Of a stretch of 46,063 nucleotides of DNA, positions 1 through 46,063 are shown in pieces; within the stretch, counting starts at the first letter, position 1; each line of letters opens with the position of its first letter. The notes beneath the pieces are model-generated. The model did not search any database and was not told where the DNA came from. It saw only the letters and a program-made list of their open reading frames with translations. Source of the DNA: a virus; IMG/VR virus record IMGVR_UViG_3300031507_000009, positions 1-46,063 of that record; one strand, written 5' to 3'. The translations under genes were made by a program, and so were the position numbers.

Positions 1-127
1 AGGCCGTGCTTCTCGGCGATCTTCGCCGCTGCCGTCTGCTCGATCTCGTCGAGGTACGCCATGCGCTCGCCCTCGGTGGTCGTCTTCAGATAGCCGTTGA
101 TCATGTTCATGCGGGCGTCGGGCGCGA
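1..127. repeat. Terminal direct repeat, left copy (assembly overlap)
   Basis: The first 127 bases are identical to the last 127 (45937-46063). Both copies lie inside one open frame on the minus strand, and that frame continues across the join. A 127-base overlap equals a k-mer length commonly used by short-read assemblers. It therefore most likely marks a circular assembly graph (circularly permuted or terminally redundant DNA), not a true physical end. Confidence 0.95.
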
Positions 128-1640
128 TGTTCGGGATGCGGGCCACCTGTGCCCGCAGTTCGGCTACCGAGTCCTTGGTGATGTCGTCAATGCGCATCCA
201 CCCGTTGGGGTTCATCTCCTTGAGGGAGCGCACCATCGTGACCGGCATCGAGAAGAAGTCGCCAGCGCCCCAGATGCGCTGCTTGATCATGCCGCCGTCG
301 ATCGGAGTCGCCAGGGGCGCTCCGACCTTGGAAATCAAGGGCACGCCCGGCGTGATGACGCCGGGGCGCTCGCTCTTGTAGCCGTAGGCGGCGCCGCCGC
401 GATAGGCGTTCTGGGCCTCGGTCTTCGCCTCCGCGCGGGCGAAGCCCCAGCGCGAGAGGTTGATCCGGTCGATCTCGTTGGAGTGATCAAGGATCTCGTT
501 GTAGCGGAGTTTCGTCAGATCGTCAGCGTTGATCCGCGTGGTCAGATCTTCGATCTGCTGATCGATCATGCCCTGCATCTGCGGGAAGTGGGCGTAGCGC
601 GTCCGCATGAGATCCAGGGCGCCAAGGCGGTCGTTCATCTGGGCCAGGCGACCCTCGACCATGGTGTTCCTGCCCGCGAGCTTCTCTGCGGCGTCCAGGT
701 CGCCCAGGCCAACACGGAGGAAGAGGTTGACCTCGTCCTCCGACTTGAGCAGGGAGGCGATGTGCCCGAAGCGCGGGCCCATCGCGGAGTCCTGGGCCAG
801 CTTGAGGTTGTTCAAAAGCTGCGGGTTGTCCTTGTTGTCCCAGATGTACTTCTGGGCCTTGACCATGGTGGAGTCGCTGAGCAGGCCGTCGATGTCGGCC
901 TTGGACCAGCCCTCCAGGGGGCGAGCCTTGACCACCCGCGCCGCGCGGGCGCCTGCGGCGACCTTCCCGCCCACGATGGTGGGGTCCGCCCACCACGCGA
1001 GGGCGAAGTCGTTGACGCCGGAGGCGTTCTTGTAGAAGGCGGAGCCCTTGCGCAGCTCTTCGATGTATCGATTGCCCACTACGGGCATACCGGCCTTCTG
1101 AAGGGCCTCCTGCTGCTGATCGTGGCTCAGGGCTGCGAAGCCGGGGGGCAGGCTCGCCTGAGAGGGCGTGTAGTACTCCAGCGGGGACTGGATCGCCTGC
1201 TGCGCCTGCTCCGCACCGGCGGGGGCATTGGGATTGCTGAAGATCGAGTCCTGGCCCAGCATTGCCGCCTGGCCGGGGGAGATGTTCGCGGCGGCCTTCC
1301 AGGCTGACGACCAGTCAGCGGCGGAGAAGTAGACGCCGGGATTGGTGCCAGCACGCTTCGCCTGGAGCAGCAGCGTACTCAGAGGGTGTGACACCACAGT
1401 GGAGCGAAGCCACGAGGTGGCTTCGCCTAGCTTCTCGACGCCGACGTTCGCCGACGTCCCTGGGGCATTGAGGGCGATCTTGCCGGTTTCGTCCCTCTGC
1501 GGCTGGTACGCCGCCAGGGGATTGGTCTCCAGCGGGTTGTACGTCGTCTTCTGCGGCACGATGCTGGTGTGCTGGCTTACCCAGTTGGCACCGCTCAGGA
1601 TGTCGTGGCCGATATCGGAGATCCAGCTACCGAAGCCCAT
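1..1640 (-). CDS. Giant virion protein, N-terminal third (partial at window edge)
   Basis: This is the 5' part of a gene that continues at 45936 when the genome is closed. Joining 1640-1 to 45936-42630 gives one frame of 1,649 codons, so a 1,648-aa protein. The ATG at 1640 overlaps the stop of the preceding gene (ATGA), which suggests translational coupling. This part starts MGFGSWISDIGHDIL and shows no signal peptide; it is rich in Ala, Gln and charged helices. Very large late proteins in podoviruses are often internal virion or DNA-ejection proteins, and position next to other virion genes fits that. The function is inferred from size and context only. Confidence 0.8.
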   Translation of the reverse strand, partial: MGFGSWISDIGHDILSGANWVSQHTSIVPQKTTYNPLETNPLAAYQPQRDETGKIALNAPGTSANVGVEKLGEATSWLRSTVVSHPLSTLLLQAKRAGTNPGVYFSAADWSSAWKAAANISPGQAAMLGQDSIFSNPNAPAGAEQAQQAIQSPLEYYTPSQASLPPGFAALSHDQQQEALQKAGMPVVGNRYIEELRKGSAFYKNASGVNDFALAWWADPTIVGGKVAAGARAARVVKARPLEGWSKADIDGLLSDSTMVKAQKYIWDNKDNPQLLNNLKLAQDSAMGPRFGHIASLLKSEDEVNLFLRVGLGDLDAAEKLAGRNTMVEGRLAQMNDRLGALDLMRTRYAHFPQMQGMIDQQIEDLTTRINADDLTKLRYNEILDHSNEIDRINLSRWGFARAEAKTEAQNAYRGGAAYGYKSERPGVITPGVPLISKVGAPLATPIDGGMIKQRIWGAGDFFSMPVTMVRSLKEMNPNGWMRIDDITKDSVAELRAQVARIPNIAPDARMNMINGYLKTTTEGERMAYLDEIEQTAAAKIAEKHG

Positions 1641-1831
1641 CAGCCCCCCAGACCGGCGAGGTTCGCCTCGTCAGGCGGATACACGTCGATCGGCGTTGCC
1701 GACTTGTTCATCAGGTGCATGAGCGTGTATCCGAAGTCGCCCTGCGGCCCCCGCAGAGCCATGTCGCTCGCCAGGGCAGGGAACTGCCCCATGCCCATGG
1801 CGTAGGTGCCCATGTTTTCCCACCAGTCCAT
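1640..1831 (-). CDS. Small hypothetical late protein, 63 aa
   Basis: The 63-residue protein begins MDWWENMGTYAMGMGQF and has no recognisable domain. Its ATG overlaps the stop of the upstream gene, and its own stop overlaps the ATG of the giant virion gene (both ATGA). It is therefore the middle of a tightly coupled trio. It could be a small virion component or chaperone for the giant protein; the sequence does not decide. Confidence 0.75.
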   Translation of the reverse strand: MDWWENMGTYAMGMGQFPALASDMALRGPQGDFGYTLMHLMNKSATPIDVYPPDEANLAGLGG

Positions 1832-2310
1832 CAGGCACCTCCCGCATACGCCTTAATCGTCCGCACGACATTGCGCATCGCGCGCGAAGATCCCGGAACG
1901 TTGGCCATGGTCTCGTACACCGGCAGGTAGTTGGCCAGGGCCTTCATGTCGGTGTCCTCCTGGTCCGTGATCCCCAGGGCTTCCGTGCCGGGCCCCGCCC
2001 CCAGGGCGGCGCCCGCCGTCACCGGGGTGCTGGGCTCCTGGGTGCCCTGGTCCAGGCCCACCGTCTGGGGAAGGCTGAGCCCCTGGAGCAGACCGGCAGG
2101 CGAGGCCTGCCCCGTCTGCCCTTCCGGGGCCTGAGCCAGGGGCTCAGCCTGCTGAAGGCCCGTCAGTTCCTGGGCCGAGCCGTACGATCCGCCCGTGGGG
2201 GTGCGGATCGGCTGCTTCCCGGGGCCGCCGTCGGTGCGCTTGCTCAGTGCGCCCGGACCACTGACAGGTGCCGGGCGGCTTGGGGCTTGATACCCGCCCT
2301 TGCCTGCCAA
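1831..2310 (-). CDS. Pro/Gly/Gln-rich late protein, 159 aa
   Basis: The frame begins at a TTG and runs to a stop overlapping the next ATG. About the first 100 residues are low-complexity (Pro, Gly, Gln, Ala, Thr); the last 45 (around DMKALANYLPVYETMANV) look folded and helical. I do not recognise a family. It sits between the portal-proximal small genes and the giant virion protein, so a minor virion or scaffold-like role is plausible. The TTG start is uncertain because its ribosome site is weak. Confidence 0.65.
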   Translation of the reverse strand: MAGKGGYQAPSRPAPVSGPGALSKRTDGGPGKQPIRTPTGGSYGSAQELTGLQQAEPLAQAPEGQTGQASPAGLLQGLSLPQTVGLDQGTQEPSTPVTAGAALGAGPGTEALGITDQEDTDMKALANYLPVYETMANVPGSSRAMRNVVRTIKAYAGGA

Positions 2311-2326
2311 TTCAGGTCACAACCTC

Positions 2327-2581
2327 TCAGGTGGTCGCGCTGCGGTTGTCGGTGCCACGGTTCGGCGTGTCGCCGCCCGAGTCGCCCTTGCCGCTGAGGT
2401 ACCAGTTCCAGTGGGTGTCGATGGGGGCCGTGTCAGTGGCGCCCACGCGACCGCCGGTCATGGCGGACGAGTCCATGGGGGACTGGGTGTGAGGACCAGC
2501 CATGCCGCCCTGAAGGTGCTTCATGGGCTGCGAACCACCCTCGTGGCCCGGGTCGCCGGTCAGCATCTCTGCCATGGTCAT
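2327..2581 (-). CDS. Hypothetical late protein, 84 aa
   Basis: The ATG at 2581 overlaps the TGA of the upstream zinc-ribbon gene. The 84-residue product starts MTMAEMLTGDPGHEGG, is Gly/Ser/Thr-rich and polar, and has no membrane segment or recognisable domain. Position directly after the portal and zinc gene puts it in the same transcript and suggests a minor structural role. Nothing more specific can be supported. Confidence 0.7.
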   Translation of the reverse strand: MTMAEMLTGDPGHEGGSQPMKHLQGGMAGPHTQSPMDSSAMTGGRVGATDTAPIDTHWNWYLSGKGDSGGDTPNRGTDNRSATT

Positions 2582-2808
2582 ACCTTCCTGTTCTTCGGAT
2601 CCTTGTGGGTGGTGCAGAACAGCGCACTGTGGTGCGCGCTGGCGCGGAGGCGCTGGCAGCCAGCGAAGGCGCAGGGCTCGGTGCCCTGCGGATCCTCGTC
2701 CAGCTTCTCGATGAGGGTCTCGCCGGGCTCGACCACGAGGTAGGGCTTGCCCGCCTGATCGCAACCGAGCCAATGGCCGTCGTCGCGGCCACACTGTTCG
2801 CAGTTCAC
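2578..2808 (-). CDS. Small zinc-ribbon-like protein, 76 aa
   Basis: A GTG start overlaps the portal stop codon (GTGA). The N-terminus reads MNCEQCGRDDGHW, a CxxC knuckle, followed in the second half by CAFAGCQR and a later FCTTHKD, which supply further Cys/His ligands. The pattern suggests one or two zinc sites. It belongs to a set of very small Cys-rich proteins in this genome. It is coupled to both neighbours by overlapping stop/start codons. The role is unknown. Confidence 0.75.
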   Translation of the reverse strand: MNCEQCGRDDGHWLGCDQAGKPYLVVEPGETLIEKLDEDPQGTEPCAFAGCQRLRASAHHSALFCTTHKDPKNRKV

Positions 2809-4619
2809 GCGGGAACACTCCTCTTTACGGATGCCGAGAGATTCGGCCTGCCAGAACTACTGAGCCCCGCCAGCAGGGTCTGGAGGTCCGGCTTGCCGCC
2901 GACGCCCATCTCGGCCTGCCCGGCGGCTACGCCGCCCGGGGATCCGGTGGCGGGGTTGATACCGTAAGGAACGCCGCCCCCGGCGCTCCCCCCTCCGGGG
3001 GTACCTGGTGCTGTTCCTCCCGGTGGGGCCGGGGGCGGTGCAAACGCCTTGAGGATCGCCTCATGCATGGGCGTCCCCTTCTCCCGCATCTCGATGATCG
3101 ATGCGGCCTTGCGAAGGGTCTCAGTCGGGTCCATACCCTGCTGGGCCATGATGCCCGCAGAGCTGAGCATGGCGAACACGCCCTGCTTGAGAGCGTCCGT
3201 CACCTGCTCGTTGTCGATCTGGGACTGCATCTGCGCCACGTCGATGTCCATCGGGAGCTGGCGCTGGAGGAAGTCGCGACTGATGTCCTGGTCACCACGG
3301 AGCTGAAGCAGGAACACCAGGGCCTGGTTGGGGTTCATGCCCGAGGCGAAGCCATAGGTCACGTTGACCGTGTGGTCGCCCTTGATGTCCTTGGCCGGGC
3401 GGTAGGTCTCGGTGAACGGGGTGCCGTTCACCGTGCCCTTGATGGTCTTCGACGTATCCGGCCAATAGGTCTCGTCCATCTCGAAGGCCAGGCTCAGGGC
3501 CTCCTGGATCGCGTTGCCGATCATCGTCTGCCCGGTCACGATCTGGATGTCGTAACCGGCACCGAGCGCCTCAACGCCCTTGCCGGTGATGATCGAGGCG
3601 TTCACGTCGCCGGTGGCGGCGGCAGGGGTGCGGGTGGCCCGCATGATCTCCTGCTCCAACATGGATTCCTGCTGGAAGGCTGCGGCCGGGAAGTCCTGCC
3701 CAACGCGGACGATGTCGCGCGGGTTGTTGGTGCGCAGGATCGCGTCGTCGCCGAAGGGGATCTTCTGCACGTCGGTCGGGATGGCGAGCGGCGCCCGGAC
3801 CGTCTTCTGGGTGGCCTCCAGGCCAAGCAGCGCCATCTTGGCGCGGGCCAGGTGGACCCAGATCGCATCATCGAACTGGCCACGGGCCTGTTCGTCGTAG
3901 GTCGGCTTGCAGGCGATCGCGATCGGGACCTTGCCGAACGAGTTCGGCGTGTTGAGCAGGACCAGGTTCTGCCGCTCCGGCAGATAGAGGACGTAGGAGT
4001 CCTTGTCGCAGTACTTGATGCACTCCAGCATCGTGTCGGGGCTGGCGCCCTGATCCCAGGGGTTCGCCTTCTCCCCGAGGATCTGAGGGGAGTACTCGGG
4101 GAACTTGGCCGCGAGCTTCCAGGCCTCTTCGCGCCAGACCTTGGTGTAGGAGATGACACGGCCCCGCAGGTCCCATTGCGGGTAGGACTTCATGGGATTG
4201 TCGAACCGCAGGACCGGCCGACCGGTCTCCCAGTCGGGCTCGATGATGATCGGCAGCATGCCGTACGAGATGTACCAGTCGCACGCCGTCGGCATCTTCT
4301 TCTTGAGGTCCGACTCCAGAACGTAGGAGTAGGCGATCTTCGTGCGCTTGCCCGCGAACTTCCGCGAGGCCTCCGAGGCCATGACTCCCGTCGCGCAGTT
4401 GATCGACGGCAGCGGTGCAAGGTTCTCGGCGAGCTGACGTGCGGCGGTGTCGATCCAGTTCGCCACGATCGGGTGAGGCCACGCGTCCGGCAGGGAGCCG
4501 GGCATGACGTCGGAGAGCTTCCCCCGCCGCACGTCGTACAGCTCGTGATAGCGCGAGTCGCGCTCAGCGGAGGCACGGCGAAGGGCGTCCACGCGCCGGG
4601 CCACGAATTCGATATCCAC
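2805..4619 (-). CDS. Portal protein
   Basis: The 604-residue protein has the length and character of a podovirus/siphovirus portal: a charged N-terminus, a central block containing NNPRDIVRVGQDFPA and an adjoining helical region (ATGDVNASIITGKGVEAL) typical of portal stem/wing regions, and a disordered Pro/Gly-rich C-terminal tail (about residues 530-560). Portals form the dodecameric ring through which DNA is packaged and ejected. The GTG start at 4619 is preceded by AAGGAGG, a strong ribosome site. It follows terminase and endolysin, a usual late-gene position. Confidence 0.85.
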   Translation of the reverse strand: MDIEFVARRVDALRRASAERDSRYHELYDVRRGKLSDVMPGSLPDAWPHPIVANWIDTAARQLAENLAPLPSINCATGVMASEASRKFAGKRTKIAYSYVLESDLKKKMPTACDWYISYGMLPIIIEPDWETGRPVLRFDNPMKSYPQWDLRGRVISYTKVWREEAWKLAAKFPEYSPQILGEKANPWDQGASPDTMLECIKYCDKDSYVLYLPERQNLVLLNTPNSFGKVPIAIACKPTYDEQARGQFDDAIWVHLARAKMALLGLEATQKTVRAPLAIPTDVQKIPFGDDAILRTNNPRDIVRVGQDFPAAAFQQESMLEQEIMRATRTPAAATGDVNASIITGKGVEALGAGYDIQIVTGQTMIGNAIQEALSLAFEMDETYWPDTSKTIKGTVNGTPFTETYRPAKDIKGDHTVNVTYGFASGMNPNQALVFLLQLRGDQDISRDFLQRQLPMDIDVAQMQSQIDNEQVTDALKQGVFAMLSSAGIMAQQGMDPTETLRKAASIIEMREKGTPMHEAILKAFAPPPAPPGGTAPGTPGGGSAGGGVPYGINPATGSPGGVAAGQAEMGVGGKPDLQTLLAGLSSSGRPNLSASVKRSVPA

Positions 4620-4652
4620 CGTGCCTCCTTACTCAGTATGTAACTGTAGGGC

Positions 4653-5462
4653 TTACTTAGCCTTAAGTGCCTCAATGTCCGCCTTGAGCAGGCGGACTTG
4701 CTCCACTAGGTAGCTCAGCGCCGTCTGGGCGGTCCAGGTGCCACCTTGGTCCAGGCTGGTGTCCACGGGAACGGCGTCGGTCCTCATGACGTCGGTATAG
4801 GCGGTCGCCACTGACTTCTCCTCTGCTGCGGGCCAGACGCCCGCCTTGGACTTCAGGCACTGCTCGACGCTGACACGGAAGAGCGGCATCGCAATCCCGT
4901 TGGGGTCGTTCTTCCAGTCCGACCACTCCTTGTGGCCAATGACGGACTTGGCGCTCCAGCCGTGCACGCGGCAGATGGCCGCAGCGGCCTTGACCATGGC
5001 CGTGGTCTGCTCCTTCGGCCACGGGTCGTTTCCGCTGCCGTGGTTCACGCACTCGAAGCCGTAGAAGCTCTTGTTGCCATCCACGGCTCCGGCGGAGCCC
5101 TCGTGCTCATGCGGAGCAGGCGGACTTGTCATGTACGACTCAGCCTTGACCGCATTGAGTACGTCAGGGTCGCCACCCCCGGCGTGGTTGGTCCGGCCAT
5201 AGCCGACCAACCACACCTCGCCCTTCTTGTCGATCACTCCGTGACACAGCGGTCCCGGCAGCGCAGAGCTGCCGGTGTAGCAGTACTCCACGATGCCGTC
5301 GGAGCCGGATGCGGTGTGGTGCATGACCACACCGTGGACCGGGCCCCAGGGGCGGCCGGAGCCGCTGCGCGTGTGACCCTTCCAGTCCCTGTACTCATGT
5401 ACGACAAGGCCTTCGGCCTTGAGTGCGGCGATGAAGGCCGCAGCGTTCAGTGGTGCGCTCAT
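4653..5462 (-). CDS. Endolysin, N-acetylmuramoyl-L-alanine amidase
   Basis: The 269-residue protein matches the amidase_2/PGRP fold: GVVMHHTASGSD (His48/His49), a central GHVI-like core near LCHGVIDKKGEVW, and IGHKEWSDWKNDP (His177, Asp186), which together provide the zinc ligands and catalytic residues. It would cleave the lactyl-L-alanine bond of host peptidoglycan at lysis. The C-terminal 60 residues end in a helical, coiled-coil-like stretch rather than a clear wall-binding repeat. The start at 5462 is chosen because GGGGAG precedes it and it overlaps the stop of the upstream micro-gene; a longer frame exists but covers that gene. Confidence 0.9.
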   Translation of the reverse strand: MSAPLNAAAFIAALKAEGLVVHEYRDWKGHTRSGSGRPWGPVHGVVMHHTASGSDGIVEYCYTGSSALPGPLCHGVIDKKGEVWLVGYGRTNHAGGGDPDVLNAVKAESYMTSPPAPHEHEGSAGAVDGNKSFYGFECVNHGSGNDPWPKEQTTAMVKAAAAICRVHGWSAKSVIGHKEWSDWKNDPNGIAMPLFRVSVEQCLKSKAGVWPAAEEKSVATAYTDVMRTDAVPVDTSLDQGGTWTAQTALSYLVEQVRLLKADIEALKAK

Positions 5463-5545
5463 TCGCTCCCCTTCGAGACTCCCGGGCGGGGATGGCAGAA
5501 GCAGCGGCTGAGGGCCTGATGGCACCTCGGGCACTTGGGTTCCAT
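5459..5545 (-). CDS. Zinc-knuckle micro-protein, 28 aa
   Basis: This 28-residue frame begins MEPKCPRCHQALSRCFCH and contains CxxC plus a CxCH group, enough ligands for one zinc. An AAGGGAGC ribosome site precedes the ATG, and its TGA overlaps the endolysin ATG. The short gap after terminase and the coupling support translation. It is one of several such micro-proteins in this genome. The function is unknown. Confidence 0.7.
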   Translation of the reverse strand: MEPKCPRCHQALSRCFCHPRPGVSKGSE

Positions 5546-5554
5546 GGTGCTCCC

Positions 5555-7486
5555 TTACCAAAGACGCCCGTCCCAGGGTTGTATACCCCCTGAGGCCATG
5601 GCGAAGTCCACGTCCACAACGAACTGGTTTTCATGATCCCGCTCGGAGACGAACTCCGATCCGAGGTGATAGTCGCTGTACTCCGACTGCATCATCTCCC
5701 GGCAGCGGATCTCGGTGAACCACAGGGCATGCAGGCAGTCCCAGTGACCGGCCTGCGTATGCGCCCGGGTACCGGCCGGTACGGGGTTCCAAGTGGTCAG
5801 CTCCTCCACCAGCTTCCGCGATCCCTCGCTCTGGAAGCGCGAGGGCAGGCGGATGAGGTTGGCCTTGGTCGCAGAGCCCTGGAAGAGCGTGGCCATGGAG
5901 GAGATGCCGTAGTTGGAGTCCCACTTGTTGGCGCCGGTGAAGTGACCGGTCATGACGCAGCCACGGCCGTACAGGTACGTCCGCAGCTCCTCGTCCTGAA
6001 TGATCGAGCCCTGGAAGGCGTTCTTCTCGATCCGCCACTCGGAGATCCGGTAGCGGTCGGTCCAGGTGCGGATCAGCTCCCGGAGTTCGTGGGGGCGGGT
6101 GCCTCGCTTGTTGTACACGTCCAGCACCCATCGCACGCCGGTCTGGCGGTCCAGCCCGACCACGACGGCGGCGGTATTACCCACGTCGGCCGGGTCGAGC
6201 CCGGCGACAATGAACAGTCCCTCCATGCCGTGCTTACGATGCCCGGAAACTCCGGGTACCAGCCGACCGGCGTACCGCTGCTCATCGATGCACCCCATCA
6301 CGTCGGAGGTGGCGAAGACCTGGTCGTCGGCCACCTGCTCCTGCTGATAGACCATCGACCAGTTGCGCGGGCTCATGCGCGCCCGCTTGCGGGCCAGCGC
6401 CCTGCCGTGCCACATGGGCCACAGGCCCTCTCGGGGCCAGCCCTGCTCGGTGAGCACGCGGCGGCCCGCGATGGAGACCGGAGACCGATTCGTCATCGGC
6501 CACAGGGTCTTCCACTCGTCCGAGGTCTCGGCCGTCTCCAGGACGGCCGGTTGGGTCAGATAGGTCCACGGGGAGGCGTCCTCGCCGTAGTACTCGGACT
6601 TCATGATCTCGGAGTACAGATCGGTGGTCTCGATGCGCGTGCCCACCACGATCATCTTGCCGCCCGCGTCCGCGACGCGGGACATGACCATGTTCTGGAT
6701 CCAGTCGATCTGCTTGACGTAGTCCCCGTGGTTGGTGTGGTCAACGCAGTCATCCATGATGACCAGGTCGGCACGGGAGCCGTAGATGTGGCCCTTGATG
6801 CCCAGGGCCTGGACCGTGGGGTCCTTCTCGCCGGATTCGCGTCCGGCGACGTAGATACGGTCAGCCGTCCAGGAGGCGGACCCTTCGGCGAATCCGCCGG
6901 GCGGTCCGAACTTCGTCTGAAGCTGGTAGTAGGTGTCCGACTCGGCGAGTCGCTCCTTGATCGACAAGAGGAACTTCTTCGCCATGTCCTGGGTCTTGGA
7001 GACGATCAGGACGCGGATGTTGGGGTCCTGGCAGATCCGCCACGTCACGTAGTTGACGGTGATGGTGGTGGACTTGGAGTGCTCCGGCGGGGTGTTCACC
7101 AGGACCATGTCCGGCTCACCCTGTACGAAGTACTGGGCAGGGTGCAGGTCCCGGGGGGCCCTGCCCTCCAGGAGGTCGTACCACTGGAGCTGGTGCCAGA
7201 ACATCGTGGTGTCGAGGTAGTCCTGCGAGAACTCCGGGAAGTCCGGGATCTCCACCGCGTTGGCGGTGCGGCGCTCCGCCTGGGTCTGGCGGACTTCCTC
7301 CACCAGGCGGCGGAAGTCCGGATCGTTCTTGCGCCAGTAGGCGTAGGTGCTCTCCGCCTTGCCGCAGGACTTCAGCGCCTGCGCGACGGAGAAGCCGGAG
7401 CGGATGGCGGAGATGAAGACCTTCTTGGAGTTGGCGCTGTCATAGACAGTGCCCCCTCCGGCCTTGGATACGTAGACCCGTGCCAT
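5555..7486 (-). CDS. terL: Terminase large subunit with fused N-terminal HTH
   Basis: The 643-residue DNA-packaging motor has a Walker A-like loop NTPPEHSKST (131-140) of the form seen in large terminases, a Walker B LVIMDD (241-246), a motif III-like VVGTR, and a RuvC-like nuclease domain starting at AGLDPADVGNTA. Residues about 22-65 (ISAIRSGFSVAQALKSCGKA then STYAYWRKNDPDF) form a helix-turn-helix resembling small-terminase DNA-binding domains. No separate small terminase gene is visible, so the large subunit may carry its own recognition domain. The ATG at 7486 closely follows the 24-aa gene upstream. Confidence 0.93.
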   Translation of the reverse strand: MARVYVSKAGGGTVYDSANSKKVFISAIRSGFSVAQALKSCGKAESTYAYWRKNDPDFRRLVEEVRQTQAERRTANAVEIPDFPEFSQDYLDTTMFWHQLQWYDLLEGRAPRDLHPAQYFVQGEPDMVLVNTPPEHSKSTTITVNYVTWRICQDPNIRVLIVSKTQDMAKKFLLSIKERLAESDTYYQLQTKFGPPGGFAEGSASWTADRIYVAGRESGEKDPTVQALGIKGHIYGSRADLVIMDDCVDHTNHGDYVKQIDWIQNMVMSRVADAGGKMIVVGTRIETTDLYSEIMKSEYYGEDASPWTYLTQPAVLETAETSDEWKTLWPMTNRSPVSIAGRRVLTEQGWPREGLWPMWHGRALARKRARMSPRNWSMVYQQEQVADDQVFATSDVMGCIDEQRYAGRLVPGVSGHRKHGMEGLFIVAGLDPADVGNTAAVVVGLDRQTGVRWVLDVYNKRGTRPHELRELIRTWTDRYRISEWRIEKNAFQGSIIQDEELRTYLYGRGCVMTGHFTGANKWDSNYGISSMATLFQGSATKANLIRLPSRFQSEGSRKLVEELTTWNPVPAGTRAHTQAGHWDCLHALWFTEIRCREMMQSEYSDYHLGSEFVSERDHENQFVVDVDFAMASGGIQPWDGRLW

Positions 7487-7489
7487 GCC

Positions 7490-7564
7490 CTACCCCTTCG
7501 GCTTGCAGACGTGCTGGCCGTTGATGACCGGACGGCCGCACTCCGGGCAGATGGTGAAGCTCAT
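7490..7564 (-). CDS. Zinc-knuckle micro-protein, 24 aa
   Basis: This 24-residue frame reads MSFTICPECGRPVINGQHVC then KPKG. CPEC and HxC give a four-ligand zinc knuckle. It ends four bases before the terminase ATG, so it is the leader gene of the leftward late operon. Such short genes are easily missed; the conserved ligand spacing and the tight packing are the support. Confidence 0.65.
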   Translation of the reverse strand: MSFTICPECGRPVINGQHVCKPKG

Positions 7565-7602
7565 GGGGGGCGGTGCTGTACGGGTCATACGGCCCAGGGT
7601 AG

Positions 7603-7631
7603 TTGCAGGCGCATGCAGTGGGCCCTATGGG
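7603..7631 (+). promoter_or_regulatory. Putative sigma70-type promoter, rightward
   Basis: TTGCAG and TATGGG are separated by exactly 17 bases and lie upstream of the first rightward gene. The expected transcript start falls at the beginning of the hairpin at 7638. Only the hexamers and spacing support this. Confidence 0.4.
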
Positions 7632-7637
7632 AAAATG

Positions 7638-7665
7638 GAAGAGGACCCGGCTAGGGGTCCTCTTC
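7638..7665 (+). other. Leader hairpin
   Basis: GAAGAGGACCC and GGGTCCTCTTC form a perfect 11-bp stem around a 6-base loop. It lies between the putative promoter and the ATG at 7685, so it would form the very 5' end of the mRNA. It could stabilise the message, or act as a terminator for leftward read-through. Confidence 0.6.
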
Positions 7666-7684
7666 ACCACATGAAAGGCACTTC

Positions 7685-7939
7685 ATGTACGCGCGTTACA
7701 ACGGTACCTGCAATCTCTGCGCAGGTGCGATCTCCGTAGGAGAAGAGATCGGTAAGTGGCTCAACCGGGCCGTGCACCTTACATGCCGTGGGATCGAGAT
7801 TGAGCGCCGGAAGGCGAACCTCGAAGGAGCGATTCAGCTCCCCGACGGACCCACCGAAAAAATCACCGGGTACGGCTACACGACCGGCTGGTCCACCCGG
7901 AAGGTCCGGGGTGGACAGCGGAGGCGTCCCAAGCGCTGA
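7685..7939 (+). CDS. Zinc-binding-like early protein, 84 aa
   Basis: The protein begins MYARYNGTCNLCAGAISVGE and continues to VHLTCRG, giving a CxxC plus HxxC pattern common in small actinophage proteins. The C-terminus is strongly basic (RKVRGGQRRRPKR), suggesting nucleic-acid binding. An AAAGG site precedes the ATG. It is the only gene between the late-operon start and the long noncoding hairpin tract, and a GC hairpin follows it at 7963. Its function is not known. Confidence 0.75.
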   Translation: MYARYNGTCNLCAGAISVGEEIGKWLNRAVHLTCRGIEIERRKANLEGAIQLPDGPTEKITGYGYTTGWSTRKVRGGQRRRPKR

Positions 7940-7962
7940 CCTGCGGTTTTTGCGGATGTAAG

Positions 7963-7978
7963 CCCCCCACCTGGGGGG
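7963..7978 (+). terminator. GC hairpin after first early gene
   Basis: Six Cs and six Gs pair around ACCT, followed by TT. It lies 24 bases after the stop codon at 7939 and directly abuts the next promoter-like TTGACA. Terminator function is likely but the T-run is short. Confidence 0.5.
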
Positions 7979-8009
7979 TTGACACTTACGACTAGGATGG
8001 CGTTAATAC
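7979..8009 (+). promoter_or_regulatory. Putative promoter of the hairpin-array transcript
   Basis: A consensus TTGACA lies at 7979-7984. Downstream, GTTAAT starts at 8002 (17-base spacer) and TAATAC at 8004 (19-base spacer); either could serve as the -10. No gene follows for 1.5 kb, so the product would be a noncoding RNA beginning at about 8015. Confidence 0.5.
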
Positions 8010-8615
8010 AAGGCGCGTCGGCGCGCGCAAGGGCCCGGGTCGGCCCCCTCAGGGGTCGGCCCAGAGGCCGTAAGAAATACGCCGCAGTGCGGCGCTACCG
8101 GGGGGCTCGAACCCAGGGATTGCGAAGAATCCCTGGGGAGAGACCATCCATGGCATCGCCAGGGCCATTAAAAAGGCCCTGGTCGATGCGAGGTGGCACG
8201 GCGTGCCACATGTAGGGCACAGAGCGGTGCTCTGGCCCTTACAGGGGGCTCAAAGCTGGCACTGAGTGCCAGCTGGCGATGCCATGCATCGCAGGCGACA
8301 CTCCATGCATACGCATGAGTGTCGCATCAGGGGGGGTACATACATGCACCACGGCGTGGTGCACAGCAGCGGCGCAGCTCATACCAGCCGTAGGTCAGCC
8401 CTACAGGCTGACCGAGCGGCTGAGTATGGGGTGGTGCAACGCACCACAGCGGGCAGTGCCCGCATCGGCGGAGCCGTGTCCATGCCTGAGGGCATGGCCA
8501 CGCTCTCGCCGCTCCCTCACGCCCGTCCGGCGTGAGGACAGCTCCTCATGGTGGGCCAATGGCCCACGCGGATCTGCGGCGCAGATCCGTATACGCGCAC
8601 GCGTGAAAGTTTTTG
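8010..8615 (+). ncRNA. Hairpin-array noncoding region (putative structured RNA)
   Basis: About 600 bases are tiled with non-identical hairpins: 8037-8062 (with G-U pairs), 8080-8094, 8112-8137, 8153-8189, 8193-8209, 8214-8239, 8254-8274, 8276-8292, 8295-8325, 8345-8363, 8380-8428, 8431-8447, 8449-8463, 8467-8510, 8515-8537, 8551-8567, 8569-8589 and 8593-8604. Stems are mostly 6-10 bp. About ten loops are exactly three bases (GGC three times, AGT twice, GGT, TGA, CAT, AAC, AAT). The last hairpin leads into GAAAGTTTTT, a terminator-like end. A consensus -35 box lies just upstream. No stem sequence is shared between units, so structure rather than sequence seems selected. No convincing coding frame is present. 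Confidence 0.6.
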
Positions 8616-8683
8616 ATCATCCTCCTACCCGGCTTGTCATGTCCTTGCCATCCGTCTGCCCCCTCAGGGCAGGGCGGATGATC
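8615..8683. other. Nested inverted repeats after the array
   Basis: GATCATCC (8615-8622) can pair with GGATGATC (8676-8683). An alternative stem at 8649-8680 pairs CATCCG-CTGCCC with GGGCAG-CGGATG. The two pairings share GGATG and are mutually exclusive, so this could be a structural switch. A further TGCGTG-CTA-CACGCA hairpin lies at 8699-8713. Confidence 0.45.
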
Positions 8684-8771
8684 TCCATTTCCCACTCATG
8701 CGTGCTACACGCACGTAGTCACATCGTGAGATAGCTCCCTACTCATCAGTATGATCAAAGCTCTGACCTGC

Positions 8772-8800
8772 TCCTTTGTATCCTTTGATATCCCTTTACC
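8772..8800. repeat. Three spaced TCCTTT-like direct repeats
   Basis: TCCTTTG, TCCTTTG and TCCCTTT start at 8772, 8781 and 8791, about 9-10 bases apart. They lie in the most AT-rich patch of the noncoding tract. Spacing near one helical turn suggests protein binding; a replication-origin iteron or regulator site is possible. Three short copies are weak evidence. Confidence 0.35.
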
Positions 8801-8840
8801 TCATCCGATGTTGACCTGCTCACCCGCTATGGGGAGTCTC

Positions 8841-9013
8841 GAATTGCACAACCCGCCCAGCACCACCGGACAGCTCGCCCCCTGAGGGGGCTTGAGGGTC
8901 CGGGAGGCGCCGGGAGCGAGACCCCCTCCGAGGGTCGCTCCCGAGAGTGGCCGGTACAGCGCACGGGAAGCGGGATGAGATGCCCGTCCAACGGAGCGCA
9001 CGACGTGCAATTC
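8841..9013. other. Structured domain closed by a 9-bp long-range helix
   Basis: GAATTGCAC at 8841-8849 is the exact reverse complement of GTGCAATTC at 9005-9013. Between them lie GCCCCC-TGA-GGGGGC (8877-8891) and a long stem at 8911-8943 (9 bp, a two-base bulge, then 3 bp). The arrangement resembles a multibranched RNA or a cruciform-prone domain. No gene is seen in it. Confidence 0.45.
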
Positions 9014-9420
9014 AGAACTCAACAGCGACGCACACGAGACTGACGCGGGAGCGGCGGTCGCGGTAGGTGCCTAGGCCGAGGGGCCGGGGGCATACCACCG
9101 CGATGAACGTCCCTCCCCGCTTACGGCCAGCACCTACATTCATGCCGAGGCGAGGTACAGCGGGTCTCCTGAGTGCGAGTGATGATGTGCGCTGCCATAG
9201 GCGCACAGGCATGCACTGCCTACCCGTACAGAGCCACGTACGGGCCGTGGACGCGCCGGAAGCGCGTCCCCTACCGGTTGGGTGACAGCCGGTCCACAAG
9301 AGCCTCACAAGGGCACAGGGCACCGCGTATCGGTGCCTCCCGTGAGTGAGTGGACGCTAGTACGCACCATGGCGAGAGTGATGGTGTGCGGGGGCGCATG
9401 ATGGCGCCCCACATGACGTT
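9014..9420. other. Gene-free tract with further hairpins
   Basis: I see no credible gene here on either strand. Hairpins are at 9249-9269 (GGACGCGC paired with GCGCGTCC), 9273-9293, 9319-9337 (GGCACCG-CGTAT-CGGTGCC), 9365-9386 and 9391-9410 (GGGGCGC-ATGATG-GCGCCCC). The part 9014-9240 shows nothing I can name. It serves as the leader of the early operon that begins at 9514. Confidence 0.5.
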
Positions 9421-9506
9421 ACGGGGGCACCTTCGGGTGCCCCCGTGTCCGTCGGTGCCGTCAGGGATCACCCCTGACGGTTCGCATCGGACTACTCCGA
9501 ACGGAG
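9421..9506 (+). promoter_or_regulatory. Three-hairpin gene-start cassette 1
   Basis: The cassette has an 11-bp GC stem with a TTCG loop (9421-9446), a second stem CCGTCAGGG/CCCTGACGG (9458-9480), and a small hairpin CTCC-GAAC-GGAG (9495-9506) carrying the Shine-Dalgarno of the gene at 9514. The first element has terminator form but no long T-run. Confidence 0.65.
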
Positions 9507-9513
9507 AGCGATC

Positions 9514-9831
9514 ATGAGCAATACCGAGCAGTACGCATGGACTCACCTCGAAGGTGACCCACGCAGTGAGCGCCCGGTCCAGCGTGACCAGGTGGTCTAC
9601 AGCGCCAGCGGCGAGGCCTGGTACTTCAAGGGCGTCACGCTGCCCGCGTACGGCAACAGCAGTGGACGCGTGAGCGTCTCCCGCACATGCCCGGACGCCT
9701 ACACCGCGTCCAGTGGTGTGCAGGAGTGCCCGCACATGTGGCACCGCAACGGCATCGACACGCAAGAGTTCTTCCCGCACGTATTCGGCCTGTACCTCGG
9801 CGACTCCGAGGGAAACGAGGTTTGGCGATGA
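9514..9831 (+). CDS. Hypothetical early protein, 105 aa
   Basis: The product begins MSNTEQYAWTHLEGDPRSER and contains an aromatic-rich central part (EAWYFKGVTLPAYGN) plus two cysteines (TCPDAY, ECPHMW) that might bind metal. No family is recognised. It is the first gene after the long noncoding tract and starts seven bases after a conserved Shine-Dalgarno hairpin. Its stop overlaps the ATG of the next gene (ATGA), so the two are probably co-translated. Confidence 0.75.
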   Translation: MSNTEQYAWTHLEGDPRSERPVQRDQVVYSASGEAWYFKGVTLPAYGNSSGRVSVSRTCPDAYTASSGVQECPHMWHRNGIDTQEFFPHVFGLYLGDSEGNEVWR

Positions 9832-10022
9832 TGTGTGACCACGTTGACCACAGCGAGTCCGCTCCTGTGCCCGCCACAGTCAAGGCGCACGTCCGCTTTG
9901 TCGCGGTTCCGCCTGCAGACCGCTTCCTGTGCCAGCAGCACGCGCAAGAGTTCCGCGACCTGCTGATGCGGGGCGCCACAGCATGGGGCGCCATCGACGG
10001 CGCCGACTTCACGAGTCTGTAA
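9828..10022 (+). CDS. Hypothetical early protein, 64 aa
   Basis: It begins MMCDHVDHSESAPVPATV and contains C, H and CxxxH positions (FLCQQHAQEF) that could bind zinc; the C-terminal half is helical. The ATG at 9828 overlaps the upstream stop; a second ATG follows at once. The gene ends just before a perfect 11-bp inverted repeat. The function is unknown. Confidence 0.7.
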   Translation: MMCDHVDHSESAPVPATVKAHVRFVAVPPADRFLCQQHAQEFRDLLMRGATAWGAIDGADFTSL

Positions 10023-10031
10023 GAGCCATCG

Positions 10032-10097
10032 AGTGGCCACACTGTGGCCACTCCCTTGGTTCCGCAGCCTGCGGTACCTGTCCTACTCCGAACGGAG
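10032..10097 (+). promoter_or_regulatory. Three-hairpin gene-start cassette 2
   Basis: GAGTGGCCACA and TGTGGCCACTC pair perfectly (10032-10054). CCGCA-GCC-TGCGG follows (10063-10075), then CTCC-GAAC-GGAG (10086-10097), seven bases before the ATG at 10105. Confidence 0.65.
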
Positions 10098-10104
10098 AGA
10101 ACAA

Positions 10105-10482
10105 ATGCGCCTGATGGACACCACCACGGATACGGAGATCATGCCTGGCACGGTCCTGCGACCGGTTGAGCCCCCCCGTGTCGCGTGGAGAGTGGAGTCC
10201 CTGCACACCACGCGTGATGGCGTGGCCATGGTCCACGCGTCCCGTCGTTCGCCCGCCGGGCGGATTCATCACGTCTTCCACCCTCACGCCTTTGGGCTTG
10301 AGATTGTGGTGGACGTGACGATCACCCGTCGGGAGCATCTCCGCAACGCGCTGACCGTGGTGCGTTCGAAGGTGGGCGACTACATGCTGGCCGGGATCTT
10401 CGCCCTGATCCCTCTGGCGTTCTTCGAGTACTTCCACATCGCCGATCGCCTCTTCAGGGCGATCGGCATGGGCGAGCACTGA
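10105..10482 (+). CDS. Membrane-anchored early protein, 125 aa
   Basis: The soluble N-terminal 85 residues include VAWRVESLHTTRDGVAMVHA. A hydrophobic segment near the C-terminus (about residues 95-115, AGIFALIPLAFFEY) is a probable membrane helix. The start at 10105 follows the conserved Shine-Dalgarno hairpin; an earlier in-frame ATG lies inside the inverted repeat and is unlikely. The 3' end of the gene itself contains a perfect 10-bp stem (10441-10467). No family is recognised. Confidence 0.75.
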   Translation: MRLMDTTTDTEIMPGTVLRPVEPPRVAWRVESLHTTRDGVAMVHASRRSPAGRIHHVFHPHAFGLEIVVDVTITRREHLRNALTVVRSKVGDYMLAGIFALIPLAFFEYFHIADRLFRAIGMGEH

Positions 10483-10494
10483 GCACGCTGTGAG

Positions 10495-10565
10495 GGCAGG
10501 GGGGCGGTTCGAAACGCCCTCCTGCCTTGACGGGACTGCTCAGTCCATCCCTACTCCGAACGGAG
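10495..10565 (+). promoter_or_regulatory. Three-hairpin gene-start cassette 3
   Basis: A 12-bp stem with one G-U pair spans 10495-10526. GGACTG-CT-CAGTCC (10533-10546) follows, then CTCC-GAAC-GGAG (10554-10565), five bases before the ATG at 10571. Confidence 0.65.
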
Positions 10566-10570
10566 AGACC

Positions 10571-10837
10571 ATGTCTCGACACTCCGCGCCTGGTGACACG
10601 TTCACCGAACTGCCGCACGCCTGGACGGGCGTGAGCAGCGCGCAGAGCACCGACTTGCCCGCAGAGGAGCAAGAGGCCTGGCTCACCAGCGCCGTGGCGT
10701 CCCTGGAGTACGCGGGAGCGGCCGGTTACGACTGCCAGGACCTCGCGGGCAGGGAGCGCGTCATCATCGCGCTCCGCGACTCCTCCGAGCGCGTCTGGGG
10801 CGTCTACGACTTCAGCATGTCAGGGGTCCGATCATGA
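10571..10837 (+). CDS. Hypothetical early protein, 88 aa
   Basis: The product begins MSRHSAPGDTFTELPHAW. Residues 35-55 form an acidic helix (PAEEQEAWLTSAVASLEYAG), followed by a short strand-rich part (RERVIIALRD, RVWGVYDF). I do not recognise it. Its stop overlaps the ATG of a 30-residue membrane peptide gene, giving a two-gene unit behind one cassette. Confidence 0.75.
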   Translation: MSRHSAPGDTFTELPHAWTGVSSAQSTDLPAEEQEAWLTSAVASLEYAGAAGYDCQDLAGRERVIIALRDSSERVWGVYDFSMSGVRS

Positions 10838-10926
10838 CCCCTGACCTCTGGGCGGTCTCCATCGCCCTGCCGCTGATCTTCATCGCCGCCGCCGCGCGGG
10901 CGCTCATCGAACGGAACCGTGACTGA
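10834..10926 (+). CDS. Single-pass membrane micro-protein, 30 aa
   Basis: The peptide starts MTPDLWAVSIALPLIFIAAA and ends in a charged tail (LIERNRD). One hydrophobic helix with a positively charged cytoplasmic end is typical of phage micro-membrane proteins. The ATG overlaps the upstream stop (ATGA). A 10-bp GC stem follows 12 bases later. Confidence 0.65.
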   Translation: MTPDLWAVSIALPLIFIAAAARALIERNRD

Positions 10927-10937
10927 TCATTGCGCCT

Positions 10938-10997
10938 GCCCCCGGGGTCACCCCGGGGGCTTACGGAGTGATCACTCCATCCCTACTCCGACAGGAG
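10938..10997 (+). promoter_or_regulatory. Three-hairpin gene-start cassette 4
   Basis: GCCCCCGGGG-TCA-CCCCGGGGGC (10938-10960) is followed by the perfect palindrome GGAGTGATCACTCC (10965-10978) and the variant CTCC-GACA-GGAG (10986-10997), seven bases before the ATG at 11005. Confidence 0.65.
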
Positions 10998-11004
10998 AGA
11001 GACC

Positions 11005-11271
11005 ATGACCGAGAGCACTGCCGTGCGGTCCGTCGCGTACATCGCCCGCGAGATCACTGCGGACTGGTCAAAGCAGGGCAAGGGCGTCAACTACGCCGCC
11101 GCGCCCTACCTCCAGGCCATGCACAGCCTGGACAAGGTCACGGACCCCTACTACGCGGATAGCGGGGCATCCGTGATCCGCTACTTCCTGGCGAACGCCA
11201 ACACGTGGCGCGGCGAGACCGCGAAGCGCGTCAAGGCCGAACTCAAGAACATGATCAAGGGCGTCTACTGA
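11005..11271 (+). CDS. Hypothetical early protein, 88 aa
   Basis: The mostly helical, basic protein contains YIAREITADWSKQGKGVNYA and a C-terminal TAKRVKAELKNMIKGVY. Short proteins of this look are common in actinophage early regions but have no assigned function that I know. It is a single-gene unit between two cassettes. Confidence 0.75.
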   Translation: MTESTAVRSVAYIAREITADWSKQGKGVNYAAAPYLQAMHSLDKVTDPYYADSGASVIRYFLANANTWRGETAKRVKAELKNMIKGVY

Positions 11272-11280
11272 TCTCCGCTC

Positions 11281-11344
11281 GGGTGCCCACCTTCGGGTGG
11301 GCACCCCATGAGGCTGATCAGCCTTGCCCCTACTCCGAATGGAG
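11281..11344 (+). promoter_or_regulatory. Three-hairpin gene-start cassette 5
   Basis: An 11-bp stem with a TTCG loop (11281-11306) is followed by the palindrome AGGCTGATCAGCCT (11311-11324) and CTCC-GAAT-GGAG (11333-11344), seven bases before the ATG at 11352. Confidence 0.65.
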
Positions 11345-11351
11345 AGACGCC

Positions 11352-11741
11352 ATGCGTGCAGCGCGTTGCGCCGAACTGATCAATGATGTGGCCTACCGTC
11401 CCGAGTGGACGATCAAGGCTCGTCCGGCGAACTTCACCGACGGCCCTGACGCTGGTCCCAGTAGCGTCGTGGTCTCGTTCCTCATCAAGACGGTCAACAC
11501 TGCCCGCGAGTGTGCCCGCGAGGGCTACGCGGAGCGACTCACGCTCAACCCGAAGAACATCCTGGACGCGTCGCCGCTGGACAGCGTCAGCGACGTACAC
11601 GCTGTGATCATGGCCATGATCATGGAGTTGGAACTCCATGAGGCCCGCGAGTTCTTCCGCGTGAAGTCTGACGACTTCAACGCCCCGTACCACCCGCACC
11701 GCGAGAGCGGCTATGAGGCCTGGTCCGAGTACTTCGGCTGA
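11352..11741 (+). CDS. Hypothetical early protein, 129 aa
   Basis: The product begins MRAARCAELINDVAYRPEW. A short strand-rich N-terminal part (SSVVVSFLIKTVN) is followed by helices ending in ELELHEAREFFRV. The C-terminus YHPHRESGYEAWSEYFG is aromatic. I recall similar small proteins annotated as hypothetical in actinobacteria and their phages. The start is set by the Shine-Dalgarno hairpin rather than the longer upstream frame. Confidence 0.75.
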   Translation: MRAARCAELINDVAYRPEWTIKARPANFTDGPDAGPSSVVVSFLIKTVNTARECAREGYAERLTLNPKNILDASPLDSVSDVHAVIMAMIMELELHEAREFFRVKSDDFNAPYHPHRESGYEAWSEYFG

Positions 11742-11752
11742 CCCCCACTCGT

Positions 11753-11824
11753 CTGCACGTGCCTGCTTAGAGCCCGGGCACGTGCAGGCTTTGAGGCTGG
11801 TCAGCCTCATCACTCCGAACGGAG
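11753..11824 (+). promoter_or_regulatory. Three-hairpin gene-start cassette 6
   Basis: CTGCACGTGCC pairs with GGCACGTGCAG (11753-11787). GAGGCTG-GT-CAGCCTC (11793-11808) follows, then CTCC-GAAC-GGAG (11813-11824), five bases before the ATG at 11830. Confidence 0.65.
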
Positions 11825-11829
11825 GAATC

Positions 11830-11967
11830 ATGTCGGCAGAGGAACGTCAGATCGTCCGAGAGCACCTTCAGCACAAGGAGGCAGATCGAGACGGACAGGG
11901 CCGCCGGTACGGCTGGACTGACGCGGAAGTGGACGCGCTGATCATCGCGTTGCGGGGTGCCCGGTGA
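11830..11967 (+). CDS. Hypothetical early protein, 45 aa
   Basis: The charged helical 45-residue peptide begins MSAEERQIVREHLQHKEADR. It has no membrane segment and no cysteines. Its stop overlaps the GTG of the next gene (GTGA), so it may act mainly as a translated leader for the larger protein. It follows cassette 6. Confidence 0.65.
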   Translation: MSAEERQIVREHLQHKEADRDGQGRRYGWTDAEVDALIIALRGAR

Positions 11968-12569
11968 TCTCGATCAAAACCGGCCCTTTGACCAGGGAGC
12001 GGTACGTACAGAACATCCTGAGCGCCTGGTTTTCGTCCTCGGCCGACCAGGAACGCGCGGGCCGGGGCTGGTACCCGTCCGCGCATGATCTCGCCGAGAG
12101 CATCGCGGGCGACGCCCGCATGGGTGCGGGCATCATCGCCGCTCTGTCCGCGAACAAGCGGTGGGCTGAAAATGTCAGCCTCGCCCGGCAAGCGTGCGCG
12201 GGTGAACGCGTAGGCCACGTTGCCGACGCGGTCGGCAAGGCGTCGCGCATCCTCGCCGGAGCAGATCCGGAGAGCGTGTTGCCCATGGATCGCAAGACAG
12301 GCATGTTCTTCCGCTGCATCTTCGATCCGTCAGACCCTGACGCTGTGGTGATCGACCGCCACGCCCACGACATTGCCGTGGGCGAGACCTACGGCAATCG
12401 CGACCGGGGTCTGAGTGCCGACGGGCGCTACGCCTTGCTGGCGCACTGCTTCCGCGAGGCTGCCATGCGCTTGGGCGAACTGCCCAATGTGGTGCAGGCA
12501 GTCACGTGGGTTGCCCATACAGACGCCACCAGCGGCGTCGGCACGCGGGGAGTGAAGAGGACGGCATGA
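11964..12569 (+). CDS. Helix-rich phage protein resembling HhH-type family, 201 aa
   Basis: The sequence GAGIIAALSANKRWAENVSLAR followed by a segment around FDPSDPDAVVIDRHAHDIA matches a family common in actinophages in which an 'ALSP-W--N' motif precedes a helix-hairpin-helix-like core and a conserved Asp-Arg-(H/W)-A motif, loosely similar to DNA glycosylases. The key motif here is VVIDRHAHD. DNA binding is an inference from that similarity; no catalytic activity can be claimed. The GTG start overlaps the upstream stop. Confidence 0.75.
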   Translation: MISIKTGPLTRERYVQNILSAWFSSSADQERAGRGWYPSAHDLAESIAGDARMGAGIIAALSANKRWAENVSLARQACAGERVGHVADAVGKASRILAGADPESVLPMDRKTGMFFRCIFDPSDPDAVVIDRHAHDIAVGETYGNRDRGLSADGRYALLAHCFREAAMRLGELPNVVQAVTWVAHTDATSGVGTRGVKRTA

Positions 12570-12658
12570 AGCAGATCAGGATCCGCAGGCCGAAGCGGCC
12601 TAGCGGCCCACAGCCCGAAGACCATCGCACGCCCTCAGGGCGCCCGCTGCCGTACTGA
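12566..12658 (+). CDS. Basic micro-protein, 30 aa
   Basis: It begins MKQIRIRRPKRPSGPQPEDH and is strongly basic at the N-terminus with no fold evident. The ATG overlaps the stop of the 201-aa gene. It may be a small nucleic-acid-binding peptide or simply a coupling frame. Confidence 0.5.
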   Translation: MKQIRIRRPKRPSGPQPEDHRTPSGRPLPY

Positions 12659-12667
12659 AAGGTGATC

Positions 12668-12802
12668 ATGAGCAACGCCAAGCCCAAGCCCGACAAGGGC
12701 AAGAACGGCTACAACACCGAGCGTCACAACCGTAAGGCGTGGAAGCTCCGCCCTTGCGGGCGGCGCCATGCCCCCGGATCGCACGACACGTGCGGTCTCT
12801 GA
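12668..12802 (+). CDS. Basic Cys/His-containing micro-protein, 44 aa
   Basis: The frame starts MSNAKPKPDKGKNGYNTERH and ends with PCGRRHAPGSHDTCGL, which offers two Cys and two His as possible zinc ligands. GAAAGGTGATC precedes the ATG. The high Lys/Arg content suggests nucleic-acid contact. Function unknown. Confidence 0.6.
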   Translation: MSNAKPKPDKGKNGYNTERHNRKAWKLRPCGRRHAPGSHDTCGL

Positions 12803-12833
12803 CCATCCCTCAACGTCCGGCATGGGCATGCGT

Positions 12834-12900
12834 CCTGCGGTAGCCCCGCAGGCGCCCGTGCCGGGCCTTGTCAGATGGTCTGACGTCACTCCGAATGGAG
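12834..12900 (+). promoter_or_regulatory. Hairpin gene-start cassette 7
   Basis: CCTGCGG/CCGCAGG (12834-12852) and GCCCG-TGC-CGGGC (12854-12866) are followed by GTCAGA-TGG-TCTGAC (12870-12884) and CTCC-GAAT-GGAG (12889-12900), five bases before the ATG at 12906. Confidence 0.65.
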
Positions 12901-12905
12901 GAGCA

Positions 12906-13595
12906 ATGCCCAAGTACCCGACCAACTCATGGCGCGCCCGTGAGGCGCTCATGGATCACAAGTCGTACGAGACCGGCGGTGCCATGCGCGCCGTACAGGG
13001 CTCAACGACGGGATGGTTTAACGGCAATGGCCAGCTCCCGCCCGTATGGGCGGAGCGCTACCGCGCCGACGAACCGAACGTGGTCTATACCGTCATGTCC
13101 TACCGCACGCCCATTGCGTGGGTACTCACCTCCGGTGAGGTGGTCATCCCTGACGTGAAGTACAGCCGCACCACCACGGGCCATCAGGGTCTGCTGTACG
13201 CCCTCAAGCTCAATGGCCCCACCGAGGACGACCGCCGGGCGCGTGAGGCCATCAGGGTCACCGCTCAGCGCGAACGCAACCGCGTGCGTGAGGTGCAGTC
13301 TGAGCGCAACGCGATCCAGCGCGAGCAGCGCTGGATCGATCACCGGGAAGACGCCATTGCGTCGTATCCCACCCGCAACCCCAACCCCCTCGCCAATCCG
13401 CACTCGATGGAGTCCTACCTCCAACGCGCAGAGGGGGGCAAGGCGACCCTCGCCACGGAAGACCCCACCGCGACCCCGGCAGACCGCTTCGCGGCCCTTG
13501 AGGCGGAATCCTTCGGGGAGCGCGATGGCTTCGCCGAAGCCATCCCCTCGGGGGACATAGTCCAGCGCATCAACGATGCGTTGAGCGGCCTCTAG
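12906..13595 (+). CDS. Phage early protein with widespread RTPIAWV-type domain, 229 aa
   Basis: Residues 35-100 contain GWFNGNGQLPPVWAERYR, YRTPIAWVLTSGEVVIPDVKYS and a TTTGHQGL segment. This pattern recurs in many actinophage and plasmid proteins of unknown function. After it comes a long charged coiled-coil-like helix (RRAREAIRVTAQRERNRV) and a polar tail. The protein may dimerise through that helix. It follows cassette 7 and stands alone. Confidence 0.75.
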   Translation: MPKYPTNSWRAREALMDHKSYETGGAMRAVQGSTTGWFNGNGQLPPVWAERYRADEPNVVYTVMSYRTPIAWVLTSGEVVIPDVKYSRTTTGHQGLLYALKLNGPTEDDRRAREAIRVTAQRERNRVREVQSERNAIQREQRWIDHREDAIASYPTRNPNPLANPHSMESYLQRAEGGKATLATEDPTATPADRFAALEAESFGERDGFAEAIPSGDIVQRINDALSGL

Positions 13596-13606
13596 GGGCC
13601 CCAACA

Positions 13607-13617
13607 CCCCGAAGGGG
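13607..13617 (+). promoter_or_regulatory. Variant Shine-Dalgarno hairpin
   Basis: CCCC-GAA-GGGG precedes the ATG at 13624 in the place where the CTCC-GANN-GGAG element sits in the cassettes. The stem changes on both sides (U to C and A to G) and stays paired, which fits a conserved hairpin. Confidence 0.45.
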
Positions 13618-13623
13618 GGAGTC

Positions 13624-13905
13624 ATGCGTATCCATGTCCCCGCCACGGAAGGTCACCCGACCTTCCTGGCGGAGGAGTTCCGGGCGGTCGTGACCGCCGT
13701 AGGCCGAAACGGGGGAGGGCTGATCCGGGCAATGAACGTGAGGCAGATCAACCCGAACTCTGTCGGGGTTGCCCTGCCGGGCGTTTCACGTGAAACCATC
13801 CAAGCCGTTCTGGCAGAGCTGTACCGTCGTCACCCCAACGCCAGAGTGACGACCGGTACCAACCGGTACAACTCTGCCGAAGAGTTCGAGGCAGGCAACT
13901 CGTGA
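13624..13905 (+). CDS. Hypothetical early protein, 93 aa
   Basis: The product begins MRIHVPATEGHPTFLAEEFR, with a later VGVALPGVSRETIQAVLAEL suggesting an alpha/beta fold. No family is recognised. Its stop overlaps a GTG that opens a 28-residue membrane peptide. Confidence 0.7.
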   Translation: MRIHVPATEGHPTFLAEEFRAVVTAVGRNGGGLIRAMNVRQINPNSVGVALPGVSRETIQAVLAELYRRHPNARVTTGTNRYNSAEEFEAGNS

Positions 13906-13988
13906 AGGGCAGTACGGCGGCGATCATCGTCGCCCTCGTCTTCCTGATCGCCTTCGGCCTGATGGCCAAGGTGCTGAGCGGGCGCTAG
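13902..13988 (+). CDS. Single-pass membrane micro-protein, 28 aa
   Basis: The GTG-started peptide is MKGSTAAIIVALVFLIAFGL followed by MAKVLSGR, one clear membrane helix with positive ends. It overlaps the upstream stop (GTGA) and resembles the 30-aa membrane peptide at 10834 in size and placement. Confidence 0.6.
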   Translation: MKGSTAAIIVALVFLIAFGLMAKVLSGR

Positions 13989-14019
13989 CCCGCATCCATG
14001 AGCCGAGAGAGGACGGATC

Positions 14020-14355
14020 ATGAGCAAGTTCATGCCCGAAAAGGGCGAGATGTGGCGGAGCAAGAATATCCCCGACGCGGAAGTTCGCGTGCTTGCTGTC
14101 GTACGTGACGACCAAGGGCAGGTTGACCCCAGGGTCGTGTACGTCTCTTCGGGCGAGCTGACCGCCGTGGTCTCAGCGGTGCGCTTGAGTGAGTTCCTGG
14201 AAGCCAAGGAGCCCGTGCCGCTCTTCAAGGAGGGCGACGTGATCGAGTACCCCAGCGGTCTGCGGTACTACGTTGCCGAGAGCGGCAAGATGCACCGCAT
14301 CGCCGCCATCGAGACGCCCGTCAGTAACTGGGTCGTCGCCAAGAAGATCAACTAG
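14020..14355 (+). CDS. Hypothetical early protein, 111 aa
   Basis: The product begins MSKFMPEKGEMWRSKNIPDA and is rich in strands (VRVLAVVRDDQGQ, PRVVYVSSGE), like a small beta-barrel or Tudor-like fold. That fold idea is a guess. GAGAGAGGACGGATC precedes the ATG. A 10-bp stem follows at 14362-14400. Confidence 0.7.
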   Translation: MSKFMPEKGEMWRSKNIPDAEVRVLAVVRDDQGQVDPRVVYVSSGELTAVVSAVRLSEFLEAKEPVPLFKEGDVIEYPSGLRYYVAESGKMHRIAAIETPVSNWVVAKKIN

Positions 14356-14361
14356 AGACCT

Positions 14362-14400
14362 CTCCTCCCCCTCGGATGGCGAAGACCGCTGGGGGAGGAG
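14362..14400 (+). terminator. Hairpin after the 111-aa gene
   Basis: CTCCTCCCCC and GGGGGAGGAG pair perfectly across a 19-base loop. It lies seven bases after the stop and directly before the tRNA-like element. No T-run follows, so it may be a processing or stability element instead. Confidence 0.45.
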
Positions 14401-14407
14401 AGCACCA

Positions 14408-14499
14408 CGGCAGAGTGAGGGTCGGTCACCTCAGGCAACTGTGCACTTGCCGCCCCCCGGAATGCGGGGGCTTCCCTGGTTCGAATCCAGGTCTGCCGA
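14408..14499 (+). tRNA. Atypical class II-like tRNA with 8-nt anticodon loop
   Basis: The 92-base sequence has a perfect 7-bp acceptor (CGGCAGA/TCTGCCG), a D arm GAGG/CCTC, an anticodon stem GGCAA/TTGCC around CTGTGCAC, a long variable arm (GCCCCC/GGGGGC), and a canonical T arm CCTGG-TTCGAAT-CCAGG. No CCA is encoded. After U33 the anticodon would read GTG (His), but the long variable arm and A73 do not fit His, and the loop has eight bases. It could be a frameshift-type, regulatory or degenerate tRNA. Confidence 0.6.
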
Positions 14500-14543
14500 C
14501 GGACTCACGGGGCGTGAGTCGTTCATCCCGAAGAGGAGAGATC

Positions 14544-15158
14544 ATGTCCAACAACGAGAGCACCACCAAGGTCCCGCTTCCCGAGGTGCAGGCATACCTC
14601 GACGCCAAGAGCGGGGCGCAGAAGGCCTACGACGACGGCGTTGCCAAGATCAACGCGGACCCGCGCTTCCGGATCGGCGTCCTGGAGGACCGCTACGGCG
14701 ACAACTGGCAGGCCAAGCACGCCGAGGCACGGGCGGCGCGCGAGGAGCTGGAGAGGGCGTACTTCGATGCGCCCAACAAGGCGTGGGCCGACCACCTGGT
14801 CACTTCAACGAACCCCATGGTCAAGTACATCGCCGACAACGCGCAGGGCTACCCCGCCGAGGCCGACCAGGTTCTCAAGCTCCTGCCCGCCACGCGGGAA
14901 GAGCTGGACGCCTATGCGGCCTCGAAGGATTGGTGTCGCGAGTGGGTGCGGCTGGCCGACGCCGCCGAGGCGGCGGGCGTCTTCCCGCCCGACAACACCC
15001 CGGCCGCCTACAAGGAGGTCCGCCGCTACGTCCTGCGGAACGTCCGCACTGACCGCATCGGCAGCGTCATGCGCAAGGTGGACGCCGCGATCGCCGAAGC
15101 CGTCGAGGCGGCCCTTGCCGCTGCGGCCGTGCCCGCCCTGGAGGACGTGACCGAGTAG
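14544..15158 (+). CDS. Hypothetical early protein, 204 aa, helix-rich
   Basis: The product begins MSNNESTTKVPLPEVQAYLD. It is almost wholly helical with repeated acidic/basic faces (HAEARAAREELERAYFDAP) and an Ala-rich C-terminus. I do not recognise a family. GAAGAGGAGAGATC precedes the ATG. A GC hairpin at 15165-15184 follows within 10 bases. It precedes the AAA+ ATPase gene and could be its partner, but nothing shows that. Confidence 0.75.
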   Translation: MSNNESTTKVPLPEVQAYLDAKSGAQKAYDDGVAKINADPRFRIGVLEDRYGDNWQAKHAEARAAREELERAYFDAPNKAWADHLVTSTNPMVKYIADNAQGYPAEADQVLKLLPATREELDAYAASKDWCREWVRLADAAEAAGVFPPDNTPAAYKEVRRYVLRNVRTDRIGSVMRKVDAAIAEAVEAALAAAAVPALEDVTE

Positions 15159-15164
15159 CACCAC

Positions 15165-15184
15165 CCCGCCCCTTCGGGGGCGGG
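15165..15184 (+). terminator. UUCG-loop hairpin
   Basis: CCGCCCC-type and GGGGCGG strands form an 8-bp stem closed by a TTCG tetraloop, seven bases after the stop codon at 15158. The T-run is absent. This may be a terminator or an RNA-stabilising end. Confidence 0.5.
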
Positions 15185-15188
15185 TCCC

Positions 15189-15322
15189 TGGCGGGAAATG
15201 GCAGTGAGAGGGTTCAATCCCCTCCTTGGCATGGTTGCTAGGCCGTGGGCCGAACAGGTGTCCGACGTTGTGATGACAAGTGAATGGACACCGCTGGGCA
15301 GGTTCAATTCCTGCCCCCGCCA
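15189..15322 (+). other. tRNA-like segment with two T-arm motifs
   Basis: GAGGG-TTCAATC-CCCTC near 15210 and GCAGG-TTCAATT-CCTGC at 15298-15314 are both canonical T arms. TGGCGGG (15189-15195) can pair with CCCGCCA (15316-15322) like an acceptor. A GGTGTCC/GGACACC stem lies between them. The whole does not fold as one or two standard tRNAs, so it may be a degenerate tRNA pair or a tRNA mimic. Confidence 0.3.
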
Positions 15323-15366
15323 CTGCGCCACCTCAAGGTGGCGTGACATATCGGAGAGGAACCGAC

Positions 15367-16926
15367 ATGGCAGACAACGCGGGCAACGCGGCGAAGCGAC
15401 TCCTGGACCTGGTCCAGGCCAAGCACACGGAGGCAGCTACGGGGCTGTCTCAGGAAGAGAAGTCGGCCGCCGCCGCAATGGCCCTGCTCGCCGAGATCGG
15501 CGGAGCGCGGGCCAACGAGAACGACCTGACGTTCGAGGGGACCAAGTTCGTTCTCCCCTCGCGATACAACGGCCGGATCCCCGAGGCCGTGACGTACCTG
15601 AACAACGTCGTCAAGCAGCAGTCGCAGTACCACGACTACAACAAGGTGTTCGACTACCGCCCGTACGACGTGGCGAACGCCCTTCAGCTCGCCCTCAAGG
15701 AGGTGTTCGGCACCTCCGGTCTGGGCGAGACGATCCAGACCATGTTCGGCCCGATCCACCCCGAGTTCGTCGAGGTGCCGGTCGGCGTCGGCGAGTCCGT
15801 CCAGGTCCCGTACAACCGCGTTGCCTTCCCCCCGCTGGGGGCGGACGCGTACATGAACATCAGCCAGGACCACACCCGGGAAAAGGGGTGGCTCGGTTAC
15901 ATCACCATGCACGCGCCGCGTGCGGCGAAGGCCCAGGTCGAGGGCCTGTTCAAGGTGGTGGAGAAGAAGCTCAAGGACCACTCCATCTACCGGGGCAAGG
16001 CCCTTATCGGCGGCGACCAGATCATGCCGCAGTTCCTGGACGTGCGGAAGGTCAACCCGGACCACGTCATCTACTCGGACAGCGTCCTTCAGCAGCTCAA
16101 CGCCAACATCTGGGCGCTGATCGAGCACACCCCCCTTATGCGGGAGCTGGGGGAGTCCCTCAAGCGCGCGGTACTGCTTGAGGGACCGTACGGAACCGGC
16201 AAGTCCCTCGCGGCCTTCCTGACGGCCCAGCGGGCCGTCGCCAACAACTGGACGTTCCTGTTCGTGCGTCCGGGCGACGACCTGGACGCCGCCATGCGCA
16301 CCGCGCAGCTCTACGCCCCCGCCGTGGTGTTCTTCGAGGACATCGACGTTATCGGCGACGCCGGTGACCCGGCGAAGGTCTCCAAGCTGCTCGACAGCTT
16401 CGACGGAATCGGCGCGAAGGGCGCCGAGGTGATCGCGGTCCTGACGACCAACCGGAAGGACAAGATCCACAAGGGCATGCTGCGTCCGGGGCGCCTGGAC
16501 GCCGTGATCACGATCAACCAGCTCGACCAGGAGGGCGTCAAGAAGCTGATCGCCTCGAAGGTCCCGGCCGACATGATCAGCCTGGGCCTGGACTACGAGG
16601 CCATCTACGCGTCCTTCAAGGACTTCACCCCCGCGTTCGCGGCCGAGGCCATCAGCCGGACCAAGCGGTTCGCCATCGCCCGCGAGGGCAAGAAGCCGGA
16701 CTACCTGGCCACCGGCGACTTCACCGCTGCGGCCGACAGCCTGCGCCCGCAGCTCGAACTGATGAAGGAAGCCTCGGAGGAGAAGACCACTCCGACGGTG
16801 GACAAGGCCTTCCAGAGCCTCGTCGCCGACGTGGTGGACAAGATCCAGTTCGTGGACGACGACGGCGACAAGAACAACAGCTACGACGCGGACGGCCTCA
16901 AGGTTGACCGCGAGACGCTGATCTGA
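15367..16926 (+). CDS. AAA+ ATPase (FtsH/Cdc48-like core), 519 aa
   Basis: The ATPase core has Walker A GPYGTGKS (273-280), Walker B VVFFEDID (320-327), sensor 1 TN at 361-362 in LTTNR, and an MLRPGR motif (371-376) with the arginine finger seen in classic AAA proteins such as FtsH and Cdc48. The N-terminal 240 residues match no domain I know and may bind substrate. No zinc protease motif follows, so it is more likely an unfoldase or remodelling ATPase than a protease. The ATG at 15367 is preceded by GGAGAGGAACCGAC. It is the largest early gene and stands alone between structured intergenic regions. Confidence 0.88.
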   Translation: MADNAGNAAKRLLDLVQAKHTEAATGLSQEEKSAAAAMALLAEIGGARANENDLTFEGTKFVLPSRYNGRIPEAVTYLNNVVKQQSQYHDYNKVFDYRPYDVANALQLALKEVFGTSGLGETIQTMFGPIHPEFVEVPVGVGESVQVPYNRVAFPPLGADAYMNISQDHTREKGWLGYITMHAPRAAKAQVEGLFKVVEKKLKDHSIYRGKALIGGDQIMPQFLDVRKVNPDHVIYSDSVLQQLNANIWALIEHTPLMRELGESLKRAVLLEGPYGTGKSLAAFLTAQRAVANNWTFLFVRPGDDLDAAMRTAQLYAPAVVFFEDIDVIGDAGDPAKVSKLLDSFDGIGAKGAEVIAVLTTNRKDKIHKGMLRPGRLDAVITINQLDQEGVKKLIASKVPADMISLGLDYEAIYASFKDFTPAFAAEAISRTKRFAIAREGKKPDYLATGDFTAAADSLRPQLELMKEASEEKTTPTVDKAFQSLVADVVDKIQFVDDDGDKNNSYDADGLKVDRETLI

Positions 16927-16956
16927 TCTTCCCGGTAGAACTAGGAGGCTCTGCCG

Positions 16957-17002
16957 GGCCAGGGGTTGCGCAGGGTTGACTTCCCCCTGCGCAGCTCTGG
17001 CC
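16957..17002 (+). other. Nested intergenic hairpin
   Basis: GGCCAG/CTGGCC encloses TGCGCAGGG/CCCTGCGCA. It begins 31 bases after the ATPase stop and lies 19 bases before the ATG at 17021. It could act as terminator or leader structure. Confidence 0.5.
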
Positions 17003-17020
17003 TTACAGAGAGGAGAAGGC

Positions 17021-17245
17021 ATGGAAGGCAGTGGATTCATTGAGACGCGAGCCACCGAAGGGTGGGAGGTGCAAGGTCCCGTACACGCGTCCGAACTGAG
17101 CAAGATATTGCAGATCGTCGAGCGCATGCGCGACCGCGCGGCGAACGACCACCTGTACCCCACGGACATCGTTCTCGTCCCGTGGGACGACGGCAAGATC
17201 CGCGTGCAGTTCGAGCGTGGCGCCGACGCGCTGGAGTCCGACTGA
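17021..17245 (+). CDS. Hypothetical early protein, 74 aa
   Basis: The product begins MEGSGFIETRATEGWEVQGP, then a helix (ELSKILQIVERMRDRAAN) and strands ending IRVQFERGADALE. The start is set by GAGAGGAGAAGGC. Its stop overlaps the next ATG (ACTGATGG context). No family is recognised. Confidence 0.72.
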   Translation: MEGSGFIETRATEGWEVQGPVHASELSKILQIVERMRDRAANDHLYPTDIVLVPWDDGKIRVQFERGADALESD

Positions 17246-17580
17246 TGGCGCGCCGCGCCAGCCGTCTCACCATTGAGGTGGACGGCGAACACATCCCCTA
17301 CACCGAGGCCGACTGGGTCATCTTCGACCACGACAACTTCCCCGTGGGGTTCATGGCCGTCGAGCGCGACGACCTGTCGAGCGACGGCGGGCGGGCCTAC
17401 GTGGGCCCGCGTACCCCCATGGCCTGGCGAGCCGTCAAGCGGTACGCCGCCTACGGCTCGTGGGAAGAGGGGTACTCCATCAAGCTGATCCCGCGAGGGC
17501 CGAAGCTTGAGGCCCTGCTTGACCAGCACTTGGGGAAAGTCCCCGTCGGGCAGGACTTCCTGCCCGAGGACAAGGAGTAG
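17245..17580 (+). CDS. Hypothetical early protein, 111 aa
   Basis: The product begins MARRASRLTIEVDGEHIPYT and includes VIFDHDNFPVGFMAVERDDL, a strand-rich pattern. It ends in an acidic tail (GQDFLPEDKE). It is coupled to the gene upstream and followed within four bases by an HTH gene, so it may belong to a small regulatory operon. Function unknown. Confidence 0.72.
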   Translation: MARRASRLTIEVDGEHIPYTEADWVIFDHDNFPVGFMAVERDDLSSDGGRAYVGPRTPMAWRAVKRYAAYGSWEEGYSIKLIPRGPKLEALLDQHLGKVPVGQDFLPEDKE

Positions 17581-17583
17581 TGC

Positions 17584-17745
17584 ATGGAGAAGTGGCTCAA
17601 GGTCAAGGAGGTCGCGGAGGAGTTGCGCGTTTCCGGCATGACCGTTCACCGCCTGCTCAAGGCAGGGAAACTCAAGGGCGTCCGCATCGGGCGCGCATGG
17701 CGCATCAGTGAGGACTCGCTTCGCGAGTACCTCAATCAGAGCTGA
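17584..17745 (+). CDS. MerR/excisionase-type HTH protein, 53 aa
   Basis: The sequence MEKWLKVKEVAEELRVSGMT followed by VHRLLKAGKLKGVRIG and RAWRIS is a textbook HTH_17 domain (helix-turn-helix with a short wing), as in excisionases and small phage regulators. At 53 residues it is a bare DNA-binding domain. No integrase is present, so a regulatory or DNA-architectural role is more likely than excision. It begins three bases after the upstream stop codon, and the ParB-like gene follows about 10 bases after its own stop. Confidence 0.85.
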   Translation: MEKWLKVKEVAEELRVSGMTVHRLLKAGKLKGVRIGRAWRISEDSLREYLNQS

Positions 17746-17755
17746 GGAGATCTCT

Positions 17756-18658
17756 GTGGAAACGAACCCGCGCACCCGTCCCGAAGGGGACGACATGACC
17801 CCGGAGAACAGCCTCTACCGGCTGCCCTCCGTTGCCCAGAAGGTGGTGGTCACCCCGGACATGGCCAGCGACTGGCTGTCCTTCCGGAACCATCCCCTCA
17901 ACCGCCCGCTCAGCCCCTCCATCACCGAGAAGTACCAGCGGGTGATGGCGACCGGCAACTGGCGCGAAGGTACGCCGGAGGGCTACATCTTCGACACCGA
18001 GGGGAGGATCATCTCCGGCCAGCACCGGCTGAAGGCGCAGGCCAACGGCAACTACACGCTGGAGATGTGGATCTTCCCGGATGAGCCCCGCGACATCTTC
18101 GACGTCGTGGACCAGGGCTATAAGCGGACCGCCGCGCACCTGCTGCGCGTCAAGTACGCAACCAACCTCGCCTCCGGCGCCCGCATCCTCAAGGCCCTGG
18201 ACGACATCGACCGCTTCGGCATGCCGAAGTACAACCGGCTCAGCACCACCGAGGTGGTGCACACCTTCAAGGAGTGGCCGGAGCTGGAGTGGTACGGCGC
18301 GGAGCTGTTCGCCGCGTATCACGACGGCGGGGTCCCGATGGGCCCGCACGCCGCCGTGATGGCCCAGGCGGCGCGCACCGACGCCCGGGACCGCATCCCG
18401 GAGTGGCTGGAGCAGGTGGCCACCGGCCAGAACCTCGACAGGACCAACCCTGCCTGGCACCTCCGGCGCAAGTTCATGGTCTCCGGCGTCACGCTCAAAC
18501 GCGGCGTCAGCGCTCAGACCATGAACTACTCGCTGATCACGAAGGCATGGAATGCCTTCGCGGCGGGTGAGAGCATGGCCGTTCTGCGGCACGCCACCAA
18601 TGAGCCGATCCCGGACGTGTCCGAGTACCCGCGCTCCCTGCTCCGAAAGGAAAGCTGA
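17756..18658 (+). CDS. ParB/sulfiredoxin-like domain protein, 300 aa
   Basis: Residues 40-110 fit the ParB-like nuclease fold: a 'RPLSPSITEKYQRVMATGNW' helix and strand, then IFDTEGRIISGQHRLKAQAN, where GQHRL is the conserved loop. The C-terminal 170 residues are helical and unassigned. Such proteins in phages can act in DNA binding or modification; the role here is not shown. The GTG at 17756 is chosen for its GAGGAGA site; ATG 17795 is the alternative. The neighbouring HTH gene may be functionally linked. Confidence 0.8.
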   Translation: METNPRTRPEGDDMTPENSLYRLPSVAQKVVVTPDMASDWLSFRNHPLNRPLSPSITEKYQRVMATGNWREGTPEGYIFDTEGRIISGQHRLKAQANGNYTLEMWIFPDEPRDIFDVVDQGYKRTAAHLLRVKYATNLASGARILKALDDIDRFGMPKYNRLSTTEVVHTFKEWPELEWYGAELFAAYHDGGVPMGPHAAVMAQAARTDARDRIPEWLEQVATGQNLDRTNPAWHLRRKFMVSGVTLKRGVSAQTMNYSLITKAWNAFAAGESMAVLRHATNEPIPDVSEYPRSLLRKES

Positions 18659-18659
18659 C

Positions 18660-18935
18660 GTGGCGGAGAACATTGCCAACGCTCAGACCCGTCAGCACTG
18701 GACCAGGAAGCTCAACGGCCAGTCCCAGATGGTCATCAAGGCGTACGAGGATCTTCTCGTCATGATCGCCGAGGCGTCCGAGGCGGGCGTGCGCCAGCCC
18801 GACATCGCCTACAACATCCCCGACCTGGGGCAGTCGGCGATCGTGGAGGGCCGGGGTACCGGCATCCACTCCACGGCCATCAGCGCGAAGGTGAAGGCCG
18901 GGCAGGCCATCAGGGACCGGCGCAAGAGCCGGTGA
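18660..18935 (+). CDS. Hypothetical helical protein, 91 aa
   Basis: The GTG start gives MAENIANAQTRQHWTRKLNG, a mostly helical protein with a possible HTH around EAGVRQPDIAYNIPDL and a basic end (RDRRKSR). This looks like a small DNA-binding protein, which is an inference. AAAGGAAAGCTGAC precedes the start. Its stop overlaps the GTG of a membrane micro-gene. Confidence 0.68.
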   Translation: MAENIANAQTRQHWTRKLNGQSQMVIKAYEDLLVMIAEASEAGVRQPDIAYNIPDLGQSAIVEGRGTGIHSTAISAKVKAGQAIRDRRKSR

Positions 18936-19078
18936 ACATCGTCAACATCGCCCTGGGGGTGCTGGTCATCTTGGCCAGCACCCTTTGGGGCCTTCTGTTC
19001 CTACCCCGCCCGAAGGGGCGGCATCGGAGAGGTCCGTGGGGGCTGCAATGGCTGTGGAGGTCAACGAAGAAGGGGTGA
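18932..19078 (+). CDS. Membrane micro-protein, 48 aa
   Basis: Starting at a GTG that overlaps the upstream stop, it reads MNIVNIALGVLVILASTLWG then LLFLPRPKGRHRRG. One N-terminal membrane helix is followed by a strongly basic cytoplasmic tail. Its 3' end overlaps the start of the next gene by about 30 bases. Confidence 0.6.
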   Translation: MNIVNIALGVLVILASTLWGLLFLPRPKGRHRRGPWGLQWLWRSTKKG

Positions 19079-19794
19079 GGTGGCTGGAGGAAGTACCGCA
19101 CGAGACGGATAACCGTGTGGCGCTTTACGAGCGCTACCGAGCCGGAGGGCTCAGGTATCCCAAGGGGGTGTGGACGCATGCGCTGATCGAGGAGTACGAG
19201 ATCGACCCCACGGTGGCGCACGTCGCCTGGGAGACCGGGGTCCTCACGGAGAGCAACTCGTCGGTCATCTCGGACGAAGGCACCCCCATGCGCTGGCTGC
19301 CAGCGATGAAGTACGACACCTGGGCATTCGCGCCCGAGCGGGTCGAGATTCTGTCTTTCGACACCATAGGTCCCTCCTACTCTCAGGCGTACGCCGATCG
19401 TCATCAGGTACCGGAGGTGCCCGTTGGGCCGCGCAGCGGAGATGAAGGCATTGATCGAGATCCTGGAGGATCCGACAAATGCGGACAAAACGTCCGAGGA
19501 TCTGGCGGAGGAACTGATCGACTCCCTCGACGCGACCCGGGGGCGCACGCACCGGATCGCCGTGGTCGGCCAGATCAGCCACGAGACGCCGGAGGGCGGT
19601 TTGTCAGAGCCCCAGACAGTAGTGCTGGGACCGTACTCATCCCGAGGTTTCCTGACCACCCCAGAGAAGTTCCGCCAGTCGGCGGCTGGAGCTGGGACCG
19701 CACGGAGCGACGGCCAGCAACTGGCCTGGGACAGCAAGACAGGCACGGGGAAGGGCCGGTTCATGCTGGTACCGGTCTTCCACCGGCCTCGTGA
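19048..19794 (+). CDS. Early protein with anomalous overlapping C-terminal extension
   Basis: The first ~130 codons (from MAVEVNEEGVRWLEEVPHET) look like a normal protein. The frame then stays open for another 370 bases on top of the next gene. That tail is low-complexity (Arg, Gly, Asp, Pro) and looks like an out-of-frame translation. The natural stop may have been lost, or a frameshift may join the two genes. Ribosome site: GGGGGCTGCA. No family is recognised. Confidence 0.55.
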   Translation: MAVEVNEEGVRWLEEVPHETDNRVALYERYRAGGLRYPKGVWTHALIEEYEIDPTVAHVAWETGVLTESNSSVISDEGTPMRWLPAMKYDTWAFAPERVEILSFDTIGPSYSQAYADRHQVPEVPVGPRSGDEGIDRDPGGSDKCGQNVRGSGGGTDRLPRRDPGAHAPDRRGRPDQPRDAGGRFVRAPDSSAGTVLIPRFPDHPREVPPVGGWSWDRTERRPATGLGQQDRHGEGPVHAGTGLPPAS

Positions 19795-20029
19795 TGCCTG
19801 GAACTTCTACCGCACCGAGAAGCCAGGATGGGCCGACAACTGGCCCCATATTGCCGAGAGCATCGAGCAATGGCAGCCTGGCCTGTGGGCCGAGACCACT
19901 CGGCCCGTCTGCGCCTGCGGAAGGCGCGACGCAACCCATGAATCAAGCGGCGGGCAACTCTTTGATGCCGCGCCGTACGTGTGCCCCATCCACCCGGGCG
20001 GGGGCGCCCGGGACCGAGAGGAGAACTGA
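19424..20029 (+). CDS. Hypothetical early protein, 201 aa
   Basis: A TTG at 19424 lies six bases after GGAGG and gives MGRAAEMKALIEILEDPTNA; ATG 19442 is the alternative. The N-terminal part is acidic and helical. The centre (VVLGPYSSRGFLTTPEKFRQ, GRFMLVPVFHRPRDAW) is a pattern I have seen only in phage hypotheticals. The C-terminus has VCACGRRD and CPIH, possible zinc ligands. Codon third positions in the overlap favour this frame over the upstream one. Confidence 0.75.
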   Translation: MGRAAEMKALIEILEDPTNADKTSEDLAEELIDSLDATRGRTHRIAVVGQISHETPEGGLSEPQTVVLGPYSSRGFLTTPEKFRQSAAGAGTARSDGQQLAWDSKTGTGKGRFMLVPVFHRPRDAWNFYRTEKPGWADNWPHIAESIEQWQPGLWAETTRPVCACGRRDATHESSGGQLFDAAPYVCPIHPGGGARDREEN

Positions 20030-20030
20030 G

Positions 20031-20567
20031 ATGAGTGACAACGATTTCGACTGGTCCGCCTTCGAGGCGGCCGGGGAGTCCCACGGCCACGGCATGGATG
20101 CGGAGAGCGAGGGCAAGGTGCTCCTGCTCCAGTCCAAGGCCGTCTCCGCCCTGGCCGCCCTGGCCGGGGGCCAGACCTCCATGGTCATGGCCCAGCTCGA
20201 TGAGCTGTGGGCCCTGTCGTGCATGGAGAAGGTCTTCTGTATGGCCACCTGGGTTCGCGTCGCCGGATCGGCGGCGCAGGCCACGGGGGCTGAGCTGGCG
20301 CTCGCCTTCGGCGACGCCGAGGGGAAGGTCAAGGCGGACCTCTCGGAGCCGGAGACCGTATCCGAGAGCTTCATGAACCTGCTCCTCAGCGCCGACGTCG
20401 AGTCCGTCGAACCGGCATTCGACGCCATGCACGACTACCTGCACCAGGCGAGCGAGACCCAGGGCCGGGAGGTCTTCATCAACATCCTCGGCGCGACGGC
20501 GGAGGCCACCAAGGCCTGCATGGCGAAGGCGAACGGCATCGAAACATCCGGGCTGTTCGAGTCCTGA
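20031..20567 (+). CDS. Hypothetical acidic helical protein, 178 aa
   Basis: The product begins MSDNDFDWSAFEAAGESHGH. It is Ala/Glu/Met-rich and almost wholly helical, with no membrane segment. The ATG follows the upstream stop by one base. A clear intrinsic terminator follows, so this gene ends a transcription unit. No family is recognised. Confidence 0.75.
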   Translation: MSDNDFDWSAFEAAGESHGHGMDAESEGKVLLLQSKAVSALAALAGGQTSMVMAQLDELWALSCMEKVFCMATWVRVAGSAAQATGAELALAFGDAEGKVKADLSEPETVSESFMNLLLSADVESVEPAFDAMHDYLHQASETQGREVFINILGATAEATKACMAKANGIETSGLFES

Positions 20568-20576
20568 TCCACCCTT

Positions 20577-20602
20577 GGGCCGCCCTTCGGGGCGGCCCTT
20601 TT
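20577..20602 (+). terminator. Intrinsic terminator
   Basis: GGGCCGCCC and GGGCGGCCC form a 9-bp stem with a TTCG loop, followed by TTTT. It lies nine bases after the stop at 20567. This is the most typical rho-independent terminator in the early arm. Confidence 0.85.
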
Positions 20603-20623
20603 CTGGTGAGGAGGTGCAGCAGC

Positions 20624-21307
20624 ATGGATCTGATGGGGCCCGACTTCTATTCGAAGGCGGCATGCAACGGGGCTGACCCTGAGCTGTTCTTCGATCCCGA
20701 TCACGAGAACACGACCACCTACATCGGTCGGTCGCACGAGGCCGAGGCGCGGGCGAAGATCGCCCGGCGCAACCTGGCCAAGATGTACTGCCAGCGGTGC
20801 CCCGTGCGGGAAGCCTGCTTGGAGTTCGGCTCCCGCTTCACGCACGGCGTATTCGGCGGCAAGGATGCCGACGAACGCCGCCACATGCGGCGCAAGCGCA
20901 CGCCCGAGCCCACGGCGGGCAACGTCCAGAAGGAGCGCGCGGAGCGACTGCTCAAGCAGGGCCAGAGCATCCGCTACGTCATGGCCGCCACGGGCATGGA
21001 GTACGCCGATGTGGTGGACCTCAAGCCCGCGCTGGACGCGCCCGTACCTCCGCCCCGCATGCGCCCTCCGCGCCCCGTGTGGGGCTCCTCGGATGCGTAC
21101 GTGTGGATGGAGAGCTACTGGCAAGGGGTGCAGTATCTCGGGACCAACCCTGACGGGCGGATCCTGGTCCAGTCCCGCTCCAAGGGCATTGCTGTCCGCA
21201 AGTGGTGCAAGTCTGGGGATGTAGAGATCCGTCCCGATGTCACGCGGTATATCGCGCGACGTCATGATCGCAAGGACATCATGAATGGCACGGAAGCCGT
21301 CGCCTGA
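20624..21307 (+). CDS. WhiB-family iron-sulfur regulator with C-terminal extension
   Basis: Cys14, Cys56, Cys59 and Cys65 give the WhiB C-X41-C-X2-C-X5-C pattern (KAACNG, YCQRCPVREAC), followed by GVFGG, the variant of the conserved GVWGG turn. WhiB proteins bind a 4Fe-4S cluster and modulate the host sigma factor; phage copies can interfere with host WhiB genes. At 227 residues it is more than twice the usual length; residues 105-135 resemble an HTH (LLKQGQSIRYVMAATGME). AGGAGG precedes the ATG. It opens a new transcription unit after the terminator. Confidence 0.9.
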   Translation: MDLMGPDFYSKAACNGADPELFFDPDHENTTTYIGRSHEAEARAKIARRNLAKMYCQRCPVREACLEFGSRFTHGVFGGKDADERRHMRRKRTPEPTAGNVQKERAERLLKQGQSIRYVMAATGMEYADVVDLKPALDAPVPPPRMRPPRPVWGSSDAYVWMESYWQGVQYLGTNPDGRILVQSRSKGIAVRKWCKSGDVEIRPDVTRYIARRHDRKDIMNGTEAVA

Positions 21308-22151
21308 GAGCGTCGTCGGCACAGCGCTGGAGCTGCCGAAGCACGTCAGCTACAGCGCCCGCGACACCATGGAGAGGTGCGCCAAGGCGTACTTCCTCAG
21401 CCGTATCGCCAAGGCCCCTTCGCGTCCAGCCCTGTGGCTGGCCGGAGGGTCTGCGGTGCATGAGGTCACCGAGGACTGGGACCATGGCGACATCTCGGCC
21501 TTCGGGCTGGAGGCTGCCTGGAACGAAACCTTCGATGCCCAGCTCGCGGAGCTGGACGCCAAGGACGCCAACCGTGACCGGTGGCGTCAGACCAAGCAGG
21601 GCGTCGAGCAGTGGCGCAAGGACGGCCTGGAGTACGTCCAGGCCTGGATCGACTGGCGCGAGCGCTCCCCGTGGGAGCTGTGGGTGACGCCGGAGGGCGA
21701 GAAGGCCATCGAGCTGGACGTATCCGGGTTCCTGCCCGGATGCGAGGTGGAGATCAAGGGCTACCTGGACCGGGTCTTCCATGACCCCAACCTCGATGCG
21801 CTCTACATCGTGGACATCAAGACGGGCACGCGGATGCCCAACAGCCCCGCGCAGTTCGGCACCTACGCCGCCCTGCTCACCCAGAAGTACGGCATCACCG
21901 TGCGATGGGGCGTGCCGTTCATGAACCGCAAGGCCGGACTCGGCAACGCGTTCGACCTCACGATCTTCACGCCCAAGTACGTCGGCATGACGTACGGACG
22001 GGCGTGGAAGCAGATCGAAGCCGGGGGGTTCAACGCCCATGTGGGCGAGAGCTGCTTCATCTGCGATGTACAAGAATCGTGCTACGCCAACGGCGGGCAC
22101 CTGTCGGAGAGGTTCGATCCAGATGACCCGGCGTACGCTGCGCCTTTCTAG
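21285..22151 (+). CDS. Cas4/RecB-like PD-(D/E)XK exonuclease, 288 aa
   Basis: Motifs are GGSAVHEVTED (His), EIKGYLDRVF (Asp), and YIVDIKTG (DxK), then a QFGTYAALL helix, the RecB-family nuclease set. Cys32 plus a C-terminal CFICDVQESC give the four-cysteine iron-sulfur pattern of Cas4/AddB nucleases. It likely degrades or processes DNA ends during replication or recombination. The ATG lies inside the end of the WhiB gene (23-base overlap). Confidence 0.85.
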   Translation: MARKPSPESVVGTALELPKHVSYSARDTMERCAKAYFLSRIAKAPSRPALWLAGGSAVHEVTEDWDHGDISAFGLEAAWNETFDAQLAELDAKDANRDRWRQTKQGVEQWRKDGLEYVQAWIDWRERSPWELWVTPEGEKAIELDVSGFLPGCEVEIKGYLDRVFHDPNLDALYIVDIKTGTRMPNSPAQFGTYAALLTQKYGITVRWGVPFMNRKAGLGNAFDLTIFTPKYVGMTYGRAWKQIEAGGFNAHVGESCFICDVQESCYANGGHLSERFDPDDPAYAAPF

Positions 22152-22341
22152 AGGCAAAGCAGTTCTGGTCCTGCTGGGATGCATAGGCGTGGTTGCCCTG
22201 ATCTTTGGATTCGGGTGGCTTGGCGCCAAGGCGCAGGAGCAGTGCCAGAAGTCCGGCGGACGATGGACTGTGGTCGGGTATCACAGCGTGGTCACCGGAA
22301 AGACAATCACCACACAGCCGACGTATGGCTGCGTGAAGTAG
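22123..22341 (+). CDS. Membrane-anchored small protein, 72 aa
   Basis: After a basic start (MTRRTLRLSRGKA) comes a membrane helix (VLVLLGCIGVVALIFGFGWL), then about 35 soluble residues with two cysteines (EQCQKSG, YGCVK) that might form a disulfide outside the membrane. It overlaps the end of the exonuclease gene. Function unknown; it begins a run of membrane genes. Confidence 0.7.
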   Translation: MTRRTLRLSRGKAVLVLLGCIGVVALIFGFGWLGAKAQEQCQKSGGRWTVVGYHSVVTGKTITTQPTYGCVK

Positions 22342-22356
22342 GAGAGGAACAGCACC

Positions 22357-22809
22357 ATGAGTTACAACCGGCAGGATCCTGAGGACTTTCAGTTCGCCAG
22401 GCACGTCATCTTCACCGCGATCGGCGCCATCGCGGGGATGATCGCCATCGTTCTGTCCTGCATGTTCGGCTTCAAGGCCTACGGCCGGAGCCAGGACGTG
22501 AAGGACGCGCAGAACGCCGTCACGACCAGCCAGATCAAGGCCCGCAACCAGGTCCAGCTCAACAAGATCGAGATCAGCCAGCAGGAGCAGCGCGTCAAGA
22601 TCGAGCAGCAGAAGGCGCAGATCCGCTTCGAGAAGTCCAAGGGCGTCCGCGAGGCGCAGGACGAGATCGCCAAGACGCTGACCCCGCTCTATGTGCAGTT
22701 CGAGATGACCGAGGCGCTCAAGGAGATCGCCCTGAGCGGCAAGAACAGCTCGGTGATCTACATCCCGACCGGGGCGGACGGGCTGCCGATCACGGCGGTC
22801 ACCAAGTGA
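22357..22809 (+). CDS. Mini SPFH/stomatin-like membrane protein, 150 aa
   Basis: A membrane helix (HVIFTAIGAIAGMIAIVLSC, about 16-38) is followed by a long charged coiled coil (residues 50-105) and an end of the form SSVIYIPTGADGLPI, like the C-terminus of prohibitin/HflC-type proteins. A full SPFH domain does not fit in 150 residues. It may form membrane oligomers or block host SPFH complexes; both ideas are inference. Neighbours on both sides are also membrane proteins. GGAGAGGAACAGCACC precedes the ATG. Confidence 0.7.
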   Translation: MSYNRQDPEDFQFARHVIFTAIGAIAGMIAIVLSCMFGFKAYGRSQDVKDAQNAVTTSQIKARNQVQLNKIEISQQEQRVKIEQQKAQIRFEKSKGVREAQDEIAKTLTPLYVQFEMTEALKEIALSGKNSSVIYIPTGADGLPITAVTK

Positions 22810-23114
22810 GGCGCGTCGGCTCAACCCCGCAGGAGCGGGGCAGCGCCGGGAACCACAGTTGCCCCGACATCTTCCAGCTCGCAAGCGGGGATTTTCTGGT
22901 CGTCGGCGACGTGATCTCCCCATCCCTGGCCTCCCGCCTCGTGGCCGACGAGGGAGGTTCGATTGGCGCAAGCGAACTTGCCGTAGTCGTCTCTCGTTCC
23001 TGCATGCTCGATGCCGCAGGCGAACTGGCGGCGCGCCCCTGGCGCTGGCGAGCACTGACTGCCGGACTGATCTTCGCCACCTGCTTCCTGGTCGGCCTGG
23101 CCATCACCCTGTAA
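22806..23114 (+). CDS. Membrane protein, 102 aa, C-terminal anchor
   Basis: The GTG start overlaps the upstream stop (GTGA). The N-terminal 75 residues are soluble; the last 25 (LTAGLIFATCFLVGLAITL) form a membrane helix. This tail-anchored arrangement differs from the N-anchored proteins upstream. No family is recognised. Confidence 0.68.
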   Translation: MRRVGSTPQERGSAGNHSCPDIFQLASGDFLVVGDVISPSLASRLVADEGGSIGASELAVVVSRSCMLDAAGELAARPWRWRALTAGLIFATCFLVGLAITL

Positions 23115-23122
23115 GGAGACCC

Positions 23123-23308
23123 ATGAGCACCGACGTTCCTGAAGAGTTCCCCTGGGCGGAGCGCGTAGACCTCGCCGAGGACGGCGAGTCCCTCCGCATC
23201 CCCTGGCTCGAAGGCGATGGCGAAGAGCTGCACGGCGTAATCGTGCGGCGTAGTCAGGTCCGGGACCTGATCGACATCCTCGAAGCCATGGCGGATGCGG
23301 TTGACTGA
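23123..23308 (+). CDS. Hypothetical acidic protein, 61 aa
   Basis: The product begins MSTDVPEEFPWAERVDLAED and is strongly acidic, ending in a helix (RDLIDILEAMADAVD). AAGGAGACCC precedes the ATG. Its charge could mimic DNA; that is a guess from composition only. Confidence 0.65.
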   Translation: MSTDVPEEFPWAERVDLAEDGESLRIPWLEGDGEELHGVIVRRSQVRDLIDILEAMADAVD

Positions 23309-23387
23309 CCCTGACCGCGCGGCCGGGATCCTCCTACGGGAGGGTCTCGGCCCTATGACCCTGATCGAGATCATCAAGGAGCACCAC

Positions 23388-23984
23388 GTGACGGACACCG
23401 AGGGCTACACGCCCGAGCCCGAGGCCGAACACTGGGTAGAGCCCGACGGCGTATCCGCCGAGCCCAAGCACAACCCCCACAACCACCGGTTCACCATCAC
23501 GGTGGGCGGTCCGTCCATCGTGGTCCGCGCCGAGAGCGGCGCGGAGCTGATCGAAGCCCTTCGGGACCTGGAGACCTCCGGGGCCTACCAGGCCATCGCC
23601 TACGCGGTGCAGCAGGCGGCTGCCTACAAGCCGCAGCCCACGGCTCCGACTCCTCCCCCTCAGATCGCCGCTCCGGCGGCGTACGGTGCGCCCGCACCGG
23701 CTCCCAACCAGCCCTACCCGGGGCAGCCCGCATGGCAGCAGGCAGGCCCCCCGGCCCCGCAGGCCCCCGCCGCCCCCCAGGGCGGCCGGGCTGGAACCCC
23801 CGTGGCCCCTCCGGGCTGGTACCGGATCAACGTGCCCTTCCCTGCGAAGGAGCAGTTCGGCGCGTACCGCAAGGAGAACGGCCAGGCCTTCGCCGGGAAG
23901 ATCAAGTGGAGCTCCGGGGGCATCTACTTCATTGCGCCCGACGTGGCGCAGTACTTCCAGCAGTACGGGCCGACGCCCGCATAA
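23388..23984 (+). CDS. Two-domain early protein with Pro/Ala linker, 198 aa
   Basis: The N-terminal ~75 residues (HRFTITVGGPSIVVRAESGA) and the C-terminal ~55 (GWYRINVPFPAKEQFGAYRK, GKIKWSSGGIYFIAPDV) are folded; between them lies a 60-residue Pro/Ala/Gln linker. The GTG at 23388 is chosen for AAGGAG six bases upstream; earlier starts at 23295 and 23355 are possible. The C-terminal part looks like a small nucleic-acid-binding fold, but I cannot name the family. Confidence 0.65.
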   Translation: MTDTEGYTPEPEAEHWVEPDGVSAEPKHNPHNHRFTITVGGPSIVVRAESGAELIEALRDLETSGAYQAIAYAVQQAAAYKPQPTAPTPPPQIAAPAAYGAPAPAPNQPYPGQPAWQQAGPPAPQAPAAPQGGRAGTPVAPPGWYRINVPFPAKEQFGAYRKENGQAFAGKIKWSSGGIYFIAPDVAQYFQQYGPTPA

Positions 23985-23999
23985 GAGAGGAAAGAGATC

Positions 24000-24152
24000 A
24001 TGCCCGCATGTAGCCGCCCAGGCGGCTGTGTCCAGCCCGACTGGTGCAGCAGGCACGGGGCCTGCGCCAACAGCGCAGTCGCGCCCGCTTCCGCAGCCGC
24101 TCTCCGCGTCCAGATCGTCCCCGTGGGCGCTCCCGCGAAGGCGGAGAAGTGA
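24000..24152 (+). CDS. Cys-rich micro-protein, 50 aa
   Basis: The N-terminal half has five Cys and a His (MPACSRPGGCVQPDWC, then SRHGAC); the C-terminal half is Ala/Val-rich. One or two metal sites are likely. GAGAGGAAAGAGATC precedes the ATG, and the stop overlaps the next GTG. Confidence 0.62.
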   Translation: MPACSRPGGCVQPDWCSRHGACANSAVAPASAAALRVQIVPVGAPAKAEK

Positions 24153-24358
24153 AGCCCATCCACTGGGTGGTGGCATTCGCGCAAGCAGTGCTGCTGCCCT
24201 ACGTGGTGGTCACGGCGGTATCGCTGGCCATCCCCAACCGGGGGTGGCTGGGCCCTACCGCCGCAGGCGTCTTCGGTGCGGGGTGCGCTACGGCCGGGTT
24301 CGTTCTGGTCTACGAGTACGCCATGGGCAGGGCCGAGTGCAGTCCCTCGACCGACTGA
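24149..24358 (+). CDS. Two-helix membrane protein, 69 aa
   Basis: Two hydrophobic segments (VVAFAQAVLLPYVVVTAVSL and the AGVFGAGCATAGFVLVY region) flank a short polar turn. It starts at a GTG overlapping the upstream stop. Size and topology resemble holin-like proteins, but the early location and the separate holin candidate elsewhere argue against that role. Confidence 0.65.
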   Translation: MKPIHWVVAFAQAVLLPYVVVTAVSLAIPNRGWLGPTAAGVFGAGCATAGFVLVYEYAMGRAECSPSTD

Positions 24359-25167
24359 TCAAGCGGGGGAGCTTGGGGGCGGAGCCGCTTCCGCCCCCTT
24401 TCCCCTCCTGGTCGGAGCGCAAGATGGCGCTCCGCCGTGGCAACGTCGCGCTCTTCGCGGCGGTGGCAGGCATGGGCAAGACCATGCTGATGCTCAACGC
24501 GATCATCAACATGGGCGTGCCGACGCTGGTCTTCTCGTCCGACTCGGACGACATGACCGTGGCGCAGCGCCTGATCTCCATCAGGACCAATCGCACCACC
24601 GATCAAGCCGAGGCGTGGATCGCCTCGGACCCGACGGCGGCGGCAGCGGTGCTGCGACCGTACCGGGAGAGCCTGAAGTGGCAGTTCAATCCCAATCCCA
24701 CGCTGGACGACATCTGGCACAACTCGTACGCCTACCTGGAGGCGTACGGTGAGTGGCCTCATCTGATCGTGATCGACATCATGAGCGATGTCTCCCACGA
24801 AGGTAAGGACGAGTGGTCAACTCTGCGGGAGGTGCTGCGCCAGTCCAAGGTGCTGGCGCGGGAGACCAACGCCTGCGTGCTGTTGATCCACCACTGCACA
24901 GAGGGCGTGCCGGAGTCACGCATCTGCCCCACCCGGGGCGATGTGATGGGCAAGATCTCAGCGCAGCCTGCGCTGATGGTGACCTTCGGCCAGGATCCAC
25001 AGGGGGGATTCTGGGCCGCGTGCGTGAAGAACCGGTTCGGTCCGAGCAAGAAGAATGGCGAGAACCGCTTCCGCATGAACTGGGACCCGGAGCGGTCCAA
25101 GATCAGCGACTGGGTCGAGCCCGTCTACGCCGGGCAGGCCCAAGGAGAGGAGGAGTGGTGGAAGTAG
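24337..25167 (+). CDS. DnaB/RecA-fold replicative helicase-like ATPase, 276 aa
   Basis: The Walker A is AAVAGMGKT (41-49; the first Gly is replaced by Ala) and the Walker B is HLIVIDIMSD. A later CVLLIHHCTEG resembles DnaB/RadA motif H3. The protein is about half of DnaB length and lacks an N-terminal domain. It most likely unwinds DNA together with the primase genes downstream. The GTG at 24337 is the best start; it overlaps the upstream gene by 22 bases. Confidence 0.8.
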   Translation: MQSLDRLIKRGSLGAEPLPPPFPSWSERKMALRRGNVALFAAVAGMGKTMLMLNAIINMGVPTLVFSSDSDDMTVAQRLISIRTNRTTDQAEAWIASDPTAAAAVLRPYRESLKWQFNPNPTLDDIWHNSYAYLEAYGEWPHLIVIDIMSDVSHEGKDEWSTLREVLRQSKVLARETNACVLLIHHCTEGVPESRICPTRGDVMGKISAQPALMVTFGQDPQGGFWAACVKNRFGPSKKNGENRFRMNWDPERSKISDWVEPVYAGQAQGEEEWWK

Positions 25168-25373
25168 AGATCACGTACCGCCGCAAGGGCGTGTGGCTCA
25201 CCAGCTTCCGGCACCGGCTCCACGAGGGGCAGACCTTCGTGGAGTTCACCGAGTCGATCAACTGGTCCAGGCAGAACAACCAACTCGTCTCGTTCCACGA
25301 GACGACGGCGATGCTGCGACCCCAGGTATGCCTGCCCGCTATGGACATCGTCCTGATCGAGGTGGTCCAGTGA
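25158..25373 (+). CDS. Hypothetical early protein, 71 aa
   Basis: The strand-rich protein begins (GTG) MEVEITYRRKGVWLTSFRHR and ends MDIVLIEVVQ. AAGGAGAGGAGGA precedes the start, which lies inside the end of the helicase gene. It could be a small replication accessory protein by position. Confidence 0.65.
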   Translation: MEVEITYRRKGVWLTSFRHRLHEGQTFVEFTESINWSRQNNQLVSFHETTAMLRPQVCLPAMDIVLIEVVQ

Positions 25374-25555
25374 CCGCCAAGCCTCACGACCTGCCGCTTT
25401 GCCCCAAGGCGCGGGTGCACCGCAGTCTGCGGGGGTGGGCATGGCATCACAAGTGCCTATGGCACGGCCACCTGGTAGCCCAGGGGGGCTACCAGAAGTG
25501 GGAGCTGGCCATGTCGGCAGCCGACGACCACATGAAGCACTGCGAGGCGATATGA
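25370..25555 (+). CDS. Cys/His/Trp-rich small protein, 61 aa
   Basis: The GTG start overlaps the upstream stop. The sequence has LCPKARVH, WHHKCLWHGH and MKHC, many possible metal ligands, and several tryptophans. It sits between helicase and resolvase genes. Function unknown. Confidence 0.62.
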   Translation: MTAKPHDLPLCPKARVHRSLRGWAWHHKCLWHGHLVAQGGYQKWELAMSAADDHMKHCEAI

Positions 25556-25953
25556 GCACCCCCCAGGCCCGCGCCAAGGCGCGAGGCCGAGAGACCGAGA
25601 ACATGGTCGTTGGATATCTCAACGACCATGGCTACCCCCACGCCGAGCGTCGCAGACTCAAGGGCGCCAAGGATGAGGGCGACATCACCGGCATCCCCGG
25701 CGTCGTCATCGAGGTCAAGGGCGACCGGTCCATGCGGATCCGCGCGTGGCGGGAGGAGACCGTGACCGAGGCGTGGAACGCCCACGTCGAGTTCTACTTC
25801 CTCGTGGTCCGCGTCGAGTACAAGCCCGTCGCGGAGTGGGACGTGCACATTCCCACGGGCCTGATCGCGGAGGGTCTCTTCGCAACGGAGGACGTATGGA
25901 TTCGTATGGACCTCGCCGACGCAGCAACTCTGATGAAGCTCCAGGGCTACTGA
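25552..25953 (+). CDS. Holliday-junction-resolvase-like PD-(D/E)XK nuclease, 133 aa
   Basis: Glu14/Glu16, then Asp44 in KDEGDITG, and Glu54-x-Lys56 in VVIEVKGD form the catalytic set of small archaeal-type resolvases and related phage nucleases. It likely resolves branched DNA before packaging or during recombination. Length fits a single catalytic domain. The ATG overlaps the upstream stop, in a replication gene cluster. Confidence 0.82.
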   Translation: MSTPQARAKARGRETENMVVGYLNDHGYPHAERRRLKGAKDEGDITGIPGVVIEVKGDRSMRIRAWREETVTEAWNAHVEFYFLVVRVEYKPVAEWDVHIPTGLIAEGLFATEDVWIRMDLADAATLMKLQGY

Positions 25954-26330
25954 GCCCTTGGCTCATCCCGGTCCTGGAGCATTACGGCGTGGACCTCAAG
26001 GGCCCCAGGTGGGGCGAGGCCATGGCCTGCTGCCCTGTCCATGGGGACCGACGCCCTTCGATGCGTGTGAACGCAGAGAAGGGCCTCTTCTTCTGTCATT
26101 CGTGCCAAGCCGGAGGAACGGCGGTGCACTTGGTCATGCTGATGGAAGGGTGTGATCGTGCAGGCGCTTACCGCCGAGCAACGGAGATCGTTCGAGCGAG
26201 CGGCATCGCAGTATCAGAGCGATCTGAACAGCGATACCTACGCCCAGGCGTATCTGCTGAGCAGGGGGATCGGCCCCGAGGCCGCCGCTGGGTTCCGCCT
26301 GGGCGTCGTACGCAATCCGGTAGCCGGTGA
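25896..26330 (+). CDS. Primase zinc-finger (CHC2) protein, 144 aa
   Basis: Cys46-x2-His49 (CCPVHGDRRPS) and Cys67-x2-Cys70 (FFCHSCQAGG) form the CHC2 zinc finger of DnaG-type primases, which selects the template start site. Homology-like sequence continues to about EGCDRAGAYRRATEIV; after that the frame runs on over the TOPRIM gene with Arg/Gly-rich sequence. GGAGG precedes the ATG, inside the resolvase gene. Confidence 0.8.
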   Translation: MDSYGPRRRSNSDEAPGLLSPWLIPVLEHYGVDLKGPRWGEAMACCPVHGDRRPSMRVNAEKGLFFCHSCQAGGTAVHLVMLMEGCDRAGAYRRATEIVRASGIAVSERSEQRYLRPGVSAEQGDRPRGRRWVPPGRRTQSGSR

Positions 26331-26814
26331 CGAAGTCTTCGCCGGTCGGCTCGCCATCCCCTACCTGACCAGGTCGGGGGTGGTGAACTTCAACTTCCGC
26401 TGCATCGCGAGCCACGACTGCAAGCAGCAGGGAGAGCATCACCGTAAGTACCTCAAGCCCGAAAATCTGGGCTCGAACCTGTTCAACGTCGGCGCCTTGA
26501 GCACCGACGAGGACTTCCTGTGCATCGCCGAAGGCGAGATCGATGCCGTGACGCTGGCCATCTGCGGGCTCCCCGCAGTGGCGGTGCCCGGCGTGGCCAA
26601 CTGGAAGGACCACTTCAACCTCTGCCTGGAGGACTTCACCCAGCTCTACCTCTTCGCCGACGGCGATGACGCGGGGTACAAGCTCGGGAAGTTCCTGGCA
26701 AGAGAAGTACGCGTCACGGTGATCAAGATGCCGCCGGGGGCGGACGTGAACAGCACCTACCTAGGAGAGGGACATGACGGAATCCGAAAGCGCCTCGACG
26801 CCGCCCGTCTTTGA
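26158..26814 (+). CDS. Primase TOPRIM-domain protein, 218 aa
   Basis: The N-terminal AQAYLLSRGIGPEAAAGFRL helix, then CIAEGEIDAVTLAICG (catalytic Glu) and YLFADGDDAG (DxD) give the TOPRIM signature of DnaG-type primases. GTG 26158 has a usable GAAGGG site; GTG 26152 is the alternative. The gene overlaps the zinc-finger frame by about 170 bases in another frame. The two probably work together to make RNA primers for replication. Confidence 0.82.
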   Translation: MQALTAEQRRSFERAASQYQSDLNSDTYAQAYLLSRGIGPEAAAGFRLGVVRNPVAGDEVFAGRLAIPYLTRSGVVNFNFRCIASHDCKQQGEHHRKYLKPENLGSNLFNVGALSTDEDFLCIAEGEIDAVTLAICGLPAVAVPGVANWKDHFNLCLEDFTQLYLFADGDDAGYKLGKFLAREVRVTVIKMPPGADVNSTYLGEGHDGIRKRLDAARL

Positions 26815-27217
26815 GGAGCGGGCGAGCCTGAACGAGTGCTCTCATGACACGTGGGAGCAGGGCCTGAGCGGCCTGCCGCTGCGGTGCAACGACTGTGGGC
26901 ACGTCTTCGATTCCGAAGAGGCCCAGAGCCGGGCGGAGGACCCGCTGAACGCGGAGTTCAAGGCGCGCATGAACGCGCAGGGCTACAGGGGTACCGTTCC
27001 TGCGCCCCCCACGGGGGGTGGCCTGACGGCGGCCGACTACTACTTCACGGTCAACGTCGGCAGCGCCGACGAGCCGATCTACCAGACCATGGTCCGCAGG
27101 GTCGTGGTCTCCCGCGATGCGGTGGTGACCTGCAAGGGCAACACGCTGATCATCGAACACCCTGGCGTGGCCGACACGTTCCGCATCGGCCGCGTCCTGC
27201 CGGTGGAGGCAGCATGA
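26774..27217 (+). CDS. Zinc-ribbon protein, 147 aa
   Basis: Residues 20-45 (ECSHDTWEQ then RCNDCGHVFD) form a likely zinc ribbon. The C-terminal half (YYFTVNVGSADEPIYQTMV, VVVSRDAVVTCKGNTLI) is beta-rich. It overlaps the primase end by about 40 bases. By position it may be a replication accessory protein; the family is unknown to me. Confidence 0.72.
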   Translation: MTESESASTPPVFEERASLNECSHDTWEQGLSGLPLRCNDCGHVFDSEEAQSRAEDPLNAEFKARMNAQGYRGTVPAPPTGGGLTAADYYFTVNVGSADEPIYQTMVRRVVVSRDAVVTCKGNTLIIEHPGVADTFRIGRVLPVEAA

Positions 27218-27426
27218 GCGTCATGGCTCATCGAAACGACGGCGATGGACGGTGTATCTGGTGTCACAATCTGTGGCCCTGCTACGTCGCCAAGATCTGC
27301 CACGAGCTGGCGGAGGTGATCCGGGCACATGCCGCTACGGCGGCCATGATGCGCTCTGAGCGCATGCAGGGTCGCGCGGATGGCCTTCGGGCCGCCGCAG
27401 ACCTGATCGATCCGGAAGTGCCGTGA
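27214..27426 (+). CDS. Small CxxC protein, 70 aa
   Basis: The N-terminus has RCIWCHNLWPC, a CxxC motif with a third Cys, and the rest is a helix rich in Arg and Ala (MMRSERMQGRADGLRAAADL). The ATG overlaps the upstream stop. A metal-binding role is likely; function unknown. Confidence 0.65.
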   Translation: MSVMAHRNDGDGRCIWCHNLWPCYVAKICHELAEVIRAHAATAAMMRSERMQGRADGLRAAADLIDPEVP

Positions 27427-27476
27427 ACGGCACCTGCCCCAAGTGCGGCAAGCCCTACCCGTGCCTGGACCACTGA
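27423..27476 (+). CDS. Zinc-knuckle micro-protein, 17 aa
   Basis: The GTG-started frame encodes MNGTCPKCGKPYPCLDH: CxxC then C and H, a complete minimal zinc knuckle in 17 residues. Start and upstream stop overlap (GTGA). Such a short frame needs proof of translation, but the ligand pattern recurs in other micro-genes of this genome. Confidence 0.5.
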   Translation: MNGTCPKCGKPYPCLDH

Positions 27477-27485
27477 AGGAGGAGC

Positions 27486-27791
27486 ATGGCATTCGATCTG
27501 ATGGGCAAGACGCCCATCCGCTTCAAGTACACCGACGAGGCCCTGGAGGCCTCATGGACCTTCGCCCCAGGCGATCCGGATCTCAGCCGGAAGCTCCAGG
27601 GGATGCTGGACTTCCTTCGGGGGATGGCTCAGGATGAGCCGATCTTCGCTGCTCTGGCCATGGAGGACGCGTCGGCGAACCGCCGCGCGGGCCGCGACCT
27701 GATCGCCCGGGAGCTGGAACCTCCGGCTCTGCCGGAACGGGCCGTCGCCAACGGATGGGAGATGCTCGACGCTTCGGAGAGCGACGAGTAG
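27486..27791 (+). CDS. Hypothetical early protein, 101 aa
   Basis: The product begins MAFDLMGKTPIRFKYTDEAL and is mostly helical (RKLQGMLDFLRGMA, RAGRDLIARELE). AAGGAGGAGC precedes the ATG. It is the last clear gene of the rightward arm; a hairpin at 27840 and the convergent terminator follow. Confidence 0.72.
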   Translation: MAFDLMGKTPIRFKYTDEALEASWTFAPGDPDLSRKLQGMLDFLRGMAQDEPIFAALAMEDASANRRAGRDLIARELEPPALPERAVANGWEMLDASESDE

Positions 27792-27839
27792 GGCATGATG
27801 GATGCGGTGGCGGTGGGACTCCTCTCCGAGCCGTCACCA

Positions 27840-27863
27840 GCACTGCGTGAACTACCGCAGTGC
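27840..27863 (+). terminator. Hairpin after the early operon
   Basis: GCACTGCG and CGCAGTGC pair perfectly around an 8-base loop, about 50 bases after the stop at 27791. It may be the first of two stop signals at the convergence point. A possible 30-codon frame (27795-27887) spans it but is not convincing. Confidence 0.45.
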
Positions 27864-27909
27864 ACCCCCGGGGTCTCGCCCCCGTAGGGCCCCGGGGCGA
27901 AACGTGCAG

Positions 27910-27946
27910 AAGGCCCCTCCAGGCGCAGACTACTTGGAGGGGCCTT
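27910..27946. terminator. Bidirectional terminator between converging operons
   Basis: AAGGCCCCTCCA and TGGAGGGGCCTT form a perfect 12-bp stem. The flanking A and T pairs would give short U-tracts in both directions. It separates the rightward early operon from the holin end of the leftward late operon. Confidence 0.8.
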
Positions 27947-27978
27947 CCAGTCCTCGAACCCGCACAGACCCGAAGCGC

Positions 27979-28263
27979 TTACAGCGTACCGCCCGGGTCG
28001 GACGGCGGCTGTTCGCGCGCCGCCTGGAGCGCGGCCTGTACGGCGTCCTTGATCTTCTGGGTGAGCACGCCGTTGGTCTGCTCGTTGATCTTGCTGAGCA
28101 CCTGGTCCTGGTTGGTCAGGTGATTGACGATGAAGAGGGCCGACAAGATCGGCGAGACGAGTCCGACGAAGGCGGACACGTCCTTACCCTTCAGGGTGAT
28201 CAGCACGAAACCGGCGATAACCAGGGCGAATACGCCCAATTGAAGTGCTCTGTTGGCGTTCAC
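27979..28263 (-). CDS. Holin, two membrane helices, 94 aa
   Basis: Two hydrophobic helices (LQLGVFALVIAGFVLITLKG, and AFVGLVSPILSALFIVNHL) are followed by a charged helical tail of about 45 residues. Size and topology match class II-type phage holins, which open the membrane at lysis. The GTG start overlaps the stop of the small basic gene upstream. It is the last gene of the leftward structural operon, far from the endolysin. The assignment rests on topology and context. Confidence 0.7.
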   Translation of the reverse strand: MNANRALQLGVFALVIAGFVLITLKGKDVSAFVGLVSPILSALFIVNHLTNQDQVLSKINEQTNGVLTQKIKDAVQAALQAAREQPPSDPGGTL

Positions 28264-28397
28264 TTCCGCCCCTTCTTCTTGGGTTTGACCTTCTCAGGCA
28301 GCTTCTTGCCCTTGGGCGTCTTCGCCTCGAACTCCGCCGCCACCTTCGGGTTGGTGGCGTAGAGCTTCCGGCGCTGCGCCTGACTCTTGAACGGCAT
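28260..28397 (-). CDS. Small basic phage protein, 45 aa (MPFKSQAQRRKL type)
   Basis: The frame encodes MPFKSQAQRRKLYATNPKVA and a Lys-rich tail (KKLPEKVKPKKKGRK). I recall close relatives in many phages and prophages, always small, basic and without a known function. AGGAGGGTC precedes the ATG. The stop overlaps the holin GTG. It overlaps the end of the 104-aa frame upstream. Confidence 0.8.
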   Translation of the reverse strand: MPFKSQAQRRKLYATNPKVAAEFEAKTPKGKKLPEKVKPKKKGRK

Positions 28398-28608
28398 GAC
28401 CCTCCTCATGACAGGCGCAGATGCATGGCGCTGCGCAGAACTTGCACTGCGCGGGGGCCTTCGTCCCCGCCGCTCCTGTGTCGCCCTGGCAGTAGACGTG
28501 ATCGTCGTGCAGGCACGAGGTGCTCAGGTAGATGTGCTTGTTGCACGCCGGGCACCAGTTCCGATTGAAGTCGCCGTGATACTGGGCGCAGTTCTGCCGC
28601 GTAATCAC
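28294..28608 (-). CDS. Cys-rich late protein, 104 aa
   Basis: Residues 1-70 contain NWCPACNKH, SCLHDDHVYC, QCKFCAAPC and CACH, enough for two or three zinc sites. The last 35 codons overlap the small basic gene in another frame and are low-complexity, so the functional protein may be shorter in practice. The GTG start overlaps the upstream stop. Confidence 0.65.
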   Translation of the reverse strand: MITRQNCAQYHGDFNRNWCPACNKHIYLSTSCLHDDHVYCQGDTGAAGTKAPAQCKFCAAPCICACHEEGHAVQESGAAPEALRHQPEGGGGVRGEDAQGQEAA

Positions 28609-28841
28609 GCGTCCCCCAGTATGTAGGGCCGCAGCGCGTCCACGCGCTGGGCTGTGGGGGTATCCAGGCAGCCGCTGACCGCCAGGCCGTAGAAGCGCTG
28701 GAGGCCTCGCAGGGAGGCCCTCGTGGGCTCATCCATATTGCCCGTCGGCTCAAGCCGAAGGGCCCGCTGCGCAACGCGCACGGCCTCGTGCTCCACGTCG
28801 GAGACGGGAGTGATGATGTCTCGGGGAAGCCAGGTGATCAT
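28605..28841 (-). CDS. Peptidoglycan-binding domain protein, 78 aa
   Basis: Residues 20-70 (VRVAQRALRLEPTGNMDEPT, then ASLRGLQRFYGLAVSGCLD, TPTAQRV) fit the PG_binding_1 repeat: two helices joined by the 'G-D--T' loop. It lacks a catalytic domain. It could target the virion or the lysis machinery to the wall. The ATG at 28841 overlaps the zinc micro-gene's stop (ATGA). Confidence 0.75.
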   Translation of the reverse strand: MITWLPRDIITPVSDVEHEAVRVAQRALRLEPTGNMDEPTRASLRGLQRFYGLAVSGCLDTPTAQRVDALRPYILGDA

Positions 28842-28939
28842 TTCGCCGGTGCCCCGCAGTTCCGGCAGGTCAGGCGGTAGCTCTCGTTGGAGGCTCCGCA
28901 CTTACCGCAACCCCAGTTGCCCTTTTCGTCGTAGTTCAT
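28838..28939 (-). CDS. RanBP2-type zinc-finger micro-protein, 33 aa
   Basis: The frame encodes MNYDEKGNWGCGKCGASNES then YRLTCRNCGAPAK. Trp9, Cys11, Cys14, Asn18, Cys25 and Cys28 fit the RanBP2 zinc-finger consensus W-x-C-x2-C-x3-N-x6-C-x2-C exactly. Members of that class bind RNA or ubiquitin in eukaryotes. Start and stop overlap both neighbours (ATGA). A whole protein consisting of one such finger is unusual. Confidence 0.65.
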   Translation of the reverse strand: MNYDEKGNWGCGKCGASNESYRLTCRNCGAPAK

Positions 28940-29046
28940 CCGAGCTTCGCCCCGCAGCCTACGCAGTAGCCTGCGCCTGCCTGATTGGCCGTCCCGCAGC
29001 GCGGGCAATACGTGGGTCCAGGAGTGCTGTCCTGAGTGCCGTTCAT
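28936..29046 (-). CDS. Zinc-ribbon micro-protein, 36 aa
   Basis: The frame reads MNGTQDSTPGPTYCPRCGTA and continues NQAGAGYCVGCGAKLG: two CxxC knuckles 11 residues apart, a standard zinc ribbon. It begins 18 bases after the tail gene stop, with a weak ribosome site. The stop overlaps the next ATG. A longer upstream frame covers the tail gene and is rejected. Confidence 0.65.
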   Translation of the reverse strand: MNGTQDSTPGPTYCPRCGTANQAGAGYCVGCGAKLG

Positions 29047-29063
29047 GCTTCCACCGTACCCAG

Positions 29064-31007
29064 TCACGACGTGATCACATCCGCAATGGAGCGGAGCTGG
29101 ACGTAGAGGTAGCCGCCATAGACAGTCTTGTTCGTCCCCGGGTTGGCCTTCTGCTCGAACTTGAAGTCGTCCACCACCACAGAAGTGGTGGTGTTGTTGG
29201 CCAAGTCCTGGAAGGAGACCGCGTCTCCGGCCTGGACGATGTTGCGGAACTCCTCCAGTCGCACCGCCGTGCGCCCCTCGTAGCCGATGATCTGGCCGGT
29301 CATGTCCTTCTCGAAGTCCATCATCAGGAACGGCACCTGGAAGATGCGCTGGCGCACCGATCCGGGCATGGCCTTGAGCTGCCAGCCATTCACGGTGATG
29401 CCGGTGGCGGTGCTCACGGTGGACCGGCCGAAGTCCAGCCGGAGCTGGATCCACTCGGCCGCCGTGGTCGGCACGGCCAGGGCGATGTCGGTCATCATCA
29501 CCCCGGAGCCCTCGGAGATGCTGATGATGGAGGTGGGCCCCCCGGTGGGGTCCGTTACCGACAGGGTCAGGTTGCCCGCGTAGGTGGTGGGCGTCTTCAC
29601 CGAGGCGAACTTGAAGAGTTTGGGCTCCAGAGTGGAGTAGCGGATGCGGCCGGTCTGGAGATAGCCCGTCGCCTCCAGGACAGAGGCGTCCTCCAGGTAG
29701 GAGCCCACGGCCGTGACCGAGAAGACCATCCGGTCGGAGTTGCCGAAGTTGGTCACCGACCCCACGACGCCGTTGGCGTGAGCCTGGAGGTCTGTGGCGT
29801 AGGCGAAGCGGACGCTGGCGCTGGATGCTCCGGAGTCCTGGATCGGCTGGCCCAGGTCCACCCGGTACAAACCGGAGGAGCCGTCAATGGCGTTCGTCGC
29901 CCCGACGAAGAAGAAGCGGTCGTAAGCCGCGACGCCCTTCACGCCCGCCGCGATGGCGAAGAGCAGAGGGCCGTAGACGATGTCACCGTTGGAGTCGATC
30001 TGCCCCACCCGGAAGCCCCGGCTGGTGCCGATCCCCACGAAGGTGCCCAGGTATGCCTCCATGGCATACACCACCTCGCCCAGCGGGAGCTGGGTGGTGA
30101 GGGTGCCGCCGGAGGCCAGCGTCGGGACGGAGCCCGTGGTGTCCAGGGTGAGCTTGTAGATGTTGGACTGGGATCCGGCGTAGCCGGAGGCGTAGATGGC
30201 GTTGGTGCCTTCGGCGAAGTCCGTGAAGACGAAGGACGCATTGAGGTGCGTGAAGCGCAGGGTCTTCACGCCTGCGGCGTCCACCTCGTAGATCTTGTTG
30301 TCCAGTGCCAGCATCAGGCGCCCCTTGACCCAGCGGGCGACCACATTGGTGGTGCCCGTGGCCACGAAGGCCGCGCCTGCGGCCACGCCTGCGCCCTTGT
30401 AGACCTGGACGTTGTCCGCTGCGTAGTAGTTGGTGCCGTCCGAGGTCAGCGACCTGATGGTGTTGGCGCCGCCCCAAGTGACCGTGGTGATGGTGGTGCC
30501 GTCATCGCTCTTCAGGACCGCGCCGACGGCGGACCAGTAGTTGTCCACGCCTGCGCTGGTGCTCCAGCCCACCAGGAACTGGGTGTTCGCCGAGGCGTCA
30601 ACGATGCGCTGCGAGGTCTGCCGGAGCAGCGTGGCCTGGCCGTTCACCCACGGGTTGACGCCCACTGAGGCGTTGTACTGAATGGTGTGCTTGTTCTGGA
30701 GGTTGGCTACCTGGACCTGGTCAGGGTCCTGGTAGAGCAGACCGGCTCCGCCGATGAAGGTGGACTGCGAGCGCAGCCACCAGTTGGCGAGCGACTGCTC
30801 GCCCGGTTCCCGCTGGTTGTCGAACTGATCCTTGCGGATTGGGGCCATGCTCACGGAGTAGGGGCGATCGTCGCTGATCGCCGACATGAACGGCATGCCG
30901 CCCAAGGCGAAGTCGTAGCGCGTGCCTTCGAGGGCGTACGTCTCCGCCCCCGGCGTTGCCGTACGACCAGAGATGGTCATCGGCAGGCGGGAAACTACTC
31001 CAGCCAC
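29064..31007 (-). CDS. Tail tube/nozzle-like protein, 647 aa
   Basis: The large beta-rich protein contains many Gly/Thr/Val strand repeats (such as GGANTIRSLTSDGTNYYAAD), like the propeller-like nozzle proteins (T7 gp12 type) of podoviruses. It begins with a GTG (MAGVVSRLPMTISGR) and lies after the fibre-like and adaptor genes. The nozzle call is based on size, composition and order; no signature motif is known to me. Confidence 0.65.
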   Translation of the reverse strand: MAGVVSRLPMTISGRTATPGAETYALEGTRYDFALGGMPFMSAISDDRPYSVSMAPIRKDQFDNQREPGEQSLANWWLRSQSTFIGGAGLLYQDPDQVQVANLQNKHTIQYNASVGVNPWVNGQATLLRQTSQRIVDASANTQFLVGWSTSAGVDNYWSAVGAVLKSDDGTTITTVTWGGANTIRSLTSDGTNYYAADNVQVYKGAGVAAGAAFVATGTTNVVARWVKGRLMLALDNKIYEVDAAGVKTLRFTHLNASFVFTDFAEGTNAIYASGYAGSQSNIYKLTLDTTGSVPTLASGGTLTTQLPLGEVVYAMEAYLGTFVGIGTSRGFRVGQIDSNGDIVYGPLLFAIAAGVKGVAAYDRFFFVGATNAIDGSSGLYRVDLGQPIQDSGASSASVRFAYATDLQAHANGVVGSVTNFGNSDRMVFSVTAVGSYLEDASVLEATGYLQTGRIRYSTLEPKLFKFASVKTPTTYAGNLTLSVTDPTGGPTSIISISEGSGVMMTDIALAVPTTAAEWIQLRLDFGRSTVSTATGITVNGWQLKAMPGSVRQRIFQVPFLMMDFEKDMTGQIIGYEGRTAVRLEEFRNIVQAGDAVSFQDLANNTTTSVVVDDFKFEQKANPGTNKTVYGGYLYVQLRSIADVITS

Positions 31008-31017
31008 GGCTGTCTCC

Positions 31018-32316
31018 TCACGCCACTCGGGTCAGACGGATCCAGCTGTACGTCTTGAGGACGGTAGCCGTGGCGTTGCTGGAGAACTGCGCCCATTGCA
31101 GGCCAAAGTTGCCCGGAGTGGCGGCATTCTCCACCATGCCCTTGATGGACAGGCCGAAGACGGTCGAAACGACCGGAACGGCATAGCTGCGGACGACGGC
31201 CAACGAGCCAGCAACGGTGCGGTTACCCGTGCCTGCGGCACTCGCCTCGGTCGGGGGGTCGTTCACGGTCGGGGTGTTCGGGCCGATCGTGCTCCAGAAT
31301 CCGGCCGAACCCGCCGGGCCGTCGAAGGTGATCGCGATGTCGGGAGTCAGCGAAGCGGACTGGTAGTAGAGCACCCCGTCCATCTCGTAGATCCCGTTGG
31401 CCACCAAGGCCACGAAGAGCTGGCTGTCCAGCGCCGGGGTGGAGTTCGAGACGATCGAGTTGTCGGACGTCCGCCGGGCGTGGAGCGTGGTCCCAATGCC
31501 GGTACCCGTGGAGAAGGTGCCGGTGACGGAGAGGTTGCCGCCAACGGTGAGGGAGTCATCCGTGGCCAGGCTGTTCGCCGCGAGGCGGTACAGGTTGGTG
31601 TCACCTGCTGCACCAAAGAGCATCGTTCCGGAGCTGGCAAGCTGGAATGTGTCGTCGGTGGCCAGCACGTTGGCGCTCAGACGGTACAGGTTGGTATCAC
31701 CTGCTGCGGTGCCGTCGCCCCACAGCAGGGTGCCTCCGGCCTGCTGGACCAGCCGAAGGCCAGCGTCGGCTGTGACCTTGTAGGTCGCCGCCGAAGTGGC
31801 GCCGGTGGCGCCGGTGAAGGCCGCCGCTCCGCCGGAGCTGGTGAATCCGTTGGCGTAGGCAAAGACGCCATTGATGGTGGGCGTGCCCGCCACAGTGCCC
31901 GCCAGGGTCGGGCTGTTGATGGTGGGCGAGGTCAGCGTCTTGTTGGACAACGTCTGGGTGTCAGAGGTGCCCACCACGGAGCCGGTGGCTCCGTGCACGC
32001 CAGCCGTATTGCTCTGATGGGTCTGGTATGCCGCGAAATCGCGGGCGCTGGCGACGTGCCGCACTGCGGCGCCCATGCTGTGCGACTGGGCACTCGTGCC
32101 GTCCACGGCGCGGGTGACCGTAAGGGTGGTACCGGCGGACGCCGTGCAGTCCACCAGCTCTTCGGTGGCTGCGCCGTAGTCCAGCGCCAGAGTGAAGGGC
32201 TTGGTGGGGGGGAAGCCCGTCACCGACCCCACGGTGATAGACGTGGTGGCGCCCGAGATGTTGCCCGACAACGTCGTGGCGACGGCCGTGCTGCTGAAGT
32301 AGCGCTCGATAGGCAT
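31018..32316 (-). CDS. Tail fibre/receptor-binding protein, 432 aa
   Basis: It has fibre-type low-complexity beta sequence: TLTVTRAVDGTSAQSHSMG near residue 65, then GTSDTQTLSNKTLTSPTINS near 116, both common in actinophage fibres. Residues 206-222 and 238-254 are near-identical repeats (GDTNLYRL-x-AN-x-LATDD), like fibre shaft repeats. The C-terminal 170 residues are probably the host-binding head. It lies 7 bases after the adaptor gene. Confidence 0.8.
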   Translation of the reverse strand: MPIERYFSSTAVATTLSGNISGATTSITVGSVTGFPPTKPFTLALDYGAATEELVDCTASAGTTLTVTRAVDGTSAQSHSMGAAVRHVASARDFAAYQTHQSNTAGVHGATGSVVGTSDTQTLSNKTLTSPTINSPTLAGTVAGTPTINGVFAYANGFTSSGGAAAFTGATGATSAATYKVTADAGLRLVQQAGGTLLWGDGTAAGDTNLYRLSANVLATDDTFQLASSGTMLFGAAGDTNLYRLAANSLATDDSLTVGGNLSVTGTFSTGTGIGTTLHARRTSDNSIVSNSTPALDSQLFVALVANGIYEMDGVLYYQSASLTPDIAITFDGPAGSAGFWSTIGPNTPTVNDPPTEASAAGTGNRTVAGSLAVVRSYAVPVVSTVFGLSIKGMVENAATPGNFGLQWAQFSSNATATVLKTYSWIRLTRVA

Positions 32317-32322
32317 GAGACC

Positions 32323-33237
32323 TCAGCTCTGGAATCGCTGGAACGTCGGGATCTGCTCCCACTGGCGCCGTCGCTCTTCCTGAAGGCGCTGGTAGTAGAG
32401 CTGAGAGAAGTACGCCGCAGCCTTGGCTGCCGACGATGTCGGCACCAGCGGTGCCCGCTCGGTGGATTCCACCGAGAGTTGCTGAAGGCGCCCCGCCTCG
32501 TAGGCGGGCAGCAGCTTGGCGCACGCCCCCCACTTGACCACCTCGGCGATGCGGTCCTCGTAGCCGGTGGCGGTGAACTCCTGGGAGTTGCTGGTCAGCG
32601 GGGTGGGTTCCTTGGTGTACACCACCCGCTGCGCCCGGCCGGGCGTGACGAAGTCGAAGATCTCGATGGACTTGCCCGTGGCGAACGACGTGGTGTTCGC
32701 CATCGGGTTGAAGCGCCAGCGCTGGAGGGGCTGCCAGATCTGGGTGGGGCCCACCAGTTGGCCGGTGACGTACCAGACGTCCACGGCATCGGCAGGCATG
32801 GCGTACTCAAAGACCGGCGCCTGCCGGGTGATCTCCGTGGTCGCGAAGACCTGGAGGTCCGGCGACATGGCGGCGATCGTGTCGTTGATCGCCTCCTTCA
32901 CGCGGATGCGCGGGAAGGGCGGGTCGTTGGTGATCAGAGTGGGGGTGACGGAGCTTCCCGTGTGGGCAGCGGCCGTGGTGCCGCTGTACCCGCGACCTGC
33001 GGTCGCGCCCATGACGCTCACGATGCCGGTGATCTGGTCGTAGCCCTTGACGAGCATCAGCTCGTCGTCGATCTCCACGAGCCCACGGCTCAGGTTGGTC
33101 ACCGTGTCGGTACCGACGGTGAAGGTGGTTGAGTTGGAGGCCATGTCGGCCACGAGTTCGGCCAGCGCGTCTTGGTTCTTGGTGTAGCCCTGGAGCTGAG
33201 AGATGACCTGGCCCACCAGGGCGTTGAACGTAGTCAT
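32323..33237 (-). CDS. Head-tail adaptor/tail connector-like protein, 304 aa
   Basis: The product begins MTTFNALVGQVISQLQGYTK. Its first half has a beta-rich part (FTVGTDTVTNLSRGLVEIDD), and the rest (RVKEAINDTIAAM, EDRIAEVVKWGACAKLLPAY, then a helical C-terminus) resembles the multi-helix adaptor proteins that join portal and tail. Position between capsid-side and tail-side genes agrees. The name is an inference from size, fold impression and order. Confidence 0.65.
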   Translation of the reverse strand: MTTFNALVGQVISQLQGYTKNQDALAELVADMASNSTTFTVGTDTVTNLSRGLVEIDDELMLVKGYDQITGIVSVMGATAGRGYSGTTAAAHTGSSVTPTLITNDPPFPRIRVKEAINDTIAAMSPDLQVFATTEITRQAPVFEYAMPADAVDVWYVTGQLVGPTQIWQPLQRWRFNPMANTTSFATGKSIEIFDFVTPGRAQRVVYTKEPTPLTSNSQEFTATGYEDRIAEVVKWGACAKLLPAYEAGRLQQLSVESTERAPLVPTSSAAKAAAYFSQLYYQRLQEERRRQWEQIPTFQRFQS

Positions 33238-33245
33238 GGGTCACC

Positions 33246-33605
33246 TCATCCGAAAACGAATCCATTGACGCTGGCAGAGCTGGTGCCGTTGGCACCGGCC
33301 GTGAAGTCCAGCGTGATGTCGTTGCCGCCAGAGGCGTAGACCTGGAACTCAGTCGAAATCGTATCGCTGATGGTCGAAAGGGCCAGGCCAGCGAGGTTGA
33401 GACGGCAGAGCACGGTGCCAGCCGCAGGGGCGGCGTCCGTGCCGTTGACCACCACCACAGGGTTGGACGCCCCGGCCACCGCCACGGTGGCCGACATGGA
33501 GATCGTTCCGGAGTAGTACCGCCCCGCCGGAACGGTGATGATCGTGCCGGTGGTGCTCCGAGTGTTGGCCAGATGGTCGCCAGCGTCGGCAATGTTCGGG
33601 TACAT
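33246..33605 (-). CDS. Beta-rich virion protein, 119 aa
   Basis: It begins MYPNIADAGDHLANTRSTTG and contains PAGRYYSGTISMSATVAVAG. The strand-rich, hydroxyl-rich sequence suggests a decoration or fibre protein. The ATG at 33605 overlaps the upstream stop; an earlier in-frame ATG five codons upstream is less likely. Confidence 0.7.
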   Translation of the reverse strand: MYPNIADAGDHLANTRSTTGTIITVPAGRYYSGTISMSATVAVAGASNPVVVVNGTDAAPAAGTVLCRLNLAGLALSTISDTISTEFQVYASGGNDITLDFTAGANGTSSASVNGFVFG

Positions 33606-34183
33606 CAGATCTCCGCCCAAATGATCTGGAAGTTCCAGAGCTGGTCCACGTCGCCGGACGTGGTTGAGAAGACCACTCCCTGACCGGGAGTGCAGACGAA
33701 GCCAGCGCCTCCAGGAGGGGCGGTGCTGGTCTGAGCGCCGACTCCAGCGCCAGCAGAAGTGATCGCCGGGGGAACGGAGATCAGCTCCAGGCCGGTCGTG
33801 GTGACGGTGGGGTTGCCGATGCGTACTTCCGCCGAAGCATTGGCGTCAGTGGTGACGAACTTGCCGACGTTCGCGGCGGCGATCAGCGTGCCCGCGCTGG
33901 CGGCGGTGGTCCGGAAGGTTCGCATGGACACCGTGACCGTGGCTGCGCCACCGGCCCAGGGCACGATGCTGGCGCCGTAGAACACCACGGCCTTGCCGCT
34001 CGCGCCGGGGTTGAAGACCGACAGGAAGTTGTTCGCGGCGACCACGCCGGGCACGTCGCCCACGGCGTACACGTAGAACTTGCCGCCCGCCGGGCCGCCC
34101 GCAACGGTGGTGATGGCGCCATTGGCATCCACCGCCAGCTTGTTCTCGGTGGCTCCGGAGATACCTGTGAACTGACCGGGCAT
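33605..34183 (-). CDS. Beta-rich virion protein, 192 aa
   Basis: It begins MPGQFTGISGATENKLAVDA. Strands with Gly/Thr/Ala (GKAVVFYGASIVPWAGGAAT, VRIGNPTVTTTGLELI) and an end like QLWNFQIIWAEI suggest a jelly-roll or decoration protein. It is coupled to both neighbours by ATGA overlaps, in a block of similar proteins after the capsid gene. Confidence 0.72.
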   Translation of the reverse strand: MPGQFTGISGATENKLAVDANGAITTVAGGPAGGKFYVYAVGDVPGVVAANNFLSVFNPGASGKAVVFYGASIVPWAGGAATVTVSMRTFRTTAASAGTLIAAANVGKFVTTDANASAEVRIGNPTVTTTGLELISVPPAITSAGAGVGAQTSTAPPGGAGFVCTPGQGVVFSTTSGDVDQLWNFQIIWAEI

Positions 34184-34467
34184 CAGTCCCCCATCGGGGA
34201 AGCGGCGTTGAAGTCGGTGCCGTAGGCGGCGCCGACCTTGTCGGACATCATCTTGGCCTTCTCCAGGTGTGGGCGAGTGGTGCCGTCCGGCTGGATCCCC
34301 TGCTTGCGCAGGGCTTTGTACTCGCCCAGCTCGCCGTCCCACCGGCGCTGGGTGGCCTGGTCAAAGCCCTTGGACTGAGCGACCATCCAGGCGCCGATCG
34401 AGGCGTCCTGACAGCACTGCGCGTAGGACGCGTGGTCCTGGGTCCGGCACCCCGATCGGCAGGCCAT
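34183..34467 (-). CDS. Small Cys-containing late protein, 94 aa
   Basis: The N-terminus MACRSGCRTQDHASYAQCCQ has four cysteines; the rest is helical (FDQATQRRWDGELGEYKALR). I recall a similar start in other actinophage genes near the capsid operon, without assigned function. Its ATG overlaps the upstream stop. Confidence 0.72.
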   Translation of the reverse strand: MACRSGCRTQDHASYAQCCQDASIGAWMVAQSKGFDQATQRRWDGELGEYKALRKQGIQPDGTTRPHLEKAKMMSDKVGAAYGTDFNAASPMGD

Positions 34468-34718
34468 CAGGAACCACCGACATCCGCTTCGCGGTAGATG
34501 CCCTGCACGTAGTCGTCATTCTCGGACCACATGTCATCCGGCATGCGCCGGATGGGTACGTTCTGGAAGGAGGCGTCGGTGATCGCCTTCTCGTTGTGGT
34601 TGACGATCGTGGTGTTGCCACCAGGACCCGTCGGCGACGGAACGCCGGGGAGATCCCCGGCTCCGCCGCAATACGTCAGGGCGGGAGCGACGGGCTCCCG
34701 CTGGATTCCGTCGCTCAC
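34467..34718 (-). CDS. Hypothetical late protein, 83 aa
   Basis: The GTG-started protein begins MSDGIQREPVAPALTYCGGA, with Pro/Gly stretches and an acidic C-terminal part (DDMWSENDDYVQGIYREADV). It overlaps the stop of the upstream basic gene. No family is recognised. Confidence 0.68.
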   Translation of the reverse strand: MSDGIQREPVAPALTYCGGAGDLPGVPSPTGPGGNTTIVNHNEKAITDASFQNVPIRRMPDDMWSENDDYVQGIYREADVGGS

Positions 34719-34951
34719 TTCTTGCCGCCCTTCTTGGCAACCATGCCGGGGTACTTCTTGGCCACGGCGGCCTTGACCTGCTTGGCTACCGGCTTGCCGG
34801 AGCTGCGAGCGAGGGCGTTGCGCGCATGCGCAGCGTCCTCGATGGGGTAGTTGCCCGACTTGGCCTTGGCCTTGGGGCTGCCAGCCTTGGCTGGCACGGC
34901 AAAGGATGACGAGGGGATCTTCTTGCGGGCCGCCGCGTTCAGCTTGGCCAT
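34715..34951 (-). CDS. Highly basic late protein, 78 aa
   Basis: It begins MAKLNAAARKKIPSSSFAVP and is rich in Lys, Ala and Pro (KAGSPKAKAKSGNYP, AKKYPGMVAKKGGKK). The central AHARNALARSSGKP stretch resembles short domains seen in phage structural proteins of unknown role. DNA binding inside the capsid is plausible. GGAGACGCC precedes the ATG at 34951. Confidence 0.75.
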   Translation of the reverse strand: MAKLNAAARKKIPSSSFAVPAKAGSPKAKAKSGNYPIEDAAHARNALARSSGKPVAKQVKAAVAKKYPGMVAKKGGKK

Positions 34952-34959
34952 GGCGTCTC

Positions 34960-35487
34960 CTACGCTGCTGCGATGGTGGTGACGGTGCCGGAGGAGCCTC
35001 GGTACTTCAGGGCTCCGGCCTCTACGTACAAGATCCCACCGCCGGTGGGGTTGGTGCTGGGCGCGGTATTGCGGTTCGGAATGAAGACGACGCCCACGCC
35101 CGCGCCGTAGCTCTTGGTGGACGTCAGCAACGACAGGTTGCCCATCGTCGCCCGCGACTCGCTCAGGAGCGTGACGGTGCCGTTGGCGGAGTCCGTCAGC
35201 TGCACGTCGTTCGTCGAGTCGTTCACCATCTGGAGCGACCAGCGGTCCACCGATGCGGTGCGCAGGACGTAGGCCGCGAAGTTGGTCACGCCCGCGCGGT
35301 CCACGGCGTTGATCGCCGTGCCGCCGCTGATCACCGCCATGGTCGTTGCGTTGACCGTGACGTTTCCGGTGATCGTGCCACCGGCGCTGGCGAACTTGGT
35401 GCCGATCTGGGCCTGAAGATCGGCCATCGCCGCATTCAGCGGCACGTCCCAGTTGGTAGTGCCGGTGGCAATGGAAGTGAAAGTCAT
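34960..35487 (-). CDS. Fibre-like virion protein, 175 aa
   Basis: It contains [20 protein letters not shown] and a tandem of strands ([18 protein letters not shown]), typical of phage fibre shafts. The C-terminus [10 protein letters not shown] is also fibre-like. The ATG overlaps the upstream stop. It may be a head fibre rather than a tail fibre, because it lies next to the capsid genes. Confidence 0.72.
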
Positions 35488-35819
35488 CCGCCGTATCCTC
35501 CGCTTCCGAAGCCGCCGTACCCGAACGTGCCCGGCGCTGGAGTGAAGTTGCTGTCACTCACTCCCACTCCGCCCGCTATCAACGCGGCCTTGGCGGCTCC
35601 GCTGACGATGTACTCGTGACCGCCCATGTAGACGACAACGACACTGGAGTCATTGAGGGCGATCTCGTCCTGCGTCGGGTAGCGCAGGGCGGTGTACCCA
35701 CCCTGCGCGTCCCCGATGATGGTGATGCCCCGCGCCAGCTCGACCCGCAGGAAGAGCATGTCTTCCCACGAAGCGGGGCCTTCGTCCACCGTCGGTGTAC
35801 GAAAGAGCCATGTGGTCAC
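35484..35819 (-). CDS. Virion protein with Gly/Tyr-rich tail, 111 aa
   Basis: The GTG-started protein begins [20 protein letters not shown] and ends in a Gly/Phe/Tyr repeat ([13 protein letters not shown]). The middle is beta-rich ([17 protein letters not shown]). Such tails mediate weak self-association in other proteins; the role here is unknown. Confidence 0.7.
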
Positions 35820-35831
35820 GGGGCACCCTTC

Positions 35832-36158
35832 TTACTGAATGCCGACGATCTGCCAGTTGGTGCCGTCAGAGATGAGCTGAAGAGCACCGGTGGCATTGGA
35901 TGCCTTGACCAGGACGCCGGTGGCACCGGCGGTGCCATCGATGGTCGAGGTCGTGGACTTGACGGTCACGGCGGCCGAAGCCGACGCGACCTGCTTGACG
36001 ATCCACATGCGCCCGGTGGGCACGGTGGACGCCTGGGGCAGGTTGACCACCGAGGCACCGTTGATGTTGACGCTCACGACGTAGTCGTTGTTCGTCACGG
36101 TGTACGGGGTCGTGGTGACCAGGCTGACGGTATAGCTGTTGTTGTCGAGGCCGCTCAT
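35832..36158 (-). CDS. Capsid decoration/fibre-like protein, 108 aa
   Basis: The sequence (TVTNNDYVVSVNINGASVVN, then GRMWIVKQVASASAAVTVKS) is a small beta domain seen in phage head fibres and appendages. It follows directly after the major capsid gene, the usual place for a decoration protein. An ATG start with an AAGGATCTGAGCC context fits. Confidence 0.7.
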   Translation of the reverse strand: MSGLDNNSYTVSLVTTTPYTVTNNDYVVSVNINGASVVNLPQASTVPTGRMWIVKQVASASAAVTVKSTTSTIDGTAGATGVLVKASNATGALQLISDGTNWQIVGIQ

Positions 36159-36169
36159 GGCTCAGATCC

Positions 36170-37144
36170 TTACGAGAAGTCGATGCTGGAGGTCGTTTCG
36201 GCACGGACCAGCGACTCTTCGCGGTAGCGAGCCCAACCGGCCACGCCGTACCAGCCGAGGGGGCGGAAGCGCATGAGCTTGTCGGTGATCGGACCAGCCA
36301 CGATGTGGAACTCGTCCGCCACGGCCTCCGCGAGGGCCTGCTGGCCAGCGAAGTAGGTACGGAAGCGGCGGACGGTGTTGTCGCCAGCACCGGCGTCCAC
36401 GGCGTTGAAGCAACGCGGGGACTCGATGTAGTACGCACCCTCGTAGGCGCCGATCTCACCGGCCCAGATGTTGCCGGGGGCCGAGTAGTTGTGCGGGTCA
36501 CGCCAGGCAGCGGCGCCGGTCTCCGCGCGGAGGTCGTGCGAGACCTCCGGGTGGATGCCGCACCAGTAGAGCGAGCCCTTGCGGGGAACCGCCTTGTTGG
36601 TGCGGAGCTTGGCGACAGCCAGGCGGGAGATCGCGGAGGTGTAGGTGTCCGTGGTCGCCATGGTGGTGCCAACCGGGGTGGTCAGCGTGCCGGTGGTGAC
36701 GTACGAGACGGTGCCAGCCTTGCGCTGGATCACGTTGGTGCCCGCGCGGAGCACGGTCTGGACGACGGAGTCGATCGAGTCGGCCATGTTGAACGCCACG
36801 ATGTTGGCGATGGCCGGGTCAACGTCGGTCAGCGAGAAGAGGTACAGCTTCCGGGTGCGGATGACCGGGTTGCCGTACTCGTTCAGGGTGATCGTGGTGG
36901 TGGTCGGGTTACCGAGCGCCACGGCGTCAGGGTCCACGGCCTCAGTGAGGGTCGCGGTCTGAGTCGCAAGATCCTGGAAGCGCTCCAGGACGATTGAACC
37001 GCCGGGAGCGGTCTGCTGCGCAGGACGCTTGTCAGCGATCTGGCGGAAGAGGGGCTGCGAACGCAGCGCGAACTCGAAGAGTCGGTCGTAGGCGGTCTGG
37101 ACTGCGTTGGAGAACGCAGTCGTATCCGTATATGCGTTGGCCAC
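36170..37144 (-). CDS. Major capsid protein (N4-gp56-like), 324 aa
   Basis: The product begins (GTG) MANAYTDTTAFSNAVQTAYD and carries FEFALRSQPLFRQIADKRPA, the N-terminal pattern of the N4-gp56 major capsid family (HK97 fold). The E-loop/spine region is QQTAPGGSIVLERFQDLATQ; P-domain and A-domain patterns follow. Length is typical. The preceding gene is a scaffold-like protein, as expected. It should be the most abundant virion protein. Confidence 0.88.
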   Translation of the reverse strand: MANAYTDTTAFSNAVQTAYDRLFEFALRSQPLFRQIADKRPAQQTAPGGSIVLERFQDLATQTATLTEAVDPDAVALGNPTTTTITLNEYGNPVIRTRKLYLFSLTDVDPAIANIVAFNMADSIDSVVQTVLRAGTNVIQRKAGTVSYVTTGTLTTPVGTTMATTDTYTSAISRLAVAKLRTNKAVPRKGSLYWCGIHPEVSHDLRAETGAAAWRDPHNYSAPGNIWAGEIGAYEGAYYIESPRCFNAVDAGAGDNTVRRFRTYFAGQQALAEAVADEFHIVAGPITDKLMRFRPLGWYGVAGWARYREESLVRAETTSSIDFS

Positions 37145-37193
37145 GGGGCCCAGTCCTTATGGAGAGACGACAAGGAGGACCAGGCGCGGTGCG

Positions 37194-37718
37194 TCAGCCG
37201 AAGAGGCCGTCCGTGGTGTAGTTCCAGCCGTTGGCCTTGGCCACGGCCTCGAAGTCCTCCACGGTCTTCGCCGCCTTCATCGCGGCCACCAGCTCGGCTT
37301 CGCTGCCCTGGGGGGCTGCGGCGCCATCGCCAGCGGACTGCATGCGCTGAAGCTGCTCCTGGTGTTCGGCGGAAACCGTGGATGCCGGTGCCCCCGTGGG
37401 GGGCGTCACGATCTCTTCCTCAACGCCGGGGCGCTTCGCGAGGAGAGCGGCGTGAGCCGTCAGCCAGTCGTCCACCTTGGCGGGGTCTCCCTGGTACAGC
37501 GCTGCCGCTGCCGGGTCGTACCCCTTGGCCTGGAACTGCTCGGCGACTTCCTTCGCCGCCAGCTTGTCGCGAAGCTCCTTGAGTTCCGACTGGGACTTCT
37601 TCATGTAGTCCCGGAACCACTTGGGGCTCTGCTCCTGCTGGGGCGCTGCGGGCGGCGGAGCCTGCTCCGCAGCTTCTGTGTCTTCGCCGTCGTAGTAACC
37701 GAAGCCGTACTCGCTCAT
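37194..37718 (-). CDS. Scaffolding protein, 174 aa
   Basis: The acidic, helical protein begins MSEYGFGYYDGEDTEAAEQA, has a Pro/Gln-rich part, then a coiled coil (SQSELKELRDKLAAKEVAEQ) and a helical C-terminus that would contact the capsid. This matches phage scaffolds in size, charge and position just before the capsid gene. The start at 37718 has GGGAGAGG four bases upstream; the longer start at 37748 is rejected. Confidence 0.8.
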   Translation of the reverse strand: MSEYGFGYYDGEDTEAAEQAPPPAAPQQEQSPKWFRDYMKKSQSELKELRDKLAAKEVAEQFQAKGYDPAAAALYQGDPAKVDDWLTAHAALLAKRPGVEEEIVTPPTGAPASTVSAEHQEQLQRMQSAGDGAAAPQGSEAELVAAMKAAKTVEDFEAVAKANGWNYTTDGLFG

Positions 37719-37739
37719 CGAGCCTCTCCCTGTCAGGCC

Positions 37740-37844
37740 GTTCACCACCGGGGTTGTGGTGACGCTCCTTACCGGACTGAATAGTGAACGGGGCCGGTAA
37801 GTCCGTTCACTACCAATGTATACCCCGTATGTAACGACATACGG
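37740..37844. promoter_or_regulatory. Divergent control region with nested inverted repeats
   Basis: TAGTGAACGG (37782-37791) and CCGTTCACTA (37803-37812) are perfect inverted repeats. CTTACCGG/CCGGTAAG (37768-37801) interlocks with them. TCACCAC/GTGGTGA spans 37742-37762, and CCGTATGT-AACG-ACATACGG spans 37825-37844. GTTCAC/GTGAAC half-sites occur three times. TATACC at 37819-37824 could be a rightward -10 box. The region lies between the capsid operon and the lone rightward gene, a likely operator. Confidence 0.6.
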
Positions 37845-37862
37845 TCACGAGAGGAGACAAGC

Positions 37863-38228
37863 ATGGTGGACTGGTATGACCGCTCGGGTCGGCCGATCTC
37901 CATTGAGGAGATCGGGGACCTGCTGCGCACGCCCGACTACAAGCGGGTGGCGTATACGGAAATCACCTCATCTGCGGATGAAGCGGTCAAGTATCGAGTG
38001 TCCACGGTGTGGCTCGGGCTGGACCACAACTGGTCCGGAGGTGACCCACTCATCTTCGAGACGATGGTCTTCGCGGGAGAACCGGACCCGCGCCAGCGGG
38101 GTGGTTCTGCCTGGGCCGACCAGTTGTGTCGTCGGTACACCAACGAACTGGACGCCAAGCTCGGCCACGAAGAGACGGTCATCCTCGTGGCCGCAACCGT
38201 CACCAGCGAGGTCATCACCCACTCGTAG
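37863..38228 (+). CDS. Isolated rightward protein, 121 aa
   Basis: It begins MVDWYDRSGRPISIEEIGDL and contains VSTVWLGLDHNWSGGDPLIF, a pattern I recall from many actinobacterial phage and prophage proteins of unknown function. GAGAGGAGACAAGC precedes the ATG. It is the only rightward gene in the late region and is bounded by the operator-like repeats and a perfect terminator hairpin, so it forms its own unit. It may regulate or respond to the switch to late expression. Confidence 0.8.
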   Translation: MVDWYDRSGRPISIEEIGDLLRTPDYKRVAYTEITSSADEAVKYRVSTVWLGLDHNWSGGDPLIFETMVFAGEPDPRQRGGSAWADQLCRRYTNELDAKLGHEETVILVAATVTSEVITHS

Positions 38229-38234
38229 GACATA

Positions 38235-38271
38235 ACAACATCCCCTCTGGTGTCCACAGAGGGGATGTTGT
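38235..38271. terminator. Bidirectional terminator, perfect 15-bp stem
   Basis: ACAACATCCCCTCTG and CAGAGGGGATGTTGT pair perfectly around a 7-base loop. It lies after the rightward 121-aa gene and after the leftward tRNA, so it can end both transcripts. The tRNA 3' end is four bases away. Confidence 0.82.
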
Positions 38272-38274
38272 CAG

Positions 38275-38348
38275 TGGCGGGGGCCGGATTCGAACCGGCG
38301 TCTCCGGGTTATGAGCCCGGTCTGGGACCTAACTCCAGTTACCCCGCT
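38275..38348 (-). tRNA. Initiator-like tRNA-Met (CAU)
   Basis: The minus strand folds into a 74-nt tRNA with anticodon CAU in a CTCATAA loop. It has 6 acceptor pairs plus an unpaired A1-C72, three stacked G-C pairs (29-31/39-41, GGG/CCC) below the anticodon loop, and a T arm GCCGG-TTCGAAT-CCGGC. The 1-72 mismatch and the three G-C pairs are hallmarks of bacterial initiator tRNA, and the core GGGCTCATAACCC is the same as in E. coli tRNA-fMet. CCA is not encoded. The 5' end overlaps the stop codon of the preceding gene. Confidence 0.85.
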
Positions 38349-39531
38349 ACGTCTGCTGGAATCCTACGCCGAGGCCACCGGCGCTGGAGCCCTGGGCGCT
38401 ACCGAACAGCGCCCGCTCCTGAGAAGCCAGGCCCTTGCGCTTCTCCGTCGATGTGGCGGAGGTGCCGAAGACGGCACCCTCCTCCTGGGTCTGCCCGAAG
38501 GTGGTGCCGAACCGCTGCGCAATGGCATTGAGGTTCGGCAGCTCCTCAGAAACGGTCTGGAAGCCCTGAGCCGCCTGGGACTGGGACAGGCCCATGGAGA
38601 TGTAGCCCTCCATGCGGGCGCGATCCGTGGTCAGGCCGCGCCGGGCGGCTTCCGCCGAGAACTGCGCGGTCGAAGCCTGCTTCTGAAGAAGCGCCACGCC
38701 GCGCGTACGGTCCAGCGCATATGCCACCAGATCCTTGTCGCTCACGCCGTAGAACTGCTGGAGCTGCGACTTCGCAGCATCGTCGAACTGGGTGACCTCG
38801 GCCGTGGCGATGTCCACGCGGGACTTGATCTCCGTGGGGGATACGTCCTGGGAGATCCACTTGGTGAAGTCCGCCGGATTGTCGTAGAACCCCTTGGGCA
38901 GTCCGGCGTCCTGGAGGACCTGGCGATACGAGGACTCCACGCTGAGGTACTCAGCGGGGCTCAGGACCGGCAGGCCCGCCTTCACGCGGGCGTCATTGCC
39001 GGAGAAGCGCTGCTTGTACTCGGAAGTGTCCTGGAGAAGCAGCGAGATCGTGTCCGATCCGTACCCCTGCTTGGCGTAGTCGTAGATCTTCCCCGCCAGG
39101 GAGCCCAGCCCGAAGCTGCTGAACATGGACTTCAGCGCCGCATAGGCGTCGCGGTTCTCGCCCGTGAGGAGCTGCTCGTACTGCCCGGATGCGGTGTAGT
39201 AGTTGGTCCAGGCCGTGGTGGACGCCGTGACGGACCTGGAGGCCGTCTGCGTCTGGTTGAAGACCCTCGTCTTGAGCGCGGCCACTGCCGCGTTGCGCTG
39301 CTTCTGCTGAGCGTCGCTCAGACCCTTGGCCCCTGCGGCCGACTGGGCCGCAGTGAGCTGCTTCTTCAGGTTCGCAAGCGACATCTGGTCGGTTACGGAC
39401 TGAGCCTTGGCGGATACCGCCTTGGCCTTGGCGGCACTGGAATCTACGGGCGTAGACGAAGGTAGATCCAGGGCGGCCTGGAAGTCCTCAGGAACGTACT
39501 GACCCGCCATCGGGTCGCTGGGCGTAGTCAT
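38347..39531 (-). CDS. Internal virion-type protein, 394 aa
   Basis: The helical protein has long Ala/Gln/Ser coiled-coil stretches (AAAKAKAVSAKAQSVTDQMS) and a conserved central block (YAALKSMFSSFGLGSLAGKI, then YGSDTISLLLQDTSEYKQRF and GLPVLSPAEYL) that I have seen in many actinophage structural regions. It probably belongs to the tail or the ejected inner body. The stop codon forms part of the 5' end of the tRNA gene. Confidence 0.75.
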   Translation of the reverse strand: MTTPSDPMAGQYVPEDFQAALDLPSSTPVDSSAAKAKAVSAKAQSVTDQMSLANLKKQLTAAQSAAGAKGLSDAQQKQRNAAVAALKTRVFNQTQTASRSVTASTTAWTNYYTASGQYEQLLTGENRDAYAALKSMFSSFGLGSLAGKIYDYAKQGYGSDTISLLLQDTSEYKQRFSGNDARVKAGLPVLSPAEYLSVESSYRQVLQDAGLPKGFYDNPADFTKWISQDVSPTEIKSRVDIATAEVTQFDDAAKSQLQQFYGVSDKDLVAYALDRTRGVALLQKQASTAQFSAEAARRGLTTDRARMEGYISMGLSQSQAAQGFQTVSEELPNLNAIAQRFGTTFGQTQEEGAVFGTSATSTEKRKGLASQERALFGSAQGSSAGGLGVGFQQT

Positions 39532-39542
39532 ACCGTTCCCTC

Positions 39543-40415
39543 CTAGTAGCTAAATCCGAAGTCTTTCAGGACCGACCGGGCCGTGGTCATCATGGACTCA
39601 CGGGCGTTATTGGTCTTCTTCCACAGCGGATCATCCCGCAGTTTGTTCTCGAACTCCCAGAGCGGGTACGAGGCTCCCGCCTTCGCGCCCGTCATGGCAT
39701 CGCTGACGTACTTGTTCTTCAGGTCGATGCCCGTCTCCGGCAGCTCCAGGATGGAGCTGACCGACTTGATGTACGGGCTGGCCAGGTCCATGACGTTCTG
39801 ACCAGCCTTGATCTGATCAGCGAAGGCGCTGTACTTGGCCGCCGCAAGCGTCCGGATGGACGCCTCCTGGGCCTCCAGGGTGGAGCGGCCTCCCGCGATG
39901 GCGCGGGACTGGTCCGCGTACCACTTGGTGGAGTGACTGATGCCGTTGAGGTAGGCGGTGGAGTGGAGCTTGTCGAAAGCCTCTCCCGCCTCGCCCCACA
40001 TGGCCCCGCCATGCGTGACTGCGCGGGCCCCGAGCCAGTCCTTCACGCGGTCGTCGGTCCAGCCCAGGGCCTTGGAGTTGTAGATGGCCGCGTTGAGCAG
40101 CTTGCTGTACTGGCCCTTGCTGATCTGGTTGCCCAGGCCGACCTGCACCGCCAGGGCGTTGATCTTGGCCGCCGTGGCGGAACGGTTCTGCTTCCAGGTG
40201 CCCGGGTCGCTGTACTTCTGCACCAGATACTGGCGCAGCGTGGAGGACTGGCTGGACCACCACTTGGTGTTCTTGAGCTTGGCCTGGAAGAGCGTGGCCG
40301 TGTAGCCCTTGGCCACGGCGGTGCGGAAGAGCTTGCGCAGCTCCGTGTTGCTTTTGATCATCGCGTAGGTGAGGCCGTACATGTTGGCTGCTGTCTCGTC
40401 GTCGAGCTTCGCCAT
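39543..40415 (-). CDS. Virion protein, paralogue of the NlpC/P60 C-terminal domain, 290 aa
   Basis: It begins MAKLDDETAANMYGLTYAMI; AKLKNTKWWSSQSST is shared with AELKNTKWWKDNSDS in the protein upstream, and both end with an LRDDP-x-WKKT/WRKT motif and a VLKDFG/VLSDMG tail. It therefore arose by duplication of the C-terminal part of that protein, without the peptidase. The start at 40415 overlaps the upstream stop (TAATG). Confidence 0.8.
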   Translation of the reverse strand: MAKLDDETAANMYGLTYAMIKSNTELRKLFRTAVAKGYTATLFQAKLKNTKWWSSQSSTLRQYLVQKYSDPGTWKQNRSATAAKINALAVQVGLGNQISKGQYSKLLNAAIYNSKALGWTDDRVKDWLGARAVTHGGAMWGEAGEAFDKLHSTAYLNGISHSTKWYADQSRAIAGGRSTLEAQEASIRTLAAAKYSAFADQIKAGQNVMDLASPYIKSVSSILELPETGIDLKNKYVSDAMTGAKAGASYPLWEFENKLRDDPLWKKTNNARESMMTTARSVLKDFGFSY

Positions 40416-41713
40416 TACCTCACCAGGCCCATGTCGCTGAGCACCTGACGGCCCGCCGTCATGGTGGTGTTGATCGCGGAGTCCGTCTTCCGCCACTGCG
40501 GGTCATCCCGCAGGGCGGTTCGGAAGTCCGTCAGGCTCATGGCCGCCGGTGCTCCGGCGGAGTTCTTGCTCTGGATCGCCGCGCGCACCTTCGGGTGCCA
40601 TACGTCCACGTCGGTATCCGGAAGATCCAGCTCATCAGCCACCATTTGGATGTACGGCTGGGCCACGTCCTTGACGGTGGCTCCCGCCGCGATCTGGTCG
40701 GCGAAAGCCGGGTATGCGCCGATCGCCTGCTGGCGAATGCCGTCCTGGATCTTCTCCATGCTGGTCAGGCCGCGCATGAGATAGGCGGCCTGCGTCTTGT
40801 TGGCCTCGTCCGAGGACGGGATGCCGTTGTCGTACGAGTACTTCTCAATGGCCTGGGCGGCGGCGCCCGCCTGGCCACCCAGTACGTGATCGTCGTTGAA
40901 CTTCACGTACTGGCCCATGTAGTTGGCCACCTGGGCCTCGTTCCACTGGAACGTGATCATGTTCTTGGCCAGCTTCTGAAGCTGCTTGGTCGAGAGCACG
41001 GCGCCCATCTCCACCGCAGCCTTGGAGGCTGCCGCCGTGGCGGCGGAGAGGTTGGCCTGATAGGTCGCCGGGTCCGTCTTGGCCAGCACCTGCGCCTGGC
41101 GCATGGAGTCGGAGTTGTCCTTCCACCACTTCGTGTTCTTCAGCTCCGCTGTGAAGTGGTCGGCGGTCCACTGGCCGCTGACGGCCTGATTGAGCTTCTT
41201 CATCAGCTCCGGCTGGGACTTGAAGAACGCGTACGACATGCCGTACGTCTCCGCCAGCTCCGACTTGGAGAGCTTCACTTCGGTGCTCTGCGTCGCCGCC
41301 GGATCGTAGTCGGCGGAGGTCACGACGCCGCTGATGCGGCGCCCGCCCATCCACCGGTTCGTGTAGTACGAGTCGCTCAGCGAGCTGATCTTCACCACGT
41401 CACCCGTGTGGGGCGCGTGGATGAACTTGCCACCACCGATGTAGATGCCGACATGGTCGGGCCCGCTGCGCTTGGCGTCGGTATCGAAGAAGACTAGATC
41501 GCCGGGGCGCAGGTTCTTCATCGCCACTGAGGCGCCAGTGCCGATCTGGTTGTACGTGACGCGCGGGATCGAGATCCCGAAGTGCTTGTAGACCTGCTGA
41601 GTGAGACCGGAGCAGTCGATGCCGCCGGTCATCGAATTCCCGCCCCAGACGTAATTCGTGCCCAGGGCGGACTTCGCATACGCGACGATCGCGTCGCCGG
41701 TGGGATCGCTCAT
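40415..41713 (-). CDS. Virion NlpC/P60 peptidoglycan hydrolase, 432 aa
   Basis: Residues 1-125 are an NlpC/P60 cysteine peptidase: Cys34 in GIDCSGLTQQ, His87 in DHVGIYIGGG, and His99 in FIHAPH form the catalytic triad. It would cut peptide stems of the host wall, most likely during DNA entry. Residues 147-432 are a helical domain duplicated in the next gene, probably the part that builds it into the virion. The ATG overlaps the upstream stop. Confidence 0.87.
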   Translation of the reverse strand: MSDPTGDAIVAYAKSALGTNYVWGGNSMTGGIDCSGLTQQVYKHFGISIPRVTYNQIGTGASVAMKNLRPGDLVFFDTDAKRSGPDHVGIYIGGGKFIHAPHTGDVVKISSLSDSYYTNRWMGGRRISGVVTSADYDPAATQSTEVKLSKSELAETYGMSYAFFKSQPELMKKLNQAVSGQWTADHFTAELKNTKWWKDNSDSMRQAQVLAKTDPATYQANLSAATAAASKAAVEMGAVLSTKQLQKLAKNMITFQWNEAQVANYMGQYVKFNDDHVLGGQAGAAAQAIEKYSYDNGIPSSDEANKTQAAYLMRGLTSMEKIQDGIRQQAIGAYPAFADQIAAGATVKDVAQPYIQMVADELDLPDTDVDVWHPKVRAAIQSKNSAGAPAAMSLTDFRTALRDDPQWRKTDSAINTTMTAGRQVLSDMGLVR

Positions 41714-42630
41714 CCGGGTGCTCCGTAGACCGCGTTCTCCAGGGCGTTCATGTACGTCGTCGCCGCCTGGGTGGCGCCGTACTCCTTCTTGCCCTTGATC
41801 TGGTCAGAGGCGAGCTGCTCCTTGCCCGCCTCGGTGACGCCGCCACGCGAGACGGTGTTGGAGCCCACGGCCTCGCCGGTCGTGGTGTTGTACTGCGTTG
41901 TAGTGCTGGCCGTCGTGGGGTTGGTCGCCTCCGCCGTGGACAGTGCGGAGCCGAAGTTGGCCAGCTCCCCCTGGCCAGGGTCGCGGCCCATCAAGTCCTG
42001 GAACATCTTGGTGGCGATCGCCCGCGCGGTCGCCGGGTCGGTGTAGTCCACCCGGGTGTCGGTCGTGGTGGCGAACTTCGGGCCGATATACCGGCGCTCG
42101 CCGGTCACCACATTGGTCTCCCACTTGCCGGAGGCATCCTTGGTCCAAGATCCCTTGGACATGCCGCCAGCCTGATTTACGTAGGAGCCCAGGATGTCGA
42201 ACGGGCTTACATCCTGGCCGTTACTCACCTTGCGGGCGCTCTCGTCCACGAGAGCTTCCCAGATCTTGTATGCCTCGATCGGGCCCGCGTCCGACTGGAC
42301 AAGGCCCGAGACCTTGAGCTTGGCCAGGAAGTCTTCCTGCTTCTTCGAGGTCCAGCGGTCGTACTCGCCGTAGGCGTCGGTTGCGCTCATGTAGTCCTTG
42401 CGCTTCGCCGTCTGCGCCTTGCCTGCCGCTACAGCGGCAGCGTAGGACGCCGGGGGCGCGTACGGACCGTACCTCGGGGGGATGGGGCGCAGCCCCATGA
42501 AGACCTTGCCACTGCCCGTGGTGGTCGTGGACGAAGCGAGGAGATTGGTCAGAGCTGACAGGGCGTCAGACTCCCCCGTCGTCGCGGACGGCGACGGGGA
42601 GGAACTCGGAGAGTCTTTCGACAGGCTCAT
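41710..42630 (-). CDS. Structural protein, 306 aa
   Basis: It has a Ser/Thr-rich disordered start (MSLSKDSPSSSPSPSATTGE), then a helical domain (KKQEDFLAKLKVSGLVQSDA, IATKMFQDLMGRDPGQGELA) and a Thr/Gln-rich tail. The 'LMGRDPxxxEL' segment recurs in virion proteins with repeated helical bundles. It lies between the giant protein and the NlpC gene, both coupled to it by ATGA overlaps. Confidence 0.72.
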   Translation of the reverse strand: MSLSKDSPSSSPSPSATTGESDALSALTNLLASSTTTTGSGKVFMGLRPIPPRYGPYAPPASYAAAVAAGKAQTAKRKDYMSATDAYGEYDRWTSKKQEDFLAKLKVSGLVQSDAGPIEAYKIWEALVDESARKVSNGQDVSPFDILGSYVNQAGGMSKGSWTKDASGKWETNVVTGERRYIGPKFATTTDTRVDYTDPATARAIATKMFQDLMGRDPGQGELANFGSALSTAEATNPTTASTTTQYNTTTGEAVGSNTVSRGGVTEAGKEQLASDQIKGKKEYGATQAATTYMNALENAVYGAPG

Positions 42631-45600
42631 CAGCCCTCCACGTTCAGATCGCGTGACAGGTAGCGGTTGTAGAGATCTTCGAAGTCAGTATTGGCCTCGG
42701 TGAGCCCATCTGTGTAACGGGCCCAGACCCCCGCCAGATCGGCGTTCGCCTGTGCGGTCAGGGTGCCCGCCCCTCCGGCCGCCTTCCGGGCGGCAAGGAG
42801 GCCGACGATGGCCTTCCGGCCGTCGAGGTACTCGCGGAGCTTCCGCAGATCCCCGCGACGGGGATCATCCGCCAGTGGCGAGTCGGCCAGGGTCTGGAGC
42901 GCCAGAGCCATGCGATCGTTCTTGCGGACATCGAAGGTATAGAAGTCCTTCGACCACTCTTCGTTGTAGTACGGATTCGGGTCGCCGTTCGGCGTGAGCG
43001 GATCACCGTAGAGCATGGTGACCGCGCGCTTGGCGAGGTTGAAGTTCTCCGCGCCCTTGTCCGCGAACGAGGTATGCCCGGCGCTGACAAGCTGGGACTT
43101 CAGCTTGCCCATCTGGGCGCTGTACTTGGCCCAGCCCAGCCGCCGCTGGTTCTCCTTCATGGCGTCCTCAGCGCTCATCTTGGAGCGCTGCATCTCGTCC
43201 CCGCCGGGGCTTACCGGCGTGTTGAGCTGGTAGTTGTAGACCTCGGGGCTGAAGGGGCCGTTGCCCTCGGGGCCCACGATCAGGGCCCCCAGCTCCGGGT
43301 GCTCCGCAATCAGCGGAGCGTACTTCTGGCTCAGCTCGTAGGCCTTCTTCGTCGCCTGGATACCGGTGACGTTCTGGGACTGCGACTGGGCGAAGACGAA
43401 GTAGGACTCGCCGAAGCGATCCAGGAAGTTCTGGTCCGCCTTCTGCGGGTCCTGCCGTCGCAGTTCGTTGTACTGGTCCCGGTAGAACTGGTAGGCGTCC
43501 TTGCGCTTGGTCGCCATCGGCTGGCTGAAGGCCGAGGCGGCGCTGAAGAGCCAGTACTCCCTGGTCATCTCCGAGATCTTCTCCGGCGATGGCATGGGCT
43601 TGTGCAGATTGTCGTGCTCGTAGATCGACCGCTGCATGATCTGCATCTTCACGGCCTGGTACCGCTCATCGCTGGTATCGAAGGCCGTGAGGAAGTTCTT
43701 GATCGGTGCGGAGATGATGAAAGACCCCGCCCGGGTCGGCAGACCGCCCTCGGACTGCGGCCCGAACGGGAGTACCCCGAGCTTACGGGCTACCTCCGCC
43801 GCTGCGGGCTTGTCCTTCACCAGCTCATTGACTGGGATCTGCACGATTGGGCCGACGCCCGGGTTGAACCAGGGATCGCCCTGGGTCACCAGGTTCATGG
43901 AGTTCTGCGACAGGGCAAAGTTGCCGCTGGAGTGCTCAACGCCGAGGGCGATGCCGAGCGGCGAATCCTTCACCCAGCCGGGCATGCGCCCTACGATCCA
44001 GCGATCGCTCTTGGGGACGCGCTCCTTCTTCCACTTGCCGTCAGTGCCCTTCACCATGCGGTAGCCACCGCGCATGATGCTGTTCCCGTCGGCATCCTGC
44101 ATGTGGCCCCCTGCGATGGGGGCGTTGAAGAAGTTCGCCGCGTAGCCCACCGTCTGGGGCTTGTCGGCCACGATGCGGCCCCAACGCTGGAAGGCCTCCG
44201 CCGTCGCCCCGAAGAAGGGCGAGATGAACCGCAGGGCCGCTGCGGCGTCACTGCGGTGGGCAATGTCGAAGACCAGCTTGCGCATGTCCCGAAGGGCGAG
44301 CCTGCGAGCCGCCGTGGTCATCTGGTCCACGTCGGAGACGGTCCAGCCGCCCTGCTTGTTCAGCTGCCGGGCAATGATCTTGGCGTGGCCCTCGTAGAGC
44401 TGATTGAAGAGGGGGTGACGGCTCATCCGGTTGGCCGGGATGGTGGCCGCCACGTTGAACCACTTCTGCTGAACGCGGTCCAGGCCCTGCTTGAAGCCGC
44501 CCTGGCTCTGTGTGCCCACCATGCCGGTGTGCACCTCGGGGCGGTCCACGACACGGGGCACCGCATCCTTGAGGAACTGCGGCGTAAGGGAGCCTTCCAG
44601 TGCCGCCTGCCGAATCTCCGGCAGCGGCAGGTACTCGTCCACCTCGTGCTTGGCGGATTGCGCCAGAGCGTCAGGCGTTGCCAGCTTGAGGCCGATCCGG
44701 CGGCGGTACTCGCGTCCCTCCGCTGTCTTGGCCAGCCAGTTCCGCATGGTGGCGACATCGGCGCCCTTGACGGCCATGGCCTCCAGGGGATCCTGCATGA
44801 TCTGGGCGTTGATCGCATGCGCCCAGGACTGGGCGTGCAGATCGGCGTCCTCCGACGCCCGGATCACGCGGCCTCCGTGGTCGAAGGACCGTACGAGGTT
44901 GCCGTGGAGGAGCTGCTTGTTGCTGGCGAAGATGTTGCCGACCGACTCGTCGGCGGAGATCTGGGCGTGGTAGAACTCGCCCTGCTTGCCGCTGAAAGCG
45001 GCGGGGAGCATCTTGCCGTCCACCAGGATGGGGCGGTCGCCCTGGCGCTCGACCGTGCGCCACTTCGCCAGATCGTCGGCCTTACGCTGCGCGAGGCCGC
45101 GATAGGTCGTGAGGTAGTCCATCTGCTTCTGCATGCGCTGCTGCGCGAGCAACTTGCCCTTGGAGGGCCCAGCGGCCAGGCGCGAGCGCGCCTGCTGAAG
45201 CTGGAGTACTCGGTTGTCGAAGTGCTTCTGGTGAGCCGCAACGCGCGCCGGAGTCGCGTCCCTGGGGAGCGAGCGAAGCCTGAGCTTCGCCGCATCCACG
45301 CGGTTCTGAGCCGTGACCACGTCGCGCGCGTTCGAGCGCGCCATGCCTTCGGTGTACGCCTTGAGGGGCTTCATCTGCGCCGTAAGGCGCTTGATCTCAT
45401 CGTCGGCGTACTCGACACCGGCGCGCTGCGCCTGCTCCTTCGCTGCCTGCCACGGGTGCGCCAGGGCGCGGGCGGCATTGGTGGCGCCATTGCGGACGCC
45501 CCAGCCGATACGCGCCGCCATCGCGGCGGAGCCCGCCGCCGCCCACTGGCCGGTGATGTCATCCCCCAGAACACGGGGGATGTAGCCCAGGCGGGCCAGG

Positions 45601-46063
45601 ACCGAGGTCTTGAACAGGCTGGTCAGGAACTCGGAGCCGTCGATGATCCAGTCCGGGTTGCCCAGGCGCGATTCGCGCAGGGCGCTCAGGGCGGAGCTGT
45701 GGCGGGCCAGAACCTTGTCCAGCTCATCCAGCGGCTGGAAGACGTGGCTGTTGGCCAGGCGCGTGACCGAGTGGGGATGCAGGACGACGCGGCCTCCGGA
45801 CGCCTCGAACTCGTCCACTCGGATGTCGTTGGTGCTACCCGGCTTCTTCGCGGCCGAGAACGCCTTCGCGTTCTCCTGCTCGCCGATGCGCTTGGCCTGC
45901 TGAGCCTTGTAGATCTCCTGCCCGGCCTCGGGGGTGAGGCCGTGCTTCTCGGCGATCTTCGCCGCTGCCGTCTGCTCGATCTCGTCGAGGTACGCCATGC
46001 GCTCGCCCTCGGTGGTCGTCTTCAGATAGCCGTTGATCATGTTCATGCGGGCGTCGGGCGCGA
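42630..46063 (-). CDS. Giant virion protein, C-terminal two thirds (partial at window edge)
   Basis: This is the 3' part of the 1,648-aa gene whose start is at 1640 near the left edge. It has long helical stretches, a segment LRFISPFFGATAEAFQRWGR near a hydrophobic patch, and many charged repeats. I recall similar regions in large polyvalent phage proteins. No protease, transglycosylase or polymerase motif was found by eye. It probably enters the cell with the DNA or fills the capsid core. Its stop overlaps the ATG of the next gene. Confidence 0.8.
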   Translation of the reverse strand, partial: APDARMNMINGYLKTTTEGERMAYLDEIEQTAAAKIAEKHGLTPEAGQEIYKAQQAKRIGEQENAKAFSAAKKPGSTNDIRVDEFEASGGRVVLHPHSVTRLANSHVFQPLDELDKVLARHSSALSALRESRLGNPDWIIDGSEFLTSLFKTSVLARLGYIPRVLGDDITGQWAAAGSAAMAARIGWGVRNGATNAARALAHPWQAAKEQAQRAGVEYADDEIKRLTAQMKPLKAYTEGMARSNARDVVTAQNRVDAAKLRLRSLPRDATPARVAAHQKHFDNRVLQLQQARSRLAAGPSKGKLLAQQRMQKQMDYLTTYRGLAQRKADDLAKWRTVERQGDRPILVDGKMLPAAFSGKQGEFYHAQISADESVGNIFASNKQLLHGNLVRSFDHGGRVIRASEDADLHAQSWAHAINAQIMQDPLEAMAVKGADVATMRNWLAKTAEGREYRRRIGLKLATPDALAQSAKHEVDEYLPLPEIRQAALEGSLTPQFLKDAVPRVVDRPEVHTGMVGTQSQGGFKQGLDRVQQKWFNVAATIPANRMSRHPLFNQLYEGHAKIIARQLNKQGGWTVSDVDQMTTAARRLALRDMRKLVFDIAHRSDAAAALRFISPFFGATAEAFQRWGRIVADKPQTVGYAANFFNAPIAGGHMQDADGNSIMRGGYRMVKGTDGKWKKERVPKSDRWIVGRMPGWVKDSPLGIALGVEHSSGNFALSQNSMNLVTQGDPWFNPGVGPIVQIPVNELVKDKPAAAEVARKLGVLPFGPQSEGGLPTRAGSFIISAPIKNFLTAFDTSDERYQAVKMQIMQRSIYEHDNLHKPMPSPEKISEMTREYWLFSAASAFSQPMATKRKDAYQFYRDQYNELRRQDPQKADQNFLDRFGESYFVFAQSQSQNVTGIQATKKAYELSQKYAPLIAEHPELGALIVGPEGNGPFSPEVYNYQLNTPVSPGGDEMQRSKMSAEDAMKENQRRLGWAKYSAQMGKLKSQLVSAGHTSFADKGAENFNLAKRAVTMLYGDPLTPNGDPNPYYNEEWSKDFYTFDVRKNDRMALALQTLADSPLADDPRRGDLRKLREYLDGRKAIVGLLAARKAAGGAGTLTAQANADLAGVWARYTDGLTEANTDFEDLYNRYLSRDLNVEG
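45937..46063. repeat. Terminal direct repeat, right copy (assembly overlap)
   Basis: This is identical to bases 1-127. Reading across the join keeps the giant virion frame open. One copy should be removed to obtain the true sequence of about 45,936 bp. Confidence 0.95.

What the first reader, a model, noticed from the sequence alone, without database searches (positions are those of the whole stretch)
7979..8615. Noncoding array of about 17 different hairpins behind its own promoter
After a consensus TTGACA, about 600 bases are tiled with near-perfect hairpins (list and coordinates in the feature). Ten or so have loops of exactly three bases. Stem sequences are all different, so this is not a repeat family; what is kept is the form. 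G-U pairs at 8037-8062 and a terminator-like T-run after the last stem fit an RNA. Such an array is not in any class of phage RNA I know. It could titrate an RNA-binding protein or nuclease, shield the message, or act as a scaffold. All functions are inference.
Basis: partly seen in the sequence, partly recalled or inferred. Interest (0 to 1): 0.92.

Follow-up and report, generated by a model that had tools for sequence, protein, structure and literature searches.

The report
Hairpin-folded end of phage genome DNA
What looked like an array of RNA hairpins is most likely the spot where a Streptomyces phage cuts its DNA into genome lengths, built in about 40 related phages so that the predicted end of the DNA strand can fold back on itself much as the ends of Streptomyces' own linear chromosomes do.

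Summary
In detail: 7990-8610 holds 16 near-perfect hairpins, 10 with 3-base loops (14 of at least 6 bp against 0.95 in shuffles; fold z about -17). About 40 relatives carry such an array upstream of the terminase gene, with changed sequence but kept form. It is a family new to Rfam; a model built without the window finds it at 8113-8311 (E 7e-6).
The RNA reading fails key tests. Stems covary strictly Watson-Crick: 137 double changes and no G-U in the long-range helix, whereas RNase P shows 130 G-U per 253 double changes. Neither strand folds better, and the TTGACA is not conserved.
Six cultured sister phages (Beephvirinae) carry an end motif, ...GTTAA, in their terminal repeat; in five it stands 23 nt before the genome end. 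Its profile's 20 best hits in array phages all lie inside the array core. In array phages a conserved CC|A lies 21-23 nt from the same TTAA, and the ~15 nt next to that predicted end pair perfectly with a site ~105 nt inside (14 bp, 140 nt in the window).
Best reading: a telomere-like, fold-back packaging/terminal-repeat site acting as DNA. The end is predicted, not mapped. A transcript is not excluded.

The parts
7990..8610 (.). whole hairpin array (16 near-perfect hairpins plus long-range helix)
   Evidence: counterpart arrays in about 40 relatives
8113..8311 (+). conserved core; match to covariance model R2, which was built from 25 relatives without the window
   Evidence: 33.6 bits, E 6.5e-6, only match in the window
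8035..8064 (.). hairpin on the terminase side of the predicted cut; holds the only two G-T pairs (and one C-A)
8112..8137 (+). hairpin H1 (CCCAGGGATT-GCGAAG-AATCCCTGGG), beside the predicted cut
   Evidence: by position and context the counterpart of helix 1 of A2/A4
8145..8146 (.). predicted genome end (GAGACC|ATCC), 22 nt from the TTAA at 8168; inferred, not measured
   Evidence: spacing 23 nt in 33, 22 in 8 and 21 in 3 of 44 array phages; 23 nt from TTAA to the genome end in five cultured sisters
8149..8162 (+). terminal arm of the fold-back helix (P2, 14 bp in the window), 3 nt from the predicted end
   Evidence: covariation of P2
8273..8286 (+). inner arm of the fold-back helix, pairs with 8149-8162
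8159..8182 (-). hairpin H2 (terminase-sense CCAGGGCC-TTTTTAAT-GGCCCTGG), at the position of the genome-end motif GACCCSGGGKTTGTTAA; the window copy is diverged, L032 is nearly exact
8193..8589 (.). peripheral hairpins 8193-8209, 8220-8234, 8254-8274, 8276-8292, 8345-8363, 8393-8413, 8431-8447, 8449-8463, 8475-8502, 8515-8537, 8551-8567, 8569-8589
8589..8605 (+). alternating CG tract (GTATACGCGCACGCGTG) closing the array; counterpart ACGCGCRYGCGCGAGG in roughly half of the arrays
5555..7486 (-). terminase large subunit, the late-operon gene next to the array
   Evidence: phrog_38, E 6e-72

Best explanation
The array is a cis-acting DNA element, not primarily an RNA gene. It is the packaging and terminal-repeat region where the terminase cuts concatemers into genomes. 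Shown: the core is kept in a whole clade of Streptomyces phages, always upstream of and antisense to the terminase gene; it carries the genome-end motif of cultured sister phages in the same orientation; its helices covary with Watson-Crick pairs only. Inferred: the cut lies at 8145/8146. After cutting, the 3'-ended strand of the right genome end can fold back, its last ~15 nt pairing with a segment 100-140 nt inside and enclosing hairpins. The remaining hairpins make the terminal repeat fold compactly when single-stranded, for example while the repeat is duplicated by strand displacement or when ends are resected. This would prime or guide repeat duplication and shield the end. Template switching during DNA replication probably helps keep stems perfect and flips loops.
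For: (1) Six cultured Beephvirinae carry ACCCSGGGKTTGTTAA in the terminal repeat upstream of terminase; in five the genome record ends exactly 23 nt after TTAA. The four complete records have direct terminal repeats of 263-396 bp, 254-678 bp upstream of terminase. (2) A profile of that motif searched over 531 kb of array-phage DNA: the top 20 hits all lie in the array core, 19 of them in the isolate orientation; reversed-sequence control best 4.7 bits against 13.3. (3) A conserved CC|A stands 21-23 nt from the same TTAA in array phages. (4) Fold-back at that point: median 15 bp, 91% at least 10 bp, against 5% outside and 3% elsewhere in arrays. (5) Long-range helix: A2 has 41 double-changed cells over both helices, none one-sided; A4 P2 has 13 of 13 pairs changed on both sides and no G-U. 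(6) RNase P control: 130 G-U to 253 double changes. (7) Loop inversions and repeated loops within arrays, a DNA-level process described in PMC8794818. (8) GNA triloops favoured on the terminase-sense strand, 75 against 24.
Against: No end of an array phage was mapped; the cut is predicted from sister phages. The individual motif hits are weak (best E 0.03); it is their joint position that is strong. The terminal sequence GGGGGAGTG and the left-boundary motif of the sisters are not found in array phages. Conserved unpaired purine motifs on the + strand (GGAGACC, UUUAACA, GGGUCA) also suit an RNA. Window loops are not GNA. Unpaired positions are A-rich on the + strand, though no more than in the downstream control. 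Sister phages package without an array, so the array is not essential in general.
Confidence: 0.62

Rival explanations
1. A large structured phage RNA of the ROOL/GOLLD kind, transcribed on the + strand, acting as scaffold or protein decoy; template switching keeps its stems perfect.
For: Very strong fold and covariation; conserved single-strand motifs always on one strand; A-rich unpaired positions on +; weak T-run terminator. Template switching can keep RNA hairpins perfect without G-U steps (PMC8794818).
Against: No G-U preference in 753 hairpins and none in P2, unlike RNase P; equal folding of both strands; promoter not conserved; no Rfam match; the core coincides with a genome-end motif.
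Confidence: 0.2
2. A replication origin or single-strand initiation site whose hairpins are read in single-stranded DNA by primase or helicase loading factors.
For: Watson-Crick-only pairing; inverted DnaA boxes (TTATCCACA) between terminase and array in L058, L063, L066, L015; divergent early/late junction.
Against: DnaA boxes absent in the window, L032 and most relatives; does not explain the genome-end motif and its fixed spacing.
Confidence: 0.09
3. A mutational by-product: a stretch prone to template switching that keeps generating perfect hairpins without being selected for them.
For: Whole-hairpin insertions and deletions, loop inversions; the array is the least conserved stretch (61% against 81% in the 3' flank).
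Against: Present at the same place in nearly every relative long enough to judge; P2 pairs over about 100 nt at a fixed point with all 13 pairs covarying.
Confidence: 0.09

Closest known systems
Telomeres of linear Streptomyces chromosomes and plasmids (PMC4513846)
   Same: Tightly packed palindromes; the terminal 13 nt pair with an internal palindrome (within 91 nt) with hairpins in between; short loops closed by G-A pairs; same host genus. Here ~15 nt pair ~105 nt inside.
   Different: Sister phages have direct terminal repeats, not inverted ones; no Tpg/Tap was noticed (not searched systematically); no common ancestry tested; the window's own triloops are not GNA.
Direct-terminal-repeat packaging ends of Beephvirinae (Immanuel3, Manuel, Stella, FlowerPower, Dennebes)
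   Same: Motif GACCC..GGGKTTGTTAA, same orientation and distance range from terminase; 23-nt spacing to the end
   Different: Sisters lack the array and the long fold-back helix; array phages lack GGGGGAGTG at the predicted end
ROOL and GOLLD large phage RNAs (PMC12286853)
   Same: Large, many-stemmed, phage-borne, conserved core with variable periphery
   Different: No Rfam match; no G-U pairs in the core helix; both strands fold alike; not beside a tRNA island
Hairpin promoters of the N4 virion RNA polymerase (PMC4496689)
   Same: DNA hairpins with 3-base loops (from general knowledge of N4); the capsid protein of this group has been annotated as N4-type
   Different: No virion RNA polymerase found: the large virion protein matches only phrog_10618 of unknown function

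Membership tests
ROOL/GOLLD-type phage RNA | match to the Rfam covariance models | tested here: not met
   no match at gathering score, none at E up to 10 on 7600-9600; relatives
ROOL/GOLLD-type phage RNA | RNA-like evolution of stems (G-U intermediates) | tested here: not met
   against RNase P; one GOLLD copy as comparison
ROOL/GOLLD-type phage RNA | expressed transcript | not testable with these tools
   no expression data
Terminal-repeat/packaging site of the Beephvirinae group | genome-end motif at the right place and strand | tested here: met
   20 of 20 best hits in the core; spacing
Terminal-repeat/packaging site of the Beephvirinae group | physical genome end and duplicated terminal repeat at this place | not testable with these tools
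   the window is a circularly closed record with a 127-bp overlap; no reads
Terminal-repeat/packaging site of the Beephvirinae group | left-boundary sequence GTACAGTCCC of the repeat | tested here: not met
   profile finds nothing significant in array phages
Streptomyces telomere | terminal segment complementary to an internal segment with hairpins between | tested here: met
   median 15 bp, 91% at least 10 bp; window 14 bp at 140 nt; relative to a predicted, not measured, end
Streptomyces telomere | GCA/GNA loops with sheared G-A closing | tested here: inconclusive
   enriched clade-wide on the terminase-sense strand, 75 against 24, but none in the window
Streptomyces telomere | terminal inverted repeats at both ends with terminal protein Tpg and Tap | tested here: inconclusive
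   the array occurs once in the circularly closed window record and sister phages have direct repeats; Tpg/Tap were not searched
N4 hairpin promoters | virion RNA polymerase encoded by the phage | tested here: not met
   no RNA polymerase match in the large virion protein

The most novel reading that the evidence does not exclude
A clade of tailed dsDNA phages has telomere-like genome ends: the cut end of the terminal repeat folds back on itself and carries a row of more than ten interchangeable DNA hairpins, recognised by form and not by sequence, possibly through the telomere proteins (Tap/Tpg) of the Streptomyces host.
Probability: 0.25. Interest if true: 0.9.

Novelty: new variant of a known kind. 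Interest (0 to 1): 0.74.

Why it matters
If true, tailed phages and Streptomyces chromosomes share the same solution for a DNA end: a fold-back of about 15 nt enclosing hairpins. It gives a concrete, testable handle on how direct terminal repeats are duplicated during packaging. It also carries a warning for RNA discovery: strong covariation can come from DNA, and the lack of G-U intermediates is the tell-tale.

Tried and rejected
Repeat family, CRISPR or REP: no shared stems. Rfam RNAs, also in relatives: none. G-U versus A-C polarity for a + or - strand RNA: none. A-richness of unpaired bases as a sign of RNA: seen, but the downstream control is as skewed. Conserved promoter: no. N4-type virion RNA polymerase promoters: no polymerase found. 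GC-skew origin signal: no clear minimum at the array. Contig ends cluster 300-1300 bp upstream of terminase (21 of 34), but by inspection they are spread through the array and not at one offset, so they may only show hard assembly. Left boundary of the terminal repeat: not found. A wrong Rfam number was searched first for GOLLD; the right one gave a single actinobacterial copy, too few for statistics. Searches failed on input errors.

Full report
What is there. The window is a circularly closed phage record (127-bp identical ends). It belongs beside the Beephvirinae of Streptomyces: terminase about 50% identical to Immanuel3, Manuel, Abafar and Stella. The structural genes, terminase included (5555-7486), run on the minus strand and the early genes on the plus strand; about 2 kb of mostly noncoding DNA separates them, and the array lies in it. 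The array holds 16 near-perfect hairpins, ten with 3-base loops. It far exceeds chance: 14 stems of at least 6 bp against 0.95 in shuffles, fold z -17.3 as RNA and -16.5 and -17.5 as DNA on the two strands.

A family. Terminase relatives were collected from viral contigs and bacterial genomes. Streptomyces is the host where one is named, including S. hoynatensis, S. composti, S. himalayensis and two unnamed strains. The 36 non-redundant relatives with at least 1.3 kb upstream were folded. Nearly all have a dense hairpin cluster 300-2000 bp upstream of terminase (L061 is sparse), whereas the lower-GC distant relatives and six cultured Beephvirinae have none. Sequence diverges fast: against the nearest relative L032 the array is 61% identical and the DNA 3' of it 81%. 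Whole hairpins are gained, lost and replaced.

A conserved core. Nineteen cores align without structure input (A2). A local helix and a 13-bp helix between segments about 90 nt apart pair in 100% of cells, with 41 double-changed cells and no one-sided change; shuffles give 10.4 and slid versions at most 5. A model from A2 finds the core in most other members, in the same orientation; the weak opposite-strand hits overlap the same places. A second model, built from 25 divergent cores (A4) without the window or L032, finds the window at 8113-8311 with E 6.5e-6 and L032 with E 2e-5. In A4 all 13 pairs of the long helix change on both sides (137 cells), 98% paired, with no G-U; A4 is fitted to the structure, so the sequence-only A2 is the cleaner test.

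RNA or DNA. RNA helices normally show G-U steps. In actinobacterial RNase P at similar divergence there are 253 double changes, 130 G-U and 21 A-C. In the arrays 753 hairpins hold 6047 Watson-Crick, 78 G-U and 103 A-C pairs. Minus-strand folding is no worse than plus (plus better in only 12 of 36). Loops repeat within an array, and inverted loops are also in excess (97 same and 49 inverted pairs against 44 and 28 expected). Perfect stems, loop inversion and new hairpins are what template switching in DNA replication produces (PMC8794818). So pairing is felt at the level of DNA. This does not by itself exclude a transcript.

The genome end. Cultured Beephvirinae carry direct terminal repeats of 263-396 bp lying 254-678 bp upstream of terminase. 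All six isolates examined have ACCCSGGGKTTGTTAA there, and in five the record ends exactly 23 nt after TTAA, at ...GAGTG (for L042 the script counted a second TTAA, and the first one gives 23). The Abafar record runs further. A profile of these ends, searched over 531 kb of array-phage DNA, placed its 20 best hits all in the array core at hairpin H2; 19 are in the isolate orientation and one is an overlapping opposite-strand hit. A reversed-sequence control gave one hit of 4.7 bits. Distant relatives without an array show the motif weakly at 400-680 bp as well, so the motif is probably older than the array. In array phages a conserved CC|A stands 23, 22 or 21 nt from the same TTAA (33, 8 and 3 of 44), although most of the bases in between vary. 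In the window this predicts the end at 8145/8146.

Fold-back. Starting 0-8 nt after the predicted end, the terminal segment pairs perfectly with a site usually 100-140 nt inside: median 15 bp, at least 10 bp in 91%, against 5% outside and 3% elsewhere in arrays. The window has 14 bp, 8149-8162 with 8273-8286; L001, L002, L032 and L100 have only 6-8 bp. Streptomyces telomeres have the same plan: a 13-nt terminal palindrome complementary to an internal one, with hairpins between (PMC4513846). GNA triloops are favoured on the terminase-sense strand, which would have its 3' end here (75 against 24); the window itself has none.

Mechanism. Shown: conserved place, motif, spacing and pairing. Inferred: terminase cuts at CC|A; the exposed 3' strand folds back; hairpins keep the repeat compact when single-stranded and may prime or guide its duplication or shield it. 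Why this clade has many interchangeable hairpins and its sisters none is unexplained.

Limits. No ends or transcripts are measured. Single motif hits are weak. Genes conserved with the array but absent from four Beephvirinae genomes include an AAA ATPase (15280-16926) and two unknown proteins (17708-18658, 19424-20029), but the loci cover only part of each genome.

Noticed in passing
L058 303-326, L063 230-253, L066 90-113, L015 128-151 (bases upstream of terminase): Inverted pairs of TTATCCACA (DnaA-box consensus) between terminase and array; absent in the window.
   Followed up: partly
upstream of the array in L012, L058, L063, L064, L081, L084, L123, L082 and others: Conserved block CAGCTAAGCTCGACCCAGCGAAGCTCGACCGGAAGG with AAGCTCGACC twice; possibly a promoter or operator.
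   Followed up: no
window 8589-8605 and the distal end of roughly half of the arrays: Alternating CG tract ending GAGG/GAAA; similar CG-rich tracts lie just outside the terminal repeat of cultured sisters.
   Followed up: partly
window 38274-38348 (-): Only one clear tRNA (Met), while cultured Beephvirinae carry about 15-22.
   Followed up: no
window 14408-14500 (+): ARAGORN reports an odd tRNA-like gene with a four-base anticodon (gtgc); not in Rfam results.
   Followed up: no
arrays of L032, L087, L001, L009, L090: Loops are alike within one phage and differ between phages (ACC/GGT, CAT/ATG, TGC, GAT), often in both orientations.
   Followed up: partly
window 15280-16926 (+): AAA ATPase (phrog_10440) found with array phages but not in four Beephvirinae genomes searched.
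   Followed up: partly
window 7685-7939 (+): 84-aa ORF with a Cys-rich motif just before the array; relatives only in L014 and L136 among those searched.
   Followed up: partly
viral contigs of this clade: 21 of 34 contigs that end within 4 kb upstream of terminase end at 300-1300 bp, mostly inside the array.
   Followed up: partly
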